A stretch of DNA of 59,043 nucleotides from a virus: IMG/VR virus record IMGVR_UViG_3300028800_000013, positions 1-59,043 of that record; one strand, written 5' to 3'. Position 1 is the stretch's first letter, and each line of letters begins with the position of its first letter. Under the pieces are notes generated by a model. That model was given only the letters and a program-made list of their open reading frames with translations. It was not told the DNA's origin and ran no database searches. A program made the translations under genes and the position numbers. This document shows positions 1 through 59,043 of the stretch, piece after piece.

Positions 1-127
1 CGCCGCGGCGTTCAAGACGCAGATCTGCGTGTTGAAACGCGATCCGAGCTCGCCGACAAGGGGCACGTCAGCGAACGTCTCATTGCGAGCGCGGCGACCG
101 TCCGCGACCACGGTGTCGACGAGCTCA
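1..127. repeat. Terminal direct repeat, left copy (circular overlap)
   Basis: This segment is identical to the last 127 bases of the window. An exact 127-base overlap is typical of a de Bruijn graph contig that closes on itself, so it is best read as an assembly overlap and not as a biological terminal repeat. The interrupted coding frame continues correctly across the join. Confidence 0.9.
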
Positions 128-1101
128 AGTACGCCCTGAAGAAAGGCGGCATCGCCGCCACGGCCGCTGAAAGCATCGCGCGGCTGCCGGAGGAGAGTCA
201 GCGCCAGGAAGTCGCGCGCATGCTGCCCAACGGCGCGCGCGCGATCATGGGCTCGCGGGTCGAGCCAAGCGACAGCCTCGACTACTTCCCGACGCCGCCC
301 TGGGCCACACGCGCGCTCGTCGAGCACGTCATTCAGCGCTCATGGAATCTGTCCTCGCTGCGCACGCAAAGCGCCTGGGAGCCGGCCTGCGGGGAGGGCC
401 ACATCGCCGAAGTGCTGACCGAATACTTCGGCGACGTCGTTGCAACCGACATTCACGGCTACGGCTATGGCGCCGTCTCCGATTTCCTGACCGATGCACC
501 TCCGTTCGGCTTCGAAGCCGACTGGATCATCACGAATCCGCCCTTCGCAGAGAAAGCCGAGCAGTTCGTCGTCAAGGCGATCGAGCGCGCCCGGATCGGC
601 GTCGCGATGTTTCTGCGGCTGCAATGGCTCGAGACGATCGGCCGCTACGAGAACATCTTCCAGCCATTCCCGCCCGCGGTCATCGCACAGTTCGCGGAGC
701 GCGTGCCGCTCTGCAAAGGCCGCTGGGATCCTACGGGTAGCACTGCGACGGCATACCTCTGGATCGTCTGGCTGAGAGCGCGCAAGGGCCCGACCGAGTT
801 CTTCTGGATTCCGCCTGGCTGCCGCGATGCACTTTCGCGGCCGGATGACGTCGAGCGCTTCACGGCGCACCCTGTCATCAAACGGCCGAAGCCGGTCGAT
901 GGGGCCGGAATTGCAATAGACCACGACCCTGTAACCGGCGAATGCCCCGACGACGGAAAACCAGAATCCGAACCTCCGATGACCGATGACGCGGGCCGGG
1001 AAAGCTCCGCTCTCGTGAATTCTAATGAGGAGGGGAAAGACGATTTGAGCATCCCGCCATTCTTGCGCCGGAAAGCTCCTGCGGAGCCCGCCCATGGCTG
1101 A
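1..1101 (+). CDS. ParB-like nuclease / DNA methyltransferase fusion (3' part)
   Basis: This is the C-terminal part of a protein whose start lies at 58569 on the other side of the circular join. The full product is 482 residues. The part here holds the SAM-dependent methyltransferase domain, with motif I EPACGEGHIAE at about residues 242-252 and the amino-methyltransferase motif NPPF at 295-298. The ParB-like domain is at the N terminus. N6-adenine methylation is the likely reaction, inferred from the NPPF motif. ParB domains joined to methyltransferases are known in phages and are thought to help DNA targeting. The stop overlaps the next gene by 8 bases. In linear form the first codon is base 1. 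Confidence 0.8.
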   Translation, partial: RRGVQDADLRVETRSELADKGHVSERLIASAATVRDHGVDELKYALKKGGIAATAAESIARLPEESQRQEVARMLPNGARAIMGSRVEPSDSLDYFPTPPWATRALVEHVIQRSWNLSSLRTQSAWEPACGEGHIAEVLTEYFGDVVATDIHGYGYGAVSDFLTDAPPFGFEADWIITNPPFAEKAEQFVVKAIERARIGVAMFLRLQWLETIGRYENIFQPFPPAVIAQFAERVPLCKGRWDPTGSTATAYLWIVWLRARKGPTEFFWIPPGCRDALSRPDDVERFTAHPVIKRPKPVDGAGIAIDHDPVTGECPDDGKPESEPPMTDDAGRESSALVNSNEEGKDDLSIPPFLRRKAPAEPAHG

Positions 1102-2245
1102 TAAATCGAACATCGAATGGACCGACGCGACGTGGAATCCGATTGTCGGTTGCTCCATCGTCTCGCCTGGCTGCACCAACTGCTACGCCATGAAGATGGC
1201 GGCGCGGATCGAGCGCATGCGGGCACCCGAACGCCGCGGCGACGTCATCCTTCCGCATCACTACACCGCACTGACCGAGCCTTCGAAAGGTGGCCCGGTC
1301 TGGACCGGCCGCGTCAACATCTCACCCGATCACATTCTGACGCAGCCGCTTCGCTGGAAGCGCGGTCGCAAGATCTTCGTCAACAGCATGGGCGATCTCT
1401 TCCACGAGTCGATCCCAGACGAATGGATCGATCGCGTGTTCGCCGTCATGGCGCTGTGCCCGCAGCACACGTTCCAGGTGCTGACGAAGCGAGCGGATAG
1501 GATGCGCGACTATCTTACGCAGTCGTGGGGAAACCCGACCGGTGGCGCCGATGGCTTGCCAACGCATTTGGCTCAGCGGCGCATCTGGGGCGAGATGCCT
1601 CGCCTGTCGGATGCTGCGCTTGGATGCAGGCCGCCGAAGTGGCCTCTCCCCAACGTCTGGCTCGGCGTCTCAACCGAACGGCAGAAGGAAGCCGACGAGC
1701 GGATTCCGTTGCTGCTACAGACGCCGGCTGCCGTTCGATTCATTTCGGCCGAGCCGTTGCTCGGGCCGATTGATCTCGCTCCCAAGGCCGACAGCACCTA
1801 TCAGCGATTGAGTGAGTGGTACGGCCCCAACGGCTTCGATCCGACCGGATCGCAGCCGCGTCGCGAGCGCATGGCAGGCTTTTTTCCGCGTATAGACTGG
1901 GTCATCGTCGGCGGCGAGAGCGGATCGAACGCACGTCTGATGCACCCGCAATGGGCGCGTACTCTTCGCGATCAATGCGCGGCCGCGGGCACGCGGTTCT
2001 TCTTCAAGCAGTGGGGTGAATTCGCGCCGACCGAAATCAGCGTCTCGGAATGGCTGCATCAACGTGATCCACGCCGTTTAGGCGAACGCATCGCGCAACC
2101 TGACGGCACGTTCGCAGGATTTCCCGCTGCAGGCGGTGCCCGCGCAGTCGCAATGCGACGTGTTGGTAAGGCGAACGCAGGCCGTCTTCTCGACGGTCGC
2201 GAGCATAACGAATTCCCTTCGGTCGCGCGGGCGAAAGCAGCATGA
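1094..2245 (+). CDS. DUF5131 (phage Gp37/Gp68 family) protein
   Basis: This 383-residue protein begins with the IEWTDATWNP segment typical of the Gp37/Gp68 family (DUF5131). Three cysteines, C20, C27 and C30, form a CX6CX2C cluster followed by YA. That cluster resembles a radical-SAM iron-sulfur site but lacks the classical CX3CX2C spacing. The family function is unproven. It lies between two DNA methyltransferase genes and overlaps both neighbours' frames by 4-8 bases, so a link to nucleic-acid modification is a reasonable inference and nothing more. The ATG at 1094 fits the conserved N terminus. Confidence 0.8.
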   Translation: MADKSNIEWTDATWNPIVGCSIVSPGCTNCYAMKMAARIERMRAPERRGDVILPHHYTALTEPSKGGPVWTGRVNISPDHILTQPLRWKRGRKIFVNSMGDLFHESIPDEWIDRVFAVMALCPQHTFQVLTKRADRMRDYLTQSWGNPTGGADGLPTHLAQRRIWGEMPRLSDAALGCRPPKWPLPNVWLGVSTERQKEADERIPLLLQTPAAVRFISAEPLLGPIDLAPKADSTYQRLSEWYGPNGFDPTGSQPRRERMAGFFPRIDWVIVGGESGSNARLMHPQWARTLRDQCAAAGTRFFFKQWGEFAPTEISVSEWLHQRDPRRLGERIAQPDGTFAGFPAAGGARAVAMRRVGKANAGRLLDGREHNEFPSVARAKAA

Positions 2246-2508
2246 CCGACACCATCCAAACCATCCCCCGCCATCACCGATGGGAGAACGAACGCCGCAT
2301 CCCGGCGTGTGAATCTCCTGACGGCTGCGAGCGCACGGAACGCGAATGCGTCAACGGCGGCTGTGGACTGATCAAGATCACCGTGCATCCGCCGCGGGGG
2401 CTTCCGTACCGCCGCTGGCGTCATCCCGTCACTGGAAATGAATTTGATCTCGGTGCAACGCCGCCCTGCCTAGCACTACATGAGATAGAGGAAGTCAAGT
2501 TCGCATGA
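2242..2508 (+). CDS. Hypothetical cysteine-containing protein
   Basis: An 88-residue protein of unknown function, coupled to its neighbours by ATGA overlaps at both ends. It has four cysteines in a compact block (residues about 23-41) that could bind a metal. It sits between the DUF5131 gene and a DNA methyltransferase, which is the only functional hint. Confidence 0.65.
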   Translation: MTDTIQTIPRHHRWENERRIPACESPDGCERTERECVNGGCGLIKITVHPPRGLPYRRWRHPVTGNEFDLGATPPCLALHEIEEVKFA

Positions 2509-3222
2509 CTGCCCAGACAATCGAACAACTGGCCGAAGGCGTGACGCTCTATCTGGGCGACTGCAGAGAGATTCTGCCTACGCTCGGCAAGGTCGATGCA
2601 ACAGTTGCGGACCCGCCTTATGGCATCGCGTTTGTGCATGGTGCGGGTGGCGATGGCATTGGGGGGGGGGCGCTACGTCTCAAAATTCAACGGTGTAGCG
2701 ATTTCTGGCGACGAAGAGCCATTCGACCCCAAGCCGTTCCTGGAAATTGCGCCAGTGACCGTCCTATTCGGTGCCAATCACTACGCGGACAAACTCCCAC
2801 CAGCGTCAAAATGGCTAGTCTGGGACAAGCGCAAGGGATTTACCCGCAACGATTTTGCGGACTGCGAACTCGCTTGGACGAACAAGGGCGGCGTTGCGCG
2901 GCTGATCAACCATTACTGGAACGGAATGATGCGCGATTCCGAAAGAGGAATTCCGCGCGTTCATCCGACGCAAAAGCCCATCGCGGTCATGGAATGGGTA
3001 CTTCGGGAAGTGACCGAGGATGGTCAAGTTATCCTCGATCCCTTCATGGGATCCGGCACAACCGGAGTCGCCGCCGTCAAGCTCGGCCGCAAGTTCATCG
3101 GCATCGAGATCGAGCCCAAGTACTTCGACATCGCCTGCCGCCGCATCTCCGATGCGCTGAAGCAGCCAGACATGTTCATCGAGCGCCCCGCGCCGGTAAA
3201 GCAGGAGGCGCTTGATCTATGA
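2505..3222 (+). CDS. Beta-class DNA methyltransferase, frameshifted at poly-G
   Basis: The frame opened at 2505 carries the catalytic motif DPPY (residues 36-39) and then leaves frame at a run of ten G at 2661-2670. The frame ending at 3222 continues the protein, with HPTQKP and the SAM-binding FMGSGTTG. The motif order (IV before I) marks a beta-class N4-cytosine or N6-adenine methyltransferase. Nine G would give one 238-residue protein; ten G give a truncated one with a nonsense tail to 3215. The run could be a phase-variation switch, an inactivating mutation or an assembly error. The domain assignment is firm, the expression state is not. Confidence 0.8.
2661..2670 (+). repeat. G10 homopolymer at the methyltransferase frameshift
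   Basis: Ten consecutive G residues lie exactly where the methyltransferase coding frame jumps by one base. Such tracts gain and lose bases by slippage during replication, and they are also hard to sequence. Confidence 0.9.
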
Positions 3223-3449
3223 CCGTCCCCGGCCTCAAAAATTGCGAAGACATCTTCCGCGAAGCTGAGCGGTATCATCCCGATCTGATGGAGCCATGGT
3301 CTGCGCGCGTTGCGGAGGCAGCGGACGCTCGCGAACGCCTGTCGATCATGCGCCAAGGTCTCGCGGCCACGTTCCGGCAGCGCTGGCCGATGTCGCCCGG
3401 GCATTCGTGGCTGGCGGATCAACGGCCGCGCGAAACGGTGCCTGCATGA
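3219..3449 (+). CDS. Hypothetical protein
   Basis: A 76-residue protein with no recognised domain. It begins inside the end of the methyltransferase gene (ATGA overlap) and its own stop overlaps the next start, so it belongs to the same translationally coupled early operon. Confidence 0.6.
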   Translation: MTVPGLKNCEDIFREAERYHPDLMEPWSARVAEAADARERLSIMRQGLAATFRQRWPMSPGHSWLADQRPRETVPA

Positions 3450-4003
3450 GCGCGCTCGGCCACCTCATCGATTCCGCGGTCGCAACCGCGATATCCGAAC
3501 ATCCCAAGTTGTTCGATCCGAAACAGGTCGAAAAGGCGCAGCGCATCCTTGTCCGCGAAATTATGAAATCGCTCGTGCGCGAACCGAACAAGGATGGCGA
3601 GGAAGCGGGAAAGGACGAAGCCACGCCAGCCACCACGCAATTCGTGCCAGCCGATGATCCGCGCGCCTTGGGCTATACCGCGCTGCGCTCGGTTGCCGGC
3701 GCGCTGGCGCCGCGTCGCATGGGCGATGGCTCTGTCTACGTCCCCGCGCAGGCGCAAGGCGAATGCGTCAAGGCCTTCGCCGTTATGTCCCCGCGGTCCG
3801 AATGGCCGTTCGTTTCCGACCGACGACAACTGATCGCCTGGCGCGAGTTCTTTTCCGAAATCCTTCCCGACGTGACCCGTCGCGACATTTCAGAAACAAA
3901 AAACGGCGTCGTTGGCGCACATCTGCCGTGGGTGTGGCCTCCGTCGAAAACCGGCCGCACCTACGATTCCGATGCTAAGCATGAAAGTGAGACTGCCGCG
4001 TGA
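3446..4003 (+). CDS. Hypothetical protein
   Basis: A 185-residue protein of unknown function. The frame is open further upstream to 3296, but the ATG at 3446 overlaps the previous stop as ATGA, the pattern used throughout this operon, so that start is preferred. The protein is mostly polar, with no membrane segment. It directly precedes the putative replication initiator and overlaps it by 4 bases. Confidence 0.65.
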   Translation: MSALGHLIDSAVATAISEHPKLFDPKQVEKAQRILVREIMKSLVREPNKDGEEAGKDEATPATTQFVPADDPRALGYTALRSVAGALAPRRMGDGSVYVPAQAQGECVKAFAVMSPRSEWPFVSDRRQLIAWREFFSEILPDVTRRDISETKNGVVGAHLPWVWPPSKTGRTYDSDAKHESETAA

Positions 4004-4971
4004 CCGACGACCGCCGCTATTCGATCATTCCGGCGCGGTCGGTCACAGACCCGCGTTTGGAGGGGCGCGACCTTCAGGTCGTGTGTTTCCTCGGGATGCA
4101 CACGAATAAGCTCGGATGGTGTTTCCTGAGCCAGGGCACGATCGCCGAAAAACTTCGCTGCAGCCGTTCGACCGTTCAGCGGTCTCTCGTGCGTTTGATC
4201 GATGCTGGATATGTGCAGACTCGCGACTTCACCGGTTCGCGTCCCCATGCGTGTCACGCATACCGCGTAATTTTGGACTTCGACGACCCCGATCTTAACC
4301 CGCCTGAGTACCATGTCGGCGGAAGCGAGGAAGACGGGGGGTGCCCGCCAGTGGGCACCTCGTCCGAGGTGCAGCACAGGCGGGCAGAGGTGCCCATCCA
4401 TGCACGGGCACCTGACCCGCCCGAGGTGCCCACACATACGTGGGCACATAACGACCAAGACTCTGGTGGTGGTAGTGGTGGTTACGCGCGCGCGCGCGAG
4501 GCGTGTTCGATCTCGGAAGAGGCACACGCTCTGGCGACCGAGATTGCCGTCATCGCCGGCCATGATCCGGAATTCCTACCGCCACGCTGGATGAGCGATG
4601 GCCCAGCCATGCGCGTGCAGATGATGCTCGATCGCGGATGGCAACCCACGATGATGCGGGACACGGCCAAGGCCATCATGGGCGCGAAGCGCGACGGACC
4701 GCCGGGCACGATCCGTTATTTCGAGAAGCCATTCGCCCGCGCGCACTCCGATCAATCGCAACCCGTTCCACTTCCGACTGTCGACCCGACAACTTCGGAC
4801 CATAGCAATGCTCGAAAAACTAAAAGTACCGATGGTTGGCAGCAGTCGCGAGATCGCTTCCGTGGAGCGCTCGGCCGGCTGCAGCGAGCCATCGATGTCG
4901 CCGAACCAGCTGGAAGCGGCGAAACAGGTGAACCGCCTCTTCTCCCTATTGCCGCCGCAGGACGTCGGTGA
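4000..4971 (+). CDS. Helix-turn-helix replication initiation-like protein
   Basis: This 323-residue protein starts with a winged-helix type domain; the HTH lies near residues 44-74 (SQGTIAEKLRCSRSTVQRSL). The layout resembles phage O-like or replisome-organiser proteins: an N-terminal DNA-binding domain, a variable linker and a C-terminal domain. The linker (about residues 110-165) is low complexity and is encoded by a cluster of GGTGCCC/GGGCACC repeats, like the lambda origin inside gene O. Its last 164 bases overlap the next gene in another frame. The HTH is clear. The replication role is inferred from architecture and from the next gene, which would fit a loader or helper. Confidence 0.6.
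   Translation: MTDDRRYSIIPARSVTDPRLEGRDLQVVCFLGMHTNKLGWCFLSQGTIAEKLRCSRSTVQRSLVRLIDAGYVQTRDFTGSRPHACHAYRVILDFDDPDLNPPEYHVGGSEEDGGCPPVGTSSEVQHRRAEVPIHARAPDPPEVPTHTWAHNDQDSGGGSGGYARAREACSISEEAHALATEIAVIAGHDPEFLPPRWMSDGPAMRVQMMLDRGWQPTMMRDTAKAIMGAKRDGPPGTIRYFEKPFARAHSDQSQPVPLPTVDPTTSDHSNARKTKSTDGWQQSRDRFRGALGRLQRAIDVAEPAGSGETGEPPLLPIAAAGRR
4340..4447. other. Candidate replication origin: iteron-like inverted repeats
   Basis: Seven copies of a GGTGCCC-type motif occur in alternating orientation: 4340 GGTGCCC, 4353 GGGCACCTC, 4366 GAGGTGC, 4387 GAGGTGCCCA, 4406 GGGCACCT, 4423 GAGGTGCCCA and 4441 TGGGCAC. They form about three dyads inside the HTH gene. A short alternating CG tract follows near 4485-4498. 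This organisation matches phage origins embedded in their initiator gene. Biased codon use in a repetitive linker is the alternative explanation. Confidence 0.45.
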
Positions 4972-5293
4972 TCCGGAAGCTTTCCTGAGTGCAGTGATCG
5001 CGCTGTTTTCCGAGCATGCGCCGCATGTCATGGACAAGGCGGTGATCGAGATCGCGAAGCGCAGCGACCGTCCGACCATCCGCACCGTCGCGCAAGTTCT
5101 CGACGATATCGATGATCGTGCGCGCGAGCGCGAACAGATTGCAAATCGCCTGCCGCCGCCTCGCGATCCGCCGCGCTCTCCGGAACAGCAGGCGCGCATC
5201 GATGCGCTCGTCGCCGACACCAGGCGGAAATTTGGAATTCCGCCCGAAGGCCTCGGGCGAAAGCGCACCGGCAATCTTCAAAAAACAGGGTGA
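4808..5293 (+). CDS. Hypothetical protein, possible replication partner
   Basis: A 161-residue protein that begins within the 3' end of the HTH gene. An internal ATG at 4895 would shorten the overlap to 77 bases and starts nearer the well-structured part (NQLEAAKQVNRLFSLLP). The protein is helical, with the segment RPTIRTVAQVLDDI and a charged C terminus. Position after an O-like initiator suggests a helper of replication, but no helicase-loader Walker motif is visible. Confidence 0.55.
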   Translation: MLEKLKVPMVGSSREIASVERSAGCSEPSMSPNQLEAAKQVNRLFSLLPPQDVGDPEAFLSAVIALFSEHAPHVMDKAVIEIAKRSDRPTIRTVAQVLDDIDDRAREREQIANRLPPPRDPPRSPEQQARIDALVADTRRKFGIPPEGLGRKRTGNLQKTG

Positions 5294-5299
5294 ACGCCA

Positions 5300-5989
5300 A
5301 TGCTCGCGAAAACGGGGGACACGATGCTGAAGGACGATGCCGAATTCAGGCGTGCGGCCGAGCTTGCGTTGTCGAAGGCCGCCGAGCGCGATGCGCGGCT
5401 GATCAAGCCGCAGAGCGAGGGCGATCCTACCTGGTACGTCGTTCGGGCTGTCGGCAAGTCGGACGATGCCGCGATCGATGGGCTTAATCGGCTGGACATC
5501 GAGACCTACTATCCGCAGGTCATGCAGATGCGGCCTGTGCAACGCAAACTGCTGTCGGCCGCACAGCGCCGCTCAGGCATCGTGATCAAGAAGCCGCAAC
5601 TCGGTCCGCTGTTTCCGCGCTACATCTTCGCCCGCTTCGGCATGGCACGCGCGAGTTGGCGCGACGTGTTCAAGATCGCCGGCGTCGGCGGCATGCTGTG
5701 CGAAGGCGATCTTCCGGTCCGGGTGACCGACGACCTGATCGGCGCGATCAGATCCCGTGAAAGCAACGGCGCTGTGCCCGGTTCGGTCACTCTGCGAGCC
5801 GTGTTCAAGGTCGGAGACAAGGTTACGGTCACGGATGGCGTCTTCGCCTCGTTCCCCGGTGTTGTGGAGAAAGGCATCGACTGCCCCATCGAGGACATTG
5901 ACCCGGACACCCGAATCAAAGTTGCTGTTCACATCTTCGGACGTGCCACTCCTGTCGAGCTGGAAGTGTGGCAAGTCTCCAAGCGCTAG
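5300..5989 (+). CDS. NusG-like transcription antitermination protein
   Basis: This 229-residue protein has the two NusG domains. An NGN-like region begins at WYVVRAVG (residues 45-52) and includes the hallmark LFPRYIFA (104-111). A C-terminal KOW motif is formed by FKVGDKVTVTDG (169-180) and the following FPGVV. NusG paralogues such as RfaH and LoaP bind RNA polymerase and suppress pausing or termination. It is the last gene of the early operon and stands directly before two intrinsic terminators and the late genes, so it may let polymerase read into the late operon. The regulatory target is inferred from position. Confidence 0.85.
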   Translation: MLAKTGDTMLKDDAEFRRAAELALSKAAERDARLIKPQSEGDPTWYVVRAVGKSDDAAIDGLNRLDIETYYPQVMQMRPVQRKLLSAAQRRSGIVIKKPQLGPLFPRYIFARFGMARASWRDVFKIAGVGGMLCEGDLPVRVTDDLIGAIRSRESNGAVPGSVTLRAVFKVGDKVTVTDGVFASFPGVVEKGIDCPIEDIDPDTRIKVAVHIFGRATPVELEVWQVSKR

Positions 5990-6058
5990 AACGCCAGCCA
6001 CCCTTACAGCCACCCCGCAGCCACCTGATGGTCACGTGGAGTGCAGCGCACGCTCTCA

Positions 6059-6083
6059 AGCCCGGCCATCGCGCCGGGCTTTG
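6059..6083 (+). terminator. Intrinsic terminator 1 after the NusG-like gene
   Basis: AGCCCGGC at 6059-6066 pairs with GCCGGGCT at 6073-6080 around a six-base loop, and TTTG follows. It sits 70 bases past the NusG-like stop codon, at the end of the early operon. Confidence 0.65.
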
Positions 6084-6149
6084 TCGTTCATAGGGTATGC
6101 GGTAGCGAGAGTTACCGCTGCCTTCCTTGGGCGTTTCCTCCCTAGACTT

Positions 6150-6186
6150 GGGCTGCTCGCCGTCAACCGGCCGAGCGGCCCTTTTT
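6150..6186 (+). terminator. Intrinsic terminator 2 before the late operon
   Basis: GGGCTGCTCG (6150-6159) pairs with CGAGCGGCCC (6172-6181) with one G-T wobble, followed directly by TTTTT (6182-6186). The HNH gene begins only three bases later, so late transcription must either start inside this region or pass through the terminator. Confidence 0.7.
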
Positions 6187-6188
6187 GT

Positions 6189-6527
6189 ATGGGCTTCAAG
6201 CTTCAGGCACGAGGGCAGAAGCTACGTCCTTCCACCCGCTCGCATGTGACGATCAGCCCGAAGAAGGCGGACCCGTTCTATCAGTCGCCGGAATGGAAGG
6301 CGCTGATGCGCGCCGTCATCAAGGCGCGCGGACGCCGGTGTGAGGATCCAAAGCATGATCCTGTTCGTCCTCGCGATGGCATCCGGCTCTTCGGCGACCA
6401 CATCAAAGAACTCAAGGACGGCGGCGCCCCGCTCGATCCCCATAACGTTCTGCTCCGCTGTGGCTCCTGCCACACTCGGAAGACGACGGCCGAACGAGCC
6501 AAGCGGCTCGGTCTCGTCCAGGGGTAG
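6189..6527 (+). CDS. HNH endonuclease, packaging-associated
   Basis: A 112-residue HNH nuclease. Zinc-type cysteines are C51 and CXXC at 91-94. The catalytic core is GDH (D70, H71) followed by N86 and H95. An HNH gene immediately before terS, terL and portal is the standard order in HK97-like cos phages, where the protein assists terminase in cutting DNA during packaging. The ATG at 6189 was chosen because the domain starts there; the upstream open frame covers the two terminators. No clear ribosome binding site is visible because the start adjoins the terminator T-run. Confidence 0.85.
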   Translation: MGFKLQARGQKLRPSTRSHVTISPKKADPFYQSPEWKALMRAVIKARGRRCEDPKHDPVRPRDGIRLFGDHIKELKDGGAPLDPHNVLLRCGSCHTRKTTAERAKRLGLVQG

Positions 6528-6644
6528 GGGGGGGTAAATCTTTGGGCCGCTTAGGGGCCCCGACCGCATGGGTGTCACGCGCGCAAAAAATTTTGGCCGG
6601 GCCATAGGTTTGATTAGCGCGTCAGAAATCAAAGAATTCAAACG
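6528..6644. other. Noncoding gap between HNH and terS, candidate cos region
   Basis: This 117-base gap starts with a G8 run (6527-6534), contains the perfect palindrome GGGGCCCC (6554-6561) and a short AT-rich stretch near 6585-6640. In HK97-like phages cos lies beside the HNH and terminase genes, so this is the likeliest place for the packaging site. No cos sequence can be proven by eye. Confidence 0.3.
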
Positions 6645-7286
6645 ATGGGTGCGAGTGAGCAGAAAACAGCGAAGGACGGCAGTCGAAGGGGCGGCGCGCG
6701 CAAGGGCGCTGGCCGCAAGCCCAAGCGTGCGTCTTCGCCGACGGCCATCAATGAGGTCGACCTTAAGGCGGCGATGACGGCGCCAGCGCCGGCCGAGATC
6801 GAGTCTGCTGTCGACGGGCAGTGGCGGCAGTCGCTGGAAGGCCTGAAGAACATCATGCTGCACGCCGGCAGTGACACGGCGCGCATTGCGGCGGCAAAGG
6901 AAGTCCTCGATCGCGGGTACGGCAAGCCTGCCGTCGAAATCGGCGGCGATGGCGCGCTACCGATGCTGCCGTTCATGGCCGCACCGAGCCTGGCGCCGTC
7001 GACAACGGCGACGATGCGCGCGGAAGCGCAGAAGTACGCGAACCTGGCCGTGCTCGTGCTGCGCAAGATCGCGGAGAACAGTTTGAGCGAGACGGCGCGC
7101 GTTGCCGCGCATCGTGCGCTGATCGAACGTGAGTGCGGCACGGTCGGCACGGCGAAGATGCCGGACGAACGCCGCGAGCAGCCGCTCGGCAAAAAGGAAC
7201 AGGCGCAGCGCGCGGCAGCTGCGGCGGCAACGGGCCGGTTCGCTACGCCGACGCCGCCGCGGCATAACCAGGAAGCCGTGCAGTGA
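6645..7286 (+). CDS. terS: Terminase small subunit
   Basis: A 213-residue protein with the basic N-terminal segment GGARKGAGRKPKR common in phage small terminase subunits, followed by a helical DNA-binding region. It would recognise the packaging site and hand DNA to TerL. The terL GTG start overlaps its stop. The identification rests on position and the N-terminal pattern more than on a diagnostic motif. Confidence 0.75.
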   Translation: MGASEQKTAKDGSRRGGARKGAGRKPKRASSPTAINEVDLKAAMTAPAPAEIESAVDGQWRQSLEGLKNIMLHAGSDTARIAAAKEVLDRGYGKPAVEIGGDGALPMLPFMAAPSLAPSTTATMRAEAQKYANLAVLVLRKIAENSLSETARVAAHRALIERECGTVGTAKMPDERREQPLGKKEQAQRAAAAAATGRFATPTPPRHNQEAVQ

Positions 7287-9118
7287 CGCACGATGCCTGG
7301 TGGACAACGGCGGTTCCTGACTGGGAAGAAAGGATCGTCGCAGGCAAGTCGCTGATCACGTTCCCGCCGCTGTTTCCGATCGAGGCGGAAGCGGCGCTCG
7401 AGGTGTTCAAGGGGCTCCGCGTCGTTGACGTTCCAGGCCGCCCGACAATGGGAGAGGCCTGCAAACCTTGGTCGATAGATTTCGCCGGCGCGATCTTCGG
7501 AGCTTACGATCCGGACTCCGGGGTCCGGCATATCAACGACTTCCACCTCGACATCGCGAAGAAGAACATCAAGTCGACGCTTGCCGCCGGCGTGATGTTG
7601 ACTGCGCTGATCAGGAACTGGCGGGAATCCGGCGAGTTCTACATCCTCGCGCCCACGAAGGAGATCGCGGACAATTCGTTCTTCCCCGCGCGCGATATGG
7701 TGGGGGCGGATGATGATCTGAAAGCGCTGTTGCTCGTCCAGCAGCATTCGCGACTGATCACACATCGGAATACGGGCGCGTTTCTTAAGGTCATCGCCGC
7801 AGATTCCGAAACCGTCGGCGGCAAGAAGACGATCGGGCTGCTGATCGATGAACTCTGGCTCTTCGGCAAGCGCGCGAATGCGGAGGCGATGATCCGCGAG
7901 GCCAAGGGTGGTCTCGCCTCGAGGCCGGAAGGCTTCGTTATTTCGCTGTCGACGAAACCGGATGGAACTCCGGCCGGCGTCTATGCGCAGCGGCTCGAAT
8001 ACTTCCGAGCGGTGCGCGACAGCAAGATCAAAGACCCTCGCTCGCTCGGTGTGATCTACGAATACCCGAAGCGCTTTATCGAAAGCGGCGATTACAAGAA
8101 GCGCGAGTTTTTCTATATCCCGAACCCGAATCTCGGCGTCTCGGTCAGCGAACAATACCTGGTCGACGAGCTCGCCAAGGCGGAATTCGCGGGCAAATCC
8201 GCAGTTGTTAACTTCTTCGCCAAACATCTCAACGTCGAGCCGACCGCGAGTTACCGATCGGACGGATGGGCCGGCGCAATCGTCTGGCCGCGGGGTGTCG
8301 AGATAGGTCTCACACTTGACGAGATCCTGAAGCGCAGCGAAGTCGTTTGCGTCGGCATCGACGGCGGCGGGCTTGACGATCTTCTCGGCGTTGCGGTCGT
8401 TGGCCGCGAGAAAGGCACGAGCCGCTGGCTCGGCTGGGCGCACGGGCTGATCTCCACGATCGGCGTGAAACGCCGTAAGGCGAACGCGGAGGACTATCTC
8501 CGTTTCAAGCGTGCCGGCGATCTGACCGTCTTCAAGTTCACCCACAACGGCGGCCCGGCTCTCGATGAGGAAGAGTACGATCCCGATCTCGCCGAGCTGA
8601 TCGATGATGCGATCACGTCTGACTACGTGCCGCCGTCCGATGACGAAGACAGTCCTGATCGTTCCGACTCGTTTGCGCCAAGCCTTCCGCCGGACATCCA
8701 GTACGTCGTCGATCTCGTGCAGCGTGTCCGTGATGCCGGGTTGCTCGCGCAGGTCGGCGTAGACGCGGCAGGGATTGGCGCCATTGTCGATGCGCTCGCC
8801 GGCATCGGCGTCACGCAGGATGCCGAAACGCTCGATGCCGTACGGCAAGGCATCGCGCTCATGGGTGCTATCAAGACGATCGAGCGAAAGCTCGCGGACG
8901 GATCGTTCCGTCATAGTGATCAAAGTCTGCTGAGTTGGTGCGTCGGAAACTTGAAGATCGTTCCGACGCCGACCGCGATGCGAGCCGGACGTGACGAAAC
9001 TGGCTTCGGCAAGGTCGATCCGCTGATGGCGCTGTTCAATGCGGCGCATTTGATGAGTTTGAATCCGGAAGCGCAGGATGTCTTCCCCGATGATTATGAA
9101 ATGCAAGTGTGGGCCTAG
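7283..9118 (+). CDS. terL: Terminase large subunit
   Basis: A 611-residue two-domain packaging motor starting at GTG. The ATPase domain has a variant Walker A (AKKNIKST, about residues 92-99) and a Walker B with catalytic glutamate (GLLIDE, 185-190). The nuclease domain has the acidic motif VGIDGGGLDD (around 357-366), part of an RNase H-like metal site. It translocates DNA into the prohead and cuts it at cos or headful ends. Length and order before the portal gene match HK97-group terminases. Confidence 0.95.
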   Translation: MTHDAWWTTAVPDWEERIVAGKSLITFPPLFPIEAEAALEVFKGLRVVDVPGRPTMGEACKPWSIDFAGAIFGAYDPDSGVRHINDFHLDIAKKNIKSTLAAGVMLTALIRNWRESGEFYILAPTKEIADNSFFPARDMVGADDDLKALLLVQQHSRLITHRNTGAFLKVIAADSETVGGKKTIGLLIDELWLFGKRANAEAMIREAKGGLASRPEGFVISLSTKPDGTPAGVYAQRLEYFRAVRDSKIKDPRSLGVIYEYPKRFIESGDYKKREFFYIPNPNLGVSVSEQYLVDELAKAEFAGKSAVVNFFAKHLNVEPTASYRSDGWAGAIVWPRGVEIGLTLDEILKRSEVVCVGIDGGGLDDLLGVAVVGREKGTSRWLGWAHGLISTIGVKRRKANAEDYLRFKRAGDLTVFKFTHNGGPALDEEEYDPDLAELIDDAITSDYVPPSDDEDSPDRSDSFAPSLPPDIQYVVDLVQRVRDAGLLAQVGVDAAGIGAIVDALAGIGVTQDAETLDAVRQGIALMGAIKTIERKLADGSFRHSDQSLLSWCVGNLKIVPTPTAMRAGRDETGFGKVDPLMALFNAAHLMSLNPEAQDVFPDDYEMQVWA

Positions 9119-9127
9119 GATACGGTG

Positions 9128-10534
9128 ATGGCTTGGCCGAAATGGCTGTCCTGGGGACCGTCTGCCCAGGATCGCTACATCGATGATTGGCTCAAAGGCA
9201 TCGAGCGCGGCCTCGCCTCGGCGACAGGCATTCGCGTGACAGTGCATGATGCGTTGACGTGCCCCGGCATCGCCGCGTGCGTCCAAGTCCAGTCGGAAGA
9301 CCTTGCGAAAGTCCCGCTTGATTTGAAAAAGCGGGCGGACGTCGGGTTCGAACCGGCGGCCGATCATGAAATCTTTCCGCTGTTGAAGTTCGGCCCGGCA
9401 CCGTGGCTGCCTTCCTATCGCTGGCGCAAGGCGCTGGTGCATACGGCGATGGCGCATGGCAACCATTATTCGCGTGTGTGGCGAGACGAAACGGGCCGCA
9501 TCGCCCGCATCACCCCGATTCAGACTGGCCGCTGCGGGGTTCGATGGGCTGCCGACGGCGAACCGTTCTTCGATATCACATCCCCGTTAGGCATCGAGCG
9601 TGGGTTGTCCTGGCAGGATGTCATCCACGTTGCCTATCGAGACTCTCATGACTGTGCGGACAACGGCGGCATCATTGGCGTCTCGCCGATCCTGCAGAAC
9701 AAGGAGACGGTCGCGCTGATGCTTGCGGCCGAGCGGTTCGCTGCAACGTTCTTCGCCAATGGCGCGCAACCTTCGATGATTTTGGAGTATGACAAAAAAC
9801 TCCCGAACGATGAAGTCGCGCAGCGCATCCGCGCCGGCATCGAGCGAGTCTATGGTGGCATCGATAACAAGTGGAAGGTCGCCATCCTCGAGCTCGGCAT
9901 GAAGATGCGCGAGACCTCGTTTGATCCGAGCAAGACGCAATTGACCGAGACGCGCAAGCTTGGTGCGGAGATGGCATGTACGATGTTCCGCACGCCGCCG
10001 CATAAGATTGGGCTGCTCGACCGTGCGACGAACAACAATATTGAGCATCAGGGCATCGATTACGTGACCGGGCCCCTGGCGGCGCTTGCGCGCAGTGTCG
10101 AGTCCGCGCTTGCGGTTGCCTGTCTCACTCCCGCCGAGCGCGCGCAATACAAGATCGAACACAATCTTGAAGGCTTGATGCGCGGCGACATTCTCTCGCG
10201 CTATCGCGCCTATGCGATCGGACGGCAGTGGGGATGGCTCTCGGTCAACAAGATTCTCGAACGCGAGAATGAGAATTCCATCGGGCCGGACGGTGACCAA
10301 TACCTCGTTCCGTTGAACATGGTTCCTGCGGGCGAAGATCCGATGAAGGATGATCCGCAGTCGCCGGGCCAGAACAACGCTGCCGATGCTTCGGACTGGA
10401 TGCCGAGCGACGTTCGTTATGCGCTGCCTGCGTTTGCGTCGTTCAACCCGAAGAAACTAAACGGTCGCAAGCCTCCGCGTCGTATCGCGTCATCTCTAGT
10501 CGGCGCCAAAGGCGAACCCCTCTACCTCAACTGA
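9128..10534 (+). CDS. Portal protein, HK97 family
   Basis: This 468-residue protein forms the dodecameric DNA entry ring at one capsid vertex. HK97-family features include a WYR-like N-terminal region, the segment TPPHKIGLLDRATNNNIEHQ and the C-terminal stretch GDILSRYRAYAIGRQWGWLS, typical of phage_portal proteins. AGGA at 9117-9120 is placed correctly for the ATG at 9128; a GTG at 9125 is a weaker alternative. It lies between TerL and the maturation protease. Confidence 0.95.
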   Translation: MAWPKWLSWGPSAQDRYIDDWLKGIERGLASATGIRVTVHDALTCPGIAACVQVQSEDLAKVPLDLKKRADVGFEPAADHEIFPLLKFGPAPWLPSYRWRKALVHTAMAHGNHYSRVWRDETGRIARITPIQTGRCGVRWAADGEPFFDITSPLGIERGLSWQDVIHVAYRDSHDCADNGGIIGVSPILQNKETVALMLAAERFAATFFANGAQPSMILEYDKKLPNDEVAQRIRAGIERVYGGIDNKWKVAILELGMKMRETSFDPSKTQLTETRKLGAEMACTMFRTPPHKIGLLDRATNNNIEHQGIDYVTGPLAALARSVESALAVACLTPAERAQYKIEHNLEGLMRGDILSRYRAYAIGRQWGWLSVNKILERENENSIGPDGDQYLVPLNMVPAGEDPMKDDPQSPGQNNAADASDWMPSDVRYALPAFASFNPKKLNGRKPPRRIASSLVGAKGEPLYLN

Positions 10535-10545
10535 GGATCAACATC

Positions 10546-11433
10546 ATGAGCCGCGTCTTCAATGCGCTCACGGCGGAGCCGTGGGCAATTATTCCTTCCG
10601 AATTGCAAAAGATTGCGGCCATCGTGCAGCGACACGACATGCCGGATGCGGCGCATGCGGTGCCGGAATATGTCAAGCGCGATTACGAGCTGATGGCGGG
10701 TCCCGGCGCGCAAAAGATTCCCGGTGCGCAGCGCGCATACGCCATCGACGGGGTCGCTGTGCTTCCGTTGGTCGGTCCTATCTTTCCGCGCGCCAACATG
10801 ATGACCGAGATGTCCGGCGCGACCTCGGTCACGATGCTGCAGAACGATTATCGCGCGGCGCTGCTCAATCCGGAGATTGGCGCAATCCTGTTGCTGATCG
10901 ATAGCCCTGGCGGTGCGGTCTCGGGCATCAATGCATTTGCGGATGCAGTCGCTTCGGGCAAGCAGAAAAAACCGACCGTATCCTATGTGTCCGGAACCGC
11001 CGCCTCGGCGGCATACTGGATTGCCAGCGCGACAGGGGAAATTGCAATTGATCGCACGGGTATTGTCGGATCGATCGGCGTCGTGGCCGCGCTGCCGGTG
11101 CAGGTCGCGCCTGACGCGAGCGGGGAATTGTGGGTCGAGATCGTGTCGTCGAATGCGCCGAACAAACGACCTGACCCGGTGAGCGAAGAGGGCCGTGCGG
11201 AAATCGTCGCAACCTTGGACGCCATTGAAAAGCAGTTCGTGGCGGACGTTGCCAAGGGCCGCAAAGTCTCGGTCGAAAAGGTGCTCTCCGATTTCGGTCA
11301 AGGCGGCGTCAAGGTCGGCGCCGATGGCGTGAAAGCCGGCATGGCCGACAAGGTGCAGAGCTATGATGCGACACTGAACAGCCTGCGCAAGATGGTCGCC
11401 AACCAGCGCAAGCTTGCGGCGCTGAAACAGTAA
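10546..11433 (+). CDS. S49-family prohead maturation protease
   Basis: A 295-residue SppA/ClpP-fold serine protease. IDSPGG (118-123) and TAASAAYW (151-158) are S49 hallmarks, with S154 the likely nucleophile; a lysine in the NKRPDP segment (about 206) is the likely general base. In phages of this type the protease cleaves scaffold or capsid proteins during head maturation. The helical C-terminal region may act as the scaffold, because no separate scaffold gene is seen before the capsid gene. Confidence 0.9.
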   Translation: MSRVFNALTAEPWAIIPSELQKIAAIVQRHDMPDAAHAVPEYVKRDYELMAGPGAQKIPGAQRAYAIDGVAVLPLVGPIFPRANMMTEMSGATSVTMLQNDYRAALLNPEIGAILLLIDSPGGAVSGINAFADAVASGKQKKPTVSYVSGTAASAAYWIASATGEIAIDRTGIVGSIGVVAALPVQVAPDASGELWVEIVSSNAPNKRPDPVSEEGRAEIVATLDAIEKQFVADVAKGRKVSVEKVLSDFGQGGVKVGADGVKAGMADKVQSYDATLNSLRKMVANQRKLAALKQ

Positions 11434-11535
11434 CTCTTTCAAATCTTGTATTGCGTACCAAACGGGATCCCGGCGAAGGCCGCGGATAAGGCGGGTGCTC
11501 ACGCGCCCACAATCTCGCAACACAGGAGATTTATC

Positions 11536-12882
11536 ATGCGAGACATCGTGAGCCTTCGGCAGGATCGCGCGAAGGCGTATGAGAAAATGGAAGCGGCTCT
11601 CGCTTCCGAGGCGGAGAACCGTCAGGAGCAGTTTGACGCTGCAGCGGCGGAAGTCGAAGCACTCGACAAGGATATCGCCAATGCCGAGCGCATGCAGAAG
11701 CTCAAGAGCGACAAGGCGACCGGTACTGCGCAATCCGAGACCGGCGATATGGACCCGGCGCGCGTGCAGGGCTTCATGGCGAAGTACCGCAATTTGCCGG
11801 CGCATACGCATGTCGTGCCGAAAGGCGGCGTGCTGAGCCCCGCCCAGTCGGCGGCGTTCGGTGATCTGCTGTTCGCCGTGCGGCGCGCTGCGCTCAACCG
11901 CGGTGTCGATGACCGCCTGGTCGGTGTCGAGGCCTCGAGTGGTTCGAACGAAGCCGTTCCGTCCGATGGCGGCTTCCTTGTCGAGAAGGATATCGCCGAT
12001 GGCCTGCTGCAGCGCACGTTCCAAGTCGCGCGCATTGCCGACCGCGCCCGCCGCATTCCGATCTCGGCCCGTTCGAACGGCCTGAAGATCAACGCGCTGA
12101 AGGACGACTCGCGTGCGACCGGCTCGCGCTGGGGCGGCGTGCAGGGCTACTGGATCGGAGAGGGTGACTCGCTCACGCCGACGCGTCCGAAATTCCGGCA
12201 GATGAACTTGGAATTGAAGAAGCTCGCGGGGCTTCTCTACGCCACGAGTGAGATGCTGCAGGACTCGACTGCACTTTCTGCGGTCATCAGCGAAGCGTTC
12301 CCGAACGAATTCGCCTTCCTGCTCGACGACGCGATGTTCGAAGGGCCGGGTGGTGCCACGCCGCTGGGCTTCATGAACGCCGGCTGCAAGGTGACTGTCG
12401 CGAAGGAAACCGGGCAGGGCGCTGGCACCATCGTGAAGGAGAACATCGACAAAATGTGGGCGCGTTGCCCGGGCGGCATGATGGGCGACGCGGAATGGTG
12501 GATCAACCAGGACTGCTTCCCGCAGCTCAACGGTCTGACGCAGGTGATCGGCACCGGCGGCGTGCCGGTCTATCTGCCGCCCGGCGGGCTGTCGCAGTCT
12601 CCCTACGGCACGCTCATGGGCCGTCCGGTTCGCCCGATCGAGTATTGCTCGACGGTCGGTACCGAGGGCGACATCGTTCTGGCTGTTCCGAGCCAGTACA
12701 CGATCATCGAGAAAGGCGACATCCAGTACGCCACCTCGATTCACGTCGCGTTCCTCACGGATGAGCAGGCGTTCCGGTTCATCTACCGCGTGGACGGCCA
12801 GCCGGTCGACGACAAGCCGATCACGCCGTTCAAGGGCACGAACAAGCAGTCGCCGTTCGTGACGCTGGCGACGCGCTCGTAA
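11536..12882 (+). CDS. Major capsid protein, HK97 fold
   Basis: A 448-residue HK97-type capsid subunit. Residues 1-75 form a charged coiled coil (delta domain), which is probably removed or acts as scaffold. The body includes SDGGFLVEKDIADGLL, typical of phage capsid family N-arms, and the P-domain and A-domain regions that follow. The ATG at 11536 has AGGAG 7 bases upstream; the frame is open back to 11446 but that part is the intergenic leader. A hairpin follows the gene. Confidence 0.95.
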   Translation: MRDIVSLRQDRAKAYEKMEAALASEAENRQEQFDAAAAEVEALDKDIANAERMQKLKSDKATGTAQSETGDMDPARVQGFMAKYRNLPAHTHVVPKGGVLSPAQSAAFGDLLFAVRRAALNRGVDDRLVGVEASSGSNEAVPSDGGFLVEKDIADGLLQRTFQVARIADRARRIPISARSNGLKINALKDDSRATGSRWGGVQGYWIGEGDSLTPTRPKFRQMNLELKKLAGLLYATSEMLQDSTALSAVISEAFPNEFAFLLDDAMFEGPGGATPLGFMNAGCKVTVAKETGQGAGTIVKENIDKMWARCPGGMMGDAEWWINQDCFPQLNGLTQVIGTGGVPVYLPPGGLSQSPYGTLMGRPVRPIEYCSTVGTEGDIVLAVPSQYTIIEKGDIQYATSIHVAFLTDEQAFRFIYRVDGQPVDDKPITPFKGTNKQSPFVTLATRS

Positions 12883-12902
12883 ATCCAAACCATCGTCATG
12901 AG

Positions 12903-12935
12903 ACCGGTGCCCGCCTAAGCGCGGGTGCCGGTTTC
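12903..12935 (+). terminator. Hairpin between capsid and next virion gene
   Basis: ACCGGTGCCCGC (12903-12914) pairs with GCGGGTGCCGGT (12921-12932) with two adjacent wobble pairs, followed by TTTC. The T tract is short, so it is more likely an attenuator or mRNA-stabilising stem than a full terminator. Confidence 0.5.
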
Positions 12936-12964
12936 GGACGGTCCATCATCAGGAGAAAACTTCG

Positions 12965-13435
12965 ATGTCGGTACTCAGCTTCGCTTCCGATCATCCCGTC
13001 AAAGGGCTGGACCCGGTTGCCGATGCCTTCTCGGGCACGGTGTATTCGGACTGCGTCAACATGGCGAATTACGCCAGCGCGGAATTCACCATCTACAAGG
13101 GCGTTGGCGCGCTCGGTACGTCCACGATCACCATCGAGGCGTGCGACAATGCGAATGGCGACAATCCGGTCGCGGTCCCGTTCTACTATCAGGCCTACAC
13201 GGGTGCCGATGATGTGCCTGGTGCGGTGACGGCGGCGACTGCTGCTGGCTTCACCACCACGGCAGGGTCGAGCCAACTCTATGAGATCCAGGTCGACTCG
13301 CAGCGGCTCGGCGGCAAGAGCTGGTGCCGGCTGAAGGCGGTCGAAGTGGTCAATGACCCTGTGCTCGGGTGCATTCTGATCGAGGTGGAAGGCCCGCGCT
13401 ACGCGACGGACATTCCGGCCACGGCCATCGCGTAA
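12965..13435 (+). CDS. Putative head structural or decoration protein
   Basis: A 156-residue protein rich in beta-type sequence and short polar residues, with AGGAG before the start. It lies directly after the capsid gene and between two hairpins, where decoration or cement proteins are often found. No specific family was recognised. Confidence 0.55.
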   Translation: MSVLSFASDHPVKGLDPVADAFSGTVYSDCVNMANYASAEFTIYKGVGALGTSTITIEACDNANGDNPVAVPFYYQAYTGADDVPGAVTAATAAGFTTTAGSSQLYEIQVDSQRLGGKSWCRLKAVEVVNDPVLGCILIEVEGPRYATDIPATAIA

Positions 13436-13455
13436 TCGAGTCCAAGCACTCATCG

Positions 13456-13490
13456 GGAGTGCCCGTCAATCGGGCACTCCTTCTTCTCTT
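13456..13490 (+). terminator. Terminator-like hairpin
   Basis: GGAGTGCCCG (13456-13465) and CGGGCACTCC (13471-13480) form a perfect 10-bp stem with a five-base loop, followed by the pyrimidine-rich TTCTTCTCTT. This is the best intrinsic terminator in the structural operon and would reduce expression of the genes downstream of the capsid pair. Confidence 0.65.
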
Positions 13491-13549
13491 CAAAAGTCCC
13501 TGTTTCGCCATTTCGGCGACCCTGAGGGTCGAATCAGGAGCACAGAGCT

Positions 13550-14266
13550 ATGACCGTCCACTCGCAACATATCAACGGCTGCCTCGCCTATTGGGAAACA
13601 CACCGCAAATGCATCCTCGATGCGATCGGCGCGGACGTGGTGAAATACGTCGATGACTTCGTTGTCCTTCCTGGAACGGATGCTTCGTTCGATCCGTGGA
13701 CGGTAACACTAGTTGAAGCCGGAACCGGCGAGACGACCGTTACCTCGGGCAACGCCGGCAACGGCACGCTGCTCATCACCACGGACGACGCGGAGAACGA
13801 TGGTGCCAATCTCCAGCTCAACGGAGAGAGCTTCAAGCTGGAAAGTGGCAAGCCGCTCTATTTCGGCGCACGCGTGCAGAGCATCAGCGATGCGACGCAG
13901 AGCGACATTTTTATCGGTCTCGCGATCACGGATACCGACATTCTCGGCGGCGTGACCGACTCCATCGGTTTCCAGAAAGTCGATGGCTCGACCGATCTCA
14001 CGTTCGTCGTTAACAAGAACAGCACGGCGACCACGGCGAGCGGTCTGAAGACACTCGCCGCCTCGACCGCCTATATCCTCGAATTTTATTGGGATGGCGC
14101 GGGGCTGGAAGTGTTCGTCGATGGCGTCTCCGTCGCGACGCCTGCGATTACCAATCTTCCCGACGACGAGGAATTGCGTGTGTCTCTGCAGTTCCTCTCC
14201 GGCTCGGCTGGTGCGAAGACCTGTCACGTCGACTGGATTCGCTGCATCAAGTTCGGTCGCCAGTAG
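13550..14266 (+). CDS. Putative virion protein with lectin-like fold
   Basis: A 238-residue protein. The segment FGARVQSISDATQSDIFIGLAI and the C-terminal LEFYWDGAGLEVFVDGVSV read like a concanavalin/LamG-type jelly roll, a fold used in phage decoration and adsorption proteins. It lies in the head-gene region between two hairpins, so a capsid decoration role is plausible. The fold is a pattern judgement without a profile search. Confidence 0.5.
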   Translation: MTVHSQHINGCLAYWETHRKCILDAIGADVVKYVDDFVVLPGTDASFDPWTVTLVEAGTGETTVTSGNAGNGTLLITTDDAENDGANLQLNGESFKLESGKPLYFGARVQSISDATQSDIFIGLAITDTDILGGVTDSIGFQKVDGSTDLTFVVNKNSTATTASGLKTLAASTAYILEFYWDGAGLEVFVDGVSVATPAITNLPDDEELRVSLQFLSGSAGAKTCHVDWIRCIKFGRQ

Positions 14267-14286
14267 GCCAAAGGCAATTCATTTCA

Positions 14287-14310
14287 GGGGGTGCCGCGAG
14301 CGGCGCCCCC
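14287..14310 (+). terminator. Hairpin between virion genes
   Basis: GGGGGTGCCG (14287-14296) pairs with CGGCGCCCCC (14301-14310) around CGAG. No T tract follows, so it probably acts on mRNA processing or stability and not on termination. Confidence 0.4.
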
Positions 14311-14329
14311 AATCTGATGGAGGGCAGAT

Positions 14330-14737
14330 ATGGCGCTCGCGGGCTCTATTACGGTCACCACGGCGGACCTTGGTGGCGGCTATACAAAATACAACATCGC
14401 GTGGTTGTCATCGGCCGCCGGCGCGGTCACCGAGAATTCCGTCCCGATCAAGCGCGGGCACATCCATCAAGCCAAATTCATTCCTGATGGTGGAGGAACG
14501 CAGCCAACCGATCTCTACGACGTCACGTTGGTCGACGCGATAAGCGGTGGCGTGGATTTTTTGACAGGCATCGGCGCCAATCTTTCGAATGCAAATCGCA
14601 AGATCGGCGTGCCGCAGGTCGGCGACGGCACGACCGCATTTCAGCGCGTCTTCCATGAGGGCGGTGATCTTTATCCGACTGTCGCAAATGCCGGCAACGC
14701 AAAAGGCGGGGCCATCGTCTTGGTGATGGGGCCGTAA
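14330..14737 (+). CDS. Hypothetical virion protein
   Basis: A 135-residue beta-rich, glycine-rich protein with no recognised domain. GGAGGGCAG before the ATG is a good ribosome binding site. Its place between the decoration-like gene and the head-tail connector suggests a head or neck structural component. Confidence 0.5.
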   Translation: MALAGSITVTTADLGGGYTKYNIAWLSSAAGAVTENSVPIKRGHIHQAKFIPDGGGTQPTDLYDVTLVDAISGGVDFLTGIGANLSNANRKIGVPQVGDGTTAFQRVFHEGGDLYPTVANAGNAKGGAIVLVMGP

Positions 14738-14743
14738 GCGGCC

Positions 14744-15403
14744 ATGTTCGAGGTCGTAAGCCCGGCGTCCGATCGGACGCTCCTGACCTTGGCGGAACTG
14801 CGCGATGCCGTCGGCGCGACCGATGCATCGCTTGATCCGTCGCTGCGGGCGCTCGGCAACTATATCACCGCGACACTGGTCTCGGCCGCGCGGCTGCGCA
14901 CGGACGGAGCGACGCCAGCGACGTTTCGATTGGAGTCCGTCCGCGACACGTTCCGCTCCGTCATGTCGGTGCCGATAGGGCGGCATCGGTATGTCGCCCA
15001 TGGCGAAAAGACTCTTTACCTTTCGCGCAAGCCCATCGTTGCGATCACGTCGATCATCGAGAATGATGTTGCTCTGACGAGCGACGATTACGTGACGAAC
15101 AAGAGCGGCGCCGCGTTGACAAGATTGACGTCGGATATCGAGACATGCTGGCCAGCCGGCAAGATTGTCGTCGATTACACGGCAGGATATTCGATGGTCC
15201 CCTATGATTTGAAGTTCGCCGCGCGCCGCTTCGTCGCATTGATCGGCCAGCAGGCTGATCGTGATCCGCTTTTGAGGAGAAAAGTCATTCCTGGCGTGAG
15301 CGAAAAGGAATGGTGGGTTGAACCCGCCCGCGAGGTTGGGGTGCCGCCCGAGATCATGGACCTTCTTGAGCGCGGCGGATTCGTCGAAGAATTGGAAATC
15401 TGA
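14744..15403 (+). CDS. Head-tail connector (phiE125 gp8 / HK97 gp6-like)
   Basis: A 219-residue protein whose N-terminal LTLAELRDAVG and later ALGNYITATLV region match the connector family, and whose SRKPIVAITSIIENDVAL and VDYTAGYS segments are typical of phage phiE125 gp8-type proteins. Such proteins form the first ring below the portal. Gene order fits. Confidence 0.75.
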   Translation: MFEVVSPASDRTLLTLAELRDAVGATDASLDPSLRALGNYITATLVSAARLRTDGATPATFRLESVRDTFRSVMSVPIGRHRYVAHGEKTLYLSRKPIVAITSIIENDVALTSDDYVTNKSGAALTRLTSDIETCWPAGKIVVDYTAGYSMVPYDLKFAARRFVALIGQQADRDPLLRRKVIPGVSEKEWWVEPAREVGVPPEIMDLLERGGFVEELEI

Positions 15404-15405
15404 CC

Positions 15406-15804
15406 ATGCTTCTACCTGGACGCTATGACCTCTATGTGCAGGCGATCACCGCTGCGCTGACCGCCCAAGTGCAGCCGTCGATCGATGATCTCGACGGTAT
15501 GCTGGCCGCGACTATCACGGCAGAGGTGATCGGCTTTACGGGCGGGTCGAGCATCAGTGCCGTCGTGCGTACGTCGTTAGACGGCGGGACTGTCTGGTTC
15601 GACGTGGCGCGTTTCGATTTCAGTGGCGCCGGCAAAAAATATGCGAACCTGTCCGGATTAACTGCGAAAGGCATCACGGCTTATGCCGCGCTCAATGCGG
15701 AAGGTGTAAACGACGGGTTGCTTGGCCCGATGTGGGGCACCGTCATCACGAGCGTCGGGACATTCACCAATACGAACCTGGCGGTTCGGCTAAATGTCCG
15801 ATGA
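15406..15804 (+). CDS. Hypothetical neck or tail-associated protein
   Basis: A 132-residue beta-rich protein starting at ATG two bases after the previous stop. It contains SSISAVVRTSLDGGTVWFDVARFDF, a pattern of a small sandwich domain. The function is unknown; the position is in the head-tail joining cluster. Its stop overlaps the next start. Confidence 0.5.
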   Translation: MLLPGRYDLYVQAITAALTAQVQPSIDDLDGMLAATITAEVIGFTGGSSISAVVRTSLDGGTVWFDVARFDFSGAGKKYANLSGLTAKGITAYAALNAEGVNDGLLGPMWGTVITSVGTFTNTNLAVRLNVR

Positions 15805-16190
15805 TCTCTGAAGCGCAGCAATCGATCAATGATCTGGACGCCGACCTCGAGGAAGACGGCGAGTATATCACTCTTCGGCGGGTGATTGGATCGGGTTCTA
15901 ATACGTCCAATGTCGATTGTCAGAAAGTTCCGGCCGCAGTGCGTGCGTTCAAACCGGAGGAATTGGTCGGGGGGATCACGCAGACTGACTCTCAGGTGAT
16001 CATCTCGCCGACGGTGCTGCGTCGGAAACAGTGGCTCCCTCCGGCGAGCCCATCTCTCCCATCCTTCCCCTGGCTTCCTCAGATCAACAACAAGGCGATC
16101 ATTCAGGGACGAGTCCGAAAAATCTCATTCATGAAGCCGATTGTGGTAGGTGGGGAAGTGGTGCGGATTGAATTGGTGGTGGCCGGGTAG
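15801..16190 (+). CDS. Putative head-closure / head-tail adaptor protein
   Basis: A 129-residue protein. The ATG at 15801 overlaps the previous stop (ATGA), so the upstream part of the frame is not used. It includes ITLRRVIGSGSNTSNVDCQKVPAAVRAFKPEEL and a basic C-terminal strand region. This resembles small adaptor proteins that close the portal, an assignment that rests mainly on gene order. Confidence 0.5.
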   Translation: MISEAQQSINDLDADLEEDGEYITLRRVIGSGSNTSNVDCQKVPAAVRAFKPEELVGGITQTDSQVIISPTVLRRKQWLPPASPSLPSFPWLPQINNKAIIQGRVRKISFMKPIVVGGEVVRIELVVAG

Positions 16191-16856
16191 ATGCTTTCCG
16201 CTCGCATTGAGCCGGTTGATCGGGATGTCGAGGTGCTCATTTCTGACGTTCTTTCGCCCGTCGCACAATCAGCGGCTCTGGCCGAAGAGGCGAGGAAGCA
16301 ACTCAAGGTCGGCGAAGAGCAGAACCGCTCGGTACTCGGCCGCATCCCGCCGCATACGACGACTGTCGACGGGTCGGCGAATGGCGATGAGAACCAGGTC
16401 AAGCCGGATGGTGTTATCGTTTACGAGTTTGATCTTGCGACCGACCTGTTCGTCTATATCGCTGATCAGTTGCAGACGCATGCGCCGGTCGGCGGCGCGG
16501 GCGATCCGCACCCAGGTCTGTATAAAAAGTCGTTCGATCTGTACGCCGATGGGGAGTTGATCGAGGTCGGTAAGGCGATTCCGCAGGAGGCGCGGGAATT
16601 CGTTTTCATCAATGACCTTCCCTATTCGCGAAAGATAGAGCTGGGACGTTCGTCGCAAGCGCCGGACGGCGTGTTTCAGGCAGTCGCCCTGCTTGCCCGC
16701 GCCCGCTTCGGAAACGTCGCCAGGATTGAGTTTAATTATCGTGCACCGCTTGGGGCGCCGAAGACCGTTCAGGTTTCGCCGAGGGGTACCGCGCGTGCGC
16801 GGACGGAAAACAAATCGGACAACCGATATCCGGCAATCGTCGTATCATTGAGGTAA
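16191..16856 (+). CDS. Putative neck / tail completion protein
   Basis: A 221-residue protein between the adaptor and the tail terminator genes, the slot of an HK97 gp10-like or Neck1-type protein. No motif confirms a family. The start follows the previous stop directly. Confidence 0.5.
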   Translation: MLSARIEPVDRDVEVLISDVLSPVAQSAALAEEARKQLKVGEEQNRSVLGRIPPHTTTVDGSANGDENQVKPDGVIVYEFDLATDLFVYIADQLQTHAPVGGAGDPHPGLYKKSFDLYADGELIEVGKAIPQEAREFVFINDLPYSRKIELGRSSQAPDGVFQAVALLARARFGNVARIEFNYRAPLGAPKTVQVSPRGTARARTENKSDNRYPAIVVSLR

Positions 16857-16859
16857 GCG

Positions 16860-17282
16860 ATGGCGAAGGCAGCATTCGACGCCATCGAAGCGCGGATCGG
16901 CGCATCGTGGACAAGCAATGATGGGACTGTTCTTCCCGTCATTGGGCTGAGCACATCGACGCCATCGCCATCGGACGGGACGCCGTTTCTTGAATTCGAC
17001 TATCCGGTCAATAACGAGCGTCCGTTTACGTTCGGTGATCCCGGCAATAACTTCTATCGGCAGGAATGCGTCTTTCGTATCATCGTGAATGAGACAATTG
17101 GAATTGGTCTCGATCGACTATTCGGATGGGCGGATGAACTTGCTGCACTCTACCGCGGAAAGGCATTTTCGAGCGTCCAATGCTTCGAAGCGTCGATCGG
17201 ACCGGTTGATGACCGCGGCTTAAACGCGAACTACGTCCAGATCGCGATCGCGGTACGCTATTGGTTCTACGTGACCGGCTGA
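16860..17282 (+). CDS. Putative tail terminator protein
   Basis: A 140-residue protein. The N-terminal FDAIEARIGASW, the central FLEFDYPVNNERPFTFGD and the C-terminal YVQIAIAVRYWFYVTG fit the small phage tail terminator group (DUF4128-like), which caps the tail tube and joins it to the head. The position just before the major tail protein supports this. Confidence 0.6.
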   Translation: MAKAAFDAIEARIGASWTSNDGTVLPVIGLSTSTPSPSDGTPFLEFDYPVNNERPFTFGDPGNNFYRQECVFRIIVNETIGIGLDRLFGWADELAALYRGKAFSSVQCFEASIGPVDDRGLNANYVQIAIAVRYWFYVTG

Positions 17283-17384
17283 CGATCATAAAATTCAGTT
17301 GGCGTCCGCCCGATCCGCGCCTTGGGCAAGCGCGCACACGCAGCGTCGCGCCGACGACGCCTTCCCTCAGATGGAGCCCGTTCT

Positions 17385-18317
17385 ATGGCCCTTCCAGCCT
17401 CAGTTGCACGCACGCGCGTCGCGGAAATCATTGAAGTCACCAACGGGACGACGCCCACTACTCCCGTGTTTCAGAACCTGCGGGTGACCGGCGCGGGCTT
17501 GCGCTCGAACAAAGGCACCGCGCCTATTCGCGAATTGCGCTCCGACGCCAACGTCATCGCGGAAGTACAGACGGCACAATGGGCCACGGGGGCATACAAT
17601 TTCGCGCTCTCCTATGGATCGTTCGACGACATTTTTTCGTCGGCGTTGCGCAATACCTGGTCGACGAATGTGCTCAAGAACGGCACGTCGATCATCTCGA
17701 TGACGTTCGAAGAAACGCTCGATCACAACGGATCGAGCACGTATGCGCGCGTGCCCTACGCGCTGGTCGATACCTTGAGCCTGCAGATCGATGCCGAAAA
17801 GGAAGTGACCGGATCGTTCGGCTTGATCGGCCAAAAGCTCGTCGTCGACACGGCAATCGCATCCGGAGCGACCTATACGGCAACGAATACCAAGATGCCG
17901 ATGGCGGCTGGCTTATCCGTCGCCGCGCTATCTGTGCTCGGGCTTTCGACGCCGAAGGTGAAGGGGCTAAAGCTGGATATCAAGAACGGAATTCGGCGGC
18001 GTCACGTCGTTGACAGCCTTTACCCGGATTCGTTTGGGTATGATCTGATGGATGTGACCGGGTCAGTCGATATCTATTTCGACAGCAATGCGGCGCTGAC
18101 TCAAGTGCTCAACCACGGCACGGGATCAATCGCCGCGACAATCGGGCAGACCACGAACGAAAAGTACACGATCTCGCTTCCGGTCGTTCAATTCCTCGAC
18201 GGTGTGCGCCAGTTAGGCGGAACGAATGCGGATGTACTGATGTCCATCCCGTTCCGGGCGACTGGATCGGACAATTCGTCTAACCCATCCATCTCCATCA
18301 CGCGCGCCGTGGCGTAA
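17385..18317 (+). CDS. Major tail (tube) protein
   Basis: A 310-residue protein in the position of the tail tube subunit. Its segments RELRSDANVIAEVQ, FNFALSYGSF-like repeats and a C-terminal VPFRAT-type strand match tail tube proteins of the phage TTP group. The ATG at 17385 has GGAG 8 bases upstream; the open frame extends to 17322 but that stretch is noncoding leader. The C-terminal 130 residues look like an added domain. Confidence 0.75.
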   Translation: MALPASVARTRVAEIIEVTNGTTPTTPVFQNLRVTGAGLRSNKGTAPIRELRSDANVIAEVQTAQWATGAYNFALSYGSFDDIFSSALRNTWSTNVLKNGTSIISMTFEETLDHNGSSTYARVPYALVDTLSLQIDAEKEVTGSFGLIGQKLVVDTAIASGATYTATNTKMPMAAGLSVAALSVLGLSTPKVKGLKLDIKNGIRRRHVVDSLYPDSFGYDLMDVTGSVDIYFDSNAALTQVLNHGTGSIAATIGQTTNEKYTISLPVVQFLDGVRQLGGTNADVLMSIPFRATGSDNSSNPSISITRAVA

Positions 18318-18329
18318 GCGGAGGATTCC

Positions 18330-18512
18330 ATGAAAGTCAAAATCGATATCGCCTTCGATGGTTATCCGAACGGCGACGACAAACAGGGCGTGCATTTCGC
18401 GGTCGGCGAGACGATCGACGTGTCCGATGATTTCGGCACACTGATCGTTGGCAAAGGTCTGGCGCACGCTGCAGAATCAACCGCAGAACAGGTGGTGCAT
18501 GAAACTCAGTGA
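18330..18512 (+). CDS. Small hypothetical tail-region protein
   Basis: A 60-residue acidic protein after the major tail gene, with GGAGG-like AGGATT before the ATG. Its end overlaps the start of the tail chaperone gene by 14 bases. Function unknown. Confidence 0.5.
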   Translation: MKVKIDIAFDGYPNGDDKQGVHFAVGETIDVSDDFGTLIVGKGLAHAAESTAEQVVHETQ

Positions 18513-18924
18513 GATCAAGCGCAACGTCGAAGCGATCGAGCAGGGAACGTGGGTCGGCGCGAAATACGGCACGCCGATCCCCGGCATGGGCGATCTGTGC
18601 ATCAAGACACGCGGAGCCGGCAACTCCGATTGGAAGCAATTGGAGGACAAGCTGCTGCAGGCCGCGCCAGCCGTGAGACGTATTGCTGGGTTAAGCCGCG
18701 ACGACCGCGATGCCATCACGGCGCAATGCCTCCTCAATTGCGGCACAACGGATTGGTCTGGCATCGAAGGCGACGACAATCAGCCCGTCCCGTATTCGAA
18801 GGCACAGGCCGAATTGTTCTTCACGGACCGCGCCTACGAGGATCTGCGCAACGCGGCACTTTACGCCGCGAATATTGTCGGGACTGCTGCTGCGGAAAGC
18901 CTGAAGGTCGACGCAAAAAACTAA
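18499..18924 (+). CDS. Tail assembly chaperone, short form (gpG-like)
   Basis: A 141-residue product equivalent in position to lambda gpG. It ends at TAA immediately after an A AAA AAC slippery heptamer, so a share of ribosomes shift to make the longer form. Short and long chaperones coat the tape measure protein during tail assembly. The ATG at 18499 lies inside the end of the preceding gene. Confidence 0.8.
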   Translation: MKLSEIKRNVEAIEQGTWVGAKYGTPIPGMGDLCIKTRGAGNSDWKQLEDKLLQAAPAVRRIAGLSRDDRDAITAQCLLNCGTTDWSGIEGDDNQPVPYSKAQAELFFTDRAYEDLRNAALYAANIVGTAAAESLKVDAKN

Positions 18925-19250
18925 CCAACGCCCTGCGCTGGAATTTGGCGTGGGGCGATCAGGTCGAGTGGTTGGAAAAGTGGGCGGCCGAGACAGGCGA
19001 GGTCGCCGAGTGCCTAAATAACAGGCCAGATGTCCCGGTCCATCTTCTGTTTGTGTGGTCGGCCTACCTGCAGTTGAGGACGGACCGACAGGTCGGTCTC
19101 GATAAAGGTCCGATCATGTTCTCATCGATCAATGCCTATGCCCAACGCTATCATATCGATGACATCGATCTGTTCGACCGGTTCGTCGCGCTGATCCGCG
19201 CGATGGACAACGAAGAGCGGTCCTTCAAACCAGAGCAGCAGCAAACCTGA
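18499..19250 (+). CDS. Tail assembly chaperone, -1 frameshift long form (gpG-T-like)
   Basis: Reading shifts back one base at 18915-18921 and continues from CTA at 18921 to the stop at 19250, adding 109 residues for a total of 250. The added part has no convincing start codon of its own next to a ribosome site, and it ends one base into the tape measure start. This is the standard siphovirus arrangement in which the T part bridges chaperone and tail tube. Confidence 0.8.
18915..18921 (+). other. Programmed -1 ribosomal frameshift site A AAA AAC
   Basis: In the zero frame the codons are GCA AAA AAC TAA, giving the canonical X XXY YYZ heptamer A AAA AAC directly before the stop codon. Sliding one base back opens the downstream chaperone frame. 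Confidence 0.85.
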
Positions 19251-21802
19251 TGGCTGATGAAGTCGTCAAAACGATCCGGATTGTCGGCAAGCCAGAGCAG
19301 TTAAAAGAGCTCGCCGATCAGATCAAGGGCGTGGCCGATGCGCAGGGCGTTGTCGCTCGCGTGTCGGACACGTCGTCGCGGTCGCTCGACTCCATCGAGA
19401 AGGCGTATCAACGGCAGACGATGCGGCTGGACGAGGGCGCGCGTCAGCAGCAGAAATACACGCAGGAACTGGCGGTCGCGCAGAAAGCCTACGACACAGG
19501 CCGCATTTCCAGCGCGGATTATGCCGACCGCATCTCGCTGATCAACGACAAGTTCGACAAAGGCTCGCCGCTGGCGCGAGGATTCCAGCGGGCTTTGAGC
19601 GGCGTACAGGGGCAGTTGATCGCGTTATCCGCCGGAGCCGGCCCGGTCGGAGTGTTTCTGTCCGCGCTCGGACCATGGGGCGTCGCCGCTGCCGTTGGGG
19701 TTGGCCTCGTCGAATCTGCATTCTCGCGCGCGAGCGAGATGGCGCATCAGTTCGGAGAACGCTCGGTCGAACTTTCGCGTTTCTCCGAGGCGACGGGATT
19801 GACCGTCGCGCAGATCAAGGCTCTCTCGCGCGCCGCCGCGGAGCATGGTGTCTCATCCGATGAGGTGGTTCGCTCGATCGAGAAATTTACCGTCGCATGG
19901 GAAGAGCTGCGCAACGGTGGCGGAACGCTGCTCGACCAGGTCCGCAAGGTCGACGCTGGCCTTGCCGACCAGATGCAGCGCGCGAGAGACAGCGCGTCGG
20001 CGATCGATCTGTTGGCAGAAGCCATCCATCGCGCCGACGAGGCGGGCAACCTATCACAGCGCAATGCGCTGGCGCGCGCCGCTGGCGGCCGCGGTGGCGT
20101 GTCCGGACTGGTCGGAATTTCGACAGCAATTTCCGAATCCGGCGGTCTCTCCAATATGGCAGACAGAACAAGTTCCCTGTTCAGCTCAGAGAAGATCGAA
20201 GCCTTGCGCAAGCTGCAGACAGAGATCGACGAAACAAAGAAACGCACGCAGAACTATTACGCATCGATCGCATCGGAAGAGATTCTGTCCGGCGCGCTCA
20301 AGATGGCGCAATACCAGGAGCGTCTCGCCAAAGCGGCGAAGGACTTCGCCGACGCGCATCCGGATTGGTCAGCATGGGCGCAGTTTTTCACGGAGATCAA
20401 GGCATACTTCGGTATGGGCCCGCAGCCGGGCGACGCGCCCGAAAAGCCGATGCGCATTCAGATGCCGATGGTGCCATCTGTACCGATGCCGCGCACGCGA
20501 CCGGGTCCGCAAGGTGAATCGCTTGGTGATCTGTCTCCCGGCGCGGTCGCAAGCCAGTGGCGCGATTATGTTTCGGCGCTCGGCGGCGCAGCGACGGCGA
20601 ACGATCGTCTCAAGGCGAAGCAGTCCGAACTCTACGCGCAATTAAAAGACGGAAAGATCACGCTCGACACCTATAACAAGGCGCTCGCTGGGGAAAACTT
20701 CCAAGCCTCGAATGCGGCGCTGAATACGCGCATCGGTCTGCTGGGCCAGATGGCTCCCGCGAGCGATCTCGTTACGGCCGCGCAGAACAGGATGATCGAG
20801 GCGCAGAAACAAGGCGCGCGTCTCTCCGGTGAAGAAAGGGCGGCACTCCTCTCCCGCGTCCTGGTTGAAAAGCAGTCTGCCGATAATGCCATCCTCGTCT
20901 CGAACGGTGTGGCGACTGCGGAAGGCATGCGGTCTACCAAACTCGCCGAGCTCAATCAATTGCTGCGCGAGCACAAGCTGACGCAGGACCAAGTGACCGT
21001 ATCCGCCGCCGCCTACGAACGGCAGATCAAGGACATCGTCGATCAGCAGAAGGTGCAGCAGGCCACGCTTCCGAACTTGCAGCAACTCGCGAATGACGCG
21101 GGTCGGCTCGATAAGCAACTCGATCAGGTTGCGACCGGTTCACTCAACCAGATGACGACATCGCTCGCCGATATGATGGACGGTACGAAGACGGCAGGCC
21201 AAGCCTTCGCCGATATGAGTCGATACGTCGTGCGGGCTCTGGAAGAGATGATGATCAAGATGCTCATCATCCAGCCCATTGCGGAGATGCTGCAGGCGAC
21301 GCTGAAAGACGCGAGCGGCGGCGGCTTCAACTTGCTCTCGTTATTCGGGGTTGGAGGCGGTTCCTCCCAGCCCGTCCCCGTCGGCGGATCATTCGACTAT
21401 GGTGGCATGGTCGTCCCAATGGTCGGCCACGCCGGCGGCATGGCCTCCGAGCTCTCCGGCGATGGACGAATTGTACATGCGACCTATTACGAGAATGCCC
21501 CGCGTTTTCATTCTGGCCGATTGCCGTGGGACCCGAGTTTCGAAACGCCGGCGATCATTCGCAATGACGAAAGCGTGCTGACGCAAGGGCAGATGGCGGC
21601 GATGGGATCCGGCAACAAGCGCCCGATCAACTTCATCGTCAATAGCTACGGCGCAGCTGTTGAGGACGTCCAGCAGGACGACAGTGGCAACATGGAAATG
21701 ACAGTGCGGGCGTTGGCGCGTGATGAATATGCGTCTGCGCGCACCAATTCCATCCAGAAACAGAAATACGGGCAAAGCCCGCAATTGCGACAGCGGCGAT
21801 AG
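19250..21802 (+). CDS. Tail tape measure protein
   Basis: An 850-residue, mostly helical protein. It has a hydrophobic stretch at about 125-165 (GVFLSALGPWGVAAAVGVGLVESAF), long coiled-coil regions, and a glycine-rich C terminus typical of tape measures. At 1.5 angstrom per residue it predicts a tail near 125 nm. The start overlaps the chaperone stop by one base. Confidence 0.9.
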   Translation: MADEVVKTIRIVGKPEQLKELADQIKGVADAQGVVARVSDTSSRSLDSIEKAYQRQTMRLDEGARQQQKYTQELAVAQKAYDTGRISSADYADRISLINDKFDKGSPLARGFQRALSGVQGQLIALSAGAGPVGVFLSALGPWGVAAAVGVGLVESAFSRASEMAHQFGERSVELSRFSEATGLTVAQIKALSRAAAEHGVSSDEVVRSIEKFTVAWEELRNGGGTLLDQVRKVDAGLADQMQRARDSASAIDLLAEAIHRADEAGNLSQRNALARAAGGRGGVSGLVGISTAISESGGLSNMADRTSSLFSSEKIEALRKLQTEIDETKKRTQNYYASIASEEILSGALKMAQYQERLAKAAKDFADAHPDWSAWAQFFTEIKAYFGMGPQPGDAPEKPMRIQMPMVPSVPMPRTRPGPQGESLGDLSPGAVASQWRDYVSALGGAATANDRLKAKQSELYAQLKDGKITLDTYNKALAGENFQASNAALNTRIGLLGQMAPASDLVTAAQNRMIEAQKQGARLSGEERAALLSRVLVEKQSADNAILVSNGVATAEGMRSTKLAELNQLLREHKLTQDQVTVSAAAYERQIKDIVDQQKVQQATLPNLQQLANDAGRLDKQLDQVATGSLNQMTTSLADMMDGTKTAGQAFADMSRYVVRALEEMMIKMLIIQPIAEMLQATLKDASGGGFNLLSLFGVGGGSSQPVPVGGSFDYGGMVVPMVGHAGGMASELSGDGRIVHATYYENAPRFHSGRLPWDPSFETPAIIRNDESVLTQGQMAAMGSGNKRPINFIVNSYGAAVEDVQQDDSGNMEMTVRALARDEYASARTNSIQKQKYGQSPQLRQRR

Positions 21803-21804
21803 TC

Positions 21805-22155
21805 ATGCCGGAATGGCCTGCACAACTGCCGCAGAATTTTCTTTCTGAAGGTTTCGGCCTTACGCCATTCGACAATGCGACTCCAATCGATGTGGAGTCG
21901 GGCGAGCCGATGACGCGTCTGCGCTTCACGGGAGATCTCAGCAATATTCAGGCATCAATCCAAACGGATAGGGATGGCATGTTGATCTTCCGTAATTTTT
22001 GGACGAACGAATTGTCGCGCGGAACGGCGCCGTTCAACTGGACCGATCCAATGTCTGGAAATATCGTGCAGATTCTGTTCATGGCACCACCGAAATATTC
22101 GAATCTCGGCGGCTCCAACTGGCAGATCGGCATGACGCTCTGCATGTTTGCCTGA
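21805..22155 (+). CDS. Minor tail protein
   Basis: A 116-residue protein directly after the tape measure. Its sequence (WPAQLPQNFLSEGF, RFTGDLSNIQASIQTDRDG) fits a small minor-tail or distal-tail type. It overlaps nothing, and the next gene starts seven bases later. Confidence 0.6.
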   Translation: MPEWPAQLPQNFLSEGFGLTPFDNATPIDVESGEPMTRLRFTGDLSNIQASIQTDRDGMLIFRNFWTNELSRGTAPFNWTDPMSGNIVQILFMAPPKYSNLGGSNWQIGMTLCMFA

Positions 22156-22161
22156 CCGGTC

Positions 22162-22635
22162 ATGAGCGAGCTGATTACACCGGCCGCGGTTACGCAGGCG
22201 CTGTCGCAGCACGCGACAGACCCGTTCCTCGTCCTGCTGACGCTGACGCATGCAACGCTGCCGGCGCCGATCTATGTTGTGCGAAACCGCAAGGCAATCG
22301 TCTCGCGCGGCAACACCTATCTCGCCTATCCATTCACAATCGCGCTGCCGACCGACAACGACGATGCGCCGCAGGGCAAGATCGCGGTCGCCAACGTCTC
22401 GCGCCAGATCAGCCAGGCCCTCGAGCGCTGCGTCTATCCGCCGGAATGTCTGATCGAGCTCGTACTGGCATCGACGCCGGACACGGTGGAGCGGGCGTGG
22501 TCGGGATTCAGTTTCACCGAGGTGCAATGGGACGCCTTCCGCGTCACAGCGACGCTGCAGGTGCTCGGGTACTGGGACGAGCCATGGCCCGGTGTGTTCA
22601 TGACACCGCAGAATTTTCCCGGAATGTTTCCGTGA
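22162..22635 (+). CDS. DUF1833-family tail protein
   Basis: A 157-residue protein with the DUF1833 pattern: an N-terminal strand region with ATDPFLVLLTLTH, a middle YPFTIALPTDNDDAPQGKIAV, and a conserved VYPPECLIELVLASTPD. The family occurs in siphovirus tail clusters before the NlpC/P60 gene, as here. The exact role is unknown. Confidence 0.75.
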   Translation: MSELITPAAVTQALSQHATDPFLVLLTLTHATLPAPIYVVRNRKAIVSRGNTYLAYPFTIALPTDNDDAPQGKIAVANVSRQISQALERCVYPPECLIELVLASTPDTVERAWSGFSFTEVQWDAFRVTATLQVLGYWDEPWPGVFMTPQNFPGMFP

Positions 22636-22739
22636 CCGCGATCGAACTTTTTTTCATCTGGGGTATGTCGGCCGTTTTCGGTGCGCTGGGCGGATGGTTG
22701 ATACTGATGGTGCTCGTGCGGCGGGCAATGCGCCGATGA
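22632..22739 (+). CDS. 35-residue membrane peptide in the tail cluster
   Basis: A GTG-started ORF coupled on both sides: its start overlaps the DUF1833 stop and its end overlaps the NlpC/P60 start (ATGA). The product is almost one transmembrane helix (IELFFIWGMSAVFGALGGWL) with a basic RRAMRR C terminus. Tight coupling argues for real translation. The function is unknown; it could assist DNA entry or membrane contact. Confidence 0.6.
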   Translation: MTAIELFFIWGMSAVFGALGGWLILMVLVRRAMRR

Positions 22740-23179
22740 GTCGCTTCGACAAATATATGGCGATTCCCTTTATTGAAGGCGGACGGGATTTTTCCGGCGT
22801 CGACTGCTTCGGCCTTTACGCGCTGATTGTCGCGACCGAACTCGGTCTGCCGGTGCCCGATCCGCGCGTCTCGTTCGGCAGGAACGGTGCGCGGACGGTG
22901 CTCGCTGCTTTCGCTGCAGAGGTGGCGCGCGGCGCGTGGATCGAGGTCAAAACGCCGCGCATCTTCGATGCGGTGCGCATGAGTGGTTTCCACGTCGTGC
23001 GCGGTGAAGCGCACAAGAGCGAGAGTCACGTCGGCTGCTACGACGGCACCGGGTACGTCATCCACACCGAATTACAAACCGGACCGCGACGCATGCCGGT
23101 CGAGGATCCCGAGATCGGGCCTCGGTTGCGCGGCTTCTTCCGTCCCGCTGTCTTGCTCAACCTCCCTCTGGCTGCATGA
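22736..23179 (+). CDS. NlpC/P60-type tail peptidase
   Basis: A 147-residue papain-like peptidase. The catalytic cysteine is C24 in GVDCFGL; histidines at 98 (SHVG) and 110 (VIHTE) supply the other active-site positions. Tail-tip peptidases of this type cut peptidoglycan cross-links during DNA injection. It starts inside the preceding small gene and overlaps the tail-tip gene by 4 bases. Confidence 0.85.
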   Translation: MSRFDKYMAIPFIEGGRDFSGVDCFGLYALIVATELGLPVPDPRVSFGRNGARTVLAAFAAEVARGAWIEVKTPRIFDAVRMSGFHVVRGEAHKSESHVGCYDGTGYVIHTELQTGPRRMPVEDPEIGPRLRGFFRPAVLLNLPLAA

Positions 23180-25827
23180 CCGATATCGTCTGCGAATTCC
23201 GCCGCACGATCTTTTCAAAGGCGCGCGACATCCGCCCGTTCCGCGCCGGCTGCACGGTCGCGGATATCGTCGCGGCTTACGATCCCCCGCGCGAGTTCGC
23301 CGCCTTCGGCGCAGTGATCCTGTATCATCCCGACGACGGGATCGATGAGAGTGGACTGCCGAAAGGACAATGGCTCGCGCGCGAGCATTGGCACCGGATC
23401 AAGCCGCGCGCTGGCACGGCGCTTTTCATCTCGATCGTGCCGCAGGCCCCTGGCGGCGGAGACGGCGGCGGTGGCTCCAATAACGTTTTCGCGATTGTGG
23501 CCGCTGTCGCGCTGATCGCGCTGACTGCTTGGGTCGGCGGCGGCGGCCTCGCCTTCCTTGCGCCGAATTTGCTTGGCACCGGCATGGTTGGTGCGAAAGT
23601 CGCCGCCGCCGCCATCGGCATCGCAGGCGCAACTGCGATCGGACAACTGACCAAGCCGCCGGCCGGCCAGCCGGTCGCCAGCGCCATCCCGGGCGCCGGG
23701 ACGACGCTCGGGATGGCTGGCATCACGCAGAACCAGATTTCTCCATATCAGCAGCTGCCGGCCGTGCTCGGCACGTTCCGGGTGTCTCCGCCATTTCTCG
23801 CGGTGCCGTGGACGACGCTCGAAAACGGTGAGCAGATTGTGCACGGCATCGTCGGAATTCCCGGGCACTATGATGTTTCCGATATCCGCGTGGATACGAC
23901 TCCGGTCGCCGATCTTCCGTCCGGCGTGTTCGAATACGAGGTCAAGAACGGTGCGGACACCGACACGGCGCTGAGCCTTATCACCGTCTGCGGCTTCGAA
24001 CAGACGCCGCGCTCCGAATTATCGAAACATCGTCTCGATACGGATTCGCAGACGCTTATCGAGCCGGCGCCGGGCTCCTATCCGAAAGAGCAGATCGTCC
24101 GCACCGCGAAGAACTGCAACCGCTTCCGCATCACGCTGCAGTTTCCCTCGGGAGTATCGAACCAGTCGAATGGTACGGTGCTGCTCGCCTTCCGTTTTCG
24201 CCTGCGCCGGGTCGGCACGAACACATGGGTCAACATGCCGGAAGCGCATCTCGAACTCAACATACGTTCCGGCCTGCGGCAGGAAATCTGGTTCTGGTTC
24301 GGTTCGGATGAACGCGACGTCGTGTCCATCGTGCAGGGACAAAGCTCGTTCTGGCCGCGATTTTATTATAAGAATCCGGAATGGACCGCAGATAGCTATT
24401 TCGACGCGGGCGATACGAGTAGCATTAGTTCGAACGCGGCGCACAGCCATGTCGGACAATCGGGCGTTTATTATTTCATCGACACCGGCGCATTTCCTAT
24501 CGATCAATACGATATAGGGATCACGCGGAGCTTTGCCGATTCCGCCGGTGGCAATTTCACGTCAATCTCCTATCTCGGCGGACTGTTCACCTATCGCACA
24601 TTCTCCAATCCGAAATATCTCATTCCTGACCAGTCGCAGTTTTTCGCCACGACGGTGCTAGAAAACTATACGACGTTCCGCGATCAGTATCCGGTCAACC
24701 GGCCGGGCATGGCGATCATTGCGTTCAAAGCGCGCAACCTGCAGATCAATTCGCTGTCGGCTGTCTTCGCCGCCTATTCCGGGACCGGCGCGCCGACGAA
24801 CAGTCCGGCGGACGCGGTGCAGTACGTTCTGACCGGCAATCTCAATGCGCGGCCTCTTGCCGCCGGGCAACTCGAAAGCCTCGCGACGTTCAAGTCACAC
24901 TGCGCGGACATCGGTCTCGAATGCAACGCGCTGGTGACACAAGGATCGGTCGAGCAGGCCGCCGCCATGGCCGCGATGTGCGGCGAAGCGATGTTGCGCC
25001 GATCCGACAAATGGGGCGTCATCATCGACAAGGACCGATCGGATGAAGACATCGTCGCGATGTTTCATCCGGGCAATATGACCAAGGCACTTACGGTCAA
25101 GAAGACGTTTCTGGCGGGCGCGGCAAAAGCGCTGCAACCGTCGATCCACGATGCGGAACAGGATTACGCCGTCACCGATATCGGTCCGGTCTATGACGAT
25201 GGCGTCGAGCAGCCGCCGGCCGTACTCACCGAGGGGGTCAATTACGACGGCATTACATCGGTTCCCTTGGCGCGCCGACGCGCTAGGCGCGACATGCGCG
25301 CGGCGCGCCTACGCAGCGTCCAATATGTCTTCGGCACGCATCTCAACCAGCTCAATATCCGCAAGGGATCGCTGGTCGGTCTCGCGCACGATACCTTGAT
25401 CGATACCTATGCGACGGGCCGGGTGAAGAGCTTTACGGTCACCGGCGGCAATCTGATCGATGTGACGCTCAACACCGATCCGCAGGATCTTCCGCCGGCG
25501 TCGTGGGGATCGAATTTCTGGGAGTACGACAATGTCTGGCGCGTCGGCAATGCGTGGACCGGCGCCGGGCCAGATCTCTCGCTGCAAACGGAAAATCTGG
25601 ACGGCACGGTGTCATCATTCCCGATCGCGTCCGTCGTCGGACGCAAGGTCACGATCGCCGGAGCGCATGCGGCGTCGGCCGGTCTCGCGAGAACATGCTT
25701 GGCCGCGATCGGTCCGTCGGGACGCATCACCCGGCGTGTGATTTTGGCTGACATTGCGCCCGATGATGACTTTCACGCGATGGTCACCTGCGTGGATGCT
25801 GCGCCGGAAATCTATCAGGGACTTTGA
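23176..25827 (+). CDS. Tail tip / host specificity protein (J-like)
   Basis: An 883-residue protein. The first 110 residues resemble a tail assembly I-like module (FRAGCTVADIVAAYDPP). A glycine-rich linker and a hydrophobic segment near 100-160 follow, and then the large beta-rich body of a central tail hub. Gene order (NlpC/P60, then this, then fibres) matches lambda K-I-J, with the I and J parts apparently fused. It would form the baseplate hub and contact the receptor. Confidence 0.8.
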   Translation: MTDIVCEFRRTIFSKARDIRPFRAGCTVADIVAAYDPPREFAAFGAVILYHPDDGIDESGLPKGQWLAREHWHRIKPRAGTALFISIVPQAPGGGDGGGGSNNVFAIVAAVALIALTAWVGGGGLAFLAPNLLGTGMVGAKVAAAAIGIAGATAIGQLTKPPAGQPVASAIPGAGTTLGMAGITQNQISPYQQLPAVLGTFRVSPPFLAVPWTTLENGEQIVHGIVGIPGHYDVSDIRVDTTPVADLPSGVFEYEVKNGADTDTALSLITVCGFEQTPRSELSKHRLDTDSQTLIEPAPGSYPKEQIVRTAKNCNRFRITLQFPSGVSNQSNGTVLLAFRFRLRRVGTNTWVNMPEAHLELNIRSGLRQEIWFWFGSDERDVVSIVQGQSSFWPRFYYKNPEWTADSYFDAGDTSSISSNAAHSHVGQSGVYYFIDTGAFPIDQYDIGITRSFADSAGGNFTSISYLGGLFTYRTFSNPKYLIPDQSQFFATTVLENYTTFRDQYPVNRPGMAIIAFKARNLQINSLSAVFAAYSGTGAPTNSPADAVQYVLTGNLNARPLAAGQLESLATFKSHCADIGLECNALVTQGSVEQAAAMAAMCGEAMLRRSDKWGVIIDKDRSDEDIVAMFHPGNMTKALTVKKTFLAGAAKALQPSIHDAEQDYAVTDIGPVYDDGVEQPPAVLTEGVNYDGITSVPLARRRARRDMRAARLRSVQYVFGTHLNQLNIRKGSLVGLAHDTLIDTYATGRVKSFTVTGGNLIDVTLNTDPQDLPPASWGSNFWEYDNVWRVGNAWTGAGPDLSLQTENLDGTVSSFPIASVVGRKVTIAGAHAASAGLARTCLAAIGPSGRITRRVILADIAPDDDFHAMVTCVDAAPEIYQGL

Positions 25828-25830
25828 TTT

Positions 25831-26700
25831 ATGACCGCGGTTCGAACCACACCCGATCCCGTGTCCGATCCGGCCGGCAAAAGCGGCGGCGCACTCGGCA
25901 CCGCGATCAGAGCCGAGATCGAGGCGCTGTGGAATAACGTCATCAATCCGGTCGGTACCATTGCCGGCACGGAGAATGCGATTACCGGCGTCTGCATTCC
26001 GCCGCTAATCGGCGGTTACGTCGATTGTGAGCAATTTGAATTCACGCCGACAGTGAACAATACCGGAGCGACGACGGTCTCGTTCGGTGGCGGTGTGGTC
26101 GATCTGCGTGCGCCCGATGGAACGGCGCTCGTTTCCGGCGATCTGGTGGGCGGCGTGGCTGTGCGTTGCCGCTATCATGCCGCGACGGGCAAGATGCGCA
26201 TGACGAACTGGTCGCAGCGTGCGATCAATGCCGCGGCGCAGGCGTCAATTTCCACGTGGTGGGAATTAATCGGCGACACAACGGTCGGTACGGCGGTGGC
26301 ACAGGTCGAGCATACCTTCACGGCCAACCGTTACATCGCGATCCATCAGATCTTTTCCGGCATAGGGCTGACCGGTGCACCAAGCGGCGCGAAATTTCTT
26401 GTCACTTTACGCAATGCGTCTGGAGCGATCGTAGGAATTTCGTCAGCCGAAACACTTACTATTGCGGTCAATCTCGTCGCCCGGGCCGAATACACGATCA
26501 ATCTTGTCACGACGGGCAGCGACAAGGCGCATTACGGCAAATTCTCCGGTATTGCGCGCGATATAGGAGGTGGAGGAGTTCTGGCAGCAGTTGAGCAGAT
26601 GGGTTTCGACGCGACGGCACCCGACCGTGTCCGGGCTGCCTTTGCGAGCGGCAGTATCGCGGCCGGCCGCATCGTCACCTACGGGCTGAAACATCCCTAG
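25831..26700 (+). CDS. Tail fibre-like protein
   Basis: A 289-residue beta-rich protein directly after the tail hub. It has strand-turn repeats and the segment FEFTPTVNNTGATTVSFGG, common in phage fibre shafts. A receptor-binding or fibre-connecting role is inferred from position and composition. Confidence 0.65.
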   Translation: MTAVRTTPDPVSDPAGKSGGALGTAIRAEIEALWNNVINPVGTIAGTENAITGVCIPPLIGGYVDCEQFEFTPTVNNTGATTVSFGGGVVDLRAPDGTALVSGDLVGGVAVRCRYHAATGKMRMTNWSQRAINAAAQASISTWWELIGDTTVGTAVAQVEHTFTANRYIAIHQIFSGIGLTGAPSGAKFLVTLRNASGAIVGISSAETLTIAVNLVARAEYTINLVTTGSDKAHYGKFSGIARDIGGGGVLAAVEQMGFDATAPDRVRAAFASGSIAAGRIVTYGLKHP

Positions 26701-26719
26701 CGCTTCCGGGATATATTAA

Positions 26720-28360
26720 ATGTCGGCGCTCTCTATCGCAGAGGCTAACGTCGCCTGGGTCTCCGGACCGTTTCTGGATGACCAGGTGGCGGGCGAAGCG
26801 TTCTCCGCGGGCGCGAATATCGCCTACGATCCATCCCTGCGACAATGGTTCAAGGCGGCATGCAATGCGACGGCGGTGAAAGCCGGCGAAAGCAATCTTG
26901 CCCTCGCACTCGCGTCGGCCAGCGCCGCGGGTGCACGGCTGTCGGTCGCCTCGCCAGGTGCAATCGTCGCCGTCGGGGCCGGTACGGCCGGTATCGTCTA
27001 TCATCCCGGAACGACTGCGGGCACGCTCATTCCGACCGACGATCTTGCCAGCGGCAACAAGGCGACCATCGCCGCGCTCGGCATTGGCAATAACCGGCTC
27101 CTCGTTGCGCGGGTCTATCACGCCAACGCCATCGCGACCGGCAGCACAGCGTCTGCGCTCACGATTACGCCGTCGGCGGTCACGTATATCTCCGGGCCGA
27201 TCATACCGGGGCAGGTGGCCGGTGAGGCGTTCTCCGCGGGCGCGATGATCGCCTACGATCTCGCAAGCCGGTCATGGTTCAAGGCGGACGCGAATGCAAC
27301 GTCCGTGCTCGCGGGCGAAGTTGCGCTCTGCATGGCGCTCGCATCGGCGCCGGCGCCGGGCGCGCGGTTCACGGTTGCAAGACCGGGCGCGATCGTCTCG
27401 ATTGGCACCGGGCAGGCGGGCGCTGTCTATGCGGTCGGCGGAACGGCCGGACAGCTCGTTCCGGCTGGCGCGCTGAATGAAGGAGACGTTGTCTCAATCG
27501 CCGCGCTCGGCATCGGCAGCAATCAATTGCTGTTGGCCCGTATCTGCGACGCTGGCGCAGTCGTCGGTCCCAAACCGCTGCTGCTCGATTCCCTCGCCGG
27601 TGCACCGGTGGCCGCCTACGCAACGTGGAAACTGCGGCTTGCCTATGCCGGCGCGTGCTTGCGCGTGCGCCGGTCGAGCGACAGCACGGAACAGGACATC
27701 GGCTTTTCCGGCAACAATCTCGACACCGCCGCGCTGCTTGCGTTTGCTGGCGCGGGCGATGCCTTCGTGACGAAATTTTACAGTCAGGGCACGACGGCGA
27801 GTCGCGATATTGTACAGGCGACGGCGGCCAGGCAGCCGAAGATCGTATCCGCCGGCGCGTTGACGATCACGTCAAATGGGACGCCGGGCATGCTGTTCGA
27901 CGGCGTGAACGACGCGCTGGGCGTGGCCTTTACGCTGAATCAGCCGTCCTCGCGGGTCATGGTTGCGCGGCAGGTGAGTCATTCAAGCGGCTCGCGCCTG
28001 TGGGATGGCGCTTCGGTCAATCAGGCCGGACTTTGGCAGAATCCGCCGTCGCCAAACGTTGTTATGTTTGCCGGCAGCTCAATCACACTGACAGGCATGA
28101 CCATTGGCGCCGATCACGTCGTCACCGAACAATTTAATGGAGCATCCTCGAAAGGCGCGATCGACAACGGCTCGTACGTCACCGGCAATGCCGGCGCCGC
28201 GAACGCCACGGGCTTGACGATCGGCGCGTCGGATACCAATGGCTCGAGTCCCTCCAACATCGCTTTTTACGGCGGCCTTATATTTGGTGCCATTGCAAGC
28301 GATCCGGACATTGCGCTGTGCCGCACGAAACTCGGCGCGAGCGTCGGGTTGTCACTTTAG
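26720..28360 (+). CDS. Tail fibre with duplicated domain and GH54-like region
   Basis: A 546-residue protein with three parts. Residues 1-145 and 146-280 are two copies of one domain, marked by QVAGEAFSAGANIAYD and QVAGEAFSAGAMIAYD. Next is a segment (YATWKLRLAYAGACLRVRRS, then TAALLAFAGAGDAFVTKFY) that matches the alpha-L-arabinofuranosidase B-type (GH54) catalytic-domain pattern often carried by phage fibres. A C-terminal lectin-like region follows (TPGMLFDGVNDAL). It probably binds or degrades surface polysaccharide. Enzyme activity is not demonstrated by the sequence. Confidence 0.75.
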   Translation: MSALSIAEANVAWVSGPFLDDQVAGEAFSAGANIAYDPSLRQWFKAACNATAVKAGESNLALALASASAAGARLSVASPGAIVAVGAGTAGIVYHPGTTAGTLIPTDDLASGNKATIAALGIGNNRLLVARVYHANAIATGSTASALTITPSAVTYISGPIIPGQVAGEAFSAGAMIAYDLASRSWFKADANATSVLAGEVALCMALASAPAPGARFTVARPGAIVSIGTGQAGAVYAVGGTAGQLVPAGALNEGDVVSIAALGIGSNQLLLARICDAGAVVGPKPLLLDSLAGAPVAAYATWKLRLAYAGACLRVRRSSDSTEQDIGFSGNNLDTAALLAFAGAGDAFVTKFYSQGTTASRDIVQATAARQPKIVSAGALTITSNGTPGMLFDGVNDALGVAFTLNQPSSRVMVARQVSHSSGSRLWDGASVNQAGLWQNPPSPNVVMFAGSSITLTGMTIGADHVVTEQFNGASSKGAIDNGSYVTGNAGAANATGLTIGASDTNGSSPSNIAFYGGLIFGAIASDPDIALCRTKLGASVGLSL

Positions 28361-28372
28361 GGGTCAGCGACA

Positions 28373-28600
28373 ATGCAGTACCTGATATGCGCCAGCCACG
28401 CCGATGCCATCGCGATCTCGGCGCGCGTGGCGCAAGAGCAAGGCTGCACCGGAGATGTGACGGCATATTGGTTCGGCGTTCAGGATCATCCGACCGATGG
28501 GCGGGCCGCTGTGCTCGTGCTTGCAGACGAAGAAGACAAGCTATCGCCGGATGAGCGCGCTGAGCTCGTATTGGTATTGCCTGAGGATTGGGCGAATTAA
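28373..28600 (+). CDS. Hypothetical protein
   Basis: A 75-residue protein ending the rightward structural operon. It has no recognised domain and is acidic in its C-terminal half. It faces the leftward acyltransferase gene tail to tail. Confidence 0.55.
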   Translation: MQYLICASHADAIAISARVAQEQGCTGDVTAYWFGVQDHPTDGRAAVLVLADEEDKLSPDERAELVLVLPEDWAN

Positions 28601-28651
28601 TTCGACGATCCGGTAGGGCGCGTCTGTCTGTTACCGGTGCCGGAGGCGTCC

Positions 28652-29167
28652 TCAGGCTGACAAGGCCGACGGCGATGCGCCGAACTCCGAGCCTGGATGC
28701 ACGTCTCGCGTCACGAACGATGCGGCCCTGACGATACAGCGCGATCCAATTTTGATCCTGCGTGGAATGATGACGCCCGTTCCGATGAAAGTCTGATCGT
28801 CGACTAGCGCTTCGTGATCGATGCTGGCCTGCATTCCGACGATGCAACACCGCCCGATGATTGCACCCGGCATAACGACCGCGCCCGGCAGAATGACTGT
28901 CGCCTCGCCGACCTTGGCATAGGGAGACACAAAGGCAAGTGGAGCTACGAACGGAGGAAGTTTGGCTCTCGCCTCGACGAGCCGGCAGAAAACGTGCTCG
29001 CGGAGACCGTTGTCCTCGATCGCGATATATGCGGTTCGTCCATCGATATTTTTCGGAATGATCGTCTGCTTCGCGGTGCAGTCGATGGACTCGACGATAT
29101 TCCCGAGCAGGGCCGCGATCACTTTTGCAAAGGCGCCAGATCCGAACACAACGGGCTTGGAAAACAT
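28652..29167 (-). CDS. NeuD/PglD-like left-handed beta-helix acyltransferase
   Basis: A 171-residue protein starting at the ATG at 29167, preceded by GGAG at good spacing; the longer frame to 29224 is not needed. The N terminus (PVVFGSGAFAKVIAALL) is the Rossmann-like half of PglD/NeuD proteins. The C-terminal half has hexapeptide repeats (KVGEATVILPGAVVMPGAII). Family members acetylate sugars of capsule, O-antigen or sialic acid. It is the only leftward gene between tail fibres and lysis genes, typical of a lysogenic-conversion gene that alters the host receptor. Confidence 0.75.
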   Translation of the reverse strand: MFSKPVVFGSGAFAKVIAALLGNIVESIDCTAKQTIIPKNIDGRTAYIAIEDNGLREHVFCRLVEARAKLPPFVAPLAFVSPYAKVGEATVILPGAVVMPGAIIGRCCIVGMQASIDHEALVDDQTFIGTGVIIPRRIKIGSRCIVRAASFVTRDVHPGSEFGASPSALSA

Positions 29168-29248
29168 TCCATCAACTCCGGATTTAGAGGCGGAAATTGT
29201 CGCACGGACGTGAGCGAGCGGCAAGTATCATAACGCGGGACAAACCCC

Positions 29249-29617
29249 ATGAGCGACTTCGCATCGCAGCCGTTGACCGTCACCGAGCAGTTCTCCGACT
29301 GGCGGGAATGGCGGCTCGAGCAGCCGTTGACCTTCCGCGCCGTGACCGTTCCGGCCGGGTTTATCACCGACGGCGCGAGCGTCCCGCGTCCGCTGTGGTG
29401 GTTCATCCCGTCTTGGGGATCGTATTCGCGGGCCGCCGTCGTGCACGATTATCTCTGCCTGCAACTGGCGCAGGGGACGCCCCATGCGTCGGCGCCGACG
29501 CGCAAGGCCGCGGACGCGATCTTCTACGACGCCATGGTGGACTGCGGGGTCAATACGACCGTCCGGTTCCTGATGTGGGCGGCGGTGCGCATCGCCGCGA
29601 TCCTCACCCGCAAATAA
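29249..29617 (+). CDS. DUF1353-family protein
   Basis: A 122-residue protein with the DUF1353 pattern: VPAGFITDGASVPRPLWW followed by AAVVHDYL and a later RKAADAIFYDAM. The family is common next to phage lysis and tail genes, and its function is unknown. It opens the lysis cluster here. Confidence 0.85.
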   Translation: MSDFASQPLTVTEQFSDWREWRLEQPLTFRAVTVPAGFITDGASVPRPLWWFIPSWGSYSRAAVVHDYLCLQLAQGTPHASAPTRKAADAIFYDAMVDCGVNTTVRFLMWAAVRIAAILTRK

Positions 29618-29633
29618 GCAAAGAAACATCGCC

Positions 29634-30494
29634 ATGACACGCGCAATCGATGTGGTGCGCAAGCTATGCCCGCGCGCCAAGGCGTCCTATGTGCAGGCCT
29701 TCGAACAGGGCGACGCCTTGTTCAAGGCACATGACATCACCACGCCGCTGCGGCTCGCACATTTCCTCGCGCAATGCTTCCACGAGACGGGTGAACTGAC
29801 GATCGAGCGCGAGTCCGGCAATTACCGGGCCGAGCGCATCCTCGAGATCTTCGGGACGGGACACCACAGCGCCGCGGTGACGCTGGCCGAAGCACAGCGG
29901 CTTGCCGGCGACGGCCCGGCGCTGTTCGAGCGCGTGTACGGGCTCGGCAACCCGAAAAAGGCGGTCGAGCTTGGCAATACCGAGCCCGGTGACGGCTGGA
30001 AATATCGCGGCAATGGCATCCTGCAAACGACCGGACGGGGCAATCACCGCCGCATGGGCCAGAAGTGCGGGGTGGATTTCGAGACCTATCCCGAATTCGT
30101 CACGGCGCCTGCACACGCGCTCAAGCCAGCGCTGGCGGAATGGACGGAAAGCGGCCTAAACGCTTTCGCCGACAAGGACGACATCCGCACCATCACCCGC
30201 CGGATCAATGGCGGCTATAACGGCCTAGAGCAGCGTCAGGATTGGTTTCGGAAGATCAGGCCGCTCATCGGTCAGGTCGAGTTGAAAACGGAATCCACGG
30301 CCACGCCAGCGCCGCCGCCCGCTCCAAAGCCTGTCGTACCGGCCGGCAAGTTGGCTGGTGGCGTCGTGGCAGGTGGGACGGCTGCCACCGCTGCGCACCA
30401 GGCCGGGCTTCCGCCCTGGGCGGTCGTCGCGGTCGGCATCGGCGTGGCCGTCGTCGCCGTGCTCGCCGTCCATTTCATCAACCGAAAGGGCTAA
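29634..30494 (+). CDS. GH19-type endolysin with C-terminal membrane anchor
   Basis: A 286-residue chitinase-like (GH19) muramidase. The catalytic glutamate is in FHETGEL (E51), and the conserved YRGNGILQTTGRGNH follows at about 123. Residues 225-245 form a proline/alanine linker, and about 262-282 is a hydrophobic helix followed by RKG. A C-terminal anchor is unusual: most anchored endolysins use an N-terminal signal-arrest helix. It would degrade peptidoglycan at lysis. Confidence 0.85.
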   Translation: MTRAIDVVRKLCPRAKASYVQAFEQGDALFKAHDITTPLRLAHFLAQCFHETGELTIERESGNYRAERILEIFGTGHHSAAVTLAEAQRLAGDGPALFERVYGLGNPKKAVELGNTEPGDGWKYRGNGILQTTGRGNHRRMGQKCGVDFETYPEFVTAPAHALKPALAEWTESGLNAFADKDDIRTITRRINGGYNGLEQRQDWFRKIRPLIGQVELKTESTATPAPPPAPKPVVPAGKLAGGVVAGGTAATAAHQAGLPPWAVVAVGIGVAVVAVLAVHFINRKG

Positions 30495-30497
30495 CCC

Positions 30498-30746
30498 ATG
30501 TGGGGCAAGATCAAGGCGTGGTGCGCGCGTGAATGGGAGGCGGTCAAGAAGTCGGGGACCGTGCTGCTCGGCTGGCTGTCGACGGCCGCCGGCTTCGTCG
30601 GTGCCGCCTTGGTCGATCTCTATCAGGACCCGACCGTCAACACTGCGCTGCAGGCCGCGCTCAAGCCGGAATATGTCCCGTATTACCTCATCGCGTTCGG
30701 GCTGCTGATCCGTTTCGTGCGCAAGCGCAACGCGACGGACCTCTGA
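30498..30746 (+). CDS. Holin-like small membrane protein
   Basis: An 82-residue protein with two hydrophobic helices (about 21-41 and 60-73) and a charged C terminus, starting three bases after the endolysin gene. The size and place suit a holin or a holin partner. Confidence 0.55.
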   Translation: MWGKIKAWCAREWEAVKKSGTVLLGWLSTAAGFVGAALVDLYQDPTVNTALQAALKPEYVPYYLIAFGLLIRFVRKRNATDL

Positions 30747-30747
30747 C

Positions 30748-31230
30748 ATGCTTTCGGCAATCTTTTCGGCGGTCGGCGGTCAAATTATAGAACAGGTTTT
30801 CGGACAGATTTCCGGCCTTTTCAAAGCGTATTTCGATAAACAGATCACGGAAGCGCAGTTGAAGGAACAACTGCTGGCCGCGCTGCTCGGTGCTATGAAG
30901 GATATTGAGATCGCACACGCGGATGCGCTGGCAAAGACCTACGCTTCTTTTATGGATGCGGTCGAGAAGAGTAAGCTGATGCAGGCCGTATGGGCATCTG
31001 TCGTCATCTCGCAGTTGCTCGTCCTGCTCTGGCATCAGGTCGGCATTCCGGCGCTCGTCGCCTATGAGCGGTCCTCCGCTCATGCATGGTCCTATCCGTC
31101 GTCCGGGACGACGGTCGAATGGGCCTACCTTTTGCTCGGCGCATGTCTCGGCATGGGACCTGTTGTTCTGCGCAGCGGCCCAAGCGCTGGCAATATCGCC
31201 GGTACGCTGAAAGCCATTATCGGAAAATAG
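30748..31230 (+). CDS. Putative holin-family membrane protein
   Basis: A 160-residue protein. The N-terminal 75 residues form an amphipathic coiled coil. Two hydrophobic segments follow, near 82-102 (ASVVISQLLVLLWHQVGIP) and 122-142. This resembles larger phage and gene-transfer-agent holins. It lies in the lysis cluster. Confidence 0.6.
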   Translation: MLSAIFSAVGGQIIEQVFGQISGLFKAYFDKQITEAQLKEQLLAALLGAMKDIEIAHADALAKTYASFMDAVEKSKLMQAVWASVVISQLLVLLWHQVGIPALVAYERSSAHAWSYPSSGTTVEWAYLLLGACLGMGPVVLRSGPSAGNIAGTLKAIIGK

Positions 31231-31299
31231 CGAGCGGGCCGGCCGCGCGCGTCAACGCGCGACCGACCCTCACCATCCGTAAGCGCGTCAACGCTCACG

Positions 31300-31383
31300 A
31301 TGGCTGCGGCAAAGCTGCCATGGCCAAAGTTAAAGAAAGGTCATGGAATGCTCAAAAATCAGATGACACGGGGTGCCGCGTAA
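31300..31383 (+). CDS. Possible 27-residue basic peptide
   Basis: A short ORF whose TAA shares its last A with the next ATG (TAATG). The peptide is basic (AAAKLPWPKLKKG). No ribosome binding site is visible upstream, so translation is uncertain. Confidence 0.3.
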   Translation: MAAAKLPWPKLKKGHGMLKNQMTRGAA

Positions 31384-31835
31384 TGACCGGCTCTGCCGAA
31401 GTCATCGCGTGGATAGGCGGCTTGTCCGGTCTTGCCGCGGTCGTGCTCAACATCGTCGTGGCGCTGCGTGGCGGTGCGTGGGGCATGGCAGATCGGCTCG
31501 GCAAGATGGAAGCGCGGCTGATGGCGATGATCGTCGAGAACAAGCAGGAAGCCGAGGAACGCGGCGACAAGCGGCATCTCGAGATCGACCGAAGGCTTGA
31601 AACGCACGAGCACGACATCGGTGAGGGCCTGCGCGCTTTGCAGCAGAAGATCCACGAGGTCGAGAAATGGTCACGCGACGAGTTCGTGCGCCGCGATGAT
31701 TTTCAGGACGCCATCCGGCGCATCGAAACCGTGGCAACAGGCACCAGCAGCAAAATCGATACGATGCAGACCTTGATGGTCAAGATTGCGGCAGCCATCG
31801 GTGGCGGTCCGACCCGGCTATCTGAGACTCCGTGA
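31383..31835 (+). CDS. Membrane-anchored coiled-coil protein (inner-spanin-like)
   Basis: A 150-residue protein with one N-terminal helix (about 5-30, IAWIGGLSGLAAVVLNIVVA) and a long charged coiled coil (35-115). This architecture fits an Rz-like inner spanin. The next gene encodes an exported protein but lacks a lipobox, so an Rz/Rz1 pair is not established. Confidence 0.5.
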   Translation: MTGSAEVIAWIGGLSGLAAVVLNIVVALRGGAWGMADRLGKMEARLMAMIVENKQEAEERGDKRHLEIDRRLETHEHDIGEGLRALQQKIHEVEKWSRDEFVRRDDFQDAIRRIETVATGTSSKIDTMQTLMVKIAAAIGGGPTRLSETP

Positions 31836-32221
31836 GTGACGCAATGCTTGGCAAGCCACGTCAGATCATCGCCGCGCTCATCCTTGTCATCGCAGCCATC
31901 GCTGGACTTGCCTTCGCATTCTCGCGCGTCGCGCACGCCCGCGACCCGGATGGCAGATACATCAACGCCCCGCACTCCGCCTGGTTCAAATCGCAGCACA
32001 ACAGCCGCGGCGAATGGTGTTGCGACGAAAGTGACGGTCATCGCTATTATGGAGACTACGCAATCAATGCTGACGGCAGCGTAACCGTCGAAGGCCAGAC
32101 AATCCCGAAAGAGATGGTCCTGACCGGACCGAATCCGACCGGCGCAGCAGTCTGGTGGTTTCTGCCCCGACCTGACGGGGGAAAACGAACATACTGTTTT
32201 GCGCCCGGCGGTGGCGTCTGA
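31832..32221 (+). CDS. Exported hypothetical protein
   Basis: A 129-residue protein with a Sec signal peptide: a hydrophobic core at about 12-30 and a likely cut after AHA. A GTG at 31832 overlaps the previous stop; the ATG at 31844 is an alternative. The mature part is rich in Trp, Cys and Gly (EWCCDESDGHRYYGDY). Related small exported proteins occur in alphaproteobacterial phages. The role in the lysis cluster is unknown. Confidence 0.6.
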   Translation: MSDAMLGKPRQIIAALILVIAAIAGLAFAFSRVAHARDPDGRYINAPHSAWFKSQHNSRGEWCCDESDGHRYYGDYAINADGSVTVEGQTIPKEMVLTGPNPTGAAVWWFLPRPDGGKRTYCFAPGGGV

Positions 32222-32224
32222 GAT

Positions 32225-32259
32225 GCACAAAGCCCGGCCATCGTTGCCGGGCTTTGTGC
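32225..32259. terminator. Strong bidirectional terminator
   Basis: GCACAAAGCCCGGC (32225-32238) and GCCGGGCTTTGTGC (32246-32259) form a perfect 14-bp stem with a seven-base loop. It lies between convergent genes ending at 32221 and 32295 and has T runs in both directions within the stem. Confidence 0.8.
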
Positions 32260-32294
32260 TTTCTGGCGTCTGAAAACTGGACGGGCGTTTCCTG

Positions 32295-32603
32295 TTATCT
32301 GCGGACTGTCTGTTCGTCGTAAGCGACCACGACGCCGCGAGCGAGCCGCAGCCCAACACTCGTGGCGACAATTTCCTTGCTCCATTTCTTCGCGCATTCA
32401 GGCCCGACCGGGAAATAACTGACCTTATCGCCAAGCTGCTTCGCTTCATCATCGGTCACAAACTCATTCCGTTCGTGGTTGACCGGGACGTGAATTGCGC
32501 CAGCAAGCCCGCTCGTGCTCTTGCCGCAGATGCAGCACTCGTCGCCGGTCGAGCAAACCAGCGTGCGCTTGCGATATTGCGGGCTGTCAAAGGGTTTTAG
32601 CAC
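32295..32603 (-). CDS. Hypothetical cysteine-rich protein
   Basis: A 102-residue protein starting at GTG with AAAGGA upstream. The N terminus has a Cys cluster (CSTGDECCICGKS) and a later CAKKW, a possible zinc site. It is the last gene of the leftward small-gene operon. Function unknown. Confidence 0.55.
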   Translation of the reverse strand: MLKPFDSPQYRKRTLVCSTGDECCICGKSTSGLAGAIHVPVNHERNEFVTDDEAKQLGDKVSYFPVGPECAKKWSKEIVATSVGLRLARGVVVAYDEQTVRR

Positions 32604-32625
32604 CGGGGGTATTCCTTTCGAGAAA

Positions 32626-32649
32626 GCCGCGCCCGTTTCCGAGCGCGGC
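32626..32649 (-). terminator. Attenuator-like hairpin in leftward operon
   Basis: GCCGCGC (32626-32632) and GCGCGGC (32643-32649) form a perfect 7-bp stem. On the minus strand it is followed by TTTCTC. It could reduce read-through into the last gene of the operon. Confidence 0.45.
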
Positions 32650-32657
32650 AGGTTGCA

Positions 32658-33038
32658 TCAGGCGGCTTGCCGCTCGCCCTCGATCTTCGCGATGACTTGC
32701 TCCCAACTGTCGCCCTCGGCGCGTACGGAAAAGAACAGACTGTTGAGCGTGCCGACCGTGATCTTGTAGTGGCGGGCGATCCAGCCGAGCTTGTCTACCT
32801 TCTTGCCTGCGAGTTCGCGCGCCGCTTTGAGCGATTGATATTCGGCGTCGGCTTCAAGGATCGCCTTGCGCCGCGCCTCAAGCTGCTCGACCAGCTTGTC
32901 GCGTTCCGCACATGCAGCCTTCAACTGCTCACGCGCCGCCGCGCGTTCCTCTGGCGTCGGCGCTTTCGGGTCAACCCGATAGGCCATCTGCTTTCCGAGC
33001 AGCTTACCGAGTTTCTTTATCGCGACTGACCGTTCCAT
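32658..33038 (-). CDS. Hypothetical coiled-coil protein with C-terminal HTH-like part
   Basis: A 126-residue protein; the ATG at 33038 follows GGAGAGACAG, the same leader used before the gene starting at 34416. Residues 30-85 are a charged coiled coil. The C terminus (KLGWIARHYKITVGTLNSLF) resembles a helix-turn-helix. Function unknown. Confidence 0.55.
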   Translation of the reverse strand: MERSVAIKKLGKLLGKQMAYRVDPKAPTPEERAAAREQLKAACAERDKLVEQLEARRKAILEADAEYQSLKAARELAGKKVDKLGWIARHYKITVGTLNSLFFSVRAEGDSWEQVIAKIEGERQAA

Positions 33039-33211
33039 CTGTCTCTCCGTTTCCGGTCGTTTATTCGACCGTACACGCATTGTAGCAAATTGGACTTTTA
33101 TCAATTTTCATCCATCAATGACTTAGCGGCAGTTTCGCTCCGAAATCATTGAAGAATAAATTTTGCTTGACACGGTTTTCGGCATATCCGGCGAGCGGCC
33201 TTTTCTGCGTT

Positions 33212-33556
33212 TTACGCAGCCTCCTGTTTCTCGGCTCTATCCAGCCGCTCAATCTCTGCGACGATCAGAGCACCGGCGCGTATCAAATCGCGACGGCGAT
33301 CCTTCGGCTTCCAGCGCCGCGCGTGCCATGATGAGGGCCATGTCATCGGCACGTCGTATTCGACGGCGACCCGGTACTCCCCGCGCGTGGGCCATTCATA
33401 CTCGACTTTGATTTCAAGCACAGGTTTTGTCTGCGCGTATGAGGCGGCGGCGTCGGCAATCGAGCCGTCTGTGTGCGCGTCATCATGCGCCGTGTCGTAG
33501 CCCTCGCGCTCGACCTGACGGCGGCGCTCTGCGGCAATTTCCTCGATTGGCGTCAT
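33212..33556 (-). CDS. Conserved phage hypothetical protein
   Basis: A 114-residue protein with the recurrent phage pattern EEIAAERRRQVEREGYDTAHDD ... DRRRDLIRAGALIVAEIERLDR, divided here by a variable middle. The family is common in proteobacterial phages and is of unknown function. It is part of the leftward accessory operon. Confidence 0.7.
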   Translation of the reverse strand: MTPIEEIAAERRRQVEREGYDTAHDDAHTDGSIADAAASYAQTKPVLEIKVEYEWPTRGEYRVAVEYDVPMTWPSSWHARRWKPKDRRRDLIRAGALIVAEIERLDRAEKQEAA

Positions 33557-33560
33557 GGGC

Positions 33561-33794
33561 CTATTCCTCTAGGGCGGCAACCGCCCATTCCGAAAGGCAA
33601 TCTTCACAGAGGGCCTCGCCGTCATCGTTGAAAGCGCCGGCCGGCTCGTTGCATCCGCGTGCCTCGCAGATTTGGTCGCCGCTCCCGTCGCAGGCATCGC
33701 ACGGCCCGATGCGATAAACGTCTGGATCATTGCCGCCATAGCGCGAGCCGTACAGCGAGCCCTCTCCATCGCACCTAGTGCAGTTGAGCCTCAT
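33561..33794 (-). CDS. Small zinc-finger-like protein
   Basis: A 77-residue protein with four CXXC-type pairs (CTRC, CDAC, CEARGC, CEDC), resembling a DnaJ-type zinc ribbon. AGGAG precedes the ATG. It could bind nucleic acid or protein; no target is visible. Confidence 0.6.
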   Translation of the reverse strand: MRLNCTRCDGEGSLYGSRYGGNDPDVYRIGPCDACDGSGDQICEARGCNEPAGAFNDDGEALCEDCLSEWAVAALEE

Positions 33795-33810
33795 GGGCGT
33801 CTCCTAACAA

Positions 33811-34077
33811 TTAGGCGGCCATGCGAGAGCGGATGCCCTCGATGACCAGCCGGAACGTTGTGCGCTGCTCATCGGCGCGCTTGTAGAGCGGGCTGGCGAG
33901 CGAGCCCGAATAGGCGATGATCGCGCGATCGATCACGAGCAAGGCGGCCTCATACCGGGCGAGGACCCCGGCGTCGTGCGCCGGATCATCCATCAAAGTC
34001 ACGCTGCCGGAAGCGATGATAGCCGAGGCGGTGTCGATTGCCTGACCGAGACGGCTGCGGTTCGGATGGTTGGTCAT
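33811..34077 (-). CDS. Hypothetical helical protein
   Basis: An 88-residue, mostly helical protein with AGGAGG before the ATG. No recognised domain. Confidence 0.55.
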   Translation of the reverse strand: MTNHPNRSRLGQAIDTASAIIASGSVTLMDDPAHDAGVLARYEAALLVIDRAIIAYSGSLASPLYKRADEQRTTFRLVIEGIRSRMAA

Positions 34078-34089
34078 GCGTCCCTCCTA

Positions 34090-34416
34090 TCAGCGGTCGA
34101 AATCGGAGGGGACATATACGGTGCCATGCCGAGGGGCGGCGATCCTGTCGTCCCAGTTATTAAGGTTGGCGTTGGCGTTAAACACCTGTCGCGCGTCATC
34201 GGCCGAATATGGCCCGTCGCCGCGAGGGTCGCCCGCGCGGTCGCGCAAAAATCGCTCGACCCCGGTGGGCCATGCCTTGTTCGGCTCGTCCCGAAAGAAA
34301 AAGCTGTCGCCTGTCGGCACAAACGTGAGGCGATCCCAAGCACGGTCCCGGCTGTTGCGCGGCGAGTGCCGGTCGAGCTTTAGGTGACCCGACATGTAGA
34401 GCGTGATGGTCGTCAT
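34090..34416 (-). CDS. Hypothetical protein, first gene of leftward operon
   Basis: A 108-residue protein. The ATG at 34416 follows GGAGAGACAG; an in-frame ATG 12 bases upstream forms part of that site. No domain recognised. It is transcribed away from the serine recombinase gene. Confidence 0.55.
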   Translation of the reverse strand: MTTITLYMSGHLKLDRHSPRNSRDRAWDRLTFVPTGDSFFFRDEPNKAWPTGVERFLRDRAGDPRGDGPYSADDARQVFNANANLNNWDDRIAAPRHGTVYVPSDFDR

Positions 34417-34513
34417 CTGTCTCTCCATCCGCCCCTGTAGATGCCCCGAGGCGCGGGCAGGGGAAATATGCGCCTTTTCGCTTGACCGCGCAAGCACAAA
34501 ATTGTAGAAAATA

Positions 34514-34570
34514 TCAGAAAGTCCATACAGGTTTCTGACATTTGAGCGCCGTTCACGAAATAGCTAGATT
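34514..34570. promoter_or_regulatory. Divergent control region with dyad and rightward promoter
   Basis: TCAGAAA (34514-34520) and TTTCTGA (34532-34538) form an inverted repeat with an 11-base spacer, a possible operator or recombinase site. TTGAGC (34542-34547) and TAGATT (34565-34570) with a 17-base spacer form a sigma-70-like promoter whose start point would fall at about 34577, the first ATG of the recombinase gene. Confidence 0.45.
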
Positions 34571-34576
34571 TCCCCT

Positions 34577-35220
34577 ATGGTTAGGGAAAAAGGCGGAAAG
34601 AGCCGCAGCCGTACCTCATTGGGTACGCGCGGGTTTCTACACAGGATCAGAACCTCGATTTGCAACTCGACGCGCTCCGTGCTGCAGGAGTGCTTGAGGA
34701 CAACCTACACGTCGATAAGGCGTCGGGCGCGAAACGGAACCGTCCCGGCCTCAGCCTCGCGCTCAAAGATGGCCGCGAGGGCGACACATTCGTTGTCTGG
34801 AAGCTCGACCGCCTCACGCGCTCGGTTGCCGATCTGTACGAGATCATGGCGTTCCTCGACGCTAAGAAGGTCGGGTTCCGCAGCCTCACAGAAAGCATTG
34901 ATACGACGACGCCGGGAGGCCGTCTCATTCTCGGTGTGCTGGCCGTCATCGCCCAATTCGAGCGCGAACTTACGGCGCAGCGAACGGCGGCAGGGATCAA
35001 GGCCATGTTAGCGCGGGACCGCAAAAAGAAGTGGGGCCGAAAGCCACTTCTCACGCCAGCCAAGATCGAACGGGCGGGCAGGATGCTCAACAGCGGAAAG
35101 AGCGGGCCGGAAGTCGCCAAGCATTTTGGGGTTTCGACGCCGACGATTTATCAGCATTGGAAGTACGCAGGCGAAGGCAAGTTCATTCGCAAGCCCCTTC
35201 CAAAGAAGCCGAAAAAGTAA
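34577..35220 (+). CDS. Serine recombinase (resolvase/invertase), frame-disrupted at N terminus
   Basis: The body is a small serine recombinase: GYARVSTQDQN (serine codon at 34636), FVVWKLDRLTRS, a dimer helix and a C-terminal HTH (SGPEVAKHFGVSTPTIYQHW). The domain's reading frame has no ATG or GTG before it and is closed by a stop at 34582. An ATG at 34577 lies one frame away. A sixth A in the A5 run at 34587-34591 would join them into a product starting MVREKRRKEPQPYLIGYARV. Without that, only a TTG at 34660 opens the frame, which would lose the catalytic serine. It may be a slippage-controlled or inactivated gene. Confidence 0.75.
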
Positions 35221-35231
35221 GGAGCGTGGAA

Positions 35232-35927
35232 TTGAGGCCGGAAACCTTCGATAAATACGATGTTTTGGTCGCCTGCGAATGCAGCGGTATTATCCGCGAC
35301 GCACTGATCGCCGCCGGCGTCCGCGCCTTCTCCTGCGACCTGAAACAGACGCAGCGACCTGGGCCTCACTACCACGGCGACGTGCGCGACGTGCTGTACC
35401 GGCCGCGCGTCGGCCTGATCGCGCATCCGGTCTGCAAGTTCCTGACCAACGCCGGGGCTAAGCACCTATACAAGCGGATCAACGGCAAGTGGGCGAAGGA
35501 ACACGGACCTGACGAGGACCGATGGCGGCATATGCGGGAAGGCGCGGCATTCTTCAAGGAGTTTGACCGCGCCGATCATATTCCGCTCCGGGCAGTCGAA
35601 AACCCGATCATGCACGGCCATGCTACTCGCGAGGTTGGCCGGCGAGCTGACCAGTACGTGCAGCCCTGGATGTTCGGCAGCCCATTCTCTAAGGCGACGG
35701 GCTTCCACCTGACCGGCCTCAAACCGCTCGTCCCTGAGCGTGATAAGTCATGGTACGCGGAGCGCGGCATCAAGATCACGCAAGCCGTGTGGCTGATGGC
35801 ACCAAGCGAGGACCGCGAGGAGCGCCGCAGCGAAACCGATCCTGAGATTGCCCGCGCTATTGCCGAGCAATGGGGTCCAGTCTTTTTGGAATATGCCGCA
35901 CGCCGCTATTCGGAAGCGGCTGAGTAG
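35232..35927 (+). CDS. C5-cytosine methyltransferase-like protein
   Basis: A 231-residue protein, chosen to start at TTG 35232, seven bases after GGAG; a GTG at 35226 is the alternative. The motif VLVACECSGIIRDALIAAG is the SAM-binding start of DNA cytosine methyltransferase-like proteins, and the next blocks are FSCDL and GDVRDVLY. In place of the catalytic PPC it has HPVCKFLTNAG; the cysteine is kept. Many phages carry this short family, and activity is not certain. It is coupled to the recombinase gene upstream. Confidence 0.65.
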   Translation: MRPETFDKYDVLVACECSGIIRDALIAAGVRAFSCDLKQTQRPGPHYHGDVRDVLYRPRVGLIAHPVCKFLTNAGAKHLYKRINGKWAKEHGPDEDRWRHMREGAAFFKEFDRADHIPLRAVENPIMHGHATREVGRRADQYVQPWMFGSPFSKATGFHLTGLKPLVPERDKSWYAERGIKITQAVWLMAPSEDREERRSETDPEIARAIAEQWGPVFLEYAARRYSEAAE

Positions 35928-35944
35928 ACAAAGGAGCGCAGGAA

Positions 35945-36208
35945 ATGCACGTCGGACGCATCCAAAACGCAACGCGAAATCTCGGCGCTCCGCGCGATTG
36001 GGACAAGCAAGCGAACGGGCCATGCGGCGGCTTGCCGATCCGCGACGAGCAGACCACAGCGGGGCACGGCATGACCTCGGCATGGTTCCCGACACCGGAG
36101 GAAATCGAGCGCATCAAGGAAGGCGCTCCGGTTTACATAACCGTTCTCGGCACGGTGCATCCGCCGGTAGCGATGGCTGTCGGGCCGCGCCCTGGATTTG
36201 AGGGTTGA
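35945..36208 (+). CDS. Small conserved protein, paralogue A
   Basis: An 87-residue protein that aligns along its whole length with the product of 40260-40523. Both have RIQNATR/RIPNATR, LGAP.DWDK, CGGLPI/CCGLPI, and VLGTVHPP/VLGTAHPP. The function is unknown; the shared CxGLPI and GTxHPP segments are the most constrained. AAAGGAG precedes the ATG. Confidence 0.65.
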   Translation: MHVGRIQNATRNLGAPRDWDKQANGPCGGLPIRDEQTTAGHGMTSAWFPTPEEIERIKEGAPVYITVLGTVHPPVAMAVGPRPGFEG

Positions 36209-36210
36209 AC

Positions 36211-36540
36211 ATGAGAACGCGAGACAGACTAGCGGCAGAGCTTCGCAAGGTGGCGGCGCTATCGTCCGAACACGCCGACAAGTACGAGGCATTAGCCAAG
36301 CGTGCGGAGACGGGCGAGTTCGATGATTACTCGGACGTTCATGTGTGCGGCCCGACGCAGCTCTACGGCGAACTCACGGCGGCCGGCTTCACCAAGTTCG
36401 CGGCTCGCGTTGCCAATGGCGAGTTCGACGCGACGAAAGAGGAAAGCGACGAGTGGGCGCGCAGCCAATCCGGTCAGGAGGCGGCAAAGAGCCTTCCGCC
36501 AGAAATGCGCAAGTTGTTCGGATTAGACCTGCTTAATTAG
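36211..36540 (+). CDS. Hypothetical protein
   Basis: A 109-residue charged, helical protein starting at ATG 36211; a TTG six bases upstream is in frame. No domain recognised. It belongs to the run of small genes joined by short GGAGC-type leaders. Confidence 0.55.
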   Translation: MRTRDRLAAELRKVAALSSEHADKYEALAKRAETGEFDDYSDVHVCGPTQLYGELTAAGFTKFAARVANGEFDATKEESDEWARSQSGQEAAKSLPPEMRKLFGLDLLN

Positions 36541-36548
36541 GAGCGCCT

Positions 36549-36788
36549 ATGTCGGCCACCGTGATCCTTGGCCCATCCGCTGCCGCAGATGCTGTGGCGC
36601 ATGATGAGCAACTGTTGATCTGGGCCGACGATCTGATCGGCATCCTCTCGATGGAGAATTTTCTGCGCGACGATCTCGACTACGCCGAGGGCGTCGATCT
36701 GCAATGCGTGGTCAAGCGTGAGCTAAAGCGTATCATCGAAAGCGCCTTCGATCATCCCGAGGCGCGCACGATCAAGAGAGTCAGATAA
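36549..36788 (+). CDS. Hypothetical acidic protein
   Basis: A 79-residue acidic protein with TAGGAGCGCCT before its ATG. No domain recognised. Confidence 0.55.
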   Translation: MSATVILGPSAAADAVAHDEQLLIWADDLIGILSMENFLRDDLDYAEGVDLQCVVKRELKRIIESAFDHPEARTIKRVR

Positions 36789-36797
36789 GGAGCGACA

Positions 36798-37139
36798 ATG
36801 GCACAGGGCGACACATTCCATCGCGCGGGCCTTCTCGTGTTCGACCTGCGCGGCGCGGAGACGCCCGACGACGCCGCTATCGAGCGCATGGTTCATCGGC
36901 TGGCGAAGTTTGCAACGCGCCGAGCACAAGCAGAGGATATGCCGTTCCCCGGTCTGATGTGCGCGGTTGTCGAGTTTGCCGCTCGCATCGTCGCGTCTGC
37001 CACTACCTTCAATGAGAAGGGCGAGGAAGCGAACGAGCAGTTGGTCGCCGCGATGGTCAACAATTTCCGCAATCGCATTCGTGGCGCGATGGAAACGCGA
37101 GCGCCCGGCACCGACGCCGATACGGCAAAACCGCAGTAG
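36798..37139 (+). CDS. Hypothetical protein
   Basis: A 113-residue protein, helical, with TAAGGAGCGACA before its ATG. No domain recognised. It precedes the MAWK-type small gene. Confidence 0.55.
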   Translation: MAQGDTFHRAGLLVFDLRGAETPDDAAIERMVHRLAKFATRRAQAEDMPFPGLMCAVVEFAARIVASATTFNEKGEEANEQLVAAMVNNFRNRIRGAMETRAPGTDADTAKPQ

Positions 37140-37157
37140 TAAAAGGAGCCTGGACCG

Positions 37158-37361
37158 ATGGCATGGAAGCCGCAGCGACGGAAATGGGATTGGCGGAAGT
37201 ATCTCACCGCCGAAGAACTCGCCCGTATTGACCGGATGGACGCGGCAGCGGCTAAGATCGAGCTTGCCCGGCGGGAGTTGGAAAAACAATTCGGCCGCGA
37301 GCGACAACTGATTGTGAACCGAGCGATCCAGCGCGCAAAGTACGCGGCGCTAAGTCAGTAA
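37158..37361 (+). CDS. Small basic protein, MAWK paralogue A (intact)
   Basis: A 67-residue basic protein: MAWKPQRRKWDWRKYL, then a charged helix ending in RAKYAALSQ. A second copy at 43659-43878 shares the start and the end but is broken by an insertion. Function unknown; the Trp-rich basic N terminus could bind nucleic acid or membrane. Confidence 0.6.
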   Translation: MAWKPQRRKWDWRKYLTAEELARIDRMDAAAAKIELARRELEKQFGRERQLIVNRAIQRAKYAALSQ

Positions 37362-37371
37362 AGGAGGAGCT

Positions 37372-37758
37372 GTGGGGCGCATCGTCGAGATCGAGTGTAT
37401 TGGCGACGATGTCGTTCAGATGTCGCGTATGTACGGCACGATCGCCGAAGACTGCGGTCGCTCAGACATCAAGGACTTCTTGGACCTTGGGAAACTATTT
37501 AGACCGTGGATTGCCAAGATTTGCGGTGAAGACGAAAAGTTCGGGTTCAAGCGCGACTTCGTGAAGTGCATTAAGGATTATAGCCGGTCGAATAGCGTCG
37601 GGTCGCGCGGCGTGTATGCCGTCTATGATCTAGAACCGGGGATTTACGATTCTTACGGACATAGGTGCGGGCGACGATATTTCCGCGTCACTGGCAACCT
37701 CAATATCGAGTACATAACGAAGAGCGAAGTACTGGCATGCTTGCGAAAAACGGCATAG
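37372..37758 (+). CDS. Hypothetical protein upstream of IbrA-like gene
   Basis: A 128-residue protein starting at GTG just after a strong AAGGAGGAG. It has several cysteines, and the 3' end overlaps the IbrA-like start by 22 bases, so the two are translationally coupled. No domain recognised. Confidence 0.55.
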   Translation: MGRIVEIECIGDDVVQMSRMYGTIAEDCGRSDIKDFLDLGKLFRPWIAKICGEDEKFGFKRDFVKCIKDYSRSNSVGSRGVYAVYDLEPGIYDSYGHRCGRRYFRVTGNLNIEYITKSEVLACLRKTA

Positions 37759-38945
37759 GGAAGAACGTTCTAGATGCAGCGCGCGAACGCATCGCGTTCG
37801 TGTTTGATCGCTTTACACGCGTCTACGTTTCCTTTTCTGGCGGCAAAGATTCCACCGTTCTGCTCAACTTGACGCTCGACGAGGCGCGCTCTCGATCGAG
37901 AAAGATCGGCGTGCTGTTCGTCGACCTTGAGGCGCAGTACAGATCGACAATTGATTTCATATTGAATACGCTCAATGACAACGCCGATGTGATCGAGCCA
38001 TTTTGGTGTTCGCTTCCGCTCAATCTAAGAAATGCAGTGTCGCAATTCGAGCCGCAATGGTGCTGCTGGGATCCTCGACGGAAGGATGACTGGGTCCGCA
38101 CTCCGCCAGATGGGGCGATTACGGACGAGGATTACTTCCCGTTCTTTCGACGGCAAATGGAGTTCGAGGAGTTCGTCCCGGCCTTCGGCGAATGGTATGC
38201 GCGCGGGGTGTCGACATGCTGCCTGGTCGGCATTCGTTGCGATGAATCGATCAATAGATTTCGGTCCATCGTCTCCGAGAAGAAGGCCAGACTTGACGGT
38301 CTAGGTTGGACAACCAGGAAGTCTCCGGCGATCTACAACGCCTACCCGATCTACGACTGGAAGACATCAGACATCTGGAAGTACCACGCCGACACCGGGC
38401 GACCCTACAACGGCGTGTATGACCTGATGCACAAGGCGGGGCTGACGCCGGCGCAGATGCGAATCTGTCAGCCGTATGGCGATGATCAGCGCAAGGGGCT
38501 CTGGCTTTACCATGTGCTTGAGCCGGAGACGTGGGCGCGCGTCGTCGCCCGCGTGAATGGAGCAAACCAAGGCGCGCTATATGCTCTAGAGTCCGGCAAC
38601 ATCCTCGGGCGCATCAAGATCAGCAAGCCGGCTGGTCATACATGGCAAAGCTACGTAGATTTTCTTTTGGCGAGCATGCCACCACAGCACGCCGAGCACT
38701 ACAAGGATAAGATCGCTGTCTTCCTGAAATGGTATGAGCAGCGTGGCTACGCGCACGGGATTCCCGACGAGGTTGACCCGAAGCTGGAGGCATTACGGAA
38801 GGTACCGTCTTGGCGTCGGGTCGCCAAGACAATCCTCAAGAACGACTACTGGTGCAAGACGCTGAGCTTCAACCAGCACAAATCCGAAGCATATGAACGG
38901 TACGTCAAAGTAATCAGGAACAGGAGACGCAGATGGGGTCTTTGA
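37737..38945 (+). CDS. IbrA-like PAPS reductase-fold protein (DUF3440)
   Basis: A 402-residue protein. The PP-loop SFSGGKDST (32-40) is the ATP-pyrophosphatase signature of PAPS reductase and DndC-like enzymes. The long middle with FWCSLPLNLRN, WCCWDP and the C-terminal region match the DUF3440/IbrA type. Family proteins may activate sulfate or adenylate a substrate. E. coli IbrA and IbrB act together as regulators of immunoglobulin-binding genes, mechanism unknown. The ATG at 37737 overlaps the gene before, and the IbrB-like gene overlaps the end by 13 bases. In phages the pair could serve modification or defence; that is inference. Confidence 0.8.
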   Translation: MLAKNGIGKNVLDAARERIAFVFDRFTRVYVSFSGGKDSTVLLNLTLDEARSRSRKIGVLFVDLEAQYRSTIDFILNTLNDNADVIEPFWCSLPLNLRNAVSQFEPQWCCWDPRRKDDWVRTPPDGAITDEDYFPFFRRQMEFEEFVPAFGEWYARGVSTCCLVGIRCDESINRFRSIVSEKKARLDGLGWTTRKSPAIYNAYPIYDWKTSDIWKYHADTGRPYNGVYDLMHKAGLTPAQMRICQPYGDDQRKGLWLYHVLEPETWARVVARVNGANQGALYALESGNILGRIKISKPAGHTWQSYVDFLLASMPPQHAEHYKDKIAVFLKWYEQRGYAHGIPDEVDPKLEALRKVPSWRRVAKTILKNDYWCKTLSFNQHKSEAYERYVKVIRNRRRRWGL

Positions 38946-39562
38946 TCGACGACGCGAGGGCTCTGTTCGGTCGTCTCAATGACATGCCGCTAGCGGATCG
39001 CATCGCGGCTATCAATGATATTAAGATCGCTCTCTCTGCGCACAGCCCCTTTAGCGGTGAGCCGGTTGATTGCGTTATCTGGGTTCCGGCCGCATCCGTG
39101 GAGGGAAATGACTACAACCCAAACTCAGTCGCGGCGCCGGAAATGACGCTGCTTGAGTTATCAATTCTGGAAGACGGATACACGCAGCCGATCGTGACGC
39201 ATGACGCTGGAGTGGTGCGTGAAGTCGTCGATGGATTCCACCGCAATCGCATCGGCAAGGAATCCATCGAAGTACGTAAGCGCATCCACGGGTATCTGCC
39301 GGTCGTTACAATAAAGGCCGAGTGCTCGGATAAGCCGGCGCGCATGGCATCGACGATCCGGCACAATCGGGCCAGAGGCAAGCACAGCATCGACGGCATG
39401 TCCGATATTGTCGCGTATCTTGCGAAAAAGGGTTGGGATAAGGAGAAAATCGGCAAGGAGCTCGGGATGGAGCACGACGAGGTGCTGCGACTTAAGCAGA
39501 TCACCGGGCTCGCCGAACTATTCGCCGATCATGAATTTTCAGAGGCTTGGGACGTCGCATAA
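38933..39562 (+). CDS. IbrB-like ParB/sulfiredoxin-fold protein
   Basis: A 209-residue protein with the ParB/Srx-fold motif VVDGFHRNRIG (residues 97-107), typical of ParB, sulfiredoxin and IbrB proteins, which bind nucleotides through this loop. A helical C-terminal region resembles the ParB DNA-binding part. AGGAG precedes the ATG. The overlap with the IbrA-like gene and the known co-occurrence of the two families identify the pair. Domain assignment is firm; biochemical role is not known. Confidence 0.75.
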   Translation: MGSLIDDARALFGRLNDMPLADRIAAINDIKIALSAHSPFSGEPVDCVIWVPAASVEGNDYNPNSVAAPEMTLLELSILEDGYTQPIVTHDAGVVREVVDGFHRNRIGKESIEVRKRIHGYLPVVTIKAECSDKPARMASTIRHNRARGKHSIDGMSDIVAYLAKKGWDKEKIGKELGMEHDEVLRLKQITGLAELFADHEFSEAWDVA

Positions 39563-39589
39563 AACGCAATAAAATTGCGCTAGGGCCAG

Positions 39590-39618
39590 TTGACATATAG
39601 GGCCATATGCCCTATATA
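39590..39618 (+). promoter_or_regulatory. Consensus sigma-70 promoter with embedded operator
   Basis: TTGACA (39590-39595), a 17-base spacer and TATATA (39613-39618) form a near-consensus promoter reading into the gene at 39665. A perfect dyad, ATATAGGGC (39595-39603) and GCCCTATAT (39609-39617) around CATAT, lies between and overlaps both boxes, so a bound repressor would block polymerase. CGCAAT-AAA-ATTGCG at 39565-39579 just upstream may terminate the preceding operon. Confidence 0.7.
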
Positions 39619-39664
39619 GGGGCAATCAGCAAGGGCAATTCTGCCCGGCAGATGGAGATCAAAG

Positions 39665-40036
39665 ATGATCCAAATCGACATTCCTCACCTGATTAAGGCC
39701 ATTGAGATTAAGGACCAATCCATTGCCGACGCTTCTAAACACGCGCTGGCGCTGGAAGCGTTTGGGCACCATTATCTCGCTCAGCGCATCGAGCACACGG
39801 CGGCACTGATCGATTCGGCGCGGGCCGAGCTCGCTGCGGCGCAGGCGGCAATGCCCGCTATCGATGGCATCGTGGCCATGTTCGAGCAGCCGGCCTCTCC
39901 TGAGTTGGCGGAGGCCCTGGCTCGCCGAGAGGATTACGACCAGCGTTGGAGTGAGCTGCGGACCGAGGCCAACGCCATCTTTGAGACACTTTGGAATCAG
40001 TATTGGCAGGACGTACGGGGTGAGCCGGAGCAATGA
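39665..40036 (+). CDS. Hypothetical helical protein
   Basis: A 123-residue alpha-helical protein, first gene after the 39590 promoter, overlapping the following HTH gene by 4 bases. No domain recognised. Confidence 0.6.
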   Translation: MIQIDIPHLIKAIEIKDQSIADASKHALALEAFGHHYLAQRIEHTAALIDSARAELAAAQAAMPAIDGIVAMFEQPASPELAEALARREDYDQRWSELRTEANAIFETLWNQYWQDVRGEPEQ

Positions 40037-40251
40037 CATCCTCTCAATTCCGCGCGGCTATAGACCGCCTCGGGCTATCCCAGACTGGGACGGCAAGGCT
40101 TGTTGGTGCGGACGGACGGACGGCTAGGCGCTGGGCGCTAGGAGAGCGATCAGTGCCGGAGCCAGTCGCGATTATCCTGCGATTGATGCTCGCCGGGAAA
40201 GTCACGGTCGATGATGTTGTGCAAACAAATCCGAAGCAATTATCGGAATAG
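40033..40251 (+). CDS. Small HTH regulator
   Basis: A 72-residue protein with one helix-turn-helix (LSQTGTARLVGADGRTARRW, about 14-33). Small Cro-like or antitoxin-type regulators have this form. It could act on the dyad at 39595-39617 upstream of its own operon; this is inferred from proximity. Confidence 0.65.
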   Translation: MTSSQFRAAIDRLGLSQTGTARLVGADGRTARRWALGERSVPEPVAIILRLMLAGKVTVDDVVQTNPKQLSE

Positions 40252-40259
40252 GAGCGAAA

Positions 40260-40523
40260 ATGCTTGTGGCACGCATCCCCAACGCAACGCGAGTGCTCGG
40301 CGCCCCAAGCGATTGGGACAAGTCGAAGCAGGGCGCGTGCTGCGGCCTGCCGATACAGGACATGGATACGAGCGCCGGTCCCGGCATGATGAGCCTATGG
40401 GAACCGACGCCGGATGAACTAGCGCGGCTGAATGCCGGGGCCAAGGTATCCCTCATCGTGCTCGGCACGGCTCACCCGCCTGTGTCCCTATCGGTCGGGA
40501 TGCCTCCGAAGGAGGGCGAGTGA
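40260..40523 (+). CDS. Small conserved protein, paralogue B
   Basis: An 87-residue paralogue of the product of 35945-36208 (see there for the shared blocks), with TAGGAGCG before its ATG. The two copies start two comparable blocks of small genes in this operon. Confidence 0.65.
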   Translation: MLVARIPNATRVLGAPSDWDKSKQGACCGLPIQDMDTSAGPGMMSLWEPTPDELARLNAGAKVSLIVLGTAHPPVSLSVGMPPKEGE

Positions 40524-40879
40524 TGGGCCTCCGCGGCATCGAAGTCAGTTTCTCCCAGCCAGTCGAGTTGACTGACGAGGAGGAGCGGCAGCTTGTCGAA
40601 CTGATGGGCAAAGTCTGCGAACGGTACGAGCGCGATCACCCTGATCGGGTGATGTGGCCTGCGGGCATCGGCTTTAAGCCGACCTACATTCCAATGACCC
40701 GCGAGGAAGAGGAAGCCGGGCGGCACATGGAGTTCGATGAAGGCATATTCTCCATCGAATGCTTTGAGCGCGAGAATTATGATTTCCCCTGTACCAAATG
40801 CGGCAAACCGCAAGGCGATCACAAGCACTGCATCGTTGATCCGCCCGCTGGCAATTGCGAGTTTTCCGCAACACAATGA
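40523..40879 (+). CDS. Hypothetical protein with CXXC
   Basis: A 118-residue acidic protein; GGAGGG is six bases before the ATG. A GTG three bases upstream is also in frame. CTKCGK near the C terminus, with two later cysteines and a histidine, may bind zinc. Confidence 0.55.
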   Translation: MGLRGIEVSFSQPVELTDEEERQLVELMGKVCERYERDHPDRVMWPAGIGFKPTYIPMTREEEEAGRHMEFDEGIFSIECFERENYDFPCTKCGKPQGDHKHCIVDPPAGNCEFSATQ

Positions 40880-40900
40880 GTCAATAAAGGAGGCCGTCGC

Positions 40901-41107
40901 ATGGCCGCGCCGACACAACACCTGTTCGGGCTTCGCGTCACGACGCACGCACTTGCCATCGATGACAAGTGGGTATTGATGCACAAGGGTAAGGTTGTCG
41001 CGGTCGTGGACGCTGGCGCCCCAATCGAGGATGCGGTTTGCGATGAAGTTATAGTGCCGCAGGCCGACTTTGATCGTATTGCCGCCAGAATACCGACCGC
41101 AAAATAA
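40901..41107 (+). CDS. Hypothetical small protein
   Basis: A 68-residue protein with the leader AAAGGAGGCC. No domain recognised. Confidence 0.5.
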   Translation: MAAPTQHLFGLRVTTHALAIDDKWVLMHKGKVVAVVDAGAPIEDAVCDEVIVPQADFDRIAARIPTAK

Positions 41108-41119
41108 AGGAGGCCACGC

Positions 41120-41389
41120 GTGGCACAGGTTCGAGAGATCGAGACGGCGGTAAATCTGCTCGCGATTGTCGAGACGGCGGATATTCCCGATGCCATGCCC
41201 AGCGGCACCTTTGAGACGCGCGAGTTTCAATGCCGCGACGGATGGAAAGTGAAAATCTTCTATGACGACGGCGACCTCGATTATATCGAGAGCATCATCC
41301 GGCCTGACGGGACCGTTATCGACTTTTGGAGTTGGCCGGAAGGAACGACGGGGCGTTCCGATCTGATTTACTGGTCGGGAAAAAGATAG
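41120..41389 (+). CDS. Hypothetical protein; 3' end duplicated downstream
   Basis: An 89-residue GTG-started protein. Its last 30 or so codons, plus the stop and the AGGAGG leader that follows, are copied exactly at 41522-41617. No domain recognised. Confidence 0.55.
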   Translation: MAQVREIETAVNLLAIVETADIPDAMPSGTFETREFQCRDGWKVKIFYDDGDLDYIESIIRPDGTVIDFWSWPEGTTGRSDLIYWSGKR

Positions 41390-41393
41390 GAGG
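41298..41393 (+). repeat. 96-bp direct repeat, copy 1
   Basis: Identical to 41522-41617. It comprises the C-terminal coding part of the gene at 41120, its TAG stop and the AGGAGG ribosome binding site for the next gene. Confidence 0.95.
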
Positions 41394-41399
41394 GCGGCT

Positions 41400-41513
41400 G
41401 TGGTCGATTGGCTTTTCAGGGACGGCCGCAAGTCGATCGCTCGATGCATAGCGTTGGCGTGTGCGTTTGCTCCAACAATAGGGATCGCGTTGCTGTGGCT
41501 CAATCGTCCATAG
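41400..41513 (+). CDS. 37-residue membrane peptide between the direct repeats
   Basis: A GTG-started ORF five bases after GGAGGG. The N terminus is polar and basic (WLFRDGRKSIAR) and the rest is one hydrophobic helix (CIALACAFAPTIGIALLWL). It lies wholly between two exact 96-bp repeats, so it may be a cassette gained by recombination at ribosome-site sequences. Confidence 0.5.
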   Translation: MVDWLFRDGRKSIARCIALACAFAPTIGIALLWLNRP

Positions 41514-41521
41514 ACCGCCGC

Positions 41522-41617
41522 TCCGGCCTGACGGGACCGTTATCGACTTTTGGAGTTGGCCGGAAGGAACGACGGGGCGTTCCGATCTGATTTACTGGTC
41601 GGGAAAAAGATAGGAGG
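41522..41617 (+). repeat. 96-bp direct repeat, copy 2
   Basis: An exact copy of 41298-41393. Here the coding part is a gene remnant without a start, while the AGGAGG at its end serves the GTG-started gene at 41624. Confidence 0.95.
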
Positions 41618-41623
41618 CAGAGC

Positions 41624-41914
41624 GTGGGTGCCGTGGTGCATTTTATGTCCGACCGGATGGAAGCAGCGGCCTGTGGCGCACAGGTCTTTCTCTGCTCGGA
41701 CTACACGGACGATGCGCGTCATGTCGATTGCAAGCGGTGCCGCCGCACTGCGGCATTCAAAGGCTTCGACCCAACTCGCTACGACGTGGACATATGGAAC
41801 CACGAAGGCGACGTGATCCGCTGGTTCCGGCGAGTGACCTCCGATGAAGTCGATGACATTCGCCGTGAGTACGAAGACAACCCGACCGTCACGGTAGCGG
41901 TCGAAGAGAGTTAG
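41624..41914 (+). CDS. Hypothetical cysteine-containing protein
   Basis: A 96-residue GTG-started protein that uses the AGGAGG at the end of the second 96-bp repeat. Cysteines (FLCSD, VDCKRC) with a histidine suggest a small metal site. No family recognised. Confidence 0.55.
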   Translation: MGAVVHFMSDRMEAAACGAQVFLCSDYTDDARHVDCKRCRRTAAFKGFDPTRYDVDIWNHEGDVIRWFRRVTSDEVDDIRREYEDNPTVTVAVEES

Positions 41915-41925
41915 GAGGGCCGAGC

Positions 41926-42900
41926 GTGTCGCTCGCCTACGACGCAATTCTCGCTGCTACTGGCGGCAAAACAGGCAAGATCGACGTGGCGTGCCCGGAA
42001 TGCGGGCCAATCGCTAAGGCATCATCCAATCGCGTCCGCAAGGTTCTGCGGGTGTGGGACGATGGCGAGTTTGCGACTTACAACTGCGCCCGCTGCGGCA
42101 TCAAGGGGTGGGCCAAAGCTGACGGACCTACGAAGGCCCGACGCGAGGAACGCCCGCGCATCGAATCTGAACCGACGAGGGACACCAAGGCGGTCGCCGC
42201 ATTTCTATGGCACAGTGCTCAACCCATCGTCGGCTCTCTGGCGGAGATATATCTGCGATCACGGTCATGTTTCGTTGAAAGCGGCAACCTACGCTTCCTG
42301 CCTGCTCGCAACGAACATCCACCTGCGATGATCGCGCGATTTGGTGACGGCCCGCTGACGGGGGTTCATATCACGCGACTCCGAGCAGACGGCAAAGGCA
42401 AGGCAGGGGGCGACAAAGACAAAATAATGCTCGGTGAGTCGATGGGACAACCGATCATCGTTTACGACAATCCAGAGCGCACGGAGTTGATCGTTGCAGA
42501 GGGTATTGAGGATACGGCCACCCTCGCCAAGGTAACCGGATGGACTGCTTGGGCGGCGGGCGCTGCCGTGCGGCTCGCTGCGGTTATAGGCACAGCCAGT
42601 AGCTTTGAACGGGTATTCCTCGCCATAGACCACGATAACGCTGGCTTGCGCGCATTGGCGCGAGCACGAATGGTTCGGCCAGATGTTGTCCCGGTCGATT
42701 TTGCAAAGATGCTGGGATTGAAGGGCCGCCTCGACGCGAACAAGGTTATGTTGGAGCGCGGCGCGGACGCCGTACTAGCGGGGATTGAGTGGTCGGACGC
42801 GCAGGCGCGCCTTCGCTCCGGTGAGATCGGGACCGAAGCGATGGCGCGCATTGCCGGGCGAGCGAATGACGTGTTTACCAGAATGGCCTTAGAGCATTAG
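41926..42900 (+). CDS. Toprim-domain primase-like protein
   Basis: A 324-residue GTG-started protein. The N-terminal zinc ribbon has CPEC (C23, C26) and CARC (C54, C57). The Toprim domain has the glutamate of IVAEGIED (E192) and the acidic pair of AIDHDNAG (D235, D237), the metal-binding residues of DnaG-type catalysis. No helicase domain follows. Phage proteins of this form make RNA primers, usually with a separate helicase, which is not seen in this window. Confidence 0.8.
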   Translation: MSLAYDAILAATGGKTGKIDVACPECGPIAKASSNRVRKVLRVWDDGEFATYNCARCGIKGWAKADGPTKARREERPRIESEPTRDTKAVAAFLWHSAQPIVGSLAEIYLRSRSCFVESGNLRFLPARNEHPPAMIARFGDGPLTGVHITRLRADGKGKAGGDKDKIMLGESMGQPIIVYDNPERTELIVAEGIEDTATLAKVTGWTAWAAGAAVRLAAVIGTASSFERVFLAIDHDNAGLRALARARMVRPDVVPVDFAKMLGLKGRLDANKVMLERGADAVLAGIEWSDAQARLRSGEIGTEAMARIAGRANDVFTRMALEH

Positions 42901-42908
42901 AAGGCCAA

Positions 42909-43639
42909 GTGGTGGAGCGGCGTATCATCTTCGGCGATTGCAGGAAGGACATGCTCGAGCATGGGCCTTTCGATATGCTTTTGGCGGACCCGCCGTATGG
43001 CGATACGTCGCTTGATTGGGACCGCCGCTGCAGCGGATGGCTCGATGCCGCCGCTCGGATGCTCAAACCGACTGGATCGCTATGGGTGTTCGGCTCGATG
43101 CGGTTCTTCCAGGAAGTTAGCTTTGATGGTTGGGCTCTCGCGCAGGACATCGTTTGGGAGAAGCACAACGGCTCTGCGTTCCATGCCGATCGCTTTAAGC
43201 GTGTGCATGAGCATGTCTGCCAATACTACCGGGGAAGCTGGGCCGATGTTTACAATGAGGTCCAGATGACGCCAGACGCCACCGCTCGCACCGTGCGCCG
43301 CAAGAAGCGCCGACGCACACGGGGCACATCGAGGCGGGAGCCTACGAGAGCCACGACGGCGGCCCACGCATTATGCGCTCGGTGATCTGGATGCCTTCGA
43401 TGCACGGCAAGGCAATTCACCCGACTGAGAAGCCGTCTGACCTTCTCGAAATTCTGATCCGCACGAGCTGCCCGCCCGGTGGCTTGATCGGCGATATGTT
43501 CGCTGGCTCCGGTGCTGCGGGCGAGGCGGCGATGCGCGCCGGCAGGAACTATGTCGGGTGTGAGATCGACGTTGAAATGGCAACCAAGGCAACGGCTCGG
43601 CTAGACTTTCTGCTGCCGCTGTCCGTAATTAACCCCTAG
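42909..43639 (+). CDS. Beta-class DNA methyltransferase, frame-disrupted
   Basis: The frame from GTG 42909 carries the catalytic LLADPPYG and a normal middle (LWVFGSMRFF), and then leaves frame near 43308-43312 and ends at 43385. A frame one base away continues with HPTEKPSDLLE and the SAM motif FAGSGAAGEAAM to 43639. One additional C in the CC at 43310-43311 would restore a single protein of about 243 residues. As in the methyltransferase at 2505, the order is motif IV then motif I. Whether this is a mutation or a sequence error cannot be told from one sequence. Confidence 0.75.
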
Positions 43640-43658
43640 CGGAAAACGAGCCAAACCG

Positions 43659-43878
43659 ATGGCGTGGAAGCTGCAGCGAGCGAAGTGGGACTGGCGGAAG
43701 TATCTGACGCCCGAAGAACTTGCGCGCATAGAACGCTCGGACGCTGCCGCCGCAAAGATTGAATTGGCACGTCGGCAGTACGAAAAGAAACGGCATATTG
43801 TACTTGCCAGTATAATATGCCGAAAAGAAATTCGGTCGCGAGCGCCAGCGCGCCAAGTACGACGCGCTGAGTCAATAA
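43659..43878 (+). pseudogene. MAWK paralogue B, disrupted by a 40-bp hairpin insertion
   Basis: It starts MAWKLQRAKWDWRKYL like the gene at 37158. After codon 43 a 40-bp insertion shifts the frame, so the frame runs to 43934 with unrelated residues. Removing the insertion restores YEKKFGRERQRAKYDALSQ and a TAA at 43876-43878, matching paralogue A. The gene is therefore a recently broken copy. Confidence 0.7.
43781..43830. repeat. Hairpin insertion flanked by 10-bp direct repeats
   Basis: CGAAAAGAAA occurs at 43781-43790 and again at 43821-43830, like a target duplication. Between and overlapping the second copy, CGGCATATTGTACT (43791-43804) and AGTATAATATGCCG (43809-43822) form a 14-bp stem with one G-T wobble and a TGCC loop. 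The AT-rich arms differ from the GC-rich surroundings. Confidence 0.8.
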
Positions 43879-43888
43879 AGGAGCGCCC

Positions 43889-43999
43889 ATGCGCGTTGTG
43901 CTGGTGTGCGGCGGCCTTGCGCCCGTCGCCGTAGCGAGCGGAGACGTCTTGCGCAGAGGCGATTTGCCGAACCTGTCGAACTGGCTCATAAGATATTGA
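43889..43999 (+). CDS. Possible 36-residue protein
   Basis: A short ORF at good distance from AAAGGAGC, the last in the rightward accessory operon. The peptide is hydrophobic at its N terminus. It may be the end of the operon or simply a chance frame. Confidence 0.4.
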   Translation: MRVVLVCGGLAPVAVASGDVLRRGDLPNLSNWLIRY

Positions 44000-44012
44000 T
44001 CTTTAACGGACT

Positions 44013-44037
44013 TGGCGACCCCGGCTGGATTCTAACC
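44013..44037 (-). other. Candidate attP core: tRNA 3'-end-like segment
   Basis: On the minus strand the segment reads GGTTAGAATCCAGC followed by CGGGGTCGCCA. That is the T-loop and 3' T-stem, acceptor strand, discriminator and CCA of a tRNA; the first half of a tRNA is absent. It lies about 145 bases from the integrase stop codon, the usual place of attP. Tyrosine integrases commonly recombine in tRNA 3' ends. No full tRNA gene is present in the window. Confidence 0.6.
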
Positions 44038-44097
44038 TTTCCCGACCAGGTGCGAGCGGGGCCGAAAATACCCGTTATGCGCCAATGAGTACGTTAT

Positions 44098-44155
44098 GGG
44101 AGGTAATAGCTGTAAGCCGTTGTAATGGCGAGACAATAGTACAACTACCTCTCCC
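44098..44155. repeat. Nested inverted repeats next to attP
   Basis: GGGAGGTA (44098-44105) faces TACCTCTCCC (44146-44155), and inside them GTTGTA (44119-44124) faces TACAAC (44140-44145). They may be integrase arm sites, or a weak two-way terminator between convergent operons. Confidence 0.35.
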
Positions 44156-44163
44156 ACCAACGC

Positions 44164-44185
44164 ATAAAAACTGCTTTGTTTTTAT
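44164..44185 (-). terminator. Terminator overlapping the integrase stop codon
   Basis: ATAAAAAC (44164-44171) and GTTTTTAT (44178-44185) form a perfect 8-bp AT-rich stem with a TGCTTT loop. On the minus strand the T-rich arm comes last. The integrase TAA lies in the stem. Confidence 0.5.
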
Positions 44186-45258
44186 TGATCTTTTTCGCCC
44201 GCCGCTCTTACCGAATGGCCGGGTAAGACCATAGACGTTCCACCATCGTTCGCTAGCTTGCCGATCGCCTCGCGTGCCAGCCGCGCCCGGTCCGCGCTCT
44301 TGGTATATAGCGATGCCATGCGTCCGCCAGCCCACCCGAAAATGGCCTCTAGCTGCGCCACAGTTGCCCCGTTATTCGCTGCCCTGGTTGCCCCGGCCTT
44401 CCGGACCCCGTGCGCTGATTTCTGAACCCCGGCGGCCCTGCAGGCGGCAGAGAACATATTGCCGAACGACTCCTTCGTGAGCGGTTTGCCGGTCGCTCCG
44501 CAGATGAACGCAAGCTCGCCGGTTGGCCCGGCGGCAAGTGCTGCGGCGAGCTCGGGCAGGATCGGGATGTGAACGTCGGTGTCGGTCTTTTCCGTTCGGA
44601 GGCTCGCCACACCGTTCCGGACGTGCTGGCGACCGATCCGGACGGCGTCGCCGCGCCGGAGGCCGGTGTAGAGCAGGACCGCGAGCCACACCCGTTCTTT
44701 CGTGCCGAGCGGCCAGCGTGCCTCGTAGCTGGCAAGGTCATCCTCGGTCCATGCGGGGAAGCCCTGCGTCTTCTTGGCGATCGGATATTTGACGGACGCA
44801 GCCGGATTGACGTCGACGAATCCGGCCTCCTTCGCCCATGCGAAAAGGCCGCGCATCGTATCGATGAAATGCCGCCCCTGTGACGCCGTTCGCCGGTCCC
44901 GTCCGGCGACGATTGCGTGCTCTGTGACCGCTACATAGGGTTCGGCGCCGGCCGACTTGAGGGCGTGTTTCAGGATATTCTCGCGCTGCCGGCGGGTGGC
45001 GAGAGAGAGGTCGCGCCACGCCGGCGTCTCCCGGTATCGCTCGGCGAGCCACGCCAGCGTGCCGGCCCTGGCGGACCGCACGGGCGGACGTTCGCCGCGA
45101 ACGGCGGCCTCATAGGCGGCCATGAACTCAGGGGATCCAAAGTCGCCGCGGATGCGAACCAGCGGACATTTTCCAATCCGGACGTACCAGACTGTTCGGC
45201 CATGGCGGGTCGTATGGCGCTGGAGAAAAGGCGGACGCGGGCGCGGCATGTCGTCCAT
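44182..45258 (-). CDS. int: Tyrosine integrase
   Basis: A 358-residue phage integrase. After an arm-binding N terminus and core-binding domain (about 65-165), the catalytic domain has the RKHR(W)Y set: R201 in TGLRRGD, K224, H283 and R286 in AHGVR, W309, and the nucleophile Y318 in ASLYTK. It integrates and, with a directionality factor, excises the genome at attP. The ATG at 45258 overlaps the stop of the gene before it; a TTG at 45261 is in frame. It is the last gene of the lysogeny operon. Confidence 0.95.
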   Translation of the reverse strand: MDDMPRPRPPFLQRHTTRHGRTVWYVRIGKCPLVRIRGDFGSPEFMAAYEAAVRGERPPVRSARAGTLAWLAERYRETPAWRDLSLATRRQRENILKHALKSAGAEPYVAVTEHAIVAGRDRRTASQGRHFIDTMRGLFAWAKEAGFVDVNPAASVKYPIAKKTQGFPAWTEDDLASYEARWPLGTKERVWLAVLLYTGLRRGDAVRIGRQHVRNGVASLRTEKTDTDVHIPILPELAAALAAGPTGELAFICGATGKPLTKESFGNMFSAACRAAGVQKSAHGVRKAGATRAANNGATVAQLEAIFGWAGGRMASLYTKSADRARLAREAIGKLANDGGTSMVLPGHSVRAAGEKDQ

Positions 45259-45443
45259 CAAAGGACAATCTCCCGCCCGGCCTCAAGCCCGTTCTCTGTG
45301 CGCTCCGGGGATTGCGGGAGAAACCGAATGAGCGTGCTTCCGTCGCGGCGGATTTCGAGTTCGCACGCCTTACCCATCCGCTCGGCCGCCTTGATGGCTT
45401 TGACCATCTCGGCCTGAGTGATCTTGGCAGGACCGCGGCTCAT
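45258..45443 (-). CDS. Small basic protein upstream of int (possible directionality factor)
   Basis: A 61-residue protein (MSRGPAKITQAEMVKAIKAAE, then strand-like residues). Small proteins with this N terminus are frequently found beside integrase genes in alphaproteobacterial prophages. Its size and coupling to int suit an excisionase, but no wing-helix signature is clear. Confidence 0.5.
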   Translation of the reverse strand: MSRGPAKITQAEMVKAIKAAERMGKACELEIRRDGSTLIRFLPQSPERTENGLEAGREIVL

Positions 45444-45910
45444 GGCGTTTCCGATTCCGCAATTTCCCGAAGCCACGCTTTGATCTCATCTCCGATGCGA
45501 AACCATTCGCCGTTGCTGTTGTGTGTTGCGAACCGCTGGTGAAGATTGGCTTCATCGTCGGTTGAACCGCGAAAGGTCGCGTATATCTTCAACGGCTCCG
45601 GCGCGCTCGTCTGCAGCGTCGACAGACGAGACGGCACATCCGTTGAAAACCCGATCTTGATGTAGTCACCGAACCCGACGACGTAGATAAATCCGAACTT
45701 TGCGCCGCCATTCGCAATCTCAAGGTGATGCGCGTCGTATATCGTCGTCTCTTTGTCGATGATAATCTTTCCGCGTATGCGGTCATCGGCCTCAAGCCGG
45801 TCAAAATGCTCGGTCGGCAGATTGAGGAGATGCGCAGCCTCACGACGATTCAGGCCACGTCTCAAAGTTTGTTTCGCCCGGCGCTTCGTCACCTTACGCC
45901 TCCCCGCCAT
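45440..45910 (-). CDS. T5orf172-domain (GIY-YIG-like) protein
   Basis: A 156-residue protein starting at ATG 45910. The basic N terminus has an HTH-like segment (LNRREAAHLLNLPTEHFDRLE). The C-terminal domain holds FGFIYVVGFGDYIKIGFS ... RLSTLQTSAPEPLKI, the T5orf172/GIY-YIG nuclease pattern with paired GFIYVV and KIG motifs. The domain occurs in phage nucleases and stress proteins. It overlaps the HNH gene before it by 22 bases. Confidence 0.75.
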   Translation of the reverse strand: MAGRRKVTKRRAKQTLRRGLNRREAAHLLNLPTEHFDRLEADDRIRGKIIIDKETTIYDAHHLEIANGGAKFGFIYVVGFGDYIKIGFSTDVPSRLSTLQTSAPEPLKIYATFRGSTDDEANLHQRFATHNSNGEWFRIGDEIKAWLREIAESETP

Positions 45911-46293
45911 GGCTGCCCGGTACGCCGGTCGACGACGCCCCGCCAAAGCGTCCGCTTGCGGGGATCGAGCCGGTTGCCGGGGATGACGGGTGCGTTTCTG
46001 ATGGCGCGGGCGGCGTCTTCGCGTTTGCGGACGCGGGCGATGATGCGCTGATCGTAGACGGCGGTCTTGATGCGCCAGCAGGTCTTGGTCAGGACAGCAC
46101 AGTTCTCCAAATCGTTGCGGCCGGAGATTCGATCCGGGTCCGCGTGCTCGTAGAAGATTTGTCCGTCGACGAGACGGCATCCACACGGCTGCGGAAACAC
46201 ATGTGGGATCAGATGGCATTCGCAGATGTCGTTGGAGCGGGCGTAGGCGGCGCGTTTCGTCGATTTGCTGAACTCATTGCGTCGGAAGGTCAT
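45889..46293 (-). CDS. HNH endonuclease
   Basis: A 134-residue protein from ATG 46293. CECH and CGC form metal ligands in the first half. FYEHADPDRISGRNDLENCAVLTKTC provides the H-N-H core (EHADPD, then N in DLENC). It is a free-standing HNH nuclease in the lysogeny operon; target unknown. The start is chosen by its ATGA overlap with the upstream gene. Confidence 0.8.
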   Translation of the reverse strand: MTFRRNEFSKSTKRAAYARSNDICECHLIPHVFPQPCGCRLVDGQIFYEHADPDRISGRNDLENCAVLTKTCWRIKTAVYDQRIIARVRKREDAARAIRNAPVIPGNRLDPRKRTLWRGVVDRRTGQPWRGGVR

Positions 46294-46508
46294 GACGAGA
46301 GCATAACCCCCGTGAGTCCACTCCATGCAGCAAGTGCGGCTTTGTCGTCTTCCTGAATCATGCTTCGGACACGCTTCTCCGTCCTGCCGCCGCCGTCGAC
46401 GTGCAACTGAGCGCGAACGATGGCGAGGATCATCGCGGCTTCGCGCGGGCTTTTAGACGTGCGCAGAATCCGCACAATCTCGGAAGCGATCTGCGATGCG
46501 TCGCTCAT
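46290..46508 (-). CDS. Hypothetical small protein
   Basis: A 72-residue helical protein, coupled by ATGA overlaps on both sides. No domain recognised. Confidence 0.55.
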   Translation of the reverse strand: MSDASQIASEIVRILRTSKSPREAAMILAIVRAQLHVDGGGRTEKRVRSMIQEDDKAALAAWSGLTGVMLSS

Positions 46509-46654
46509 GCCATCCCCGCCTTCACGATCAACCCGACATTCGCAATGACATATCCGCCGACGATCAGAACATCGGCGTGCTTTCCCTCATACATCCATAG
46601 TGCGCCTTGGCAGGCGTAGAGGAAGGTGACGATGTAGAGAGGGGTGAGGGTCAT
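46505..46654 (-). CDS. 49-residue membrane peptide
   Basis: A short ORF joined by ATGA overlaps to both the Dcm-type methyltransferase gene and the next gene. It has two hydrophobic stretches (LYIVTFLYACQGALW and VLIVGGYVIANVGLIV). The double overlap supports genuine translation. Confidence 0.6.
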   Translation of the reverse strand: MTLTPLYIVTFLYACQGALWMYEGKHADVLIVGGYVIANVGLIVKAGMA

Positions 46655-48531
46655 GCGGCCTCGCCTATTTCAATTTGATCGACGTAGCCGATGCGCTGGC
46701 CCAACCAGCGCATCACGTTGACGGCCATGCTATTCCCGAGCGCCTTGTAACGCGGGCCATCGGCAGCTAAGCGGCTCAAATCTGCATCAGAGCAGCCTGT
46801 AAACGTTTCTGGATCAACGCCAAATAATTGAGCCAACTGTTCATGCGACAGCGACCGCAAATGCGTTAGTTCGTCGGCCTCCAGTCGCCGTCGCATCTTG
46901 GTCCGTATGAGGGTGTAATTGTCCTTGAAGCCTTGCAAGCGTTCGCATTCGACGGGGATGAGACGACGTACCGCCCATTGCTGAGCGATGTAGCTTTTTG
47001 ACGATCCGCCGCTTGCGGCGCGGATGTTCGCCGTCTCGTGCGGCCCTTCGAATTGCGAACCGCCTTCGCGTCCGCGCATGTCGAAGGCGACGGCTAATTG
47101 TCCGCCCGCATTGGCGTGGCTTTCGGTAAAGCCCATCGCTCGCAATGTCGGTGCGACATCGTTCGCCGCGTCTGCACCATGATCCTTGCAAGAGAACGCG
47201 ATCGTCGGTGCGGAGCCGCTGGCGCGGTCGGCGTTGCTTCCGAGCGTCCCTGAATGATCGCCGCTTAGATCGAGATTTGAGCCGCGCGTCTGGAAGGCAA
47301 TGGCCGGCGGATGTGCTGCCGATGCGAGTGGATGACAGGGCTCTCCTGCCTTCGGAACACTGCGGTTCGTCTGTGACGTGATCTGGGTCGTGTCGAACGC
47401 AATCGCTTGGCTGAACGCATCTGTGTCGAGCGGCCCCGCCTTGTCCCCATAGATGATCGTGTCGCTCTGGCGGGCATCGAAAGCAATCGGCACAGTCGGC
47501 ACGCCCCGCCCGGTACCATCTTCGCTCGCGTCGAAACCCTCCGCGCGCAAAGCGTGCGCGGTCGCGATCAAGGTCTCGGTCTCGGTCTCGTAGTCCTGAC
47601 GACCCATGCCGCCTGCGTTGAGGCAGTGCGAGACATCGCCGGTCGACGAGAATAAGCCAACGTAGCTCTCGGCATCCGCACGATGTGAACTGTTTGACTT
47701 GGCGAGAAGCGGTTGTGCTACATCGTGCGACGCAATCAACCCGGCGGCGCAGTCGAAATCCGTTCCGAGTCCGCCACCGCCTTGAGTGCGCGCGTTAATT
47801 GTCGGGGCAACTCTTTTCCCCGCTTCTCGGCGCGGCGCAGGATTCCCCGACAGGCCTTCGCGCTCAAAAAGTACCGCTGCGGCACGTCGCCAGTCTCCAA
47901 GATATCCGACAACGAACACACGCCGTCGTCGCTGGGGAACCGCTCGGGCAAAGCCGTCCACTCGGACATACTGAGCGTCAAGCACTCGCCATGCGAGGCC
48001 GTATGCGCTTTCGATGCCAAGGACAATTCCCGCAGTTTGCCAGCCTGATGCGGGGATTTCAATTCGTCGTCCAGAGAGCAGTCCCAGAAGGCTCGCAAAG
48101 TCTCGTCCTCCGTTGCTCGAAAGGACGCCGGGGACGTTCTCCCAGACCAGCCATCGGGGCCGGTACTTGCGAGCAAGAGCAGCATAGACGAGCGTGAGCG
48201 AGCCACGCATTCCATCCATGCCCGCGCGGAGTCCGGCGATGGAGAAGTCCTGACATGGTGTTCCTCCGACGAGAAGATCGATAGCTGCATCCGGCCATTC
48301 CTCGAATTTCGTCATATCGCCGAAGTTGGGAACGCCGTTACGAGACCATGCTTCGCCGGGGAGATTGCTCCCGTAGTGGTGAGCTAAAACTGCGGACGGA
48401 AAATCCGGTCCGTATTTGTAATTGTGATCCGGATCGAATTGCGAAAACGCGAACGGCTGCCAGCCGAGCGGATGCCAGGCGCATGTCGCCGCTTCTATCC
48501 CTGAACAGACGGAGAGGTAGCGCAGGTTCAT
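46651..48531 (-). CDS. C5-cytosine DNA methyltransferase (Dcm type)
   Basis: A 626-residue enzyme with the ordered m5C motifs: SVCSGIEAA (7-15), GGTPCQDFS (89-97, catalytic C93), ENVPG (131-135) and QRRRRVFVVG (200-209). The C-terminal motif KALGNSMAV follows after a long variable region (about 235-510) of repeated AIAF/VAF-type units, possibly the target recognition region with expansions. It would methylate cytosine-C5 to protect phage DNA from restriction. It is expressed with the lysogeny genes, so it probably works in the prophage as well. Confidence 0.95.
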   Translation of the reverse strand: MNLRYLSVCSGIEAATCAWHPLGWQPFAFSQFDPDHNYKYGPDFPSAVLAHHYGSNLPGEAWSRNGVPNFGDMTKFEEWPDAAIDLLVGGTPCQDFSIAGLRAGMDGMRGSLTLVYAALARKYRPRWLVWENVPGVLSSNGGRDFASLLGLLSGRRIEIPASGWQTAGIVLGIESAYGLAWRVLDAQYVRVDGFARAVPQRRRRVFVVGYLGDWRRAAAVLFEREGLSGNPAPRREAGKRVAPTINARTQGGGGLGTDFDCAAGLIASHDVAQPLLAKSNSSHRADAESYVGLFSSTGDVSHCLNAGGMGRQDYETETETLIATAHALRAEGFDASEDGTGRGVPTVPIAFDARQSDTIIYGDKAGPLDTDAFSQAIAFDTTQITSQTNRSVPKAGEPCHPLASAAHPPAIAFQTRGSNLDLSGDHSGTLGSNADRASGSAPTIAFSCKDHGADAANDVAPTLRAMGFTESHANAGGQLAVAFDMRGREGGSQFEGPHETANIRAASGGSSKSYIAQQWAVRRLIPVECERLQGFKDNYTLIRTKMRRRLEADELTHLRSLSHEQLAQLFGVDPETFTGCSDADLSRLAADGPRYKALGNSMAVNVMRWLGQRIGYVDQIEIGEAA

Positions 48532-48959
48532 TCCGCCGCCTCCGCATAGACCTCGGTCGCGTCCTCCATCTCGGCTTCGAGCTCCGCGCGCATCAGACCG
48601 AAGGCGACCATCTCGCCGATCTCTGTCAGCGCTGCGATCTGCCGTCTGCGGTGATGGTTCTCGACCACGACCTTGACGAGGTAACGGTCGAACAGTGCGA
48701 TGATCGTTTCGGTGCCGATCAGACGCTCGCGTTCGGTGTACCAGAACTTCGTTTGACGGACGGCCTCGCCGTCGATGTGCAGGACTCGCAGCGCCCGCCG
48801 CATTGCGGGCGTGAGGCTTTGCCTGTGATCGTGGCCTCGCTCGCGCAACGGCTTGCGCATGGCTGCGGTACTGCGTCTGCGTTGCGCAACCTGCTGTGTC
48901 GTCCCGGTCGATACGTAGGACGCGAAAGGATCGATGCCGAAGTAGTGCGAGCTTTTCAT
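48528..48959 (-). CDS. Hypothetical protein
   Basis: A 143-residue protein with a basic N-terminal half and a helical C-terminal half (FDRYLVKVVVENHHRRRQI). It overlaps the methyltransferase start by 4 bases. Function unknown. Confidence 0.6.
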   Translation of the reverse strand: MKSSHYFGIDPFASYVSTGTTQQVAQRRRSTAAMRKPLRERGHDHRQSLTPAMRRALRVLHIDGEAVRQTKFWYTERERLIGTETIIALFDRYLVKVVVENHHRRRQIAALTEIGEMVAFGLMRAELEAEMEDATEVYAEAAE

Positions 48960-48966
48960 TTCCGTC

Positions 48967-49737
48967 TCAAATCGTCCTTGCGAGCGCCCGCGCCCAGGCC
49001 CGGTCCTGGTCGCCGTTTGCTTCGATCAGATCGATCAAGTTCACGCTCTCGATATGCGGGAGCCCGTCGGTGACGAAGAAATTGGCCTGCATCGAGAGCC
49101 TGCCGGCGGCGCCGTTCGGGCGCGTCCAGGCGTGCGCGCGGGACGGCGTCGGCCGGCACAGCTCGACCGCGAGCGCCTGTCGCGTGCTCCTGTAGGAGCC
49201 GCGCGTGTTCGCCCGGCTCCAGGCCAGTGCGCGCGCCTCGGCCACGTCAACGGCCGGCGGGGCGAGATCGTCGAGCGTAGCGTCCCGCCAGGTCTGCCTG
49301 TCGCGGTCGAAACCGCGCAGGATCAGGCGGCCTTCGCCGTCGCAGCTAAAGCGCAGGTTCTCCCGGATCGAGGCGGGCAGACTGAATGCGCCCAACACCT
49401 TCTCGTGCAACGTCTCGACGTTCTCCAATTCCATGGCCGATACTCCTTGACGCAATGATTTACGGATTTTCACGCAGACGACATCCGGCCGGGCCTGTGC
49501 TTGCAGAACCGGTGCGCAGGCTCCGGCCGGCGACTGATGACGCAACAGACGATCCGCCGAACTCAGAACCAGATTGACGCCGGCGGCGAACAGAACCGAC
49601 GCAACAAAGGTGATCGCGAGATTGAGTCGCGCCGTGGCCTTTGACTGTCCTCTCAAATCAGCAGGCCACGGCGCGAAGCCGCCGGATCGATGACGGCCGG
49701 GGAAGAACGACGACGATCCGGCGGATTTGGAAGTCAT
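48967..49737 (-). CDS. Hypothetical protein with N-terminal membrane anchor and internal start
   Basis: The frame from ATG 49737 (ATGA overlap with the gene before) is open for 256 residues. It includes a transmembrane segment near 38-59 (LNLAITFVASVLFAAGVNLV). A second ATG at 49434 has AAGGAG at ideal spacing and starts a 155-residue soluble form (MELENVETLHEKVLG). Two products from one frame are possible. Function unknown. Confidence 0.55.
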   Translation of the reverse strand: MTSKSAGSSSFFPGRHRSGGFAPWPADLRGQSKATARLNLAITFVASVLFAAGVNLVLSSADRLLRHQSPAGACAPVLQAQARPDVVCVKIRKSLRQGVSAMELENVETLHEKVLGAFSLPASIRENLRFSCDGEGRLILRGFDRDRQTWRDATLDDLAPPAVDVAEARALAWSRANTRGSYRSTRQALAVELCRPTPSRAHAWTRPNGAAGRLSMQANFFVTDGLPHIESVNLIDLIEANGDQDRAWARALARTI

Positions 49738-49928
49738 CGAAGCGCCTCGTTGATCTTAGCGAGAACGCGGTCGAACCGACGGATTGCACGCCTTTCGTGC
49801 GCATCCATCTGTTCGTATGAGCGTGCCGGCGGGATCGTGCAGCATTCGAATTGTGAACGACGCTCGTCGGCCAGGACGCGCTTAGCTGCGCGGAGTGCTT
49901 GCTCCATATTGATCGCTTTGGACGCCAT
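49734..49928 (-). CDS. Hypothetical small basic protein
   Basis: A 64-residue helical protein, coupled to both neighbours by overlapping stop and start codons. A GTG one codon upstream is in frame. Confidence 0.55.
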   Translation of the reverse strand: MASKAINMEQALRAAKRVLADERRSQFECCTIPPARSYEQMDAHERRAIRRFDRVLAKINEALR

Positions 49929-50353
49929 CACGCCGCACGCTTCTTAATGTTCGCAATCCGGCTCGCATTCGCAATCGTGCGAGCGACCTGTGCGACCGTG
50001 ACGCGGTCATCGCCGTAGGCGATATCGATAAAGTCGCGCGCAAGCTCGGCCGCGTGCGGCAGGGCGAAGAACTTGGCGGTGATATCGTCCACGATCTTGC
50101 GAGCGGAAGAGTCCGTACTCGGCGCTCCTTCGTAGAACCATGCAATCGGCGTTTCGAGAACGCGGGCGACTTCCTGCAGAAGCCCGGCGCCGATGCGATT
50201 CGCGCCCTTCTCGTATTTTTGGAACTGCTGGAAGGTGATCTCGAACTTCTTGGCGATCTCCCCCAGGCTCAGGCCATGCTCTAGCCGCTTCGCCCTAATC
50301 CGAAGGCCGATATGCACGTCGATCGGCTTCGTCTTCCCTGTGGTGGTTGCCAT
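49928..50353 (-). CDS. XRE-family transcriptional regulator
   Basis: A 141-residue protein from ATG 50353. The HTH is at about 14-45 (IRAKRLEHGLSLGEIAKKFEITFQQFQKYEKGANRI). The C-terminal helical region is of the type found in small CI-like repressors without a LexA-like protease domain. Its promoter (TTGACC and TACATT on the minus strand) overlaps GTAC-N7-GTAC sites also present at the 51.3-kb switch, so it is probably controlled by the CI-like protein or autoregulated. Confidence 0.85.
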   Translation of the reverse strand: MATTTGKTKPIDVHIGLRIRAKRLEHGLSLGEIAKKFEITFQQFQKYEKGANRIGAGLLQEVARVLETPIAWFYEGAPSTDSSARKIVDDITAKFFALPHAAELARDFIDIAYGDDRVTVAQVARTIANASRIANIKKRAA

Positions 50354-50392
50354 TATTTCCGCCCCGTGACACCCAAATCGGGTGACGGGACG

Positions 50393-50444
50393 AATGTACA
50401 TAGGGTGTACCTACGTGGTCAAGCGAAAAGTACGCTCCGTGTAC
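50393..50444 (-). promoter_or_regulatory. Promoter of the XRE gene with two GTAC-N7-GTAC operators
   Basis: Perfect GTAC-N7-GTAC sites lie at 50396-50410 (spacer ATAGGGT) and 50430-50444 (spacer GCTCCGT). On the minus strand TTGACC (50422-50417) and TACATT (50398-50393) form the promoter; the first operator covers the region from the -10 box into the spacer. Confidence 0.7.
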
Positions 50445-50459
50445 ACTATGAGAGGTGGA

Positions 50460-50873
50460 TTATTTACCGCCGAGCTCAGGGAATGGCTTCAGTCTTGTGC
50501 ACCGGTCCCGGAAGCGTGAACCGTCAACCCCTTCTACCGCGCCCGAACGGCGGATATAGACCATGACCGACTGCAGTCCGGCATAGCCGCCCATGCCGTT
50601 CTTCGCATCGGCTTCGACGCAGACACAGGTCGCCGGCTCGGATACCTTCTGCAGATTGGCGAGCGTCGGGCCGGTCTGAACCATTGCGTCATAGGAACAC
50701 GCGAACGGTTCTCCAATCTTGGCGTCGCGCAGCGAATAGTGGTCGCGCCAGATGGCGGAACGCTGCGTTTTGATGGTCTGCTTTGCCTGATCGAGCGTAA
50801 GCCGCTCGGCGGCCTCCGCAACGCCGAGCAGTGCCATTCCAGAAAACACCATGGCTAACAGCGGTTTAATCAT
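50460..50873 (-). CDS. Exported hypothetical protein in the immunity region
   Basis: A 137-residue protein from ATG 50873, overlapping the CI-like gene by 8 bases. It has a clear Sec signal peptide (KPLLAMVFSGMALLGVAEA). The mature part has cysteines (FACSYD, CVCVEAD) likely to form disulfides. Co-transcribed with the repressor, it could be a lysogenic-conversion or exclusion factor acting in the periplasm; inference. Confidence 0.6.
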   Translation of the reverse strand: MIKPLLAMVFSGMALLGVAEAAERLTLDQAKQTIKTQRSAIWRDHYSLRDAKIGEPFACSYDAMVQTGPTLANLQKVSEPATCVCVEADAKNGMGGYAGLQSVMVYIRRSGAVEGVDGSRFRDRCTRLKPFPELGGK

Positions 50874-51237
50874 CTGCCTGGAATGCCCTGAGAACACGCA
50901 AAGTGCGCGTGCGTAAGGCCTCCCCGGCATCAATGAAGACCTGAATGGCCTCCCATTGGCGTGGCGTGTAATCGGTCATGGCCGTGACCGATGGTGCCTG
51001 CACGATCTTGGCGATCGCCTCGAGGACGATGATCGGCGGGTTCTGGTGGCCCTTTTCGACACGTCCGACCGAAACGCGGTCATATTCGAAACCCAGCTCG
51101 GTCAACCGGTCGGCGACCTGCTGCTGCGTGAGGCCTCGGTCGATGCGCCAAGTCGCGATCTGATTCGTCCGCCAGCGGCGTTTCTGCGGGTCTTGAGCGG
51201 CCGGAGCGGGCCGGCGCGGTTTCTTGGCTGGCGGCAT
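50866..51237 (-). CDS. CI-like XRE repressor
   Basis: A 123-residue protein. A basic, proline-rich N terminus is followed by an HTH (about 27-65: IATWRIDRGLTQQQVADRL, then RVSVGRVEKGHQNPP) and a short helical C terminus. It is divergent from a Cro-like gene across a region with operator copies, the classic lytic/lysogenic switch. It lacks a protease domain, so induction would not use LexA-type self-cleavage. ATG 51237 is chosen; the operator GTAC at 51238 abuts it. Confidence 0.75.
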   Translation of the reverse strand: MPPAKKPRRPAPAAQDPQKRRWRTNQIATWRIDRGLTQQQVADRLTELGFEYDRVSVGRVEKGHQNPPIIVLEAIAKIVQAPSVTAMTDYTPRQWEAIQVFIDAGEALRTRTLRVLRAFQADD

Positions 51238-51341
51238 GTACACAGCATGCACGGCGGTTTTTCGGGGATATACGGCACCCGATGTACACAGGTCGAACAT
51301 TACGGCTTGACCGTACGTACATCGGGTGTACATATCGAACC
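51238..51341. promoter_or_regulatory. Divergent immunity switch with three operator copies
   Basis: One perfect site, GTACATCGGGTGTAC, lies at 51317-51331, and two imperfect ones at 51273-51287 and 51238-51252. Rightward promoter: TTGACC (51307-51312), 16-base spacer, TACATA (51329-51334), with its start point at about the ATG at 51342. Leftward promoter: TTCGAC (51297-51292) and GTATAT (51273-51268). The perfect site covers the rightward promoter, and the imperfect ones flank the leftward one. Confidence 0.7.
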
Positions 51342-51572
51342 ATGAATCTCGCCGAGTACATGCAAGCGGAAAGCCTGACCGACGCCGCGATGGCCGAACG
51401 GCTGGCCGCACATGCTCCACAGCAGACCAAGACGCGCGTCACCATTGGCCGCTACCGGCGTGGGATCGAGCCGATCCCCGGCGAAACTGTGAAAGCGCTG
51501 GTGGAACTGTCCAGCGGAAAAATGACTGCGAACGAGCTGCTCGGCATCGCCGAACGCGAGGCCGCCGAATGA
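51342..51572 (+). CDS. Cro-like / YdaS-like regulator, probably leaderless
   Basis: A 76-residue protein with a YdaS-type HTH (AEYMQAESLTDAAMAERL ... TIGRYRRGIEPI), the first gene of the early operon, divergent from the CI-like gene. The promoter -10 box ends 7 bases before the ATG and no ribosome binding site exists, so the mRNA is predicted to begin at the start codon. It would repress the lysogeny promoter, as Cro does. Confidence 0.75.
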   Translation: MNLAEYMQAESLTDAAMAERLAAHAPQQTKTRVTIGRYRRGIEPIPGETVKALVELSSGKMTANELLGIAEREAAE

Positions 51573-51577
51573 AGACC

Positions 51578-51886
51578 TCACGTCACCAGCCGCGGCCATG
51601 GCCCCTGCGGAGGCACAGGCTCCGGCACGATTCCCGGTACGTCGCTCATGCATTGCGCCAGGTATCCGATGGTGCTCGCCAATCCGATGATCGGGCGCAC
51701 GAGTTTGACGACGACGATTTGGCTCGGCGGTCGCGTCGGATCGTCCAACATCAACTGATAGGCGGACATCCAGAGCCTCAAGTGCCCATCGTGACGTTCG
51801 ATGGCGCCTATTCCGGTGCAGTAGAACTCCGGCGCGATAGCAGGCTCGATCAGACCCGCGACTGGCGGGACTATCCAACGCGACAT
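51578..51886 (-). CDS. Conserved hypothetical protein (immune-region reverse gene)
   Basis: A 102-residue protein from ATG 51886, preceded by GGGGG. It has the recurring pattern IVPPVAGLIEPAIAPEFY and QIVVVKLVRPIIGL, seen in small alphaproteobacterial phage proteins of unknown function. It is oriented leftward, opposite the early genes, with its own promoter-like sequence upstream. Confidence 0.6.
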   Translation of the reverse strand: MSRWIVPPVAGLIEPAIAPEFYCTGIGAIERHDGHLRLWMSAYQLMLDDPTRPPSQIVVVKLVRPIIGLASTIGYLAQCMSDVPGIVPEPVPPQGPWPRLVT

Positions 51887-51918
51887 GACATTGCCCCCAA
51901 ACAAAAATTCTCGCGGCA

Positions 51919-51946
51919 ATTGTATAAAATCCGCCACAATTTTCCA
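51919..51946 (-). promoter_or_regulatory. Leftward promoter-like sequence
   Basis: On the minus strand TGGAAA (51946-51941), a 16-base spacer and TACAAT (51924-51919, within TATACAAT) stand 32 bases before the gene at 51886. The surrounding 51890-52050 stretch is AT-rich for this genome. Confidence 0.4.
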
Positions 51947-52123
51947 CTTTGGATAAAATCAACGTGGATTGCGGGGGAATTAACCAAGCCCAGCAATAGT
52001 TTAATTGCAATTGACTTCGTTCAAAAGAACGGGCCGGTTGCGGAATACGCGCACACAATTTCCGCTCCCGGCCCGCAGTCACGCCAGCTTGTACGGGGTG
52101 AGGGGGAAGCTGGCGGCGCAAAT

Positions 52124-52228
52124 TCAAATCCAAGTCAAGAACTGCGCGAGCATGTAAGCGGCGGCGACCGCCGTACCGGCGATCATGAGCCCGGCCGCAA
52201 CCGCAGTGCGCAGCAAGAACCTTCGCAT
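52124..52228 (-). CDS. 34-residue membrane peptide
   Basis: A short leftward ORF encoding a basic start (MRRFLLR) and one hydrophobic helix (TAVAAGLMIAGTAVAAAYML). AGGAAACGAAGGG precedes the ATG. Small single-helix peptides are common in phage immunity regions, but proof of translation is lacking. Confidence 0.45.
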   Translation of the reverse strand: MRRFLLRTAVAAGLMIAGTAVAAAYMLAQFLTWI

Positions 52229-52263
52229 CCCTTCGTTTCCTGTATTGCGTATCGGGGGCTGTC

Positions 52264-52536
52264 ATGTCCGAATCATCGAGCGTCATCTCGCTCGTTTCCA
52301 GAAAAACCGAGCGACACGAATGTCCCGACAGGGACAAAATTGTCCCTCGAAAATTCGGAGCCGTTGCCAAGGTCTTATGGCCGGTCAAGACGGCGGCCTG
52401 CCTCGCCGGCATCGCGCGCACGGACGAGCGCACGGCCAAGCGCTGGTTGCGCGGCGAGCACGAGCCGCCGCTATCCGTCGTGCTTGCCGTCGTTCATGAG
52501 ATGTTGCGCGAGCGGACAGAACTCGAATTTCAATAA
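52264..52536 (+). CDS. Small HTH-like regulatory protein
   Basis: A 90-residue protein. The C-terminal half holds an HTH-like segment (AACLAGIARTDERTAKRWL). It follows the Cro-like gene in the early operon and may act as an early regulator of the CII type. The assignment is tentative. Confidence 0.5.
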   Translation: MSESSSVISLVSRKTERHECPDRDKIVPRKFGAVAKVLWPVKTAACLAGIARTDERTAKRWLRGEHEPPLSVVLAVVHEMLRERTELEFQ

Positions 52537-52665
52537 TACCCAGAGAGGCGTCCGGTACAGCTCGCAAGGCTCCCGGCGGGAAGTTATAGGGCTTCCCCTT
52601 TGCCGTTTCGGCTGCAATGCGGTGTTCAGCACGCGCCTCGCACTTTCTCACATCGCGAGGGCGGC

Positions 52666-53328
52666 ATGAGCCGGTGCACCGTATCGGGCCAAGCGCCTGT
52701 GAATGCCGAAGACGCGCCGGTCCCGAACTCGGCAACCAAGCCTGATGGGCAACACGTCGACCATTGGGTCTTGTGCAAAGATGAGCGCGCGAAGGGCTTC
52801 ATTCGTCCGCTGCGTCTCAAATACCAGCATGTCGGTCGGCCCGCGGTCTACCGCCAGCGCGCCAAAGAGATCGGCATTGCGCTCGGATTATCGCTCGCGT
52901 TCTCCCTGGCCGGCTGCATCATTAAGGCCGATGCAAAGCCGCATCGGCATCATCGGTCACATCATCACGTCCACCACAATCCGACGTCAGGTCACAGCCT
53001 GGTCGCGCTTATCAATTCGAAACTGAGGCGGTGGGTACATCCGACCGGAAAATGCAACGGCCGCGAACTCCTCGCGACCTTCTATTGGCAGGGCTCGCGC
53101 ACGGCCACGGGCGAAAGATTCAATCCGGACGGCCATACGGTCGCGGTGAAGGCTCGCTCGGGTATTCCGTTCGGTTCGCATCTGACAGTGACAAATCCTC
53201 ATAACGGCCGCTCGGTCGTCGTCCGCGTGAATGACCGCGGGCCTGCGACCATAGCCGATATTGACCTGTCGCGTGGTGCCGCTCGCGCTCTCGGCATGTC
53301 TCAATCGTCTTACGTCTGCGTTTTGTAA
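52666..53328 (+). CDS. RlpA-like protein with N-terminal phage domain
   Basis: A 220-residue protein from ATG 52666 after GAGGG. Residues 25-60 (DGQHVDHWVLCKDERAKGF) match a small domain seen alone in other phage proteins. A hydrophobic helix ending in the lipobox-like LAGC (68-84), a His-rich linker (93-104) and a double-psi beta-barrel RlpA domain (137-209; LATFYWQ, RVNDRGP with D190) follow. RlpA proteins cut denuded peptidoglycan. The cytoplasmic extension before a lipobox would prevent normal lipoprotein processing, so it is more likely a type II membrane protein. An early gene with this domain is unusual. Confidence 0.75.
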   Translation: MSRCTVSGQAPVNAEDAPVPNSATKPDGQHVDHWVLCKDERAKGFIRPLRLKYQHVGRPAVYRQRAKEIGIALGLSLAFSLAGCIIKADAKPHRHHRSHHHVHHNPTSGHSLVALINSKLRRWVHPTGKCNGRELLATFYWQGSRTATGERFNPDGHTVAVKARSGIPFGSHLTVTNPHNGRSVVVRVNDRGPATIADIDLSRGAARALGMSQSSYVCVL

Positions 53329-53361
53329 CATCTCCTTCCGGGGTACCGCGTTTCTGTAAAT

Positions 53362-53379
53362 CGTTGCGTTCGTTGCGTT
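53362..53379. repeat. Tandem 9-mer in early leader
   Basis: CGTTGCGTT occurs twice in tandem, followed by TGCGTGCGTGG, in the 118-base gap before the gene at 53447. A regulator binding site is possible. No promoter consensus is clear. Confidence 0.3.
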
Positions 53380-53446
53380 TGCGTGCGTGGCACTATCTCG
53401 CGCGAGCGATCATGCTTTGCGCGATCGGAGCAAAGAGGGAAGCACA

Positions 53447-53803
53447 ATGTCGGAATGTCAATTCGTGCGCTCGCAGCGCGTCGTCCTGCCGGGCGACATG
53501 ACCGGAGCGGAGGGCGTGCAGGGAGTTGTTATTTCAATCACCGCCTTCGTCGCCCGCGAGCCGGAATACGGCTTGCAATGGCTCTCGTGCTCTACTGCGG
53601 ATAGCAACGGCTCGCTCATCCCGCGGCAAGGATCATGCGCTGAATCCGTTCTGCTCGCGGCGCAGCCGCCAAGGATGATCCCGGCGGACGAGGTCGAAAG
53701 CCTACTCGCCGACGTGCGTTTCAAGACGGTCGAAATCGTCCGCGCCGAATATGCGCCGGAGATAGAGAAGCTGCAGCGCCAGTTGAAGCGCAAGCGCCGG
53801 TGA
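53447..53803 (+). CDS. Conserved hypothetical early protein
   Basis: A 118-residue protein; the ATG at 53447 has AGAGGGA upstream. The first 60 residues form a beta-type domain, and the last 40 a charged helix. Function unknown. Confidence 0.6.
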   Translation: MSECQFVRSQRVVLPGDMTGAEGVQGVVISITAFVAREPEYGLQWLSCSTADSNGSLIPRQGSCAESVLLAAQPPRMIPADEVESLLADVRFKTVEIVRAEYAPEIEKLQRQLKRKRR

Positions 53804-53813
53804 GGACATCTCG

Positions 53814-54293
53814 ATGTCCTCCTCCGCAGACCGCTTGAAGCAGGCGCTGCGCACAGCCATCCCGCCGCACAACATGGCCGCGCTTCGCGCCTTGGCGGAC
53901 AGGACCGGTGTCAACCCGCGCCGGCTGTCGCGCGCGCTTAAAGGCGCGCCGATCAATGTCGACGATCATCTGTATCTCTGCGCTGCGCTCGGCGTCGATC
54001 CGGTCGACGGCCGCTCGGCTCCGCCGCGCAAGATTCCGTCGTTCGACTGGAACCTGCTAGCGATCAAGGTCCTGCTCGCCATCATCGCCAAAGGATCGAT
54101 GCGCGCGCTGGCGAAGGAATGGGACATTCCACTCCCGACCTTGAACCGCGTCAAGCATCAGCAGCCCGTCTCGGTCGAAAGCCTGCTCGCAGTCTGCGCT
54201 CGCCTCGGATGTCATCCGCATCTGTTCCTGACGCGCACGCGGACGTTTCACGCTCAACAATCTGCTGAAACACAAGTGAGGGCGACCGCATGA
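53814..54293 (+). CDS. Double-HTH regulatory protein
   Basis: A 159-residue protein with two XRE-like HTH segments: ALADRTGVNPRRLSRALKG (about 26-44) and ALAKEWDIPLPTLNRVKH (about 98-115). It follows the Cro-like region and may regulate early genes or assist replication. Confidence 0.6.
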   Translation: MSSSADRLKQALRTAIPPHNMAALRALADRTGVNPRRLSRALKGAPINVDDHLYLCAALGVDPVDGRSAPPRKIPSFDWNLLAIKVLLAIIAKGSMRALAKEWDIPLPTLNRVKHQQPVSVESLLAVCARLGCHPHLFLTRTRTFHAQQSAETQVRATA

Positions 54294-54472
54294 CCGGCTA
54301 CGGTTTCCGCGCCCATTCCAACAGCAAAGCCGAGCACGCCTTCTGGCTCGGCCCCTATTCCAATTCCAACGTGGCGGTGCCGCCCTCCAAGCGCGCCGTC
54401 TTCGTCCGGCCGGAACGTACACCTGGGGACCCGCGCGTTCCGGCCGGTGTTCTTTCGGAGATCATGTCATGA
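54290..54472 (+). CDS. Hypothetical small protein
   Basis: A 60-residue protein with no recognised domain, between two ATGA overlaps in the early operon. Confidence 0.5.
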   Translation: MTGYGFRAHSNSKAEHAFWLGPYSNSNVAVPPSKRAVFVRPERTPGDPRVPAGVLSEIMS

Positions 54473-55017
54473 CCTGCATCGTCGGCCTCGTCGACAAAGG
54501 CAAAGTCTACATCGGAGGGGATAGTGCGGCCGTATGGACGGGCTCGCTGGGAATGGTTGTGCGCAATGACCGCAAGGTCTTCCGCAACGGCGATTTTGTG
54601 ATGGGCTTCACGAGCTCATTCCGCATGGGCCAACTTCTCGCATTCAACTTCAACCCGCCGAAGCCACGAACTGGCGTCGATCTCTTCGCCTATATGGTGA
54701 CGGATTTTATCGATGCGGCTCGCCTGAGCATGAAAAACGGCGGCTTTGCGCGGGTGAAGGACAACTTCGAAGAACACGGCGGCACCTTCCTCGTCGGATA
54801 TCAAGGTCGCCTCTTTCAGATCAGCGACGACTTTCAGGTTGGCGAGTCGACGCATGGCTATGACGCCGTCGGCTGTGGCGACCACATCGCGCTCGGCTCT
54901 TTGTTCTCGAGTTCCGGTGTTCGAGACGCGCAGGAACGCGTTCGGAAGGCTCTGCAGGCCGCCGAAGCGTTTAGCGCTGGCGTCCGTGGTCCGTTCCACA
55001 TAGAGGTCGCGCCATGA
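54469..55017 (+). CDS. HslV/proteasome-like Ntn-hydrolase
   Basis: A 182-residue protein starting MTCIVGLVDKGKVYIGGDS. After removal of Met, Thr2 would be the N-terminal nucleophile, as in HslV and proteasome beta subunits. GGDSAA and the later VGCGDHIALGSLF (about 140-152) correspond to conserved strands. Phage members of this family are known, but partner ATPases are not encoded here, so it may use the host HslU or act alone. Targets are unknown; early expression suggests a role in host takeover. Confidence 0.8.
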   Translation: MTCIVGLVDKGKVYIGGDSAAVWTGSLGMVVRNDRKVFRNGDFVMGFTSSFRMGQLLAFNFNPPKPRTGVDLFAYMVTDFIDAARLSMKNGGFARVKDNFEEHGGTFLVGYQGRLFQISDDFQVGESTHGYDAVGCGDHIALGSLFSSSGVRDAQERVRKALQAAEAFSAGVRGPFHIEVAP

Positions 55018-55115
55018 TCCTCACTCCACTCCAATTCTACGACGCCTTGCTCGCGCGGCAGTTATCCGCGCTCTACCTTTTCGTTCGGCTTGTCGTTCCG
55101 GAGCCTCGCCTATGA
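55014..55115 (+). CDS. 33-residue hydrophobic peptide
   Basis: A short ORF with ATGA overlaps at both ends, between the HslV-like and DUF1937 genes. The peptide is hydrophobic in its second half (ALYLFVRLVVPE). The coupling argues for translation; function unknown. Confidence 0.5.
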   Translation: MILTPLQFYDALLARQLSALYLFVRLVVPEPRL

Positions 55116-55528
55116 GCATCTTCGGCAACACGGTCACCGCGCGGCAGACATTGCGACCGTTCAATCTCTGCTATCTGGCGACGCCATACTCAAAATACCG
55201 GCTCGGGATTGATCAGGCGTTCCAACATGCGGCAGCGCTTGCTGCTGAACTCCTGCTTGGCAATGTGCGAGTCTATTCGCCGATCTGTCATTCGCATCCT
55301 ATCGCTGAATATGGCGGTCTCGACCACCTCAATCACGCGATCTGGCTGCCGTTCGAAGAACGGATGATGCGGGTCTGCGACTGCCTGATCGTCGCTCATC
55401 TCGAAGGCTGGGAAGAAAGCCACGGCATCGCGCACGAGATCGGCTTCTTCGAGGCCGCGCGCAAGCCAGTCTTCGATCTCGATCCGGACACCTTCGCTTT
55501 GACTCTGCGCGGAGGACCGCGTGCATGA
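55112..55528 (+). CDS. DUF1937-family nucleoside deoxyribosyltransferase-like protein
   Basis: A 138-residue protein with the family's CYLATPYSKY (20-29), a central VYSPICHSHPIAEYGG, and CDCLIVAHLEGWEESHGIAHEI. The fold is that of nucleoside 2-deoxyribosyltransferases, which act on nucleotides or nucleosides. A role in nucleotide metabolism is probable; the substrate is unknown. Confidence 0.8.
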   Translation: MSIFGNTVTARQTLRPFNLCYLATPYSKYRLGIDQAFQHAAALAAELLLGNVRVYSPICHSHPIAEYGGLDHLNHAIWLPFEERMMRVCDCLIVAHLEGWEESHGIAHEIGFFEAARKPVFDLDPDTFALTLRGGPRA

Positions 55529-55614
55529 CCGCGATCTCTACCCTCCGCATCGCTGCGTCCCGCTCTATCAGGCCGTGCGCCGATCAAGACGACAATCGCC
55601 GGAGAACAGCATGA
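55525..55614 (+). CDS. Possible 29-residue linker peptide
   Basis: A short ORF bridging the DUF1937 and next membrane gene with overlaps at both ends. It may serve translational coupling. The sequence is basic and featureless. Confidence 0.35.
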   Translation: MTAISTLRIAASRSIRPCADQDDNRRRTA

Positions 55615-55829
55615 CGTTCTGGCAAATGTTCGTCTGGGTGTTCTGCGGACTCTCGGCCTTCTTCGCGATTACTGGGTTGCTCGTCTTCTTCACGGCGAAG
55701 ACCGTTGGATACGGCCGGCGGCGCTTTCGCGCGCCTGAATCCGAAGCAGACCTGATCATCGGCGACGGCGCCGCTCCGTGGACGCAGGCGCGGTACCCAC
55801 AGTCCCGCGCAAATTGGAGGTCGCCGTGA
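55611..55829 (+). CDS. Small single-helix membrane protein
   Basis: A 72-residue protein from ATG 55611, with GGAG 6 bases upstream. One transmembrane segment (WVFCGLSAFFAITGLLVFFTA) and a polar tail. The longer frame from 55521 lacks a ribosome site. Confidence 0.55.
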   Translation: MTFWQMFVWVFCGLSAFFAITGLLVFFTAKTVGYGRRRFRAPESEADLIIGDGAAPWTQARYPQSRANWRSP

Positions 55830-56059
55830 AATCCGACCTCGTCGACCTGACCGTTTGCCTACATGCAGAAACAGACAAGGCGGTGCTCGTATCTGACGAT
55901 GGCAACAGCCTCAAAGCGCAATGGATTCCAAAATCTCAGTGCGAATGCGTCAAGACCGGAAAGATGACGAAAGGCTGGGGAACTGACGTCCGCAGATCGC
56001 TCCCCGTCGCAACGCTCGCCTGTCCCGAATGGATCGCCAAGAACAAGGGACTGCTATGA
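55826..56059 (+). CDS. Hypothetical protein
   Basis: A 77-residue protein from GTG 55826 after GGAGG, overlapping the previous stop. It contains AVLVSDDGNSLKAQWIPKSQ, a pattern of a small conserved phage domain. Function unknown. Confidence 0.55.
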   Translation: MKSDLVDLTVCLHAETDKAVLVSDDGNSLKAQWIPKSQCECVKTGKMTKGWGTDVRRSLPVATLACPEWIAKNKGLL

Positions 56060-56415
56060 CCACGCCCGGTACAAAACGCGGTCCCTGTCGTTCGTGGACA
56101 GATGCCGAGACGCGCAGACTCATGGACCTTGCGGCCCGTCTCGACGGCGCATGGTCCGAGATCGGCCGTCGCTTGGGCCGCTCGGAATCCTCCTCCCGCG
56201 GACGCTATCTCAAAATCATGCGCGAGAGCGGCGCCGGCCACAGGTTCATTCCCGCTCCCGCCAAGATCACGCCGGAACAGGCCGCCGCCCGTGACGATCG
56301 TGCGCGCGCCCGCGACACGCGCGATAGCGAAGCCTGGCTGCGCGGCGACGTGACCCCGTTTTTCTTCGGGGATCCTGAGCCCGGCCGCTCCGCGCTTGAT
56401 CGGAGGGCATCGTGA
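56056..56415 (+). CDS. SANT/Myb-like DNA-binding protein
   Basis: A 119-residue protein from ATG 56056. RSWTDAETRRLMDLAARLDGAWSEIGRRLGRSESS resembles a Myb/SANT-type HTH. The C terminus is charged. A regulatory role is likely. Confidence 0.6.
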   Translation: MTTPGTKRGPCRSWTDAETRRLMDLAARLDGAWSEIGRRLGRSESSSRGRYLKIMRESGAGHRFIPAPAKITPEQAAARDDRARARDTRDSEAWLRGDVTPFFFGDPEPGRSALDRRAS

Positions 56416-56882
56416 GTCCAGCGCCCTACACCCCCGAGGCGATTGACCGCATCCGCGCCGGATCGCGCGCGGGTCTGGGCGTCAATGCGCTCGCGCGCGA
56501 ACTGCAATGGGATGCTGAGTTCGTCCGGCGCATCGGGCGCAAGCATCAAATCGAATTGATCGAGGACGTGCTGGCAAAGCCAGCTAGGAAGAAGCTTACG
56601 GTGTCGGCGTCCGTCGATCCGGGGCCAATCATGGGAAAGCCGAAACCGGCCAACGTCGATCGCAAGAAGTTCAGCATTCACGCGGTTAAAGCCCATCCGC
56701 GCAATTACTACGTCACGTTCGCAATTAGCGACGGCGCGCGCAAAGGCTACACGGACGTTGCAAAAATGCACGGCAAGGTGCCCGGCTCGGTCGCTGGCAT
56801 CGTACTCGATTATCTATTTCGTCATGACTGGGGCGAAGAATTGTATCTGGCGGCTATCGCCGAGATCGAGGCGCAGTCATGA
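56412..56882 (+). CDS. HTH-containing early protein
   Basis: A 156-residue GTG-started protein. The first part (IDRIRAGSRAGLGVNALARELQW) reads as an HTH. The C-terminal 70 residues are a compact unknown domain. Overlaps couple it to both neighbours. Confidence 0.55.
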   Translation: MSPAPYTPEAIDRIRAGSRAGLGVNALARELQWDAEFVRRIGRKHQIELIEDVLAKPARKKLTVSASVDPGPIMGKPKPANVDRKKFSIHAVKAHPRNYYVTFAISDGARKGYTDVAKMHGKVPGSVAGIVLDYLFRHDWGEELYLAAIAEIEAQS

Positions 56883-57139
56883 CGCCAGAAGTCCGCGCCT
56901 TCGTCGTCCGCTCTTTCTGCCGTCAGATGACGGCCGTCGAAGTCGCCTATTGCGCGAACAATCTCTTCGACGTGCACGGATCCCCGATCGACGCCGCAGC
57001 CGTACGCAAAATCTGGAACGCCGAGCGCGGGTCGAACACCGTCATCCGTCAACTCGAAGAACAATTCGGCGAGCGTCCTGCGCGCGGGTTTGACCCATGC
57101 GAGCACACGCGCTTGGCCGAACAATTGGTGGTGGTGTGA
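56879..57139 (+). CDS. Hypothetical protein
   Basis: An 86-residue protein; ATGA overlap with the gene before. The middle may form a HTH (VAYCANNLFDVHGSPIDAAAVRKIW). Function unknown. Confidence 0.5.
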   Translation: MTPEVRAFVVRSFCRQMTAVEVAYCANNLFDVHGSPIDAAAVRKIWNAERGSNTVIRQLEEQFGERPARGFDPCEHTRLAEQLVVV

Positions 57140-57159
57140 GCCGCCCATGGATTCAACGC

Positions 57160-57176
57160 GACTCCCGTCGGGAGTC
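57160..57176. repeat. Short hairpin in the early operon
   Basis: GACTCCC and GGGAGTC form a 7-bp stem around GTC, 20 bases before the gene at 57197. No T tract follows; it may influence mRNA processing. Confidence 0.35.
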
Positions 57177-57196
57177 CTAACTGAGGAGTGAGTACA

Positions 57197-57532
57197 ATGC
57201 GACCCTTTACGGATGTCTTGCGTGATATCCGGCGCGGACGTGCGGTCGACCAGGCAACCCGCCTGCTCGCCGAAGTCGTTCGCGCCGTGGACGAGACCGG
57301 TAAGCCCGGCAGCGTGACCCTCACGTTGACCGTGAAGCCGGAGAAAGGCGGCGGATCGCAAAAGACGATCATTGCCGGCGTGAAGGCGAAGAAGCCGGAA
57401 GGCGATATCCCGGAGGCGGTGTTCTTCTCCGACGTTGATGGCGATCTGCACCGCGCCGATCCGGCGCAAAACGAAATGTTCGCGGAAGTCGGCGGCGGTC
57501 GTGCCATCGCTCCGATCACGGCGGGGGTGTAA
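57197..57532 (+). CDS. Hypothetical early protein
   Basis: A 111-residue protein; the ATG at 57197 has GAGGAG 8 bases upstream, favoured over a GTG at 57188. The sequence (RPFTDVLRDIRRGRAVDQAT) is related to small proteins commonly found before DUF2303 genes. It precedes the DUF2303 gene by 3 bases. Confidence 0.6.
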   Translation: MRPFTDVLRDIRRGRAVDQATRLLAEVVRAVDETGKPGSVTLTLTVKPEKGGGSQKTIIAGVKAKKPEGDIPEAVFFSDVDGDLHRADPAQNEMFAEVGGGRAIAPITAGV

Positions 57533-57535
57533 GCG

Positions 57536-58342
57536 ATGAACAACACCGAATCCGTTGTCGATCTCGCCGCCAAGGCGATGCTCGCCCACACCGTTGCCGG
57601 CCCGGATGGCCGCACGTTTCTCGTCGTGCCCGAAAAAGCGCACGAGCGGGAGGTGTCCGACCCGCACGGGCTCAAGCCGCAGCCGAAATACATCTCGCAA
57701 GCTGTGACGCTGCAGACCGTCGACTCGCTGGTCGGCTACACCAATCGGTTCAAGTCGGAGCCGACGATCCTCTTCGCCGACATTTCGGCGAACAGCATCA
57801 CGGCGACAATCGACTACCACTCGAAAGAGGCGGCATCGAACGTCACGCATCGCGCGACGATGACGTTGCCGTTCTCCGAGGAATGGCGGCTCTGGACCGG
57901 CATCTCAGGGAAGCTGCAGGGCCAATTGGAGTTCGCACGCTTCCTCGAGGAGAACGGGGCCGACGTGTTCGCACCGTCCGGCGGGGAATTGCTCGATTCC
58001 TGCCGCGATCTGCAGGCACATCGCAAGGTGAACTTCACCAAGGCCGTTCGCACCGCGTCGGATAACGAGAACTTCGAATTCACGGCCGACACGGAAGCGA
58101 AGACTAAGGGCGGCATCGAACTGCCGACGAAATTCCAGTTGAAGATCCCGGTTTATTTCGGCGAGCCGGATACGGACCTGTTTGCGTTCCTCCGCTGGAA
58201 GCTCGATCCAGACAACGGCGGGCTTACGCTCGGCATTCAGTTGCACCGGACCGAACACGTTCGCCAGGCCGTGTTTAAGCAGATCGTTCTTTCGGTCGCC
58301 GATCGCACGGGATGCCCGGTCGTCTTCGGCAAGGCCGGCTGA
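57536..58342 (+). CDS. DUF2303-family protein
   Basis: A 268-residue protein with the DUF2303 (YfdQ-like) pattern: AHTVAGPDGRTFLVVPE, then SLVGYTNRFK, ILFADISANSITATIDYH and FARFLEENGADV. The family is frequent in phage early regions beside recombination or replication genes; its function is not established. Confidence 0.85.
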   Translation: MNNTESVVDLAAKAMLAHTVAGPDGRTFLVVPEKAHEREVSDPHGLKPQPKYISQAVTLQTVDSLVGYTNRFKSEPTILFADISANSITATIDYHSKEAASNVTHRATMTLPFSEEWRLWTGISGKLQGQLEFARFLEENGADVFAPSGGELLDSCRDLQAHRKVNFTKAVRTASDNENFEFTADTEAKTKGGIELPTKFQLKIPVYFGEPDTDLFAFLRWKLDPDNGGLTLGIQLHRTEHVRQAVFKQIVLSVADRTGCPVVFGKAG

Positions 58343-58572
58343 TGGTCCTCGTCGGTCATCGCACCGTTCCCAACCGCGCTCGCGAAAATCGCGAGCGCGT
58401 GTGGGCGCGCGCGATCGAGAAACTGCGCGGCAAGTCCATCTGTTCGCGCTGCGGCTGCACGCTCGGCAACATGGATGATCGTTGCGAAGCCGGGCTCGGT
58501 GAGAAATGCCCCGGCCTCAACCAAATTGAACTCGCCCGGGTCGAAGCCGCAGAGGAATTGGGCCTGGCATGA
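58342..58572 (+). CDS. Small zinc-finger-like protein
   Basis: A 76-residue protein whose ATG overlaps the DUF2303 stop. CSRCGCTLGNMDDRCEAGLGEKC has four or five cysteines in zinc-ribbon spacing. It overlaps the start of the ParB-methyltransferase gene by 4 bases. Confidence 0.6.
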   Translation: MVLVGHRTVPNRARENRERVWARAIEKLRGKSICSRCGCTLGNMDDRCEAGLGEKCPGLNQIELARVEAAEELGLA

Positions 58573-59043
58573 TCCCATTTCACCCTTACGCCGATATCTT
58601 CGAACTGATCGAAGGCGATGATTTCGATGCACTCGTGGCGGACGTCCGTAAGAACGGCGTGCGCGAGCGCATCCGAATCTTCGACGGCAAGATTCTGGAT
58701 GGGCGCAATCGGTATTGCGCCGCCCTGAAAGCCAGCCTGCTGCAGCCGGACGACGAGCCAGACGATAAACCCACGCTTTTCGAGAAGTTCATCCCTGAAA
58801 TCGATGGGAATCCCCTCGATTTCGTTATGTCCAAGAACGTGCACCGGCGGCATCTCACGGCCAGCCAGCGCGCCTATGCCATGGCCGAATACGAACAATT
58901 CCGGCATGGCGGCGCGCGCCGCGGCGTTCAAGACGCAGATCTGCGTGTTGAAACGCGATCCGAGCTCGCCGACAAGGGGCACGTCAGCGAACGTCTCATT
59001 GCGAGCGCGGCGACCGTCCGCGACCACGGTGTCGACGAGCTCA
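58569..59043 (+). CDS. ParB-like nuclease / DNA methyltransferase fusion (5' part)
   Basis: The N-terminal 158 residues of the gene that continues at base 1. The ParB-like domain shows DALVADVRKNGVRERIRIFD and DGRNRYCAALKA, with the DGRNR motif at 44-48, followed by SKNVHRRHLTASQRAYAMAEY, the helix region after the ParB box. The ATG overlaps the preceding stop. Reading on across the circular join preserves the frame to the stop at 1101. Confidence 0.8.
   Translation, partial: MIPFHPYADIFELIEGDDFDALVADVRKNGVRERIRIFDGKILDGRNRYCAALKASLLQPDDEPDDKPTLFEKFIPEIDGNPLDFVMSKNVHRRHLTASQRAYAMAEYEQFRHGGARRGVQDADLRVETRSELADKGHVSERLIASAATVRDHGVDEL
58917..59043. repeat. Terminal direct repeat, right copy (circular overlap)
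   Basis: Exact copy of bases 1-127; see the left copy. The unique circular length is 58,916 bases. Confidence 0.9.

Follow-up and report, generated by a model that had tools for sequence, protein, structure and literature searches.

The window examined here is a stretch of 59,043 nucleotides from a virus record in IMG/VR (IMGVR_UViG_3300028800_000013, positions 1 to 59,043). A dense run of plus-strand genes, which contains a replication-initiator-like gene, is closed by a gene for a NusG paralogue. Two terminators, T1 and T2, follow, and on the 3' side of T2 lie the genes for an HNH endonuclease, small terminase, large terminase, portal, protease, and major head protein (Table 1). DNA methyltransferase genes and a DUF5131 gene are found around the early genes (window positions 220-1101, 1094-2245, and 46651-48531).

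Table 1. Features at the junction of early and packaging genes in the window, with the NusG paralogues of two cultured phages
Feature	Position	Strand	Remarks
NusG paralogue ORF	5300..5989	+	229 aa; NGN ~5429-5749, KOW ~5798-5983
T1 intrinsic terminator	6060..6088	+	stem 6060-6079, tail TTTGTCGTT
Conserved leader element	6089..6102	+	CATAGGGTATGCGG; family consensus YATAGGKTGTGCGG
P1 hairpin	6099..6118	+	GCGGTAGC-GAGA-GTTACCGC; overlaps leader element
RF00519 (suhB/mmgR) sRNA-type RNA, including T2	6113..6196	+	57.6 bits, cut-off 41
P2 small hairpin	6120..6132	+	GCCU-UCCUU-GGGC; RF00519 consensus
CU-rich anti-Shine-Dalgarno-like linker	6133..6149	+	GUUUCCUCCCUAGACUU
T2 terminator of RF00519 RNA	6150..6188	+	stem 6150-6181, tail TTTTTGT 6182-6188
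HNH endonuclease, first late gene	6189..6527	+	Pfam and PHROG searches
HNH-TerS intergenic stretch, probable cos site	6510..6600	+	conserved; inference
Small terminase subunit (TerS)	6645..7286	+	weak match
Large terminase subunit (TerL)	7283..9118	+	
NusG paralogue, cultured Bradyrhizobium phage (L163)	4008-4685		OP596613, WAX24340; "ABC transporter substrate-binding protein"
NusG paralogue, cultured Bradyrhizobium phage (L164)	4252-4911		OP596612, WAX24288; "hypothetical protein"

The last early gene had been described in a preliminary description as encoding an NGN-KOW protein, and searches of Pfam, PHROG, NCBIfam, and the PDB agree with the predicted fold on this point. The open reading frame matches the Pfam NusG family with E=3.7e-11 (PF02357 NGN, 43.8 bits against a cut-off of 22.2), PHROG 6386, "transcription antiterminator," with E=1e-18, and NusG chains in the PDB with E=9e-15, the last in an alignment that spans the KOW domain, where the NusG motif IFGRATPVEL is retained. 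An AF2 model built with 32 phage relatives has a mean pLDDT of 86.5, and its top fold matches in the PDB are NusG and RfaH. The protein scores below the curated cut-offs for housekeeping NusG (TIGR00922; 74.1 versus 135.7 bits), RfaH (TIGR01955; 61.2 versus 144.5 bits), LoaP (NF033641 of NCBIfam; 22.7 versus 125 bits), and UpxY, and for this reason we regard it as a separate paralogue. Membership in the NusG family also bears out the earlier statement that the factor differs from Q or N proteins.

Two terminators had likewise been proposed between nusG and the HNH-terminase genes, and a hairpin-plus-T site is found at each place. T1 has a fold energy of about -15 to -16 kcal/mol and an interrupted U-tract; T2 folds with -24.4 kcal/mol, and the ATG of the HNH gene at 6189 comes directly after its tail. 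Folding of the RNA between nusG and HNH is stronger than in 200 of 200 shuffles (z=-3.2). A generic terminator scan listed neither site, because the T-tract of T1 is poor and the loop of T2 is long for the rules of the scan. Both recur in dozens of divergent phages and are therefore more than chance.

T2 is the 3' end of a small RNA of the RF00519 (suhB/mmgR) type, the sole above-threshold Rfam match within the whole window; all 13 further loci with the same arrangement that were scored also exceed the RF00519 gathering score. RF00519 was described as an alphaproteobacterial small noncoding RNA, every copy having a putative promoter and a terminator and none having specific neighbors (Corbino 2005, PMC1273637). 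In Sinorhizobium meliloti, the sRNA MmgR depends on Hfq, acts in trans, and carries an anti-Shine-Dalgarno motif (PMC7143759). The RNA described here resembles this family in sequence and structure; unlike the known copies, it has no visible promoter, its neighbors are fixed, and its 5' part is longer, with P1 and a TAGG-containing element. RF00519-like cores are also seen on many alphaproteobacterial plasmids (Bradyrhizobium, Methylobacterium, Microvirga).

Two other readings of the conserved sequences were tried and set aside. A leader peptide was rejected, given that loop lengths in the alignment differ by non-multiples of three. The conserved motif on the 5' side of T2 was rejected as a cos site, since it is RF00519 itself; the better candidate lies between HNH and TerS, where a stretch GGGGGTNNNATC...ACCGCATGGG...CACGCG, common to phages with and without NusG, is the probable cos (window 6510-6600; L004 8230-8310; L006 8220-8300; L008 8530-8610).

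For comparison, IMG/VR was scanned with a 15-mer from the RNA core, TTGGGCGTTTCCTCC, and most of the matches listed contain an extended RF00519 core. With a second pattern, which includes the upstream element, 38 loci were found in viruses and 12 in bacterial genomes; most of the bacterial ones are in Bradyrhizobium, and others are in Rhodopseudomonas, Tardiphaga, and Mesorhizobium. Once duplicates were removed, 131 loci were studied. Protein-only searches of viral and genome contigs with the window NusG returned no relatives; these were reached via the terminase. An iterated profile search placed a same-strand NusG-like ORF upstream of the RNA in 51 of the 131 loci, with 81 to 921 bp (median 190) from the end of the ORF to the RNA core, and the Pfam NusG cut-off was passed by 9 of 10 divergent module proteins. 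The order of the module is nusG, T1, about 10 nt, YATAGGKTGTGCGG, P1, P2, UUUCCUCCCUAGACUU, T2, and late genes. Many viruses of Bradyrhizobium-type bacteria carry, in front of the packaging genes, a nusG gene and two terminators that enclose an sRNA-type RNA.

The element upstream of the RNA is closely linked to NusG. Among the 15-mer matches listed, NusG is upstream in 21 of 22 loci with TAGG in place and in 2 of 64 without it (p=9e-17), a test unbiased as to the element, since the 15-mer search used the RNA core alone. Over all loci, TAGG is in place in 42 of 44 NusG-positive loci and in 5 of 67 NusG-negative ones (p=1.7e-22). Both tests count related phages as independent, so that the p-values are indicative only, although clustering at 40% identity splits the NusG proteins into 14 groups. 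NusG is also upstream in 20 of the 25 element-pattern loci with enough upstream DNA; of the other five, three come from a single Bradyrhizobium erythrophlei genome and have no T1, and the remaining two have shortened cores.

The same module stands before different packaging genes. Among loci with enough DNA, 20 of 29 NusG-positive ones have a TerL of the window family no more than 5 kb downstream, compared to none of 33 NusG-negative RF00519 loci. Four NusG-positive loci without it have other terminases in that place (PHROG 15 in three, PHROG 979/2 in one). Across dozens of phages, the module thus stands ahead of packaging genes from three or more terminase families, which ties it to the point where these genes begin rather than to a single phage lineage.

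Spacing within the module is tight at both ends. The T-tract of T1 (TTT) lies 7 to 14 nt on the 5' side of TAGG in 42 of 45 loci, and the T2 stem ends a median of 13 nt before the HNH start (n=31 loci). Unless T2 itself contains a promoter, transcription of HNH must therefore run through T2. The unit of hairpin, T-tract, about 10 nt, and YATAGG is doubled in 12 module loci, among them L163 (4900-5040), L004 (7637-7915), L117, L161, L093, L073, L148, and L157; the last copy of the unit in L004 is directly 5' of the HNH start codon.

The leader element has one convincing copy in the window and one per genome; a search for more copies elsewhere in the module genomes gave none that convinced. It is nearly invariant, with NusG proteins diverging down to about 20% identity, and so the host polymerase rather than NusG may read it. 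The pairing of P1, which overlaps it, covaries across phages (18 double-change cells compared to 4.7 in shuffles), whereas a predicted TAGG-CCTA helix closing P1 and P2 showed no covariation. The P1 covariation favours RNA as the form that would be recognized. The leader of the window also contains GCGGTAGCG, which matches the core of the E. coli ops element, as do 19 of the 51 module loci. This is a lead toward possible recognition of non-template DNA; the ops-like letters vary among module loci with compensating changes in a 3' arm, and may therefore be part of an RNA stem.

Consistent with the earlier remark that no good promoter is visible between nusG and HNH, no sigma70-like promoter was found in positions 1-12000 of the window, nor between nusG and TerS, with an E. 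coli-type matrix, which may miss alphaproteobacterial, phage, or other noncanonical promoters. The matrix scored the region from nusG to the RNA core no better than its shuffles, and slightly below them (mean z -0.18). A score of at least 8 beside the RNA was seen in none of 56 module loci, compared to 15 of 70 other RF00519 loci. Between HNH and TerS, too, the sigma70 score is little above that of shuffles (mean z 0.39). TAGGKT was rejected as a sigma70 -10 box, the -35 position being unconserved and the covarying pair too close. A sigma54 site was also rejected; GG-N10-GC fits some loci by eye, at positions that are not conserved.

Taken together, these observations make us lean, narrowly, toward an early-to-late switch built on the phage NusG paralogue, in the position that Q holds in lambda. 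Transcripts, presumably from an early promoter, would traverse the replication genes and nusG and then reach T1. Polymerases that pass T1 would copy the leader (TAGGKTGTGCGG, P1, P2). Their default would be to terminate at T2 and so set free an mmgR-type sRNA, some 90 nt long, that could accumulate. Once enough NusG paralogue is present, it would join the elongation complex, probably via the leader, recruited either by an RNA hairpin, as LoaP is, or by non-template DNA, as RfaH is. It would then suppress T2, and possibly T1, and in this way let transcription proceed into HNH, terminase, and later genes. T1 lies 5' of the element, and a factor loaded at the element therefore cannot act on T1 in that round.

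The preliminary description had already read the locus as a late switch by NusG-dependent read-through. The order of NusG, terminators, and packaging genes with three terminase families, the T2-HNH distance of about 13 nt, and the cis element fit that part of it. Its picture of plain tandem terminators needs to be replaced, as T2 ends an RF00519 RNA and T1 is coupled to the leader at a fixed spacing; furthermore, in the related clade of L006, these terminators are absent and NusG is fused to the HNH operon. This arrangement, its counterpart in L116, and the wide occurrence of the RF00519 core without NusG speak against the switch.

We think it unlikely that the phage merely carries the RF00519 RNA as an sRNA gene whose promoter escaped detection (for example, the TAGG element or a site that depends on an activator), with the late genes under their own promoter and NusG serving another purpose. 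RF00519 RNAs are normally stand-alone genes, and TAGGKT has T1, A2, and T6 in common with a -10 box. Three B. erythrophlei copies, moreover, lack NusG and T1 yet retain the element, core, and T2; the top promoter scores belong to two of these copies (TTGAGC-17-TTAGAT). These points are set against the unconserved -35 position, the lack of any module locus among the 56 with a score of 8 or more, and the covariation of P1 pair 14-38, since a start directed by TAGGKT as a -10 box would fall at or beyond that pair. The 13 nt between T2 and HNH leave no room for a late promoter of HNH, the HNH-TerS gap is poor in promoter signal (mean z 0.39), and the linkage to NusG is near total among the 15-mer matches listed. 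The three chromosomal copies belong to B. erythrophlei GAS478 (L154, L156, L160), where TAGGGTGTGCG, P1, the RF00519 core, and T2 are kept and T1 and NusG are absent; the promoter-like sequence is that of L156 and L160. They may have begun as phage modules and become independent sRNA genes.

Variation in the NusG proteins bears on another reading, in which the paralogue acts on phage transcripts generally, for processivity or against Rho, and is not tied to the leader, T2 is merely leaky, and the co-location reflects operon order. The IFGRATPVEL motif kept in the window KOW domain would suit such a role, as would the L006 clade, which joins NusG directly to HNH without terminators. In L006 itself (7181-7855), NusG overlaps HNH with no T1, element, or T2 between; in L116, NusG adjoins HNH, also without these, and an RF00519 core lies 7.5 kb upstream. 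The two represent a second NusG clade next to HNH. Several module NusGs, however, have no recognizable KOW domain and end in lysine/arginine-rich tails (L057, 2940-3446; L123; L011; L152), and binding of Rho or S10 via KOW is therefore not the function that module NusGs have in common. The leader element and T1/T2 are found with NusG and hardly without it, and T2 is no weaker than other RF00519 terminators: its strength in module loci equals theirs, and a weaker T2 was rejected because the T-tract is no different. We consider this reading, too, an unlikely one. The NusG of L129 also has no recognizable KOW, and its C-terminal part differs.

That the paralogue instead strengthens termination at T1 and T2, holding off the late genes and favoring the sRNA, much as B. 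subtilis NusG acts at certain intrinsic terminators, is very improbable: NusG can act as an intrinsic termination factor (PMC8060035), and the T-tract of T1 has a fixed spacing, yet nusG sits in the early run before the late genes, a position in which one would expect an activator, and the specialized NusG paralogues named in the literature are mostly antiterminators.

The switch by antitermination is directly testable, since the module is present in the complete genomes of ppBeUSDA76-1 and ppBdUSDA122-1, which come from cultured phage-producing symbionts. Their hosts, B. elkanii USDA 76 and B. diazoefficiens USDA 122, are soybean symbionts with spontaneous phage production in culture (PMC10127595). 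The nusG of ppBeUSDA76-1 is annotated as an "ABC transporter substrate-binding protein" (Pfam NusG 25.7 bits, cut-off 22.2), and that of ppBdUSDA122-1 as a "hypothetical protein" (21.7 bits, just under the same cut-off). The annotated genes of ppBeUSDA76-1 from 5.5 to 42 kb are all on one strand, with the nusG-HNH gap amid them. The module also has natural variants, namely KOW-less proteins, doubled terminators, and chromosomal copies without NusG. The KOW-less proteins suggest that the NGN domain should suffice, and if the switch operates as proposed they would show that NGN alone does. The module offers NusG paralogues a possible phage niche and places a large group of RF00519 RNAs in a constant genomic setting.

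What is known of late switching in tailed phages concerns mainly Q-type antiterminators, sigma factors, and phage polymerases. A review of NusG paralogues and a paper on the evolution of RfaH describe no phage NusG late switch and mention rfaH-like prophage genes in passing; a NusG-based early-to-late switch looks to be undescribed so far. The window protein is like RfaH in the fold of its model. The ops-like GCGGTAGCG of the leader could be a further likeness, but its letters vary, covary with a 3' arm, and may belong to an RNA stem. The nearest parallel worked out so far is Bacillus LoaP with the dfn and mln leaders, where a NusG paralogue is encoded beside its target operon and a leader with a small hairpin is followed by an intrinsic terminator. 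The targets differ, being phage late genes here and antibiotic operons for LoaP; the leader here is an RF00519 RNA behind a further terminator, and its hairpin is not of the UNCG type described for LoaP. For LoaP, read-through of an intrinsic terminator depends on the small hairpin in the leader RNA (PMC12691694).

Like lambda Q, the candidate antiterminator is the product of the last early gene and a terminated leader precedes the late genes; unlike lambda Q, it belongs to a different protein family and no pR'-like promoter was found. The StxS sRNA arises from the pR' leader. It is a phage-encoded sRNA acting in trans, and a phage sRNA can regulate the host (PMC12197685). The LoaP parallel, the position of lambda Q, and StxS together lead us to propose that polymerases stopping at T2 produce an sRNA, and that read-through is enabled by the NusG paralogue. 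The fuller version, a device widespread among phages in which the same leader gives rise to an mmgR-type sRNA or to the late operon and the paralogue decides by reading TAGGKTGTGCGG/P1, is put forward only tentatively. If it holds, the T2-terminated sRNA would be able to bind host ribosome-binding sites, and the module would do with an NGN protein what lambda does with Q; its terminated product, as with StxS, would be a leader RNA able to act as an sRNA and thus itself a regulator.
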